Shown here: positions 1 to 36,370 of the stretch, in pieces
Numbering within the stretch: position 1 is the stretch's first letter
Layout of the letters: every line of letters starts with the position of its first letter
Assembly: GCA_019456305.1 (NCBI GenBank)
Contig: VRUD01000041.1
Location: 1 to 36,370, forward strand
From: Cytophagales bacterium
GTDB lineage: Bacteria > Bacteroidota > Bacteroidia > Cytophagales > VRUD01
Direction of reading: 5' to 3'
DNA length: 36,370 nucleotides
The notes under the pieces: generated by a model
Told to the model about the DNA's origin: nothing
Databases searched by the model: none
Seen by the model: only the letters and a program-made list of their open reading frames with translations
Made by a program: the position numbers and the translations under genes

Positions 1-2
1 GC

Positions 3-3000
3 AGTGTAACACTAACAGCCAGTCCTGCTGTCAGCTATTTATGGTCAACCAGTGCGATAACTCAAAGCATTATTGTAAGTACACCGGGATCCTACACTGT
101 AACTGTAACAGATGTCAACGGTTGCAGCTCGACATCTGCACCAACCTCAGTAACCGTAAATCCAAACCCGGCTGCACCAATCATCTCTCCAGGCGGTCCT
201 ACTACTTTTTGCCAGGGAGGCAGTGTAACACTTACATCCAGCGCTGCAAATAGTTATTTATGGTCAACCAGTGCAACAACACAAAGCATCATTGTTAGTA
301 CAGGTGGCTCATATACTGTTACAATATCAGATATCAACGGTTGCAGTGCCACATCTGCACCAACTTCAGTAACCGTAAATCCAAACCCTACCCCGATCGT
401 AACTGCCAGCGGGCCGATAACCTTTTGTGATGGCAATAGCGTAATTTTAACATCCAGCGCTGCTGCCAGTTATTCATGGTCAACAGGCGCTGCTACTCAA
501 AGCATCACCGTCAGTGTCAGTGGATCTTACTCCGTAACGGTAACCGATGGAAACGGCTGCAGCGGAACCTCTGCACCAACTTCAGTAACCGTGAATCCAA
601 ACCCGGCTGCACCAATCATATCTGCAGGGGGGCCTGCTACTTTTTGCCAGGGCGATAGCGTAACATTGACATCCAGCGCTGCGTTTAGTTATTTATGGTC
701 AACCAGTGCAACAACCCAGAGCATTAATGTTACTGCCAGCGGGTCTTACACGGTCACAATAACAGATATTAATGGTTGCAGCGCTGCATCTGCACCAACC
801 TCTGTAACCGTCAATCCAAATCCGGCCGTTCCTGTTATCACGACAAGCGGGCCAACATCTTTCTGTGTTGGTGACAGCATAACATTAACATCAAGCCCTG
901 AAAACAGCTATTTATGGTCAACCGGGGCTGCTGCTCAGAGCATCACTGTTAGCACCAACGGCTCCTATTCTGTAACTGTAACAGATATAAATAGTTGCAG
1001 TTCAACATCTGCACCAACATCCGTAACCGTTAATCCATTGCCCACCGCAGTTTTATCTTCTTCAACAAACGTAAGCTGTAATGGAGGCTCTGATGGAACA
1101 GCTACGGTAAATGCGTCAGGAGGAACGAGTCCATATTCATATAATTGGTCTTCCGGTGGCATTGATACAACCGAAACAGGTTTGTCAGCCGGTATTACTT
1201 ATAGTGTTATTGTCACTGATACTAATGGCTGCACAGATAGTGATTCGGTAACGCTTACTGAACCAGCAGCGCTACTACTCACTACCGGCAGCGTTGATGC
1301 TACTTGCGGAGCTGCTGATGGACAAGCTTCAGTGTTTGTAACCGGTGGTACAGGGCCTTATACCTATTTGTGGAATGATACCAGTGCACAGACCACCGAT
1401 ACTGCTACAGGATTACCAGCCGGGAGCTATACTGTTACTGTTACCGATACAAGTAGTTGCACATCTAATGCGGTTATCTCAGTGAATGATGCCGGCGCTC
1501 CTACGGCTATTATCACTTCAACCACTAATGCTACTTGTGGTGATACTTGCGATGGCGATGCAACAGTCTCTGTAACAGGCGGAGCACCTCCTTATACCTA
1601 TGTTTGGAGTGATTCGCTTGCTCAAACTGACTCTATAGCAACTGGTTTGTGTGCCGGTAATTTCTCTGTTACAATTACAGATACTGCAGGATGTGTTGCC
1701 ACTTCAAATATTACCATTACAGCGCCTCCCTTATTAACTGCTATTATTGCTTCAAAGGTTGATATTTCCTGCAATGGAGCAGGAGATGGCTCTGCTGCGG
1801 TTGGTGTAACCGGAGGAATTGGATCTTACACATATCTGTGGGATGATCCCTCAGCACAAACCACCATTGCAGCCAGCAATTTAATCTCAGGGATCTACAC
1901 TGTTATTGTGACCGATTCTATCAACTGCACAGTAACTACCGGTGATACCATCAATGAACCGGCCCTGATCAGCTTAACAGACACTTCAACCGATGCCACC
2001 TGCGGCAATGCAGATGGTTCGGCAACTGTAACAGCTACGGGCGGTACAGGTGGCTATACCTGGTTATGGTCTACCGGCGGCACAGCAGCAACTGACAGCA
2101 ACCTCGCATCTGGGATCTACAACGTTACCGTAACAGATGCCAATGGATGTACTGCTTCATCAACAGTAGCAGTTAATGATATTGGAGCGCCCACAGTAAG
2201 CATTTCATCCGGCAATGATGTGACCTGTAACGGAGCTTGTGACGGTGATGCCACCATAAGCGCTGCAGGAGGTTCACCACCTTACGCCTACTTATGGGAT
2301 GATGGACAAATTGATTCAATAGCGATAGGATTATGTGCCGGCACATACAACGTTATTGTTACGGATACCAACGGATGCAGTTCTGTGGCAAGTATTACTA
2401 TTGGAGAACCAACTGCTATCAGTTTAATTACCTCTTCAACTGATGCCTCCTGCGGGTTTGCAGATGGTTCGGCTACGGTAACAGCTACTGGCGGTACAGG
2501 TGGATATAGCTATCTATGGTCAAGTGGTAGTACAGCAGCGACTGATAGCAACCTGACATCAGGGGTCTATACCGTTACCGTTACAGACACAAATGGGTGT
2601 ACTGCTTCAGCAACAGTGGCAGTTAATGATATTGGTGCACCTGCTGTAAACATCTCATCCAGCACTAATTTACTTTGTAACGGAGATTGTAACGGAGATG
2701 CTACCGTAAGTGCAACGGGAGGAACTCCACCTTATACCTGGTTGTGGGATGATGGCCAGGCAGATTCGACAGCAACAGGACTGTGTGCAGGTACATATAA
2801 TGTTACTGTTACCGATGCAAGTGGATGCAATTCAATTGTAAATGTTACCATCAATCAACCGCCTGCTATCAGCTTAACAACCCTTTCAACCGATGCCACC
2901 TGCGGCAATGCAGATGGTTCGGCAACTGTAACAGCTACAGGCGGTACAGGTGGCTATACCTGGTTATGGTCTACCGGCGGCACAGCAGCAACTGACAGCA

Positions 3001-4277
3001 ACCTCGCATCTGGGATCTACAACGTTATCGTAACAGATGCCAATGGATGCACTACTTCATCAACAGTGGTAGTTAATAATATAGGAGCGCCCACAGTAAG
3101 CATCTCATCCAGCGCTGATGCAACCTGTAACGGGTCTTGTGACGGTGATGCCACCGTAAGTGTAACAGGTGGAACGCCACCTTATACTTATTTATGGAAT
3201 GATGGCCAAATTGATTCAACTGCAATAGCGTTGTGTGCAGGCACATATAACGTTACTGTTACCGATTCCAACGTATGTAATTCAATCGTAAATGTTACCA
3301 TCACTGAACCCACAGCTATCAGCTTAACAACCGCTTCAACCGATGCCACTTGCGGCAACGCTGATGGTTCGGCAACGGTAACAGCCACAGGAGGTACAGG
3401 TGGCTATACCTATTTATGGTCTAGTGGAGGCACTGGAGCAACTGAAAGCAACTTGACATCAGGAATATACACCATTACAGTGACAGACGTTAATAGCTGT
3501 ACTACAACAACATCGGTTACGGTTAATGAACCAGCAGCACCTACTGCAAGCATCTCAACCAGCAATGATGTGCTTTGTAATGGAGACTGTAATGGCAATG
3601 CCACTGTAAGTGCAACAGGAGGCGCTGCGCCTTATATCTATTTATGGGATGATGGTCAGACCGATTCAACCGCAACTGGACTGTGTGCAGGCACAAACAA
3701 TGTTACTGTTACTGATACAAATGGATGCAGCGCTGCCGGTGTAAACGTTACTATTAATGAACCGGCAGCTCTTCTGTTATCAACCGATTCAACAGATGCC
3801 ACTTCAGGGAATTGCGATGGTTCTGCAACTGTAACCGCCACAGGGGGTACGGGGGGATATTCATACCTATGGGATGCCTCAACAGGCAACCAAACCACAC
3901 AAACAGCTACGGGTTTATGTGCCGGTACTTATAATGTGACAGTTACGGATGGGAATGGTTGTACTGCAACCGATACGATTACAGTAGTTGAGCCAACAGG
4001 AATAGTGGATATTGATTTTGTCAATAGTATCAACATATATCCAAACCCCAATCTTGGTGAATTTAGCATAGAAATGGAGATAAGTCAGGTGGAAGATATA
4101 CAGGTAAAAATAATAAGCCTGACTGGTAGGAAAAAAGAAGTATATTATGAGAAATTAAGTCAATTTACAGGAACTTACAGAAAACAGATCAATCTGGATA
4201 AATTCGCAAAAGGAGTATATCAATTACAGGTCATTACCACCTACGGTACAGTTAACAGAAAAGTGATACTAGAATAA
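3..4277 (+). CDS. Giant T9SS-secreted adhesin with Ig-like and SprB repeats (5' truncated by window edge)
   Basis: The reading frame is open from the first bases of the window, so the ATG at 591 is internal; about 1424 residues are visible and the true start lies upstream. Residues 1 to about 345 are five Ig-like repeats of 72-73 aa, each with a YLWST core, a SYTVTVTD strand and an SAPTSVTVNP linker. Then come 13 SprB-type repeats of about 75 aa with the pattern ATCG/CNG..DG, GG..PYTYLW, GL.AGTYNVTVTD.NGC. The last 85 or so residues are a T9SS type A sorting domain (INIYPNPNLGEFSIE start, GVYQLQV, RKVILE end). Known of the family: SprB-like proteins are exported by T9SS and act as surface adhesins in gliding or attachment. 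Adhesin function here is inferred. The SprB repeats alternate between two subtypes with a 450-nt period, so repeat number may vary by recombination. Confidence 0.93.
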   Translation, partial: SVTLTASPAVSYLWSTSAITQSIIVSTPGSYTVTVTDVNGCSSTSAPTSVTVNPNPAAPIISPGGPTTFCQGGSVTLTSSAANSYLWSTSATTQSIIVSTGGSYTVTISDINGCSATSAPTSVTVNPNPTPIVTASGPITFCDGNSVILTSSAAASYSWSTGAATQSITVSVSGSYSVTVTDGNGCSGTSAPTSVTVNPNPAAPIISAGGPATFCQGDSVTLTSSAAFSYLWSTSATTQSINVTASGSYTVTITDINGCSAASAPTSVTVNPNPAVPVITTSGPTSFCVGDSITLTSSPENSYLWSTGAAAQSITVSTNGSYSVTVTDINSCSSTSAPTSVTVNPLPTAVLSSSTNVSCNGGSDGTATVNASGGTSPYSYNWSSGGIDTTETGLSAGITYSVIVTDTNGCTDSDSVTLTEPAALLLTTGSVDATCGAADGQASVFVTGGTGPYTYLWNDTSAQTTDTATGLPAGSYTVTVTDTSSCTSNAVISVNDAGAPTAIITSTTNATCGDTCDGDATVSVTGGAPPYTYVWSDSLAQTDSIATGLCAGNFSVTITDTAGCVATSNITITAPPLLTAIIASKVDISCNGAGDGSAAVGVTGGIGSYTYLWDDPSAQTTIAASNLISGIYTVIVTDSINCTVTTGDTINEPALISLTDTSTDATCGNADGSATVTATGGTGGYTWLWSTGGTAATDSNLASGIYNVTVTDANGCTASSTVAVNDIGAPTVSISSGNDVTCNGACDGDATISAAGGSPPYAYLWDDGQIDSIAIGLCAGTYNVIVTDTNGCSSVASITIGEPTAISLITSSTDASCGFADGSATVTATGGTGGYSYLWSSGSTAATDSNLTSGVYTVTVTDTNGCTASATVAVNDIGAPAVNISSSTNLLCNGDCNGDATVSATGGTPPYTWLWDDGQADSTATGLCAGTYNVTVTDASGCNSIVNVTINQPPAISLTTLSTDATCGNADGSATVTATGGTGGYTWLWSTGGTAATDSNLASGIYNVIVTDANGCTTSSTVVVNNIGAPTVSISSSADATCNGSCDGDATVSVTGGTPPYTYLWNDGQIDSTAIALCAGTYNVTVTDSNVCNSIVNVTITEPTAISLTTASTDATCGNADGSATVTATGGTGGYTYLWSSGGTGATESNLTSGIYTITVTDVNSCTTTTSVTVNEPAAPTASISTSNDVLCNGDCNGNATVSATGGAAPYIYLWDDGQTDSTATGLCAGTNNVTVTDTNGCSAAGVNVTINEPAALLLSTDSTDATSGNCDGSATVTATGGTGGYSYLWDASTGNQTTQTATGLCAGTYNVTVTDGNGCTATDTITVVEPTGIVDIDFVNSINIYPNPNLGEFSIEMEISQVEDIQVKIISLTGRKKEVYYEKLSQFTGTYRKQINLDKFAKGVYQLQVITTYGTVNRKVILE
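1985..3093 (+). repeat. Near-identical direct repeats 900 bp apart inside the SprB array
   Basis: Bases 1985-2193 and 2885-3093 match at an exact 900-bp offset with about eight differences by eye, including an unbroken identical run of 88 bases (2040-2127). The copy half-way between them (around 2435-2650) is clearly more diverged, so the pair is more alike than the regular 450-nt SprB period predicts. This suggests recent duplication or gene conversion of a four-repeat block. Confidence 0.85.
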
Positions 4278-4360
4278 GGACATAATTATTAGAACTTAAC
4301 TTCGTACTTAGATTAAACAATGAAATTACTAAAAATTAAGCGAAGTAAAAATAATAAGTT

Positions 4361-4465
4361 AGTTACTGGGTACTGGGTGATGGTAGTGAATAATGTCAGA
4401 AAGAATTACCAACCTGCCTACCGAAAGCAAATAAACCAGAACCCAGTAACCAGAGCCCAGTAACT
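4361..4465. repeat. Inverted heptamer-word array between convergent genes
   Basis: The left arm carries two tandem TACTGGG words (4364-4377). The right arm carries four 7-nt words in one phase (4434-4461: aaccaga, acccagt, aaccaga, gcccagt). Ten bases at 4361-4370 are the perfect reverse complement of 4456-4465. The array fills most of the spacer between the adhesin stop and the convergent phosphatase stop, so it could act as a two-way terminator, though no T-run follows it. Confidence 0.75.
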
Positions 4466-4536
4466 GTTCATTAAGAGTACAAAGGATAGATTTAAATATC
4501 AGTTTATTTAAAACATTGTAATTCCAATACAATCAA

Positions 4537-6756
4537 TTAGATCCTCACCCCCATCACCAGGATATCGTCAATCTGCCTTTTTCCACCTTTCCATTCCTCA
4601 ATGATACTTTCTAATTTTTGCCGCTGCTCGTCCATAGGTAAGGGGTGAATGTCTTCCAGGAGTCGTTTGAATCTTTCGGTCATAAACTTATCATTATCAG
4701 GCCCGCCAAATTGGTCAGCATATCCATCGGAGGAAAGATATAAGGTGTCGCCTTTTTTTAATGTATATTCATGGTGGGTAAAGTTTTTGATTATTTTCTT
4801 TCTTCCACCGCCAATACCATGAGAATTTCCTTCAATTTCATTTAAGATCCCATTTGAAGCGATATATAACGGTAGTCCTGCGCCTGCGAAACTAATCCTG
4901 CGTTTTTCAGGATCAATGGAAACAAGCGATATATCCATGCCATCATCTGAGTGGGTTTCTTGTCCGTTTTGATGCAAGGCTTTCTTGATCCCTGTATTTA
5001 ATTCTGCGAGAATATCAGAAGGTTTTGTTATGCCTTTTTCATTAACGATCTCATTTAAAAGGGTATTACCGATCATCGACATAAACGCGCCCGGCACACC
5101 GTGACCGGTGCAATCTACAGCCGCTACAATTACAGGTAGTGATTCAGGAGATTCCCCGCCTGCCATTGCGCTGTCTTTGCTTTGGCGGGCAGGCTCGTTC
5201 ACGCCAACGCTTCTACCCTTCCCTGCACCCGGAATGACAGGTAAGGAAGCAAGCCAATAAAAATCTCCACTAACGATATCTCTTGGTTTGAATAATATAA
5301 AAGAATTGGGTAATAATTTTTTTACAAAATCATTTTGGGGGAGTATGGCTTGCTGGATCTGGCTGGCGTAATTGATGCTATCGGTTATTTGCTTTTTTTG
5401 CTTTTCTAATAAAGCATTTGCTTTTTGTTTGAAACGGTAGCGATTGTACGCTAAAAAGGCTAATGCTGAAATTAAGATCAATGCTGCAATCACAGCAATG
5501 ATCACTATTTTTTGCCGGCTTTGTAAGCTTTGGTTTTTGGCTATTTCCAGCTCCTTGATACGCAGATCCTTCATAAATAATTTTATCTGTTCTTCTTTCT
5601 TTTCTGTCTCGTACCTGGTTTGCATTTCTGCTATTTGTTTGCTGCTTTGCTCGTTGAAAAGGGAGTCTTTTATTTCGGAAAATAATTGGTGGTATTTGTA
5701 GGCACTTTTAAATTGATCAAGTCTGGCATAAATTCCAGAAAGATTGTTGTAAGCATTTCTTATATTCGCTTTTGAACCTATTTCTTTTGCAATAGCTAAA
5801 CTTTTTTTGCTGTACTTCAGGGCTTTTTCGTAATCGCCCTGAACGCTGCTAACTTCCCCCAAATTATTCAAAATTTCTGCAATTACGTGTTGTTCTCCTA
5901 GCTTTTCTTCTACTTTCAAAGCTCTTTGCCAGGATTTGATCGCTTTTTGATAATTTTCCTGTTTTGCATAAACATCCCCCATATTTACCAGATTTGCTGC
6001 AATATATTGCTTGTGCCCCAATGCTTCCGCTAATTTTATTGATTGCCGGTAATAGTCTATGGCTTTTTCGTATCTGGCTATATCCTGGTAAGCAGCCCCA
6101 ATGTTATTCAACGTTCCGCAAATTAATTGTTTGTCACCCAATTCTCTGGCTATATCTAAACATTGCAGGTAATATTCTATTGCTTTTTTGTAGTTGCCCA
6201 GGTAATAATAAACAATGCCAACATTTCCTAAGCTTGCCGCAATTTCCTTCGTATTTCCTGATACTTCTCTCATTTTAAGGGATTTGATGAAATATTTCAG
6301 GGTTTTTTCGTAATCGCCCTGATACATATAAGCAACCCCGATATTATTTATGCTTGCTGCCATTGTTTGCTTGTTTCCCAATTCTTTTTGGCTTTTTAAT
6401 GCTTGCCGGAAATATTCTATGGCTTTTTCGTAGCTGCCTTGAAACAGATATGCGTTACCAAGATTATTTAAGCTAGTTGCAATTCCGGATTTATAGCTCA
6501 ATTTTTTCCCTAAGGCTAATCCTCGCTTTCCGTAGTAAAGGGCTTTATCAGGGTCAATGGGTCTGTATTCCCAGGATAAAGCATTAAGCACGAGAACTCT
6601 GTTTGTATCTTTGACCGTTTTAAGAACGGTCAGGAGGCTGTCTATTTTTGCCTGCCCCGTTAAATCGTTTTTATTTAATGGGGATTGCTCAGCAAAGGTG
6701 TCTGAAACAGATAATAAGCTGATCAGGAGGATAATTTGAAGAAAAGCAGTACGCAT
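4537..6756 (-). CDS. TPR-repeat SpoIIE-type PP2C serine phosphatase
   Basis: The protein is 739 aa from the ATG at 6756. This start gives a clean signal peptide (MRTAFLQIILLISLLSVSDTFA). A start at 6873 would add 39 residues made largely of a GC-rich intergenic repeat, so I reject it. Residues about 60-370 are eight or so TPR units of 40 aa (SLNNLGNAYLFQGSYEKAIEYFRQAL type). A coiled segment and one membrane helix (IVIIAVIAALILISALAFLAY) follow, then a linker (INYASQIQQAILP) typical of Bacteroidota SpoIIE proteins. The PP2C core has GDFYWL, AAVDCTGHGVPGAFMSMIG, DDGMDISL and LYLSSDGYADQFGG with its metal-binding aspartates. Expected role: a membrane sensor that dephosphorylates Ser/Thr targets such as anti-anti-sigma proteins. 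No partner gene is nearby. The core is interrupted by an in-frame repeat insertion between GDFYWLA and VIVAAVDC. Confidence 0.9.
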   Translation of the reverse strand: MRTAFLQIILLISLLSVSDTFAEQSPLNKNDLTGQAKIDSLLTVLKTVKDTNRVLVLNALSWEYRPIDPDKALYYGKRGLALGKKLSYKSGIATSLNNLGNAYLFQGSYEKAIEYFRQALKSQKELGNKQTMAASINNIGVAYMYQGDYEKTLKYFIKSLKMREVSGNTKEIAASLGNVGIVYYYLGNYKKAIEYYLQCLDIARELGDKQLICGTLNNIGAAYQDIARYEKAIDYYRQSIKLAEALGHKQYIAANLVNMGDVYAKQENYQKAIKSWQRALKVEEKLGEQHVIAEILNNLGEVSSVQGDYEKALKYSKKSLAIAKEIGSKANIRNAYNNLSGIYARLDQFKSAYKYHQLFSEIKDSLFNEQSSKQIAEMQTRYETEKKEEQIKLFMKDLRIKELEIAKNQSLQSRQKIVIIAVIAALILISALAFLAYNRYRFKQKANALLEKQKKQITDSINYASQIQQAILPQNDFVKKLLPNSFILFKPRDIVSGDFYWLASLPVIPGAGKGRSVGVNEPARQSKDSAMAGGESPESLPVIVAAVDCTGHGVPGAFMSMIGNTLLNEIVNEKGITKPSDILAELNTGIKKALHQNGQETHSDDGMDISLVSIDPEKRRISFAGAGLPLYIASNGILNEIEGNSHGIGGGRKKIIKNFTHHEYTLKKGDTLYLSSDGYADQFGGPDNDKFMTERFKRLLEDIHPLPMDEQRQKLESIIEEWKGGKRQIDDILVMGVRI
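5132..5243 (-). repeat. In-frame GC-rich insertion in the phosphatase core
   Basis: About 35 codons separate two conserved PP2C core motifs that are normally only a few residues apart. The flanks are direct repeats: acaggta at 5132-5138 and 5237-5243, exactly 105 nt apart (35 codons), visible in the protein as SLPVI on both sides. The insert contains GCCTGCC (5158-5164) facing GGCAGGC (5188-5194) and is much richer in GC than the gene around it. Read in the gene it gives a low-complexity peptide including VNEPARQSKDS. Confidence 0.75.
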
Positions 6757-6884
6757 AGTGCATAGCACAGCCAACTGGCGGGGTACCCTACGCTCAAGCC
6801 CTTTTTCCCCGCCAACTGGCGGGGCTATGCGCCCTGCACCATGCTCTGGTATTGATTTGTTTCTAATGATCATATTAAATTAAT

Positions 6885-7700
6885 TTACTTCAGGGCAATC
6901 ATCCTCACCATCCTGTTAAACAAGCCATCTGACAGAATTTTTCGCAAAAAAAGTATAGATCCTGCATTACCACCTGCAGGATAACGCAATCGCCAACTAT
7001 TACTGCATACAGCTCTATAGACAACTTTTGCAACTTTTTCTGGAGGTGAGCCGGTTTCTCCAGATTTATTCATGTTTGGCATTGCTCTGTTGATGTAGCT
7101 GTCATAGGCGGTTAAACCATCTTTTGACATTAGATCCATAGAACGGTCATAAAAATCAGTTTTGATGGGGCCTGGTTCTATAATTTTGATTTTTATGTTA
7201 AAAGGTTTCAATTCATGCTGCAATGATTCTGAAAATCCTTCCACTGCCCATTTAGTGCCGTGATATAGACTGTATAAGGGGAAGGTCACCCGCCCACCTA
7301 TGGATGCAATATTAGCAATTGTTCCTTGCTTTCTTTCCCTGAAATAGGGTATTACTTCTCCTGTAACATTCATTAAACCAAATACATTTGTAGAGAATTG
7401 TCTTTGAATTTGCTCTTGCGTGGCTGCCTCAAATGGACCTACCAATCCATACCCTGCATTATTGACAACAGCATTGATCACGCCAAACTTCTGTTTTGTT
7501 TCTTCAATAGCTTGCCTGATAGTCTCTACTTTCATTACGTCAAGTTGAGGGCAAATTACATTTTCTAAATTGGAAAGTTCTTTCTCTTTTTGCGGGGATC
7601 TCATCGTTGCTGCCACATTCCATTGCTTTTGCTGGAATAACTTTGCTGTAGCCCTTCCGATACCTGAGGAGGAGCCTGTTATTAAGACTGTTTTTTTCAT
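6885..7700 (-). CDS. SDR-family NAD(P)-dependent oxidoreductase
   Basis: A 271-aa classical short-chain dehydrogenase. Visible motifs are the dinucleotide loop TGSSSGIG (residues 8-15), NNAG (80-83), the catalytic Ser in ASIGG (about 133) and Tyr146/Lys150 in YHGTK. The length is normal for the family and the substrate cannot be told from sequence. The C-terminal third (SGSPPEKVAKVVYRAV) is typical of Bacteroidota SDRs annotated as short-chain oxidoreductases of unknown substrate. The start is the ATG at 7700, giving MKKTVLITG. The phosphatase gene starts 128 bp downstream on the same strand, so the two could share a transcript. Confidence 0.93.
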   Translation of the reverse strand: MKKTVLITGSSSGIGRATAKLFQQKQWNVAATMRSPQKEKELSNLENVICPQLDVMKVETIRQAIEETKQKFGVINAVVNNAGYGLVGPFEAATQEQIQRQFSTNVFGLMNVTGEVIPYFRERKQGTIANIASIGGRVTFPLYSLYHGTKWAVEGFSESLQHELKPFNIKIKIIEPGPIKTDFYDRSMDLMSKDGLTAYDSYINRAMPNMNKSGETGSPPEKVAKVVYRAVCSNSWRLRYPAGGNAGSILFLRKILSDGLFNRMVRMIALK

Positions 7701-7747
7701 TTTATAATATTTTTATTTTTTGAATACTGTACTTCGTGGTTAATCTC

Positions 7748-7808
7748 CTACGAATTACGAATTTCCCCAAATTACGAATAAACGAGTAAAAATATTCGTA
7801 ATTCGTAG
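7748..7808. repeat. Perfect 15-bp inverted repeat made of tandem heptamers
   Basis: Bases 7748-7762 are the exact reverse complement of 7794-7808. The left arm is two acgaatt words (7750-7763) and the right arm two attcgta words (7794-7807). Between and overlapping the arms lies a 17-base string at 7784-7800 that recurs identically at 27704-27720, in the middle of another spacer inverted repeat. Confidence 0.85.
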
Positions 7809-7961
7809 TAAAGGCGCTATACTGAATAATATAAAATGATTAATTTCTTATCTAATTATCGTTAAAACAGTTAACTATAAAGCACCTTTAAGAACCTAGC
7901 TTTATTCAAAACAAGTTTTTAATAAAAACCGCTTCCAGCGGGAAATACTTTTTTACCGGTA

Positions 7962-8074
7962 TGATACAAGTCGGCAGTCGGCAGTCTACAGTCCACAGTC
8001 CACAAACAGCAGTATGTAATTTTTGCCGATTGCCGACTGTGGACTGCCGACTTCCAGTTGATTAATTTGTATCA
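7962..8074. repeat. Inverted array of heptamer words (GTCGGCA type)
   Basis: The left arm has five consecutive 7-nt words in phase (7968-8002: aagtcgg, cagtcgg, cagtcta, cagtcca, cagtcca). The right arm has four (8024-8051: tgccgat, tgccgac, tgtggac, tgccgac). Perfect pairings include 7968-7978 with 8043-8053 (11 bp) and the outer 7962-7969 with 8067-8074 (8 bp). It sits just downstream of the GMC oxidoreductase stop and could form a strong hairpin at the transcript end. Confidence 0.85.
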
Positions 8075-8111
8075 ACAAAATTATCGTTAACATGTTATCA
8101 AAGTATGCTTT

Positions 8112-9974
8112 TTAAGTGCCTAAACCTTTCCTGCTCAACTCATCAGCGAGCCTTAAAGAGAGCGCCATTATCGTGATCTGGGGATTAACCCCAGGCGAAT
8201 CAGGGAATACAGAGGCATCACAGACAAAAATCCGTTCGGAACCTATGAGCTTGAGGTTGGTATCAACCACCCTTCCCATCCCGGCAGTCCCCTGTGGATG
8301 AAAACCACTGATCGTCATGCTTTTGGGATGGAAATGTTCGGGTTTTAGTTCATTGAGCTCTTGAAGGCTGCTAAATTCTTTTTGGTGCTTACCGGTTAAC
8401 GGTAAAAGAACACGCTTTGCACCGGCAGCAAAAAATGCTTCTGCAATAAGCAGTATTCCTGCTCCCATATCCCTAACATCATCGGGGTGAAGCTTATAGT
8501 TTATCCACGGGTGAGCATTGACTTCACGCAAACTTCCTTTACTGCGATCACGCAGCATAAGCCCGAAACTTGCCAGTTGATCAGCATGATCCAACCACCA
8601 GTTAAACCTTTTTCCGCTTACTGAAAGTATTGGGCCAATGAGGCTTTTGGGTGCATGCGCTTCTTCAAGTGTAATACGGGGAAGTTCAGGTGGACGGTAG
8701 CCTAAACCTTGTGGGATCCCGTTTTTTCCATGATGAAGATCTGGAAAATATGCAAAGACTTTGGTGGCGGGATGGATTTTTAAGTGCTTGCCTGCCTGCC
8801 TCCAATGAGCGCCAAGATGATTGCTACGCAAAATGCCGGGGGTATATAATGCCCCGCCTGCAATTATTAAACGCTCACAACGTAAAGACCGAACACCATC
8901 AGGGCCTTTAACCTCTACCAGCACACTATCTTTTTTCTCAACTATCTTTACAGCTTTGGTATTAATGAGCAGCCTGGCTCCTGCTTTAACAGCTTGAGGC
9001 AGGTAAGAATAATCCGTACTTAGTTTTGATCCTGTAGGACAACCCAGATAGCAGCGTCCGGAGCCCTGGCATGCAGGTGCATTTCGAGGAAGTACATAGG
9101 CACCGGGTCTGCCTGATGCATTTAAACCCTTTTCAAACAGTATAGCGGATTTTGTGAGTAAAGACCTTGGAAGCACACCTACCCCGATCTGCTTTTCAAC
9201 CGCTTCAATATAGGAATTTAGTGCGCCCCCGGCAAAATTTGTATTTAGTTGCTCGTCCCATATACTTAAACATTCTTTGAGCGGCCTTAAACATGTTCCT
9301 GAATTAACCGATGTGGTACCTCCTACCGTAGAACCTGCCAATACTAATAAAAGTCCCCCGTTTAGCGAAATTGTCAAACCTTGCCCTACGTAGTACTTTT
9401 CTATCATTCGGGGGGCAGCATCCAATTTAATGATCTCTCCCTTTTCAACCACCGTAACTTTCAGTCCTTTACGGCTAAGCTCCAAAGCTGCCGGAGCGCC
9501 CCCTGCACCAGATCCAATGATTATCACATCAGAATAAACGTCTTGTGCAATTGCAGGTGGAGCATATTTTTCTAATGGGTGTTCGGCTAAGCGGTTTGGT
9601 GGTTTTTCTTCGACAAGGACTTCAATCAATGGCGCTAAAACAAAAACACCTGTAAGACGAATTAATGAAACGGTGTGTTCCCTAAGACGCCGTATGAATA
9701 GCTCAAATCTATCATCAGGCAATTTTCCAGCTCTTTTAAATTGAAATAAGATAAAAACAGGTCCAAACCAATTGATAATCCACAAATTAATGAACCATAG
9801 CCAACGATGAGGCGCTGGATACCGTTTAGCACGTTTTTTTGCCTCAATGCTTTTAGCTTTTACCTGGGATTCTGGTATTCCGGACAAAAGAAGCCAGCGG
9901 TCCGTAAAATAATAATGTGGTTTTATTTTCTTTGAGTTATGCAACTTATTACTAATTTTCAAGATAAAGCCCAT
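8112..9974 (-). CDS. GMC-family FAD oxidoreductase, long-chain alcohol oxidase-like
   Basis: 620 aa from the ATG at 9974; a GTG three codons earlier is possible. Residues 1-145 are an N-terminal extension with an aromatic hydrophobic helix (LWFINLWIINWFGPVFILF, about 59-77) and a second hydrophobic stretch (about 108-121). The FAD-binding GSGAGG loop is at about 154-159, followed by a GMC N domain and a cysteine motif GSGRCYLGCPTGSK. The C-terminal GMC domain has HPQGTAGMG and DASVFPDSPGVNPQITIMA with the conserved His/Asn region. The extension plus cysteine motif resemble membrane-associated long-chain fatty alcohol oxidases; a sterol or gluconate-type substrate cannot be excluded. Its start overlaps the end of the upstream GNAT gene by 23 nt, which implies translational coupling. 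Confidence 0.85.
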   Translation of the reverse strand: MGFILKISNKLHNSKKIKPHYYFTDRWLLLSGIPESQVKAKSIEAKKRAKRYPAPHRWLWFINLWIINWFGPVFILFQFKRAGKLPDDRFELFIRRLREHTVSLIRLTGVFVLAPLIEVLVEEKPPNRLAEHPLEKYAPPAIAQDVYSDVIIIGSGAGGAPAALELSRKGLKVTVVEKGEIIKLDAAPRMIEKYYVGQGLTISLNGGLLLVLAGSTVGGTTSVNSGTCLRPLKECLSIWDEQLNTNFAGGALNSYIEAVEKQIGVGVLPRSLLTKSAILFEKGLNASGRPGAYVLPRNAPACQGSGRCYLGCPTGSKLSTDYSYLPQAVKAGARLLINTKAVKIVEKKDSVLVEVKGPDGVRSLRCERLIIAGGALYTPGILRSNHLGAHWRQAGKHLKIHPATKVFAYFPDLHHGKNGIPQGLGYRPPELPRITLEEAHAPKSLIGPILSVSGKRFNWWLDHADQLASFGLMLRDRSKGSLREVNAHPWINYKLHPDDVRDMGAGILLIAEAFFAAGAKRVLLPLTGKHQKEFSSLQELNELKPEHFHPKSMTISGFHPQGTAGMGRVVDTNLKLIGSERIFVCDASVFPDSPGVNPQITIMALSLRLADELSRKGLGT

Positions 9975-10446
9975 AAAAACCACCAGGAATCAATTCACAA
10001 AAAAGCCGCTCTTTAAATTTCAGGCTTTTAAATAATTTTAGGGATGCTGTATTTTTTGCTTTAACCTCGCAATAGGTTTCTATTAATTTTTTTTCTTTTG
10101 AATGAGCAATGAGGTGTTCAACTATTTTTCTGCCAATGCCACTTCTGCGTTTATTTTCATCAACCACGATATCAAGAATATGTATTTTTCCCCAGGCATA
10201 TTGGTTGGTAGCAAATCCAATAACTTTGTCCCCCTCTTTTGCACAAATCACATAATGACCTTTATCTGAGACCATTTTCTTTAGTTCATCGTTAGTGACC
10301 GGATCAATAACACCTTCATCGCTGGCTTTTTTGCCAAGAGCGTGCATTTGGGCAATTTCGTTTTCTGTAGATTTAACGATCTGTAATACTTCCACCGATT
10401 GCGTCCCCGATGGGGTTGGGACAGGTGTAACTGTAAAATTAGTCAT
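9952..10446 (-). CDS. GNAT-family N-acetyltransferase
   Basis: A 164-aa protein with the GNAT acetyl-CoA loop RRSGIGRKIVEHLI (around residues 112-125), preceded by the beta-4 strand KIHILDIVVDENK and followed by ETYCEVKAKNTASLKLFKSLKF, the usual N.A....K/Y..GF end of the fold. The substrate is unknown. The gene ends inside the start of the GMC oxidoreductase (23-nt overlap), so the two are probably cotranscribed. The N-terminal PVPTPSGTQSVEVLQI is low in complexity and a later start is possible. Confidence 0.88.
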   Translation of the reverse strand: MTNFTVTPVPTPSGTQSVEVLQIVKSTENEIAQMHALGKKASDEGVIDPVTNDELKKMVSDKGHYVICAKEGDKVIGFATNQYAWGKIHILDIVVDENKRRSGIGRKIVEHLIAHSKEKKLIETYCEVKAKNTASLKLFKSLKFKERLFCELIPGGFYGLYLEN

Positions 10447-10570
10447 CGTAACTAGACTTTGAGAAGAGCAAATACCATCCTATTATTAATATAAAAATAA
10501 ACCACCACATTATTACTTTTTTAGTCTGTTAATAATAAACTTGCAATTCCGGTAGTTAAACCAATTAAAT

Positions 10571-10674
10571 ACCAGGAAAAAGTCTTAAAAAGCTCAATTT
10601 CAGTCGTCAATCTTCTATCAATATTTTCTATTATTGACCAATGACTAATATTGACTAATGATCATTTTCCTGGT
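10571..10674. repeat. Inverted repeat that overlaps the 3' end of a T9SS gene
   Basis: Bases 10571-10580 are the exact reverse complement of 10665-10674. Inside, TGAC words recur at 10635, 10642 and 10652 (spacings 7 and 10). The right arm lies inside the upstream T9SS gene, whose last residues (IISQY) and stop are encoded by the array sequence. Confidence 0.65.
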
Positions 10675-11430
10675 TACACGACTGCTCTCATTACGCAAGC
10701 TATACAGATAGATACCCGATGGTAAACCCTTTGAAATAAATTCTATCGTATTCACCCCTGCCTTTGCTTTGATATTCTGCCTGTAAACCACTTTGCCTAA
10801 CAAATTATATACTTTAAACTCAACAGCGCTTGCTGTGGGTAAAGAAAATATGATCTCGGTTTTATCAGTGAAGGGGTTGGGGATGGTTTGGACAACAGCA
10901 AATTTTGAAGCCTTGATTTCCTCTATCCCAGTTGCGCAAGAAGGAATTCCAAAACCTGCACTCATAACTACAAGCGTATATTCTTCTACCGAATCTGGTA
11001 CATCAAAAGTAGCACCGGATATAGGTTCTGTAACGTTGGCAGTCAAAAATACCATTAAAGGATGAATTCCAGTATCACCCGCATTAGCTGTGCCTGTGAT
11101 CAACATACAACCATTGCTGTTTCCAGGAAAACTACAGTCACCAGGATTGCAAGCATAAGTGAACGTAGTTGGTAATCCTTTAATAGTATCCAACTTGATA
11201 TAATTTATGTTTAAAAAAAGACCTGAAGTTGGATCAACCGTATCGGGTGGTACTCTTATTTGTATTTCCTGGCAATAAGGAATACCAACTTCAGCGCTAT
11301 CTATCCCGATTGCTGTATCAGGGAAAATACCTGGAGTTGTAATGCTTAAATCAGGGTTGCATATCTGGGCATTTACAACCTGGAATGCCGAAACCCCCAA
11401 AACTATAAGGGTGTAAAGTAATTTTTTCAT
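10645..11430 (-). CDS. Small secreted protein with T9SS type A C-terminal domain
   Basis: 261 aa from the ATG at 11430, which gives a clean signal peptide (MKKLLYTLIVLGVSAFQVVNA then Q). The frame extends 24 nt upstream only to a TTG. The middle (about residues 25-170) has no recognised domain but contains six or more cysteines (ICNPD, PYCQE, YACNPGDCSFPG, NGCM, PSCATG), suggesting disulfides after export. The C-terminal 80 residues are a T9SS sorting domain: QTIPNPFTDKTEI, VEFKVYNLLGKVV, GLPSGIYLYSL and RKMII. The protein is therefore probably exported across the outer membrane and processed or anchored there; its function is not known. The very C-terminus is built from an intergenic repeat array. 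Confidence 0.88.
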   Translation of the reverse strand: MKKLLYTLIVLGVSAFQVVNAQICNPDLSITTPGIFPDTAIGIDSAEVGIPYCQEIQIRVPPDTVDPTSGLFLNINYIKLDTIKGLPTTFTYACNPGDCSFPGNSNGCMLITGTANAGDTGIHPLMVFLTANVTEPISGATFDVPDSVEEYTLVVMSAGFGIPSCATGIEEIKASKFAVVQTIPNPFTDKTEIIFSLPTASAVEFKVYNLLGKVVYRQNIKAKAGVNTIEFISKGLPSGIYLYSLRNESSRVTRKMIISQY

Positions 11431-11485
11431 AATATTTATTGTTTTGTACCCCAATAAGGATGAAGATTAATATTTTTTGCAAAGC

Positions 11486-11544
11486 CCCGCACATAAACTT
11501 GTCCAGCACATAATTTCTTTTTATATGCTGCGGTTATGTGCGGG
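11486..11544. promoter_or_regulatory. 11-bp perfect inverted repeat between divergent genes
   Basis: Bases 11486-11496 (cccgcacataa) are the exact reverse complement of 11534-11544. The 37-bp loop contains a third partial copy of the word (agcacataa). It lies in the 231-bp divergent spacer between the small T9SS gene and the TonB receptor. It could be an operator for either gene, a hairpin in the 5' leader of the T9SS gene, or one more of the window's spacer repeats. I could not place a good TAnnTTTG promoter next to it. Confidence 0.45.
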
Positions 11545-11661
11545 ACAAAGTTACATTAAATAACATTTATTTGGAATAATTTTTATACAAAAATAACAAT
11601 TTTTTTAAAAACTTTAAATTAATTTGTATTATTACGCTTTAATTTCAGACATTCTGATTTA

Positions 11662-14094
11662 ATGAAAAAAATATTTATCTTATTAACAATCGCCTTCAGC
11701 TTGTTCTCTGCCTTGTTGTTTGCACAAAAAAATACCATCAAAGGTAAGATCACAGATGCAAAAACCCAGGAAACATTGGTCGGAGTAAACGTAGTTCTTG
11801 ATGACACATCAGGCACGGCAACTGATTTTAATGGAAATTATGAATTAAAAGTATCAGAAGGGAAGCATACGCTTTTATATCGCTTTATCGGCTACACATC
11901 TCAATTGAAAGTTATAGAAGTAATAGCCGGAAAAACAGTAACAATAGATATTGCCCTGGAAGAAGAAGCTACTGAGTTAGGTACAGTAGTTATTTCTGCA
12001 GGAAAATTTGAACAAAGGATTGAAGATATTACTGTATCTATGGAAGTGATCAAACCAAATATTGTAGAAAATAAAGCTACCACAAACATGGAGACAGTAA
12101 TAGACCAGGTACCTGGCGTACAACTCGTTGATAAAGAGGTACAGATCAGAGGTGGGAGCGGTTATAGTTTCGGGGCCGGAAGCCGGGTTATGATCATGGT
12201 GGATGACATGCCCTTGCTTTCAGGAGACGCTAACAGACCGGAATGGAATTTTTTCCCGTTTGAAAACCTTGAACAAATTGAAATAATAAAAGGTGCATCT
12301 TCTGTGCTGTATGGTTCTTCTGCCCTTAGTGGCGTTATCAACATCAGAACTGCCTATCCAAAAGCGGAACCTCAAACAAAAATAAATATTCAAAGTGGTT
12401 TTTACGATCAGCCACAAAGAAAACATGCTGTTTATTGGGGAGAAGCCAATCCGGTGTTTACAGGGATGAATTTCTTTCATTCCAGGATAATTAATAAAAA
12501 TCTTGACCTGGTGATTGGTGGAAATGTTTATTTAGACGATAGCTATGTCGGAGGCTCGCCTCCGGCAATATCAAATAACGGAGATACTATTCCTGCACAC
12601 AACGGTTCTTTTGAAAATCGTATCAGGCTGAATACCAATTTGAGGTACCGTTCTGAAAAAATTGAAGGGCTTGACTTTGGCGTGAATTTCAATGCCATGT
12701 ATGCACAATTTACCTCCAATCTTCTGGTGCTTGATACAGATACAGGCCTGTATCTTTCTTATCCGGGTGGAATCACCTGCACCTGTCCATCGACTGCCTT
12801 CAATATTGATCCCTTTGTCAATTATAATGACAAGAAAGGCAATAGATATAGTTTGAGAACCAGGGTTTATTATATTGATTTCGATAACGATAATAGACAG
12901 GCCAATCAGTCCACTATATATTTTGGTGAATATCAACATCAAAAACGTTTCAACAAGATCAAGGATTTTACTGCAATAGCCGGCATTATGTCAACTTATA
13001 CGAAGTCAAACGCTGAGATATATAAAGGAAATGAAGACAGCTCAGGTGTAAACACGGCTGCAAACGTTGCCGGTTATTTACAATTAGACAAGAAATTCTA
13101 CGAAAGGATCACGGTTTCTGCCGGGGCAAGACGGGAATATTTTAATGTTAATAATATTGATAAGAGAGCCAAGACGGTTTTTCGTACAGGAGTAAGTGCA
13201 CGGCTTTTAAAAGAAACCTATATGAGAGCTTCTTTTGGACAGGGCTTTCGTTTTCCTACAATATCGGAAAAATATATCATTACAACTGTCGGAGCGATGA
13301 AAGTTTTTCCTAATCCCGATGTAAAAGAAGAAACCAGTTGGAATGCCGAAGTGGGCATCAAACAGGGAATTAAGTTACGCGAATTTTACGGATACCTTGA
13401 TCTGGCTTATTTCAGACAGGAAATAACCAATGCTATTGAATTTAATTTTGGATTGTGGGGTAACAATACCAACCTTTTTAAAATTGCTGAAAATTTTGGA
13501 TTCAAGTCAATAAATGTTGGTAAAGCCAGGATATCAGGATTGGATTTTTCTCTTGTTGGTCATGGAAAGATAGGTAGAATGACTATAAATGTTTTAGCAG
13601 GTCATACATTTACCAACCCTATTGCTCTTACTCCTGATTTAATTATTGATTCAACAAAACGAATAGCTATAAATCCTTTTACTAATGATACTACTATTAT
13701 TAGTAATCAAATATCTTATAAAAGCTCCAGTACTGATACTTCAGGTATACTTAAGTATCGTTTCCAGCATCTGACTAAAGCTGATGTGGAAATTTCTTAT
13801 TCAAAATTTTCATTAGGGATAAGTTTCAGGTACTTCAGTTTTATGAAAAATATTGATAAAGTATTTGAGGATCTTAGTTCACAGGGGAAAAGTTTACCAC
13901 CGGATATAAAAAAATATAGGCAGGAACACAACAAAGGCGACTATTTATTTGATCTACGTGCCTCTTATGAAATGAGTAAATCGTCAAAGATTGCTGTCAT
14001 CATCAAAAATTTGCTGAACCACGAATACATGGTAAGGCCTTTGCAAATCCAACCGCCCAGGACGTTTACCGTGCAGTATACTTTGAAGTTTTAG
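11662..14094 (+). CDS. TonB-dependent outer-membrane receptor with carboxypeptidase-regulatory domain
   Basis: 810 aa. It has a signal peptide (MKKIFILLTIAFSLFSALLFA). Residues about 24-105 are a CarboxypepD_reg-like domain (IKGKITDAKTQETLVGVNV, DFNGNYELKV), residues about 125-235 the plug (IRGGSGYSFGAGSRVMIMVDDMPL, IEIIKGASSVLYGSSALSGVINI), and the rest is a 22-strand-type barrel ending in an aromatic strand (FTVQYTLKF, terminal Phe). There is no SusD partner, so polysaccharide uptake is not indicated; siderophore, cobalamin or another chelate is more likely, but the ligand cannot be read from sequence. I see no cobalamin riboswitch upstream. A short palindrome, CGGAGGC-tc-GCCTCCG (12549-12564), codes for GGSPP in a barrel loop and may be a small repeat insertion. 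Confidence 0.93.
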   Translation: MKKIFILLTIAFSLFSALLFAQKNTIKGKITDAKTQETLVGVNVVLDDTSGTATDFNGNYELKVSEGKHTLLYRFIGYTSQLKVIEVIAGKTVTIDIALEEEATELGTVVISAGKFEQRIEDITVSMEVIKPNIVENKATTNMETVIDQVPGVQLVDKEVQIRGGSGYSFGAGSRVMIMVDDMPLLSGDANRPEWNFFPFENLEQIEIIKGASSVLYGSSALSGVINIRTAYPKAEPQTKINIQSGFYDQPQRKHAVYWGEANPVFTGMNFFHSRIINKNLDLVIGGNVYLDDSYVGGSPPAISNNGDTIPAHNGSFENRIRLNTNLRYRSEKIEGLDFGVNFNAMYAQFTSNLLVLDTDTGLYLSYPGGITCTCPSTAFNIDPFVNYNDKKGNRYSLRTRVYYIDFDNDNRQANQSTIYFGEYQHQKRFNKIKDFTAIAGIMSTYTKSNAEIYKGNEDSSGVNTAANVAGYLQLDKKFYERITVSAGARREYFNVNNIDKRAKTVFRTGVSARLLKETYMRASFGQGFRFPTISEKYIITTVGAMKVFPNPDVKEETSWNAEVGIKQGIKLREFYGYLDLAYFRQEITNAIEFNFGLWGNNTNLFKIAENFGFKSINVGKARISGLDFSLVGHGKIGRMTINVLAGHTFTNPIALTPDLIIDSTKRIAINPFTNDTTIISNQISYKSSSTDTSGILKYRFQHLTKADVEISYSKFSLGISFRYFSFMKNIDKVFEDLSSQGKSLPPDIKKYRQEHNKGDYLFDLRASYEMSKSSKIAVIIKNLLNHEYMVRPLQIQPPRTFTVQYTLKF

Positions 14095-14151
14095 AAAAAG
14101 TATTATTTTATAATTTGTCCTATGATAGATAATTAAAAGCAATTTTTCAGA

Positions 14152-14276
14152 ACTATGACAATGACTATGACTAATAACCATGACGATGACGAAATTACAT
14201 TTATTGTAATAAGTTTTAACCATAGTCATCGTAATAATCAGAATAAAATTGTAATGGTTATGGTCATAGTCATTGT
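14152..14276. repeat. Inverted ATGAC hexamer array upstream of the ceramidase-like gene
   Basis: ATGAC words recur every 6 nt at 14155, 14161 and 14167, and again at 14180 and 14186. Bases 14158-14171 are the exact reverse complement of 14263-14276 (14 bp). The array fills the 236-bp spacer between the TonB receptor and the ceramidase-like gene and could be a transcript-end hairpin for the receptor. Confidence 0.8.
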
Positions 14277-14330
14277 AATAGTTATAGTAAGTATAAGTCA
14301 TTGCTATACACAAAGTTATCATTAAAACAA

Positions 14331-16232
14331 ATGATAGAGACAGGAACCGCCAAAACCAACATCACCACATTTAAAAAAGGCGTAGGCATGATGGGATACG
14401 GACAATATTCCCAGAAAGTAGAAGGCGTAGAAACTGATCTGTTTGCCCGTGCATTTGTTTTTCTGGATACTGCTACAAAGAAAAAAACCGCTTTTGTAAA
14501 TGTCGAAATTTGTTTCATTACTATCTCTATTAAAAGCGCAGTAATTAAAAAGCTGCAAAAGGAATATCCCCAATCAGGACTTAATTTTGATAACGTAATG
14601 TTAACTGCCCAGCATACGCACAGCGCCCCCGGAGGTTATTCCCATTATCCATTTTATAATTTCAGCATTCCCGGGTTTGTTACCGAAGTTTTTCAAACAA
14701 TTGTAGATGGGATCGTGGATGCCATTATTAAAGCCGAAAAAGCAACCAAACCCTCCAATATTTATATCGGAAACGGGACATTTGAACCAGAAATCCAGGT
14801 GGCTTTCAACCGTTCCATAAAAGCATACAATGCTAACCCCGATGTTGAAAGATTAGATGAAAAAGACAATCACCTTGCAACAGACAGGGAAATGATATTG
14901 ATGAGAATAGACGGAATGGATGGCAAAAGTATAGGAATGATCAATTGGTTTGGGGTTCATACCACCAGCATTGGAAATGATAACAAAAAAATTTCTTCAG
15001 ATAACAAAGGTTATGCCTCAACATATTTTGAAGAAAGCAACTCCTATGCCAGCCCCCCTCTAACTCCCCCCAAAGGGGGGAGAACTGGCCAACACTTTAC
15101 CCTTCCCCAAGGCAAAAGCGATGACAAAGTCCCCCCTTTGGGGGGATTTAGGGGGGCTGGGGATTTAGGGGAGGCTGTTACAGCTATTTTTGCCCAGGGA
15201 CCTTGCGGAGACGTAAGTCCGAATTACATTTGGGATGCGAAAAGAAAAAAATTGAGGGGAAAATATGAAGATGATCATGAAAGCGCGAAGTATAATGGTA
15301 AACTTCAATATACTAAAGCTAAAGAAATTTACCTGTCTGCCGTACAGGCAGGTGAACAGGCAGCAAAAAATGATCCTGTAAACGAAAAAGGGTATGAATG
15401 GCGAGGGATTGATTACGGGTTGATGTACGTAGATTTTTCAAAAGTATTCATAGACCCTGAATTTGTAGCTCGGATTGGTAATCCGAGAGGGGATAAACAA
15501 GAGAAAAAAACCGGTTCGCCTTGCCTGGGAGTGAGCTTTTTCCTGGGTCACCCTACTGATGGTAAAGGTATGCCGGATTCATTGGGGTATCTTTCTATAT
15601 TTCTATGTACATTTATCAAATTGTCTGACTATTTTAAGGCAATCTTTTCATCTAAAAACAAGAGAGACAAAATATTTGAAAAGTACAAAATACAAGGCAG
15701 AAAATATATAATGGCTGAAACCGCTGAAAGAAAAATGCTGGGTATCCGCAATATAAATTATCTGATGGTTCCTTCCTGGGTTGACAAAAGTTTTGCCACA
15801 TTTAAAAAACAATACAGAATCGGAGCGCTCAATGACAAGCCCTGGACGCCACAGATCCTGCCGTTGCAAATTATAATAATCGCCAATATAGCAATTGCCG
15901 GAATACCTACTGAAATTACTACCGTAGCCGGCAGAAGGCTAAAAAAAACAATTCATGAAATTTTAAAACAAAGAGGAGTCAAGCAGGTGATCTTATCACC
16001 TTATGCCAATGCTTATTCCGGTTACATAACAACCTTCGAAGAATACCAGGTTCAGTGCTATGAAGGCGGACACACTGTTTTCGGTGAATGGACGCTTGCT
16101 GCTTTTCAAACCAAATTTAAGCAATTAGCTAATGAAATGTTAAAAAAGGAGCCCGAAAGAAACCTGGATACCGCAACCAAGCCTGTAGAGTTTAGCGAAG
16201 AAGAATTGAAAAAAAGAAGCTTTAGCATGTAA
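14331..16232 (+). CDS. Neutral/alkaline ceramidase-like hydrolase with repeat insertions
   Basis: 633 aa from the ATG at 14331; the frame upstream reaches only a TTG. Family signatures in order are GMMGYGQ near the N-terminus, AQHTHSAPGGYSHY (zinc-binding His region), NWFGVHTTSIGNDNKKISSDNKGYAS, FAQGPCGDVSPN (the GDVSPN motif carries the nucleophilic Ser in neutral ceramidases) and, near the end, GIPTEITTVAGRRLKKTI and YANAYSGYITTFEEYQVQCYEGG. Known reaction: hydrolysis of the amide bond of ceramide to sphingoid base and fatty acid, which would fit a sphingolipid-making Bacteroidota. The substrate here is inferred. Odd points are the absence of a visible signal peptide and at least two in-frame repeat insertions: one of about 40 codons between YFEES and AIFAQG, and a short one giving ARIGNPR. 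All the core motifs I looked for are intact. Confidence 0.85.
   Translation: MIETGTAKTNITTFKKGVGMMGYGQYSQKVEGVETDLFARAFVFLDTATKKKTAFVNVEICFITISIKSAVIKKLQKEYPQSGLNFDNVMLTAQHTHSAPGGYSHYPFYNFSIPGFVTEVFQTIVDGIVDAIIKAEKATKPSNIYIGNGTFEPEIQVAFNRSIKAYNANPDVERLDEKDNHLATDREMILMRIDGMDGKSIGMINWFGVHTTSIGNDNKKISSDNKGYASTYFEESNSYASPPLTPPKGGRTGQHFTLPQGKSDDKVPPLGGFRGAGDLGEAVTAIFAQGPCGDVSPNYIWDAKRKKLRGKYEDDHESAKYNGKLQYTKAKEIYLSAVQAGEQAAKNDPVNEKGYEWRGIDYGLMYVDFSKVFIDPEFVARIGNPRGDKQEKKTGSPCLGVSFFLGHPTDGKGMPDSLGYLSIFLCTFIKLSDYFKAIFSSKNKRDKIFEKYKIQGRKYIMAETAERKMLGIRNINYLMVPSWVDKSFATFKKQYRIGALNDKPWTPQILPLQIIIIANIAIAGIPTEITTVAGRRLKKTIHEILKQRGVKQVILSPYANAYSGYITTFEEYQVQCYEGGHTVFGEWTLAAFQTKFKQLANEMLKKEPERNLDTATKPVEFSEEELKKRSFSM
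15049..15160. repeat. In-frame C/G-run palindromic insertion in ceramidase-like gene
   Basis: The outer arms 15049-15059 and 15150-15160 are exact 11-bp reverse complements. Inside are two smaller perfect hairpins: 15064-15071 with 15075-15082 (8 bp, loop aaa) and 15131-15136 with 15140-15145 (6 bp, loop ttt). It is translated as a Pro/Gly-rich peptide (PPLTPPKGG then PPLGGFRGAG) in a place where the family has only a short link before FAQ..GDVSPN. Confidence 0.85.
15331..15353. repeat. CCTGTCTGCC palindrome, copy 1 (in CDS)
   Basis: The 9-bp arms (15331-15339 and 15345-15353) pair with one mismatch. A nearly identical copy, lacking two loop bases, lies in the spacer after this gene at 16336-16355. 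In the gene it reads as LSAVQAG; whether it is an insertion cannot be decided here. Confidence 0.6.
15469..15487. repeat. Short palindromic insertion coding ARIGNPR
   Basis: CTCGGATT (15469-15476) and AATCCGAG (15480-15487) are exact 8-bp arms around a 3-base loop. The peptide ARIGNPR lies between EFV and GDKQEKK, just before the conserved GVSFFLGHPTDGKG segment. The string recurs in my memory as a repeat-derived peptide in other Bacteroidota proteins. Confidence 0.6.
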
Positions 16233-16278
16233 TATGGAAAATGGATAAATAAGCGGTAAAGTAGTAGGAAGTAGTCAG

Positions 16279-16355
16279 TTGACTATTGACGGTTGACAAT
16301 TACTATGACTATGACAGTTGATAGTGTAATGATTTGCCTGTCTGCCACAGGCAGG
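16279..16355. repeat. TTGAC/ATGAC word array plus CCTGTCTGCC palindrome, copy 2
   Basis: TTGAC recurs with an exact 7-nt period at 16279, 16286 and 16293; then ATGAC recurs with a 6-nt period at 16305 and 16311. A GC-rich palindrome follows at 16336-16352 (gcctgt/acaggc arms), matching 15331-15353. It lies in the 186-bp spacer between the convergent ceramidase-like and YCF48/PKD genes. Confidence 0.7.
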
Positions 16356-16418
16356 TAAATAAGTAAAGTAATTTTATACTTGAGGGGCAGGTGGAAACAC
16401 TTGCCTCCACTCCGTAAA

Positions 16419-17879
16419 TTAGTTTATGATAAATTTCATAGCCACTTTTTCATTACCAATTATTGCCTGAACAGTGTAAATTCCTTTACTAAATTTTGAT
16501 GTGTCTAATTCTTTTATGTAATCACCTGAATATTTATTTGCAATATCAGTAAAAATTTCTTTGCCTTGTATATTGAAGATTTTAATTACAATTTCGTTGG
16601 TATTTATAGATTTTATTTTTAAAGTTAAAATATTTTTTCCGGGATTGGGATAAAATTGCATATTTAATTTATTTTCATTTGATAAGTCACGTGTACCAAC
16701 TACCTCACTTATTTGCAGTTGTTTTTCCATAGTATCACTTTTATTTCCTGCATAAGCAATAAGCGTTACATTATAAGTACCCGTATCTAAATAAGTATGT
16801 GAGGGATTGTCTAAAAAGCTGCTATCTATATCACCAAAATACCATTTATAGCTACAAGCACTATCACTCATATTATTGAAATAAACCTTGTTAATATCTA
16901 TGCTGTCTATCAAAAAATTTGCAGTGGGTTGCGTACCTATTCCAAAACAAAGGTAATTCTTCAAGATAATACCATTATTACCAACAACATAACCAATTTT
17001 ATTAGATGTTACATATATTGAAGATAAGGGAACATTACTTCCTGCATAATCAACATACCAATTAACACCGCCGTCTGTAGTTTTATAAATATTGCCTTCG
17101 GCTTCAACAATATAGCCGATTTGCGAATTTAGAAATATACAATCTGTGACGTAATCACCTGGAACTGAATCATTAACTATTGTCCAAGACGTACCCCCGT
17201 TGATTGTATTATGCAATTGTCTTTGGAAATTGAAAAAATATCCAATTGTATCATTAATAAAATTGAAAGCAGTAATTTCAGATGTAGAAATATTTAGATC
17301 TTGCCATGTGTCTCCTCCATTTGTTGTTTTGTGAATTTCTCCAATGCTACTGCCGTCAAAAGAAATTCCCCCTGCTGCATACGCTATGCTCGCACTGGTA
17401 AATTGAAACATGTCAATGAACCCTGCCACCGGATTATAAACAATCTGCCATGAATTTCCGTAATCTGTAGTTTTATGTATTCCTGATTTTATAATAAAGC
17501 CAATTTGTGCATTCAGAAAATATATATCGTGAATTGTTGACCCCCAACTACCCAATCCACCAAAATCAGTCCAGGTCATACCTGCATCAGTACTTTTATA
17601 TAAACTTATTCTTGAAGTGTAGACTGTATCTTTATCTACTGCGTAAATAGTGCTCAAACCAAATCCATTCAACGAAAAAACATCTACCCAATTATTACCA
17701 CCATCACTAGTTTTGAGCACCGTTCCACCACTACCACCTATATAACCAATACTATCATTAATAAAATGGACATCGGATAAAATATTTGTAGTATTTGAAT
17801 TCTGAGTAACCCACTGGGCATAAACATATTCAATTTTGAATAAAAACCAAAGAAAGATCAGAATAAATATATTTTTCAT
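16419..17879 (-). CDS. Secreted YCF48/BNR-repeat beta-propeller protein with PKD and T9SS domains
   Basis: 486 aa from the ATG at 17879 (the frame extends two codons to a TTG). It has a signal peptide (MKNIFILIFLWFLFKIEYVYA then Q). Residues about 25-310 are six or so YCF48/BNR-type blades, each with a DxxGY..G.....KT.DGG..W pattern (for example SIGYIGGSGGTVLKTSDGG and GNIYKTTDGGVNW). Residues about 315-395 are a PKD domain (YKWYFGD, NPSHTYLDTGTYNVTLIA). The last 80 are a T9SS sorting domain (MQFYPNPGKNILTLKI, KGIYTVQ, MKFIIN). Expected location is the cell surface or medium; its binding target is unknown. The neighbour upstream is another T9SS cargo gene, the M4 protease. Confidence 0.92.
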   Translation of the reverse strand: MKNIFILIFLWFLFKIEYVYAQWVTQNSNTTNILSDVHFINDSIGYIGGSGGTVLKTSDGGNNWVDVFSLNGFGLSTIYAVDKDTVYTSRISLYKSTDAGMTWTDFGGLGSWGSTIHDIYFLNAQIGFIIKSGIHKTTDYGNSWQIVYNPVAGFIDMFQFTSASIAYAAGGISFDGSSIGEIHKTTNGGDTWQDLNISTSEITAFNFINDTIGYFFNFQRQLHNTINGGTSWTIVNDSVPGDYVTDCIFLNSQIGYIVEAEGNIYKTTDGGVNWYVDYAGSNVPLSSIYVTSNKIGYVVGNNGIILKNYLCFGIGTQPTANFLIDSIDINKVYFNNMSDSACSYKWYFGDIDSSFLDNPSHTYLDTGTYNVTLIAYAGNKSDTMEKQLQISEVVGTRDLSNENKLNMQFYPNPGKNILTLKIKSINTNEIVIKIFNIQGKEIFTDIANKYSGDYIKELDTSKFSKGIYTVQAIIGNEKVAMKFIIN

Positions 17880-18026
17880 AATCAAGATTTTTAATTATAG
17901 CCATATTATTTTTTTAAAATATTTCTGTGAAAGATATAATAATATAACCTTTATCACTACATTGTTTGACAGAAAACCCCCATTCAGTTGCAGGTGGTTT
18001 CGTACTATTTTTATCCAAATCCTCTT

Positions 18027-21000
18027 TTATTTAAGGACTGCTATTTTCTTATTAGCAACTATCTCATTATCTACTATCATCCTGATGAAGTAAATGCCAT
18101 TATCAAGATATGAAGCATTAATTATTACATCACTTTTACTTTTATTGAGCGTTATAGATCTTACCTGCGACCCAACTATATCATAAACAATAATTTCAGC
18201 GCTATGCGCTGTACCCGGCACATAATATTTAATTATTGTTTCATCATTAAAAGGATTTGGGATAATATTGATCAGTTTTGCTGATCCATTTTCTTTTGTT
18301 AGCTCATTCGTCAACTCATTAGTAGTGGTAGCAATTCTGGCATTATTAAGAAGTGAATCCGGATCGGGAACAAAAAGCACAGCATCTTCATCAAAAACTA
18401 TTTTCAATAAAGCTTGTGCATTTGCTGAAATACAAGTAGTACCATTTGATACATCCCGTACATCCAGTTCCTGCTGTCCGTTAATTTGATAAATAGTTTT
18501 ATTATTAATCCCTAAGTTTAAAAGTACATTGTGATATTGCACAAATTTTTGGTTTTCAATATTATTCAGAGGTATTGAATTAATTGCCTGTGCTGCCTTA
18601 GAAAATTCTCCTGATTGAATATAAGAAGAAATAAGAATTTTTTCATGAGCTAATGTTGAATTATTCTCCAAATAATCAATTACCTTATCTCTTTGATTAG
18701 TTTTTATATAAAAGATTATAAGCTTATTCTCTAATAGCTGTTTATCATCTGGATTGGATTCTATTTTTATTCTCTGCAAAAATGCTCTTTCAAGAGCTTT
18801 AACAGCCTGTAATGGTATTTGATCGGGAATATAACAAAAAGGACCAGTTGTACAACAAGATTGAGAACTTTTACAAACTCCGCAATTAATTTTTGTTACA
18901 TTACTGGTGATCTTATTAGAAAGTGGTTCAACATCAGGGTATTGAGTACAATTATTATGATGGCTATAAACAAATGGAACCTTGCTAGAAATGTGCCAAT
19001 TACCACTATTAAATTCATTTCCAGCAGGATCTTTGCTTGGAGACGGGGAACATGAACCCTGATCTTTAATATCTGCAACACCTCCGAAAAAAAATACATT
19101 CATAGCAGAAGCATGATTACCTGTAAATATATTACATTTAATATCCAGATTAGAATTATCTCCTCTTGCATCAATATCGCGCCAGCAATTAGTGAATGAA
19201 TTTGTTAAATGTATTTCGCCACCGACAACTCCAGAGTTGATACAAAATATTCCATAAGTTACTGTGTTAAAAGTATTTTCTTCAATAACAAAACCGGATG
19301 TTCCAATTAAGAATATACCATAAAAATTTGTGCTGCGGAATACATTTGGATCAAGTGCTATACCTGTAAATGTATTATTTACAATCTCATCAAAACTACC
19401 TCCAACAATGCGAATTGAGCTTTGAACATCATTAAAAGTGTTGTCTCTTATTGTAAGCTTAAAATCCAATGCAGAAATTGTATTAATTGACCATATTCCA
19501 CGTACCAGATCATCAAAAGTATTGTTAAGAGCTGTAAATCTTGAATTTGCTGCATCAATGGCAATCGGTTTCTGACTAATAAGAATAGAAGGATCATTAT
19601 TACGGAAAATATTATTTTGAAACAAAGGTTTTACCGATCCCAAAGCTATAAAATTCATTTTTACAAATGTCACCGGGCCGATAGTTCCGTCTCTCAAAGG
19701 TGGTGTAACTTCAAAAATACAACCTGTGAAAGAGCTTGTATTTGTTCCAAATACAGGTTTTAAGTCAACACTAATTTTATTATTAAAAAAATTACTGCTA
19801 TTAGCTGTGATCTTCCCATTTCCAAAGGCACCAAATTGGGAATGCTCTATCGCAGCAGAGTTACTCATATTTAAAAATCCATTATGCACAACGCCTTTAA
19901 GAAGTCTAGCCTCAACTTCTACGCCTGCCCACATGGTTAAACAAGGAGCATCAAGACCTGTAAGAATACCATCCAAATTAAGTACTCCACTCAATTTTAC
20001 ATCTACCTTTCCATTAGGCCCAAATTGAATTCTGACACCGGCCTGAATATTTAATACACTACCACCAGGTATAGTTAAAGTATTAGCAATGACGAAATCC
20101 GTTGTCCACGTTTCAGTCCCGGCAACTGTATAGTTGATATAATCGTATAGCTGAACATATTCAGCGCCATATACCCCCACAGCATTCCATGCTTCAATCG
20201 TCTGATTCACTTCATTAGAACATTCTCCAAATAAGTCAATAGCCGACTCTATGGAAAATTGACGGGCTTCTGCATAATCTGATAAGGTGTTTAAATATAC
20301 TGTTAAATTTCTAAAAGCAATAGCCGCTGCCTTGTCAATACCTATCCCTGTAACTGAATAACTATCTCCGTTATCATTTGTTCCTGAACCACCCTCAGAA
20401 AGTAAATAATACCAAAAATTTTGGACTCCACTGTTGGTATGTACACCACAATAATCATTGCCCCCACCACCCCCAGTAGGGGTGCATCCTATTACATTGA
20501 CCCAATGAGTTCCTAAATATGTATCAGGATCATTAAATTCATTAGGATTAGCCATATTTCGGATGCCGAGTCCACTTACAATAATTTCTTCTCCTAGGCG
20601 CCAGTTAATTGTTCCTTTTCCAAATTTTTCAATAGTGTTTCCGAAAATATCACTAAAGGACTCACTTAGTCCCCCTGGCTCTTTTTGATAAATTAGATTA
20701 GCTGTGTTTGTGTTTACAGCATGTGTAATTTCATGTCCACATACATCAAGTGAGGTTAATGGAGTTGCAAATGATCCATCTCCATCCCCGTAGGTCATTT
20801 TAAACCCATCCCAAAAAGCATTAACATAATTTACACCATAATGAACATAACTTAATATTTTAGCACCTAAATTATCGTAGCTATCCCGGCCAAATGTATT
20901 GAAGTAATAGTCATAGGTCATTTCAGCACCCCAATGTGCATCGGTGGCAACTTCATCTTGCTGGGCATTAACATTGTCCCAAAAATTATCGGCATCACAA

Positions 21001-21881
21001 AAATCAACTGCACTGGCGTAATTGGTACCCTGGTTCATATCATACGTTTCTATGCCATTTCCTCTCCCCGTTTCTCTTAGACGATATAGACATGAGCCGC
21101 TCCCAGTAAAATCTGTAGTAATATCCTGCGTCCCGCTATACTTCGTAACAGCAGTACCAATAACATCTGCATCTAAAATGCGTGTAATATCATTAATAAT
21201 ATTACCTGTTGCCGCATCAATATATACGTTTGACCGATAAACAATTTGTTGTGCATAAATATCATATTTATAAGCAAGCTTAAAGTTTGCTGGTGTATCA
21301 TAGTCACCATTAAGAGGGGCAATTACTAATTCAGGAGTAGGAAAATATGTAGCGTTTGGATCATCTGTTATTTGCTTTAGCAACTGTTCCTCCAATGAAT
21401 CTTCCCACATATACGAAGCAGCGCCAAATGTAGTGCTAACATAATTAATAACGTTAGCAAATGCAGCGGATTCACTTATTGTAGGATTTACGCTAATTGC
21501 TAATCCATTGAAAATTTTACCATTGGCCTTAACAGCGAATCCGTCTTTTGCATGAACGACATATTCATATCCTTCTACTTTTATATTTTTATAAGTTTGA
21601 AAATAACGATAATGACTATATTCAAGTTGATCAGTATCAATTCTGTAAAGTACCATTTGATCATCAGTGCTCAACCCAAAAGCATCCTTATGTGCTGCAA
21701 ATATTATTGAGGGATCTATATTGCTACCATCCTTAAATTTAACCCGGCCTTCCATACTTCCCGGCTTTGCAATCGCTGTCATGTCGGGATTTTGAAAATT
21801 GTACTGTGCTGATACGTTTTCTACATTTATAATGTAGAAGATTAAACCAGCTAATAACGAAAGTATTACTGTCTTTTTCAT
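18027..21881 (-). CDS. Secreted thermolysin-like M4 metalloprotease with beta-helix tail and T9SS domain
   Basis: 1284 aa. It has a signal peptide (MKKTVILSLLAGLIFYIINVENVSA), then an FTP/PepSY-type propeptide to about residue 235. The catalytic M4 domain has HEITH (383-387) with zinc ligand Glu407 in GGLSESFSD and the transition-state His in YCGVHTNSGVQNFWYYLL. Residues about 590-960 look like a right-handed beta-helix, rich in short N/F/I repeats of the NNTF/DNTFND kind. A Cys cluster (INCGVCKSSQSCCTTG) and a helical region precede the T9SS sorting domain (NIIPNPFNDETIIKYYV, NGIYFIRM, KKIAVLK). The protein is much longer than ordinary M4 enzymes (about 550-700 aa before processing) because of the helix tail, which may bind a polymer substrate. 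Active-site residues are intact. A good Bacteroidota promoter lies 46 bp upstream. Confidence 0.94.
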   Translation of the reverse strand: MKKTVILSLLAGLIFYIINVENVSAQYNFQNPDMTAIAKPGSMEGRVKFKDGSNIDPSIIFAAHKDAFGLSTDDQMVLYRIDTDQLEYSHYRYFQTYKNIKVEGYEYVVHAKDGFAVKANGKIFNGLAISVNPTISESAAFANVINYVSTTFGAASYMWEDSLEEQLLKQITDDPNATYFPTPELVIAPLNGDYDTPANFKLAYKYDIYAQQIVYRSNVYIDAATGNIINDITRILDADVIGTAVTKYSGTQDITTDFTGSGSCLYRLRETGRGNGIETYDMNQGTNYASAVDFCDADNFWDNVNAQQDEVATDAHWGAEMTYDYYFNTFGRDSYDNLGAKILSYVHYGVNYVNAFWDGFKMTYGDGDGSFATPLTSLDVCGHEITHAVNTNTANLIYQKEPGGLSESFSDIFGNTIEKFGKGTINWRLGEEIIVSGLGIRNMANPNEFNDPDTYLGTHWVNVIGCTPTGGGGGNDYCGVHTNSGVQNFWYYLLSEGGSGTNDNGDSYSVTGIGIDKAAAIAFRNLTVYLNTLSDYAEARQFSIESAIDLFGECSNEVNQTIEAWNAVGVYGAEYVQLYDYINYTVAGTETWTTDFVIANTLTIPGGSVLNIQAGVRIQFGPNGKVDVKLSGVLNLDGILTGLDAPCLTMWAGVEVEARLLKGVVHNGFLNMSNSAAIEHSQFGAFGNGKITANSSNFFNNKISVDLKPVFGTNTSSFTGCIFEVTPPLRDGTIGPVTFVKMNFIALGSVKPLFQNNIFRNNDPSILISQKPIAIDAANSRFTALNNTFDDLVRGIWSINTISALDFKLTIRDNTFNDVQSSIRIVGGSFDEIVNNTFTGIALDPNVFRSTNFYGIFLIGTSGFVIEENTFNTVTYGIFCINSGVVGGEIHLTNSFTNCWRDIDARGDNSNLDIKCNIFTGNHASAMNVFFFGGVADIKDQGSCSPSPSKDPAGNEFNSGNWHISSKVPFVYSHHNNCTQYPDVEPLSNKITSNVTKINCGVCKSSQSCCTTGPFCYIPDQIPLQAVKALERAFLQRIKIESNPDDKQLLENKLIIFYIKTNQRDKVIDYLENNSTLAHEKILISSYIQSGEFSKAAQAINSIPLNNIENQKFVQYHNVLLNLGINNKTIYQINGQQELDVRDVSNGTTCISANAQALLKIVFDEDAVLFVPDPDSLLNNARIATTTNELTNELTKENGSAKLINIIPNPFNDETIIKYYVPGTAHSAEIIVYDIVGSQVRSITLNKSKSDVIINASYLDNGIYFIRMIVDNEIVANKKIAVLK

Positions 21882-21926
21882 AATTTTATTTGTTTTAATT
21901 TAAATGAAAAGTATTTAAACTGGGTG

Positions 21927-21957
21927 CAAAGGTATATTATTAAAATTTTTAAAACAA
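21927..21957 (-). promoter_or_regulatory. Bacteroidota-type promoter of the M4 protease gene
   Basis: On the minus strand, TTG (21957-21955) is followed after 20 nt by TACCTTTG (21934-21927), matching TTG-N19/20-TAnnTTTG. It ends 46 nt before the ATG at 21881. Confidence 0.6.
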
Positions 21958-22241
21958 GAAAATTTAATATTTTTGTCCCTAAAATCCACTACTTAAAAGC
22001 AAATTTAAATAAAAAAATCCCTTGAAAAATTCTCTTTATTCTTCCATAATAATTCTCACAATCCCACTAATTACTTACACCTTCAGTAAAGCCCAGACTA
22101 AAACGATGGATCAGGCATAAAGATTAGATACTATTTTTTATTCTAATACCTGATATTCACCATCATAAAGCCTAAATTGTTATTACTCTATCAAGCCTCT
22201 TTTTTAAAAACTCTTTTTCATCCTTTATACAACGAAAATGA

Positions 22242-22249
22242 TATATTTG
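22242..22249 (+). promoter_or_regulatory. Candidate -7 element of the HicB-like gene
   Basis: TATATTTG matches TAnnTTTG and lies 39 bases before the ATG at 22289. No TTG is seen at the expected -33 spacing, so it is only a half-match. Confidence 0.35.
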
Positions 22250-22288
22250 CGTAATATTTGATGTATTTTCAAATTACCGGTATATAAA

Positions 22289-22639
22289 ATGAACAATATA
22301 GAAAACACTGTTTACACATTAGATTATGCACCTGAAAAAATAGTTACAGGTGCTAATGTATATTATCTCCGCTATCCTTTAAGATGTTTATTTGAAAAAG
22401 AAGACAATTATTTCATAATAAAATCTGAACTTATAGACATCATCGGAACTGGTGAAACAGAAGATGAAGCTGAACAAAACTTTGCCGAAGAATTTGACTT
22501 TATTTATCATAGATATAATGAGCTGCCTGATAATAAACTATCAGAAAGGATAAAAGTCATCAAAACATTTCTTAACTATATTGTAGAAAACGATTATTTA
22601 AAAATACTCAAAGGAAAAAATATTTTAGAAAGAAAATGA
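22289..22639 (+). CDS. HicB-like small protein, orphan
   Basis: 116 aa, acidic. The centre (YFIIKSELIDIIGTGETEDEAEQNFAEEF) follows the HicB-type pattern of a beta-strand pair and then a G.T..EA..N helix, as in partial RNase-H-fold antitoxins. No HicA-like toxin is adjacent: the next gene runs in the opposite direction and its stop abuts this one at 22640. The C-terminal 40 residues are helical and lysine-rich, without a recognised DNA-binding motif. It could be an antitoxin that has lost its partner, or a standalone regulator. The family assignment is by pattern only. Confidence 0.5.
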   Translation: MNNIENTVYTLDYAPEKIVTGANVYYLRYPLRCLFEKEDNYFIIKSELIDIIGTGETEDEAEQNFAEEFDFIYHRYNELPDNKLSERIKVIKTFLNYIVENDYLKILKGKNILERK

Positions 22640-25600
22640 CTAATCCAGCACCGCCAACTCAATAAAAAACGAAGTCCCTTTACCGGTTTTAGTCTCAAAC
22701 CAGATCTTGCCGCCTGCCAGTTCCATTCCCCTCTTTGCTACTGCCAAACCAATGCCTGAACCTTTGGATTTTGTGCTGAAAGAAGGAATAAATATTTTGT
22801 CTTTTATTTCATCCGGAATGCCAATGCCGTTATCTTTTATTTCAACAACAACATGCTGATTGGTGGTAAACAAGCGAACAACTATTTCAGATTTGCGGGT
22901 GTTGGGAACAGATTCAATTGCATTTAGCAAAAGATTTGTAAATATCCTGCTCATTACCTGTTCATCTGCCATTACGTAGACTGGATATTGGATGTTTGAT
23001 GTTTGATGTTTGATATTGGATGTTGGTGTGGAATTGTTAAATAAGTCAATAGTTCTTTTTAATACTTTGTCAATTGCTATTTTCTCATTTTTAGGTACCG
23101 GCATATTGGCAAACAATGAAAAAGAATTGGTAATATCATTTAACGTTTCAATTTGAGTTATTAGGGTTTTAACTGTTTTCTCAGTTACTTCCTTTACATC
23201 AGATCTTTTCTCCCGGATGGCATATTGCAAATGCTGGAGTGTCAGCTTCATGGGGGTCAAGGGGTTTTTAATTTCGTGTGCTACTTGTTTTGCCATTTCA
23301 CGCCAGGCGCTTTGTTTTTCGCTCTGCGCCAGCGCTTTTTTGCTTTCTTCTAATTTTACCAGCATTTGATTATATTCGCTTACCAAAAATCCGATCTCAT
23401 CATCTGATGTCCATTCCAGCGGTTCATTCTCAGCGAGTGTTGTTCTTTTTATCTTTTGTGTGATCAATGTTAACGGGTATATCAATTTCTGTGACGCAAA
23501 GTATGAAAACAATAAAAATAAGATAAAAACGCTTGTAAAGATATTCATGATCATTGTTAGTACCTCAATAAGCTGGTTATCAAGTTCGGATTTAGAATCA
23601 AAAAACGGGATACTGATAATACCCAGCATATCGCCTGTATTAAACGATTTTATCCCTGCATAAACTGCGTTATATTTTAGATTTCCAACCGATTCAGATA
23701 GCAGAATTTGTTTGTTGTTTTGTTCAATAATTGCAGTAAGCGCTTCAGGATTAATGAGCTTTGACAGCAAGCCTTCTTCAAATATTAACGGTTGGCTGGA
23801 AATGATAAGTCTGCCATCTGTACCAAATAGATTGATATCTGATTCTGAATATTTGGCAACCAGTAAGAGTTGGTTTGTCAGCGATCCCTTATCAAGCTTA
23901 CCCTTTTTATACTTTTCAAGTGAAGCTGTAATGTTGATACTTGCTCTTTCTGCATTTTTCAGGTATCGCTTTCGAATATCCTTTTTGTATGAAGAATTTA
24001 TTAAGCTCAGTGTGGTAATACTGACAATGATCAGGGGCAGGAAGAATGCGACATTTAAAAATATCTGAATTTTAGTACTGTAATTTGTCCTTGTATCTTT
24101 CTTCCTATACCGCTCAATACCAGCATATATAATGACAAATAATAGAATAAAAAAAGCCAATAATAAAAATAAGAATGAAAAGTTTGAAAAGATATTTTGA
24201 AAGGAGTATGTGGATGAAGTGATGATAATATGTTTATCTATTTGCTGAAGGGGACGGACCCCTGCAGAATCGGGATCAACATGTCCGCCTGCCCCGTCAG
24301 AAAGAACGACTGTACCGGGGTCCCCCGGGTTTTTTACATGAAAATGACCAAATTGCATTGAGCGGGTATGCTCGTCACCTACCAGCAAATGATGAAAACC
24401 TTTGAGTTTAATACCCTGACCGTATATGTCATTAAAGTTGAATAATGATTCAATAATATCTTTCTCATAATTATAATCTCCGAAACTGTAAATCAAATTA
24501 TTTCCTGCAAAAACAGCGAAACTGTATTGTTTACTGAAATGTAATTGTACGAATCGTTTATCGAGCAGCAATTCCGGGATAACGCTGTTAGGGATGATCT
24601 TTTTTAATTTCAGATCAATAACTATCTTACCAATAAGACAAGTTTCTACATTTGGTTTGGGAGCTACCCCATGGAGTTTATCACGACTAAGTCGGGAGGA
24701 CTCCGGACTCCTTCGGTGATGAACGAAGGATTCGGGACAGGCTTTTTCAATTTCAATAAATTTTATATAGCGGTTTTGTAATGAACCGGTAAGATGGTAG
24801 CCTGTGTGCTTGGGTTGTTTCCCATGTTCTGATATATCTTTGATAAAATACAGATCAGGGTATTGAGTGCTGTATTCTTTTTTCTTATAGCGATCAAGCA
24901 GTTTTTGGTAATAACAAGTTGAATCCTCTTGTATTTCATAGTCCGAGATAAATTCAGGGTGAGAACCTGCCTCTCTGCTTAGCTCCAAAAGATATTTATT
25001 ATCTAAAGGGGCTTGTTTTGATGCAGGCACTGATTCTGCTGCTGGCAAAATTGGTGAGGATGAAAATAAATCACCCTGTGCATTTAGGATATATATTTTA
25101 GTATCATACTTATCAAAATAATTATTCAAATAGACACGTTTTATTTTTTGCTCAATTATATCTTTAGAAGAAAAAGGGCTAAGAAGCCTGTTTTGGATAA
25201 AAATGTCTTTTTTTATCTGCTTTGCTGCTTCTTCCAGCAGATATTCACCCAAAACGTCATTCTCATATAATAGCTGCGTAACAAACCTTCGCTTATCAAT
25301 TACATTTTTTTTCTCATTGAAATTATACAATGAATAGGAACCGGTAATAGCACAAACAATTGCTGATAGAAACAAGTACAGGTAAGTTGAATAATTTATT
25401 CTGGTTAAGGATCGGGGAATATTGAAGCCAACTAATAGAGCAAAATAACCACTATTTAAAACGATCACCAACCAGTCAAAGCCCTCTATAAATTGTGATA
25501 AAAACAGTCCATATAAAACAGTTGTCAGTATAAAAATAAAGGCAGCAAAAAACTGATGATTGCGGTAGATGTGAATAAAAAAGGTGGTAAGCATGTGATT

Positions 25601-25816
25601 TAACAAGAAATATAGCCCGGAGATCAAGACAAAAATGAGAAGACAAATAATTTTGTATGATGCAAAATTAATATCTGAAGTGATGTCAATTGTCCATTGA
25701 GAATGAAAATATATTGATCTTAAAATCAGAAATACTCCTAAGAGGGTTGTATGACTTAGAATTATTATGACTATTGCAAAAATCCCTTTTATGATATATT
25801 TATCTAAGTAACGCAT
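22640..25816 (-). CDS. NtrY-like sensor histidine kinase, C-terminal part of a split gene
   Basis: 1058 aa. It has several N-terminal membrane helices (to about residue 175), a large sensor region, two more helices near 555-605, a second sensor region and a last helix near 750. HAMP follows (LIYPLTLITQKIKRTT, DDEIGFLVSEYNQM), then HisKA REMAKQVAHEIKNPLTPMKL with phospho-acceptor His847, then HATPase with FTNLLLNAIESV, DNGIGIP and GSGIGLAVAKR. The HisKA sequence is of NtrY type. Three in-frame repeat insertions lie at about residues 357-387, 495-523 and 931-945; the kinase motifs survive them. It begins 53 bp after a 288-aa ORF that appears to be its own missing N-terminus (see 25870-26736). 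No response regulator is adjacent. Autophosphorylation is likely retained, but signal sensing may be damaged. Confidence 0.88.
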   Translation of the reverse strand: MRYLDKYIIKGIFAIVIIILSHTTLLGVFLILRSIYFHSQWTIDITSDINFASYKIICLLIFVLISGLYFLLNHMLTTFFIHIYRNHQFFAAFIFILTTVLYGLFLSQFIEGFDWLVIVLNSGYFALLVGFNIPRSLTRINYSTYLYLFLSAIVCAITGSYSLYNFNEKKNVIDKRRFVTQLLYENDVLGEYLLEEAAKQIKKDIFIQNRLLSPFSSKDIIEQKIKRVYLNNYFDKYDTKIYILNAQGDLFSSSPILPAAESVPASKQAPLDNKYLLELSREAGSHPEFISDYEIQEDSTCYYQKLLDRYKKKEYSTQYPDLYFIKDISEHGKQPKHTGYHLTGSLQNRYIKFIEIEKACPESFVHHRRSPESSRLSRDKLHGVAPKPNVETCLIGKIVIDLKLKKIIPNSVIPELLLDKRFVQLHFSKQYSFAVFAGNNLIYSFGDYNYEKDIIESLFNFNDIYGQGIKLKGFHHLLVGDEHTRSMQFGHFHVKNPGDPGTVVLSDGAGGHVDPDSAGVRPLQQIDKHIIITSSTYSFQNIFSNFSFLFLLLAFFILLFVIIYAGIERYRKKDTRTNYSTKIQIFLNVAFFLPLIIVSITTLSLINSSYKKDIRKRYLKNAERASINITASLEKYKKGKLDKGSLTNQLLLVAKYSESDINLFGTDGRLIISSQPLIFEEGLLSKLINPEALTAIIEQNNKQILLSESVGNLKYNAVYAGIKSFNTGDMLGIISIPFFDSKSELDNQLIEVLTMIMNIFTSVFILFLLFSYFASQKLIYPLTLITQKIKRTTLAENEPLEWTSDDEIGFLVSEYNQMLVKLEESKKALAQSEKQSAWREMAKQVAHEIKNPLTPMKLTLQHLQYAIREKRSDVKEVTEKTVKTLITQIETLNDITNSFSLFANMPVPKNEKIAIDKVLKRTIDLFNNSTPTSNIKHQTSNIQYPVYVMADEQVMSRIFTNLLLNAIESVPNTRKSEIVVRLFTTNQHVVVEIKDNGIGIPDEIKDKIFIPSFSTKSKGSGIGLAVAKRGMELAGGKIWFETKTGKGTSFFIELAVLD
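22984..23025. repeat. Six in-phase heptamers inside the kinase gene
   Basis: Six 7-nt words run without a break: gatattg, gatgttt, gatgttt, gatgttt, gatattg, gatgttg. The total is 42 nt, so the frame is kept and 14 codons are added, read on the minus strand as a SNIKHQ-like peptide, between the HisKA and HATPase domains. The strict 7-nt period cannot come from codon structure. Confidence 0.9.
24248..24335. repeat. GC-rich insertion 1 in kinase sensor region
   Basis: GGACCCC (24256-24262) faces GGGGTCC (24317-24323). The stretch is far richer in GC than its surroundings and codes for a Gly/Asp/Pro-rich peptide (GDPGTVVLSDGAGG) with no membrane or sensor-domain character. Boundaries are approximate. 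Confidence 0.6.
24660..24748. repeat. GC-rich insertion 2 in kinase sensor region
   Basis: Two small hairpins are seen: CGAC/GTCG (24684-24694, loop taa) and CCTTCG/CGAAGG (24710-24729). It is read as a basic, low-complexity peptide (SPESSRLSRDKLHGVAP) within an otherwise Lys/Ile/Asn-rich sensor domain. Boundaries are approximate. Confidence 0.6.
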
Positions 25817-25826
25817 TTGTTAAAAA

Positions 25827-25875
25827 AGTTGACAATTTACAGTCCCGACAAAGTCGGGATTGTAAACTGTCAACT
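25827..25875. repeat. 49-bp hairpin that interrupts the kinase gene
   Basis: Arms of 23 bp (25827-25849 and 25853-25875) with two mismatches, both G-U-compatible, and a 3-base loop. The stop codon of the N-terminal kinase ORF (25870-25872) lies in its arm, and the next kinase ORF starts 11 bp beyond it. Its words (cagttgacagt) resemble the arrays at 16279 and 32673. Confidence 0.88.
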
Positions 25876-26736
25876 GTATGATAATAATAATTTTAGCAAT
25901 ATTGATCTTCTATAATTTTTAAAAAGAAACAGCAACAAAATATAAACACACAAAATATTTATTAATAAGTCACCAAACGAGGGGGACAGCATAGAAGAAG
26001 CATAGTATTTCGGGTTAAAAAGGCTGATCTCATAAAACGAAAAAGGGAGGGTGTAATAAAGCAGCAAAACTCTTAAAGCAGCTATGATCAATAATAAAAC
26101 AAAAAAACCTGCTTCTACATTCCATTTGCCGGCTATCTTTTGTGCAACTAAATATGTGTAGATCAAGAAGGATAGTAAAGCTATAGATCCAAGCAACAAT
26201 AAAATAACACCGAAAAGCTGATCGCCTGGATCATTCGGAAACAACTTTTTATTTATACCTGAACTGATATATTTATTTTCAATATCATATTTATACGAAA
26301 GGGGTATCAAAATATAAGCATTATAAATATCTTGTTCATTCCCTTTATTTGCTTCTTTAGCAAAGGTAGATTGCACAGCGAAGTACTTGCCATTACGCAG
26401 TTCAACATCTTTTTGTGAATAATCTCCTGTTAGTACATCATAATCTGGAATTACTTTATTATCTGACCAGAAAAATAATTGTTTGTTCTTATAGATCAGG
26501 ATTGTATTATCATCTGGATGCGGGAGATTGGAAAATTGATCTTTATCGTGAGCAAGTATGATTTCCTTTATCAATGACAGGTCATCTTTACAACGTGCTG
26601 CCTCATCAACAATCTTTGCCTTTATTCCCGGTCGTTCGGACACGCCAATGGCATCTCCTATCGAAATTTTAAGGATTACTAATAATGATAAAGTGAGAAG
26701 AGCAACGACAAGGAAAAAATTACTTTTGATGAGCAT
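25870..26736 (-). CDS. N-terminal membrane/sensor part of the split histidine kinase
   Basis: 288 aa. It has an N-terminal helix (NFFLVVALLTLSLLVILKISI), an extracytoplasmic region of about 150 residues (residues 25-175), then three helices (around 178-200, 212-232 and 255-275) around a YASSMLSPSFGDLLINI loop. It has no kinase motifs. The natural-looking sequence stops at RRSILLKLLLSY, where a 49-bp hairpin supplies Ser and the stop. The following ORF starts directly with more membrane helices and lacks a plausible sensor N-terminus. From memory, homologous Bacteroidota kinases carry the SLGDLLLN-type loop and the NtrY core on one chain of 1200 aa or more. I infer one ancestral gene cut by the hairpin; two separate genes making a complex is the alternative. 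The start codon is at the edge of a GCGCATAG repeat (26737-26790). Confidence 0.75.
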   Translation of the reverse strand: MLIKSNFFLVVALLTLSLLVILKISIGDAIGVSERPGIKAKIVDEAARCKDDLSLIKEIILAHDKDQFSNLPHPDDNTILIYKNKQLFFWSDNKVIPDYDVLTGDYSQKDVELRNGKYFAVQSTFAKEANKGNEQDIYNAYILIPLSYKYDIENKYISSGINKKLFPNDPGDQLFGVILLLLGSIALLSFLIYTYLVAQKIAGKWNVEAGFFVLLLIIAALRVLLLYYTLPFSFYEISLFNPKYYASSMLSPSFGDLLINILCVYILLLFLFKNYRRSILLKLLLSYS

Positions 26737-26790
26737 GGCGCATAGAGCAAAGCGCAGAGCGTTAGCCGCTATGCGTTATGCGCTTTGTTT
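26737..26790. repeat. GCGCATAG/CTATGCGC inverted repeat between two genes
   Basis: The words gcgcatag and caaagcgc on the left (26738-26757) face ctatgcg and gcgctttg on the right (26769-26787). It joins the CAMC gene, whose last six residues RITHSG it encodes, to the start codon of the kinase N-terminal ORF. The same word occurs at 6753-6766, 28484-28491 and 35108-35115, always at a gene end. Confidence 0.65.
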
Positions 26791-27022
26791 TTTTGTAATT
26801 TCTATACCATACAAAGGCAATAACACTCAATAGAATATAGGGGAAAGCCATGAGGTATAAAATACCAGAGTTTAAACCTGCCCCAATGCTGCTTGCACCG
26901 CTGTTTAAATTGTTCTCAACCGTGGCACGGCACATGGCGCATTGGGCAAATATATCTTGACCTGCTATCAATAATAAAGCCGCAACTAAAATTGTGATAA
27001 AAAGTATTTTTTTCATTTCCAT
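26762..27022 (-). CDS. Small CAMC-motif membrane protein
   Basis: 86 aa (84 from the second ATG at 27016). It has a signal peptide or anchor (KKILFITILVAALLLIAGQDIFA), then QCAMCRATVENNL and a C-terminal helix (ILYLMAFPYILLSVIAFVWYR). The CxxC pair just after the membrane segment, a glycine-rich link and the PYIL helix match a small conserved Bacteroidota protein commonly found near cytochrome oxidase assembly genes (from memory). That fits the DUF420 neighbour 49 bp upstream. Metal or haem handling is only an inference. The C-terminal RITHSG comes from an adjacent repeat. It has its own candidate promoter at 27036-27065. Confidence 0.75.
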   Translation of the reverse strand: MEMKKILFITILVAALLLIAGQDIFAQCAMCRATVENNLNSGASSIGAGLNSGILYLMAFPYILLSVIAFVWYRNYKKTKRITHSG

Positions 27023-27035
27023 AATGTTTTTTCTA

Positions 27036-27065
27036 CAAAGATAATAAATATTTCCTTAATATCAA
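27036..27065 (-). promoter_or_regulatory. Promoter of the CAMC protein gene
   Basis: On the minus strand, TTG (27065-27063) is followed after 19 nt by TATCTTTG (27043-27036), ending 13 nt before the first ATG. It lies just beyond the DUF420 stop, so the CAMC-kinase genes may be transcribed apart from DUF420. Confidence 0.55.
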
Positions 27066-27071
27066 CAATAA

Positions 27072-27599
27072 TCAATAATACGGACTTATCATTAAATAAA
27101 CCACAACCCCTGAAACCGCCACATACAACCAAATCGGAAAAGTCCATTTTACAATTTTTCGATGCCTTTGAAATTGCTGAGATATGGCAAAATAAATAGC
27201 CAGCAAAACAAACGGTACCACCACAGCAGCCAGACTAATATGACTGATCAATAAAATATAATATAACGGCCTGATGGCCCCCTCACCCAAATACGGAGTT
27301 GGTTCGGCCTGATAATGATAAACAACATACGAAACAAGAAAGGCACTAGACAATGCAAAGGCCGACAGCATGGAGATCATGTGATATTTTTGATGATGGT
27401 TTTTAATAAAAGTGAAACCCGTTATCAATAAAATTGCGGTTAAAGAATTAAATACAGCATTGATATGGGGCAAAACAGAAACGTCCACTTTTCCTAATTT
27501 ACCGGTTTGCGGTATGAAAAGGAGAAAAGCAATTGCAATTGGGATCAGGATTGAAACTGTAATTATAAGAGTAAAATATAGTTTTTCTTTTTTCTTCAT
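27072..27599 (-). CDS. DUF420 (YozB/CtaM-like) membrane protein
   Basis: 175 aa with five membrane helices and almost no soluble part. DUF420 features are the first-helix/loop block PHINAVFNSLTAILLITGF, the HHQKYHMISML loop, VSYVVYHYQAE and the HISLAAVVVPFVLLAIYFA helix with its conserved His residues, followed by HRKIVKWTFPIWLYVAVSGVVVYLM. Known of the family: S. aureus CtaM, a DUF420 member, is needed for maturation of aa3-type cytochrome oxidase. The role here is inferred, and no oxidase subunit lies in the window. The start ATG at 27599 is at the edge of a nested palindrome spacer (27634-27753). Confidence 0.88.
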   Translation of the reverse strand: MKKKEKLYFTLIITVSILIPIAIAFLLFIPQTGKLGKVDVSVLPHINAVFNSLTAILLITGFTFIKNHHQKYHMISMLSAFALSSAFLVSYVVYHYQAEPTPYLGEGAIRPLYYILLISHISLAAVVVPFVLLAIYFAISQQFQRHRKIVKWTFPIWLYVAVSGVVVYLMISPYY

Positions 27600-27633
27600 A
27601 ATAAATTACTGCCGGGTTGTTTAGCACTAAAAA

Positions 27634-27753
27634 AATGCTAATATACGAATGAATACTAATCCCGAGTACTCGGGACTAATAATGAAATCTATATTAAGAA
27701 GCAGAGTAAAAATATTCGTATAATTAGTCCCGCATATTTGCGGGATTAGCATT
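27634..27753. repeat. Nested palindromes between divergent genes
   Basis: The outer arms are 27634-27642 with 27745-27753 (9 bp) and 27643-27650 with 27714-27721 (8 bp). Inside are a 14-bp perfect palindrome (27661-27674, cccgagtactcggg) and a CCCGCA/TGCGGG hairpin (27729-27744). The string at 27704-27720 is identical to 7784-7800. The whole region between the DUF420 and TIGR02117 starts could fold into several stems. Confidence 0.85.
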
Positions 27754-27785
27754 ATAAATTAGTATCGGATCATATTTTTAATACA

Positions 27786-28481
27786 GTGAATAATATATAC
27801 AAATATAAACGAATATCAATAACAATTCTCAAAGCTATATTAATTTTTCTGCTTTTTATTATTACAGCAGCTGGAATTTATCTGATAATGTCACAAATCT
27901 TAATGCGCATACCTGTGAATAGAGCTTATGAATCACCCGATGAAGGTATTGAAATTTTTGTTATATCTAATGGCGTGCATGCCGAATTTGCCGTTCCTGT
28001 TGAATCTACCGTGATCAACTGGAAGGCAATTTTTCCCAACAAAGATTATCAAACACTATATTCTTATATCCTATTCGGTTTAGGAGATAAAGGATTCTAT
28101 ATGAACGTCCCAACCTGGGATGATCTGACTTTTGGAGTTGCTATCAAGGCAATATTAATACCTACCTCCACGGTGATGCACGTGGATTATTTCATAAGAA
28201 AGCCACTTGTTGGGAACTATTCCAGGCGCTTACTTCTAACTGATGATCAATATCAAACACTTGTTACTTATATTCGTAATTCCTTTACGCTGGATGAAAA
28301 GGGCAATTATATTGTCACCCCTAATAGCGGATACTATAAAACCGATAATTTCTATGAAGCAAAAGGGAGTTACCACTCATTTAACACTTGTAACAACTGG
28401 ACAAATACCGGCCTGAAGAAAATGGGGATAAAAACCGCTGCCTGGGCGCCTTTCCAGGGGGGGGTGCTTTATCATTTGTAA
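27786..28481 (+). CDS. TIGR02117/DUF2459 family protein
   Basis: 231 aa from a GTG; no ATG lies near the right place. It has one N-terminal membrane helix (ITILKAILIFLLFIITAAGIYLIM). The rest is extracytoplasmic, with the family signatures ISNGVHAEFAVPV (conserved SNG.H), FGLGDKGFYMNVPTWDDL and, near the end, SFNTCNNWTNTGLKKMGI (conserved NTCNxW). The His and Cys in these motifs suggest a peptidase-like fold of the NlpC/P60 type, which is my inference. No biochemical function is established that I know of. The stop is followed directly by a GCGCATAG repeat word. It is divergent from DUF420. Confidence 0.88.
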   Translation: MNNIYKYKRISITILKAILIFLLFIITAAGIYLIMSQILMRIPVNRAYESPDEGIEIFVISNGVHAEFAVPVESTVINWKAIFPNKDYQTLYSYILFGLGDKGFYMNVPTWDDLTFGVAIKAILIPTSTVMHVDYFIRKPLVGNYSRRLLLTDDQYQTLVTYIRNSFTLDEKGNYIVTPNSGYYKTDNFYEAKGSYHSFNTCNNWTNTGLKKMGIKTAAWAPFQGGVLYHL

Positions 28482-28610
28482 GCGCATAGAGAAACTGTCC
28501 AATAAGGTTTTTGTATTTTATAATTTTATTACCAGTTTTCTTCATAAATTGTTCGTCTGTGTAAAAAACGAGTGAACTAAACTGTATTGCCTCGAACATA
28601 CAACCCTATC

Positions 28611-28853
28611 CTAAAATCTCTTTTTTTGTCTAATTGCAGTTTTATCCTGCAGCGTGTTTTGTATGATGAATTTGTAAATCTGTTCCTTGGAAACTTCCCC
28701 TTCTTCTGCCATAGCTTCGTCAATTAATTTTGCCAGCATTAAATCTATTTGTTCTTCCTCATTCAACACCTTGTGCTTTATCTGGAATTGCCTGAACAAT
28801 GTACGAAACCACAGTTCTCTTTTTTCCGGTATCGTTAAAATAATTGTTTTCAT
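28611..28853 (-). CDS. Small antitoxin-like protein
   Basis: 80 aa. The N-terminal MKTIILTIPEK strand, a charged middle (NEEEQIDLMLAKLIDEAMAEEG) and a VSKEQIYKFI helix recall small Bacteroidota antitoxins that precede a RelE-like toxin gene. No RelE-like reading frame follows: downstream on the same strand there is only a 40-codon stretch (28599 downward) that runs into the antisense of the TIGR02117 gene. It may be an orphan antitoxin or simply an unrecognised small protein. The start is the ATG at 28853; the upstream 150 bp up to glycerol kinase are AT-rich, with no feature I can name. Confidence 0.5.
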   Translation of the reverse strand: MKTIILTIPEKRELWFRTLFRQFQIKHKVLNEEEQIDLMLAKLIDEAMAEEGEVSKEQIYKFIIQNTLQDKTAIRQKKRF

Positions 28854-29003
28854 TTATTTTTATTTAAAAAATACGAATTAACAACAAAATGTTCATTAAT
28901 AAAAATCAAATTCTATTTGTTTGATAACAACTTTATTGGTCATCTGAAATCAAAATTACGAAAATTGCAACTTTTTTTACAAACTTACATAAAAATTTTA
29001 GTA

Positions 29004-30572
<1,569 letters not shown>

Positions 30573-30575
30573 CTA

Positions 30576-32465
30576 CTACTTTATCTTTTCTAATTTTCTC
30601 TTTCTTGTCTTAAATAACCGTTGTTCTAATTTGCTAACTGCAAAGTTATGCAACGGAAGAAACAGCCCGGCAAGCGCTATGTTTACAATGAGGTTGTAAG
30701 CCGGTTCACCGCCAGCCTGTCCCGAGAACTCGGTGATCCATTGTTCTATGTACGGGTCTATCAATACAAGTACAAACTCATATACGAGCAGGAAAGTAAA
30801 AAATACGCCACTTTTTGCCACTCGTACAGGGATGTTCAACTGCCCGCTGAAAAGCAATATAGCGAAAATAGCAATGATGAAAATAAAGATGCCCGAATAT
30901 TGCAACAGGTGCCGTCTTTGTGTTTGTTCTTCTAAAATTCTCGCCTGCTCTTCTTCTTCCTGTTTGCGTTTCATTTCTGCCATTTCCATTTCGTGCCTTG
31001 CTTCAAGTTTACCGATCTCTTTGCTCTTTTCTTCGTTGAAAACGGTGTCTTTGAGGGTGGTATATTGCTTATAGTGTTCAAGGGCAAGTTTGTAGCTGCC
31101 GGTCTGCTCGTAACATTCTGCCAGCCCTGAATGTGCCTCGCTGCCTTGTTGCAAGGCCCCTATGTCGTCTGCCAGCAGGACGGCTTGTTGGTAGTACTGT
31201 ATGACCGTGGGGTAATCCTTTTTTAGGAAATATATGCTTCCTATGCCTGATAAGCTGAAGGTCATTTGGTATTCATCGCTAAGTTCTTTATTTATCAAAA
31301 GGGCTTGTTGTTGATAATGTAACGCAGTATCAAGTAGCAGGGCTGGATTTTGGGCAATCCACCCCACTGCCCCTTTAAGGTTTACCCCGTAGCCAAGCGT
31401 ATCGGGGCTGTCGCCCCGGGTGTATAGAACAGTGTACAAACTACCAATGTTCGTATAGGACATTGCCACGCCTTTTTTATCACCCAGTTCCTTATATATT
31501 TTAAGGGCTTTAAAGTAGTAGCCCAGCGCTTGTGGGTAGGAGGATTGATTGGCATAAATAAGCCCGATGTTGTTATAGGTGTTAGCAAAATAAGTATTTA
31601 ATGTATCGTTAAGTTCTCGTTTTATCTTAATGCTTTCAAAATAGTATTCCAGCGCTTGTGGGTAGGAGGATTGATTCTCATAAATAACCCCGATGTTGTT
31701 ATAGGAGTCAGCCATGCCTTGTTTGTTACCCAGTTGCTTTTCTATTTTGAGGGATTTAAAGTAGTATTTCAGCGCTTGCGGGTAGGAGGATTGATTCCAA
31801 TAAATAATCCCGATGTTGTTATAGGAGCCAGCTATGCCTTTTTTATCACCCAGTTCCTTTCTTATTTTAAGGGATTTAAAGTAGTATTCCAGCGCTTGGG
31901 GGTAGGAGGATTGATTCCAATAAACAGCCCCGATGTTATTATAGGAGTTAGCCATGTCTTTTTTATACTTCCCGATTTCATCGGGATTTCCGCTGCGCTT
32001 CGCTTGCCCCAACAGTTGCTCTTTTATCTTAAGGGCTTTAAAGTAGTATTCAAGCGCTTGTGGATAGTTGGATTGTATATAGTTTACAGCCCCCAAAGTA
32101 TGAAAGACCGCAGCGTGTAAAGAGGGGTAGCCGGGCAGGCTATTATCATCATCACCTTTACCCTGCAAATTATCGGATCCAAGCAATTCCAGTACCTGTT
32201 CACATAGTATTGTAGCTGTGTCCGGGTTGGAGTACATGAGTTCCCATGCAAGATCGCTAAGCGCTTTTACTTTTTTCGTGTCTCGGCCGGCTGTTTGGAT
32301 AACGGTTTTCAGGCTGTCAATTTTAGTATTACCGTTGCCTACCGTACCTCCTGCCCCTCCCAACCAAAGGTACGGGACAGGCCTGAAGGGGGAACTGCCT
32401 ACCGCAACCAGCAGTAAAACTGTCAGGTAAATGGCTATTTTTATTATGGTTCTTTTATTTTCCAA
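30576..32465 (-). CDS. TPR-repeat membrane protein without effector domain
   Basis: 629 aa. The frame begins with TTG at 32465, directly after an in-frame TGA, and has no ATG before the first membrane segment (IIKIAIYLTVLLLVAVG); TTG is the only start that keeps that segment. Residues about 75-440 are TPR units, five of them nearly identical at the DNA level with a 120-nt period (YPQALEYYFKSLKI). A charged coiled coil (EIGKLEARHEMEMAEMKRKQ) follows, then a membrane helix (SGIFIFIIAIFAILLF) and further hydrophobic segments. The architecture matches Bacteroidota TPR sensors (compare the phosphatase at 4537), but no kinase or phosphatase domain follows. Three GC-rich in-frame insertions are seen: near residue 25-45, in the first TPR of the near-identical block, and around residues 347-361. 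Confidence 0.82.
   Translation of the reverse strand: MENKRTIIKIAIYLTVLLLVAVGSSPFRPVPYLWLGGAGGTVGNGNTKIDSLKTVIQTAGRDTKKVKALSDLAWELMYSNPDTATILCEQVLELLGSDNLQGKGDDDNSLPGYPSLHAAVFHTLGAVNYIQSNYPQALEYYFKALKIKEQLLGQAKRSGNPDEIGKYKKDMANSYNNIGAVYWNQSSYPQALEYYFKSLKIRKELGDKKGIAGSYNNIGIIYWNQSSYPQALKYYFKSLKIEKQLGNKQGMADSYNNIGVIYENQSSYPQALEYYFESIKIKRELNDTLNTYFANTYNNIGLIYANQSSYPQALGYYFKALKIYKELGDKKGVAMSYTNIGSLYTVLYTRGDSPDTLGYGVNLKGAVGWIAQNPALLLDTALHYQQQALLINKELSDEYQMTFSLSGIGSIYFLKKDYPTVIQYYQQAVLLADDIGALQQGSEAHSGLAECYEQTGSYKLALEHYKQYTTLKDTVFNEEKSKEIGKLEARHEMEMAEMKRKQEEEEQARILEEQTQRRHLLQYSGIFIFIIAIFAILLFSGQLNIPVRVAKSGVFFTFLLVYEFVLVLIDPYIEQWITEFSGQAGGEPAYNLIVNIALAGLFLPLHNFAVSKLEQRLFKTRKRKLEKIK
31383..31425. repeat. 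Probable GC-rich insertion in the TPR gene
   Basis: A GC-rich block containing ccccg and cgggg/ccccggg runs; on the coding strand it reads as RGDSPDTLGYGV. It sits between TPR units in an otherwise regular region. No clean inverted arms or direct repeats were found, so this is the least certain of the three. Confidence 0.4.
31962..32012. repeat. 42-nt in-frame palindromic insertion in one TPR unit
   Basis: The TPR landmark gcgct recurs at 31652, 31772 and 31892 (120 nt each), but the next is at 32054, 162 nt on: one unit is exactly 42 nt (14 codons) longer. The extra residues are GQAKRSGNPDEIGK-like, coded by a stretch that includes the perfect hairpin CCCGAT-ttc-ATCGGG (31971-31985) and a GC-rich core (ccgctgcgcttcgcttgcccc is 31990-32010). 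Confidence 0.88.
32336..32404. repeat. 60-nt insertion flanked by 9-bp direct repeats
   Basis: tgcctaccg occurs at 32336-32344 and 32396-32404, exactly 60 nt (20 codons) apart. Between them are perfect 8-bp inverted arms, 32342-32349 and 32368-32375. It codes for FRPVPYLWLGGAGG just after the N-terminal membrane segment of the TPR protein. Confidence 0.8.
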
Positions 32466-32625
32466 TCAACAGTGATATATATTCAATCATCGAAAATCAG
32501 TAAATTATGTAATAATAAATGATTTTCAATAAAGAAATACTGATAATTTTTTTGCAACCTTTTCAGGGAATTTACGTAAACAAACATAGTTTTTTCATAA
32601 ATTGATATTGTTTAGGTTGCAAATT

Positions 32626-32654
32626 GGGATTGCGTTAAAGAGCAATCCCTTTTT
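32626..32654 (+). terminator. Terminator-like stem-loop in a divergent spacer
   Basis: GGGATTGC (32626-32633) and GCAATCCC (32642-32649) form a perfect 8-bp stem with an 8-base loop, followed by TTTTT. It would stop plus-strand transcripts, yet no plus-strand gene lies upstream for 4 kb, so it may end an unannotated small RNA or attenuate the hydrolase leader. Confidence 0.5.
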
Positions 32655-32672
32655 GTTATACTGCATTTAATA

Positions 32673-32702
32673 GACAGTTGTCAACTGTCAACTGTTTTTT
32701 TT
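32673..32702 (+). terminator. Heptamer hairpin followed by T-run
   Basis: GACAGTTG (32673-32680) pairs with CAACTGTC (32682-32689) around one base. The right side is two CAACTGT heptamers (32682-32695) followed by eight or more T. It could be a second terminator or another member of the spacer word-array family. Confidence 0.45.
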
Positions 32703-32776
32703 AACCTCACCACTCAACCACAACCTGATTATTACTTTACTTAACTTTACAAATCATTACATTAGCGGTATAAAAT

Positions 32777-32784
32777 TAAATTTG
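32777..32784 (+). promoter_or_regulatory. Candidate -7 element of the hydrolase gene
   Basis: TAAATTTG matches TAnnTTTG, 25 nt before the ATG at 32810. A second match, TATATTTG (32791-32798), is closer to the start. Neither has a TTG at the -33 position. Confidence 0.35.
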
Positions 32785-32809
32785 GATGTATATATTTGCA
32801 AATAAAAAC

Positions 32810-33598
32810 ATGAAAATAATATTGTATATATCTCTAATTATAGTAATTTTTATATCAATAAACCTTCTTGTATATTTTTTCCAGGAGCTATTGATATTTT
32901 ACCCTGAAAAGCTGGAACACGACTACAAATTCAGCTTTGAAAATGAATTTGAAGAATTGAACTGGGAAATAAACGGCTGTAATATTAATGCCTTACATTT
33001 TAAGGCTGCCGATCCCAGAGGAGTAATTTTATATTTTCATGGTAATGCAGGGAGTTTGAGAGGCTGGGGAGAAGTATCAAAACTATTTACTGATGCAGGT
33101 TACGATATTTTAATGCCCGATTACAGGGGCTATGGTAAAAGTGATGGTAAGATTAATAATCAACAAGTATTATTAGATGATGCTGATTATGCTTACCGGT
33201 ATTTAACAAGACTCTATGATGAAGAAAAGATAATACTGTATGGAAGGTCATTAGGATGCGGAATAGCGACCTATATCGCTCAAAATAAAAAAATCAATAA
33301 GCTTGTCCTGGAATCACCATATTACACTTTTAAAGACCTGGTGCATCATTATTATCCGATAATACCGGGTTTTCTGATCAAATATAAATTAAAAATAAAC
33401 GATTGGATCAAAAATGTACGCTGCCCGGTTTATTTATTTCATGGCACCAATGACAACGTAGTGCCCTATAAGCAAAGTGTAAGATTAAAAGAAAAAAACA
33501 GCAACATCACAGAACTAGTCACGGTCAAGGGAGGAGGGCATAATGATCTGGAGGATTTTGGTCTGTACCGGCAAAAGATGATGGAAATCTTGGAATAG
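32810..33598 (+). CDS. Alpha/beta hydrolase, BEM46-like, membrane-anchored
   Basis: 262 aa from the ATG at 32810, which puts the signal anchor (IILYISLIIVIFISINLLVYFF) at the N-terminus; an ATG at 32786 adds eight residues and overlaps a -7 box. Serine hydrolase features are FHGNAGS (oxyanion region), the nucleophile elbow GRSLGCG, the acid region HGTNDNVVP and the catalytic His in GGGHNDL. These fit the BEM46/ABHD13-type family of membrane-tethered hydrolases whose substrates are mostly unknown. It ends 59 bp before rpsU, and the rpsU -33 element lies within its last codons. Confidence 0.9.
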   Translation: MKIILYISLIIVIFISINLLVYFFQELLIFYPEKLEHDYKFSFENEFEELNWEINGCNINALHFKAADPRGVILYFHGNAGSLRGWGEVSKLFTDAGYDILMPDYRGYGKSDGKINNQQVLLDDADYAYRYLTRLYDEEKIILYGRSLGCGIATYIAQNKKINKLVLESPYYTFKDLVHHYYPIIPGFLIKYKLKINDWIKNVRCPVYLFHGTNDNVVPYKQSVRLKEKNSNITELVTVKGGGHNDLEDFGLYRQKMMEILE

Positions 33599-33620
33599 AA
33601 AAATAAAACTGTTACATTTG
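33590..33620 (+). promoter_or_regulatory. Promoter of the rpsU-xer-hpf genes
   Basis: TTG (33590-33592) is followed after exactly 20 nt by TACATTTG (33613-33620), a full match to the Bacteroidota consensus. It ends 37 nt before the rpsU ATG. Confidence 0.7.
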
Positions 33621-33657
33621 CATTTTCTTATTATAACTGTTAAAATAGATATTACTT

Positions 33658-33852
33658 ATGCTAAACATACCTGTTAAAAACGGAGAGCCAATCGAAAAAG
33701 CCCTGAAACGTTTCAAGAAAAAATTCGAACGTACGGGCGTCTTGAAGGCTGTAAGAGCAAGAGCATTCTTTACCAAGCCTTCTGTAAGAAGAAGAGACAC
33801 GATCATAAAAGCTCAATACAGGCAAAAGATGTATGCTGAGGAGAATTATTAA
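33658..33852 (+). CDS. rpsU: Ribosomal protein bS21
   Basis: 64 aa, highly basic, with the bS21 pattern PVKNGEPIEKALKRFKKKFERTGVLKAVRAR and a KPSVRRRDTIIKAQYRQK tail. It binds the 30S platform next to the anti-Shine-Dalgarno end of 16S rRNA. It is first in the conserved Bacteroidota order rpsU-xer-hpf, 21 bp before the recombinase gene. No purine-rich Shine-Dalgarno sequence is seen in the 30 bases before the ATG (gttaaaatagatattactt), which is of interest because bS21 is reported from Flavobacterium to take part in sequestering the anti-SD and in autoregulation. Confidence 0.97.
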   Translation: MLNIPVKNGEPIEKALKRFKKKFERTGVLKAVRARAFFTKPSVRRRDTIIKAQYRQKMYAEENY

Positions 33853-33873
33853 AGAGCGTTTATTAATAATGAA

Positions 33874-34749
33874 ATGATACATTCTTTTTTAAGGTATATT
33901 CAGTACGAAAAACGCTATAGCCGGCACACTATTACTTCTTATAACACTGACCTTACTCAATTTGCAAATTATCTTAGTGATGTTTACGAACTTTCAGACT
34001 TGAGAAAAGCCGATTATCACATTATCAGGTCATGGATCGTTTGGGTGGTTGAATCGGGGTTTGTTGCCCGTTCAGTCAACAGAAAAATTGCAAGCTTGAG
34101 GGCTTTTTATAAGTTTCTGCAAAAAAATAACCATATCAGCAGCAATCCTGTTGAAAAGATCATAGCTCTTAAAATAAAGAAAAAACTACCCACTTTTATT
34201 GAACAGCAAAACCTTACAGCATTACTTGATGATTTTGAATTTCCTGATGATCTCGCAGGTATCAGAGACAAGCTTATTTTAGAACTGCTTTATGGTACAG
34301 GCATCCGCCTCTCAGAACTTATTGAAACGAAACATGAAGATATTAATTATTTTGAAAGGTCTATAAAAGTGCTTGGCAAGGGCAATAAAGAAAGAATTAT
34401 CCCACTTAATACCGGTCTTTTAAATATCATTAAAATATACTGCGATAAAAAAAATGCTGACTTTGATGCTGCTCCTTATTTGATCATAACAGATAAAGGG
34501 GAAAAGTGCTATCCAAAATTCATATACAGGGTTGTAAAAAAATACCTCAACCTGATCACAACTGCAGAAAAAAAGAGCCCACACGTTTTAAGGCACTCCT
34601 TCGCTACGCATTTACTCAATAAAGGAGCAGACCTGAACGCAATAAAAGAATTGTTAGGACATTCAAGCTTGGCAGCAACGCAGGTTTATACGCATAATTC
34701 TATTGAGAAACTTAAAACTATTTTTGATAAAGCGCATCCAAAAGCATAA
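33874..34749 (+). CDS. xerC: XerC/XerD-type tyrosine recombinase
   Basis: 291 aa, the normal length. It has an N-terminal SAM-like core-binding domain (residues 1-85: HTITSYNTDLTQF, RSVNRKIASLRAFYKFL) and a catalytic domain with Arg145 (GTGIRLSEL), Lys169, His237 and Arg240 (HVLRH), His263 (GHSSLAATQ) and nucleophile Tyr272. All are present. Known role: resolution of chromosome dimers at dif. The position between rpsU and hpf marks it as the housekeeping copy and not an integrase of a mobile element. The choice between xerC and xerD names is uncertain. Confidence 0.93.
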   Translation: MIHSFLRYIQYEKRYSRHTITSYNTDLTQFANYLSDVYELSDLRKADYHIIRSWIVWVVESGFVARSVNRKIASLRAFYKFLQKNNHISSNPVEKIIALKIKKKLPTFIEQQNLTALLDDFEFPDDLAGIRDKLILELLYGTGIRLSELIETKHEDINYFERSIKVLGKGNKERIIPLNTGLLNIIKIYCDKKNADFDAAPYLIITDKGEKCYPKFIYRVVKKYLNLITTAEKKSPHVLRHSFATHLLNKGADLNAIKELLGHSSLAATQVYTHNSIEKLKTIFDKAHPKA

Positions 34750-34800
34750 TTAGTATAAATTAGTATATTGGCATCGGGTATAGTATATTAACATTAACAT
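34748..34800. repeat. Short AT-rich word repeats between xerC and hpf
   Basis: aattagtata is repeated in tandem (34748-34757 and 34758-34767), overlapping the xerC stop, followed by tagtatatta and two taacat words. It is weaker than the other arrays and without clear inverted arms. Confidence 0.45.
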
Positions 34801-34816
34801 ATTAATTATTACCACC

Positions 34817-35122
34817 ATGAATTTACAAATGCATTCAATCCATTTCGATGCAGACCAGGATCTCATCGATTTTATCCAAAAGAGAACCGAAAAGTTAGAG
34901 ACTTTTTATGACCGTATTATGGACGGTGAAGTGTTTTTACGGCTAAACAATAATAAGGATAAGGAAAACAAGGTCATAGAGATAAAATTGAATGTTCCCG
35001 GAACGCAATTATTTGCAAAGGAACAATCAAAATCCTTTGAAGCAGCTACCGACATGGCAGTGGAAGCTTTGAAAAAGCAGCTTAAAAAGCTTAAGGAAAA
35101 ACATAATGCGCATAGTGTATAG
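34817..35122 (+). CDS. hpf: Ribosome hibernation-promoting factor, short HPF/RaiA family
   Basis: 101 aa, the short form without the long C-terminal dimerisation domain. It fits the family fold: MNLQMHSIHFDADQDLIDFIQKR, the central strand GEVFLRLNNNKDKENKVIEIKLNVPG, and the last helix ATDMAVEALKKQLKKLKEKH. It binds the 30S decoding region in stationary phase. It is third in the rpsU-xer-hpf set. In many Bacteroidota the next genes are a tRNA cluster and tuf; here an unrelated minus-strand gene follows. The last residues HNAHSV and the stop are coded by a GCGCATAG repeat word. Confidence 0.93.
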   Translation: MNLQMHSIHFDADQDLIDFIQKRTEKLETFYDRIMDGEVFLRLNNNKDKENKVIEIKLNVPGTQLFAKEQSKSFEAATDMAVEALKKQLKKLKEKHNAHSV

Positions 35123-35233
35123 CCCCGAGCGCTCGGGGTTCATGGGCATCTCTAAAAACTACACCATACATTCCCCTCTATCAAGAGGGGCAAGGGGTGT
35201 GTTTTAAAAAATATGTAGTTTTTAGAGATGCCC
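35123..35233. terminator. Palindrome plus 20-bp perfect inverted repeat between convergent genes
   Basis: Directly after the hpf stop is a 16-bp perfect palindrome (35123-35138, ccccgagcgctcgggg). Then 35144-35163 is the exact reverse complement of 35214-35233 (20 bp). Inside lies CCCCTCT-atca-AGAGGGG (35173-35190). The right arm ends exactly at the stop codon of the minus-strand OmpA gene. It could end transcription from both sides, and it also looks like a small MITE-type element; no transposase or target duplication is visible. Confidence 0.8.
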
Positions 35234-36370
35234 TCATTTCAAAATCTTAACTTCTATTCTGCGGTTTTTCTCCCGATTTTCAGGAGAATTATTGGGTACC
35301 AATAACCTTTCATCTCCGTATCCTTTAGCGACTAAACGATATTGTGGTATTCCTTTGCCGATTAACAGATCTACGATTGTTTGTGCCTGTTTAGTGGTGC
35401 GGTCGTTATGCCATGTGTAGTTGATCGTATAAGTTTCCGTTGAATCAATGCTGCTTATAACTGAATCTCTCAGCAAAACCACTGAATCCTGAATAATATA
35501 ATTTTCATTTTCCAATAATTCATCAACAAACTCCACAGAGGCTGAATCCAGAATTCCTTCATATACTGTATCAAAGACTGTTTCATAAACAGTATCAATA
35601 TTCAAATGATATATTGTATCTATGATCACTTCTGTAAGGTCAGGGCTGCTTTGAACACTGTCTTTTATTATCTCGTCAGTGAAGCCACCTATTTCAATGC
35701 TCAAGGCAGAATTACTTTTTAATAACCTTGCCAGTCTTTTCATTTCCATGTTTGATTCATCTTGAAGTTTTTCTGAATAGCGCTTGTAGCGAATATTATT
35801 TAAAACAAATGTGGTACGTGGTTTTAGTGAGCTTAACGAAATTTTTAAAACCTCTTTCCTGTATTTATCCAGCGGATCCAGGTCAAACAGCCTCGAATGG
35901 AATGTATGCTTTTTATCCACAGGATAAATTGAAAAATCATAAACTTCGCCTTCGGTAAGCAACAGGAAAAAGCTGCCATCTCTCATATCTGTGCGTTTGT
36001 ATTGTGTCTTTTTACCCGATTTTAATGCAAATACCTGGATGACCGCATCTAAGGGTTTCCGGGTATCTTCATCTGTCACCTTTCCTTGCACCAGGATCAC
36101 TTTTTTAGGCTGCAGTTCTTCAGGAATTTTAGCTTTAAAAATGTAATTGGTCTTCTCGTACTTGCTGGCGAAGTAGATAAAATTACCTCTTGCCGGAACG
36201 CTTACAAACTGGTCATCTTCTTCGGTATTAATAAAGTCCATTGGAACAGGGGTGGTCCATCGCCCATTTTTTTTCCGGGTAAGGTACAGATCGAGCCCTC
36301 CTTTGCCTCCCGGCCGGTCAGAGGCGAATATCAGGGTTTCATTATCGGGCATGATCCTGGGAGTAGTCTC
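35234..36370 (-). CDS. PD40/carboxypeptidase-regulatory/OmpA outer-membrane protein (5' truncated)
   Basis: The frame is open to the right window edge; the ATG at 36352 is internal because upstream codons (ETTPRI) continue the PD40 repeat. About 378 residues are visible. They comprise the end of a WD40-like PD40 propeller (PDNETLIFASDRPGGKGGLDLYL), a carboxypeptidase-regulatory-like domain (VQGKVTDEDTRKPLDAVIQVF) and an OmpA C-terminal peptidoglycan-binding domain (LNNIRYKRYS, IEIGGFTDE, RLVAKGYGDERLLVPNNS, NRRIEVKIL). The OmpA domain is split by about 75 residues rich in Asp, Thr, Val and Tyr (DTVYETVFDTVYE) between GFTDE and HNDRTTKQAQTIV, where the family normally has a short loop. Expected location is the periplasmic side of the outer membrane; PorE-like T9SS components share this layout, but I cannot assign it. 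Confidence 0.9.
   Translation of the reverse strand, partial: ETTPRIMPDNETLIFASDRPGGKGGLDLYLTRKKNGRWTTPVPMDFINTEEDDQFVSVPARGNFIYFASKYEKTNYIFKAKIPEELQPKKVILVQGKVTDEDTRKPLDAVIQVFALKSGKKTQYKRTDMRDGSFFLLLTEGEVYDFSIYPVDKKHTFHSRLFDLDPLDKYRKEVLKISLSSLKPRTTFVLNNIRYKRYSEKLQDESNMEMKRLARLLKSNSALSIEIGGFTDEIIKDSVQSSPDLTEVIIDTIYHLNIDTVYETVFDTVYEGILDSASVEFVDELLENENYIIQDSVVLLRDSVISSIDSTETYTINYTWHNDRTTKQAQTIVDLLIGKGIPQYRLVAKGYGDERLLVPNNSPENREKNRRIEVKILK

Follow-up and report, generated by a model that had tools for sequence, protein, structure and literature searches.

A membrane sensor histidine kinase gene probably interrupted out of frame by a hairpin repeat in a Cytophagales bacterium

The window is the whole stretch of DNA analysed here, 36,370 nucleotides of a Cytophagales bacterium (contig VRUD01000041.1 of assembly GCA_019456305.1), in which two open reading frames (ORFs) follow each other on the minus strand with a hairpin at their junction. 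ORF1 (25870-26736, 288 aa) corresponds to the N-terminal part of the presumed ancestral kinase: hydropathy gives four hydrophobic segments, an alpha/beta sensor domain is predicted between TM1 and TM2, and a Pfam search of ORF1 found no match, in line with the original prediction that the first half has sensor and membrane parts and no kinase. The predicted model of ORF1, made from an alignment of whole homologues, has a mean pLDDT of 84.7; a fold search with it returned nothing at E below 0.001, with PhoQ and BvgS PAS chains among the weak top matches, and a PDB sequence profile of ORF1 gave one match with an E of 0.21, which is not meaningful. ORF2 (22640-25816, 1058 aa) corresponds to the C-terminal part; it opens with further membrane segments by hydropathy, as had been noticed, and then carries the Pfam domains HisKA and HATPase_c, with residues 838-1053 aligning to solved kinases.

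The hairpin is 49 nt long and lies at 25827-25875 on the minus strand, its arms and loop reading AGTTGACAGTTTACAATCCCGAC-TTT-GTCGGGACTGTAAATTGTCAACT from 25875 to 25827. Its folding energy is -32.2 kcal/mol, compared with -8.9 +/- 2.4 in shuffled sequences (z -9.8; reached by 0 of 200 shuffles). Each arm consists of two heptamer words (AGTTGAC and AGTTTAC), which flank a 17-nt palindromic core, TCCCGACTTTGTCGGGA, at 25843-25859, and a T run follows the hairpin on the minus strand. Two features of a terminator, a GC-containing stem and a sense-strand T run, are present, and a scan for the terminator consensus, in which no more than 20 stem pairs count, reports no terminator at this place. An Rfam search of 22600-28500 gave no match. 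A search for a target-site duplication at the hairpin found AT-rich matches of 4-7 nt only, none of them convincing. Other repeats are found elsewhere in the window: a second word hairpin, made of GCGCATA words, lies at 26738-26790, directly upstream of the start of ORF1; the intergenic segment 27658-27750 contains the palindromes CCCGAGTACTCGGG and CCCGCATATTTGCGGG, and no other repeated palindrome of the sample is as common as CCCGAGTACTCGGG; and a large ORF at 2-3729 contains tandem repeats with units near 219 and 450 bp.

The TGA stop codon of ORF1 (25872-25870) falls within the hairpin arm, exactly as predicted. The ATG of ORF2 begins 10 nt beyond the hairpin (11 bp had been proposed) and 56 nt from the first base of this TGA, so that ORF2 is indeed in a frame other than that of ORF1. 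In addition, a TAA in the frame of ORF2 (25820-25822, minus strand) stands one codon ahead of its ATG. Since the TGA of ORF1 comes before the TAA that closes the frame of ORF2 upstream, the two halves can be joined by no single frameshift, whether programmed or erroneous; a single frameshift or a single base error as the cause is ruled out, because stops in both frames bracket about 48 nt. Clean excision of the hairpin as a repair of the frame is ruled out as well, since 49 nt is 1 mod 3: when the hairpin was removed in silico, as had been suggested, a single frame was not restored and ORF1 ran into a stop. Deletions of 56, 59, 71 or 74 nt would restore the frame.

Comparison with relatives bears on the origin of the two ORFs. 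Among 58 relatives of the same order, the genome of the window itself being excluded, ORF1 has a match in 39, and in all 39 the match lies in a single stop-free frame of 1220-1320 codons; none of the 39 encodes the halves as two separate genes. No second copy of the gene was found in the genome of the window. A further sample consisted of 80 loci of named genomes (Spirosoma, Runella, Hymenobacter, Algoriphagus and others), 77 of them with a complete 3' end, and in 76 of these 77 one ORF holds both the N-terminal part and the H-box of the kinase. The 5' end of one locus (L116) is missing from its contig, and the two shortest homologue ORFs, L138 (702 codons, without the H-box) and L127 (1016 codons), are by appearance plain frameshifts; L138 is the kinase homologue of Spirosoma telluris, broken after its 702 codons. 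The identity of the homologues over ORF1 is only 23-34%. In a MAFFT alignment, ORF1 followed by ORF2 is collinear with the single-chain homologues, from the N-terminal membrane part with its LFNPKYYASS and PSLGDLL motifs to the C-terminal part with HisKA and HATPase_c. Unlike the single-chain sensor histidine kinases of Cytophagales, however, the gene of the window is not one uninterrupted ORF. Judged by these alignments, ORF1 and ORF2 descend from a single gene, and the proposal of one ancestral gene, later interrupted, is thereby upheld, including its expectation that a homologue would span both halves in a single chain.

The distance across the break is tightly kept. The stretch running from P in PSLGD to S in HSQ has 68-71 residues in 50 of 51 measured homologues and 64 in the other; in the window the same distance is 281 nt, which is 74 or 71 nt more than the usual 69 or 70 residues require. 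Given this tight spacing, the window carries a net insertion of about 71-74 nt (2 mod 3), of which 22-25 nt fall outside the hairpin. On the N-terminal side of the break lies TM4 of ORF1 (KNYRRSILLK), on the C-terminal side the first membrane segment of ORF2 (MRYLDKYIIK). In membrane proteins, positively charged residues tend to face the inside of the cell; from hydropathy and this positive-inside rule, both ends at the break are predicted to lie in the cytosol, in the loop between TM4 and TM5. As for conserved columns, ORF1 retains 13 of 15 (0.87; homologues 0.67-1.00, most at least 0.93) and ORF2 retains 121 of 127 (0.95; homologues 0.87-0.99), which places ORF1 toward the low side of the homologue range and leaves ORF2 unremarkable.

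As a control for gene splitting, 168 pairs of co-oriented ORFs separated by short gaps were considered, and a comparably strong hairpin occurs in 6, the kinase pair included. In four of the other five pairs the hairpin is flanked by separate genes (rpoA and rplQ, cdsZ and pabB, fabK and kbl, and an OmpA-family pair); in the fifth, purN alone was classified, as the stretch ends inside its neighbour. The kinase pair is thus the only one of the six hairpin-separated pairs shown to be a single gene cut in two. The hairpin between rpoA and rplQ (L083:3792-3860) is a long one, with CGTCTC as its core.

The core of the hairpin belongs to a repeat family of this genome. At up to two mismatches there are 52 copies in the genome and 0 for the reversed control, so that a repeated palindrome exists in many copies within one genome, and many of these copies carry matched changes on both arms (for example TCCCGCCTTTGGCGGGA and CCCCGACTTTGTCGGGG). 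At up to one mismatch the genome has 14 copies, compared with 10 summed over the 58 relatives (in 7 genomes). The closest whole hairpins elsewhere in the genome, on contigs C8 (at 47084) and C31 (at 29901), share the arm words and both end in GTCAACTTTTTT. Since the hairpin is built of heptamer words and a repeated palindromic core, the earlier name "word-array element" is a fair one. At L091:10924-10984 and L092 (about 8784), nearly identical flanks surround the same hairpin, one arm of which differs by 14 nt, that is, by two words.

Core copies also occur inside genes. For 46 copies taken from 40 stretches and the window, a simple caller places 33 inside an ORF (some of these ORFs may be spurious), and all three frames are used (for example SRLCRD, VPTKSG and SPDFVG); as the same caller assigns 86% of the sampled bases to ORFs, the cores show no enrichment in coding DNA, though neither are they excluded from it. 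One near-copy of the core, TCCCGACTTAGTCGTGA, lies in frame in ORF2 itself (24681-24697, minus strand), within a stretch of about 32 aa that is lacking from most of 19 homologues; a genome-wide search with the extra stretch aa 360-391 of ORF2 gave short matches only, and no repeats of the other extra in-frame stretches (aa 256-298, 328-341 and 484-526) were found within the sampled stretches. In an RdgB-like pyrophosphatase (L220:3108-3731, plus strand) a core near-copy codes for PRQNRD at a place where solved homologues are shorter by about 8 residues, and in Lnt the core copy lies outside the aligned blocks. Among the copies compared, extra residues relative to homologues were seen for RdgB and the window kinase only.

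Heptamer arrays are the second kind of repeat. In 643 kb of stretches, 222 of 471 rows reported by TRF have a period divisible by 7; they merge into 155 arrays, 40 of them inside ORFs, so heptamer arrays are depleted in ORFs, though not absent from them. The rate of heptamer rows is 34.5 per 100 kb, compared with 4.1 in 80 loci of relatives, a contrast inflated by sampling, because half of the stretches were picked for hairpin hits and the relatives' loci are gene-centred. One coding example concerns aroB (L205:2312-3652, minus strand, contig G000:C4), which contains an in-frame array of about 222 bp (SRQSAVGSQQPAVGSQQ...) between GHTIGHALES and LRHGEA, two blocks conserved in solved 3-dehydroquinate synthases; this is the only aroB match in the genome. 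ORF2 also has an in-frame heptamer array, PTSNIKHQTSNIQYP (22982-23026, minus strand), with a net gain of about 2 aa relative to homologues. This small gain led to rejection of the array as a clean insertion, and by appearance it is a replacement. Apparent signal peptides at two ORF starts, in L095 (about 7674, minus strand) and L081 (about 6341, plus strand), contain heptamer words as well (TCAACTGTCAACT).

Several known repeat systems resemble parts of this picture. Rickettsia palindromic elements (RPE; PMC2635572) are short palindromes lying in frame in many protein genes of one genome, and the repeats here, likewise many in one genome, may resemble them in this. However, they belong to another phylum, the likeness is one of description, the core here has 17 nt and word-built arms, and the copy in the hairpin is out of frame and cuts its gene. 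Heptamer repeats of the TAACTGA type have been reported in Beggiatoaceae, cyanobacteria and five Bacteroidetes, and the same paper remarks that a gene would be terminated if they entered its coding sequence in one of the two orientations (PMC4679880). These direct repeats, together with the cyanobacterial STRR, share with the present genome the large numbers of tandem 7-bp words, whereas here many words occur instead of one; besides standing in tandem, they make up hairpin arms on either side of a palindromic core and are found within enzyme genes. REP/REPIN sequences with their RAYT (Y1) transposases are likewise small dispersed palindromic repeats, and the genome here has seven Y1_Tnp matches; in contrast, the hairpin does not contain the GTAG tag that marks one REP class. 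Stand-alone Y1 transposase ORFs with short palindromes in their flanks occur in L233 and L235. Coding palindromes are also described in mitochondrial genes of Nematomorpha (PMC6649704), where hairpins lie within coding sequence as they do here, but in those genes, which remain whole, the arms code for conserved residues. A literature search found no report of the combination of palindromes and heptamer arrays in genes in Cytophagales; this speaks only weakly for its absence.

Taken together, it is highly probable that a single gene for a membrane sensor histidine kinase of about 1250 residues was interrupted out of frame by the hairpin repeat of this genome. A short hairpin repeat, made of heptamer words round a palindromic core, would have interrupted the kinase gene with a net insertion of about 71-74 nt, placing a stop in the frame of ORF1 and leaving another in the frame of ORF2 just ahead of its ATG, so that two ORFs would result, and the gene would have been cut in the predicted cytosolic loop between TM4 and TM5. 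As repeats of the same stock lie in frame within other genes, the kinase case would be their out-of-frame outcome. Against this reading count the failure to find a convincing target-site duplication, the 22-25 nt of net insertion beyond the hairpin and the low identity of the homologues over ORF1. We infer, rather than observe, that the hairpin itself is the inserted piece and did not grow in place, and the same holds for its ends and its way of moving.

Other origins of the junction fare poorly. Hairpins are error-prone in sequencing and assembly, and the genome is a draft of 159 contigs, but an artefact at the hairpin is quite improbable: the flanks are the correct halves in the correct order, the stops in both frames make a single base error insufficient, and the homologue spacing demands about 71-74 extra nucleotides. 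Still less credible are two truly separate genes with a terminator-like spacer between them, as in other operons, for the gene is a single chain in every matching relative and the halves are collinear with that chain, even though other strong hairpins of this genome do stand between genuine pairs such as rpoA and rplQ. Equally hard to credit is that the ribosome might bypass the hairpin and make a full-length kinase, by analogy with phage T4 gene 60 and the mitochondria of Magnusiomyces. Bypassing between matched codons has been described (PMC5009743). At the break, a stop codon and a hairpin lie within a short gap, and a TAC before the gap (25878-25876) and a TAC in the ORF2 frame after its start (25810-25808) could serve for take-off and landing; against this, one matched codon pair within reach is probable by chance, the take-off codon is not adjacent to the stop, and such cases are very rare in bacteria.

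As for the fate of the two pieces, it is about an even call, and the reading toward which we lean, that both are produced and associate within the membrane to give a candidate two-part kinase; it is favoured over a young pseudogene, with bypassing ranked least likely. A very recent inactivation by the insertion, with decay yet to come, keeps an appreciable but minor share of the probability. It would fit an out-of-frame break in an otherwise always whole gene, the hairpin and T run on the coding strand could stop transcription, and ORF1 is unmatched in 19 of the 58 relatives, which makes the gene dispensable within the order. Yet about 4 kb run without a further stop or frameshift, the retention of conserved columns in both ORFs is inside the range of whole homologues, and the break lies in a loop where a split membrane protein could be tolerated. 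The candidate two-part kinase may, somewhat more tentatively than the pairing itself, be stable and working, that is, a candidate gene fission brought about by the hairpin repeat at a loop allowed by the topology. The genome of this proposed fission tolerates short palindromes and heptamer arrays in other proteins as well, its sole aroB included.

Short palindromic repeats are usually regarded as extragenic. In this one genome, short palindromes and heptamer arrays are found also in coding genes, with one out-of-frame case that appears to cut a large kinase. If the two-part reading is true, a palindromic repeat would have caused gene fission and not plain loss, and the case may serve as a natural test both of the tolerance of proteins to repeat invasion and of fission versus loss.
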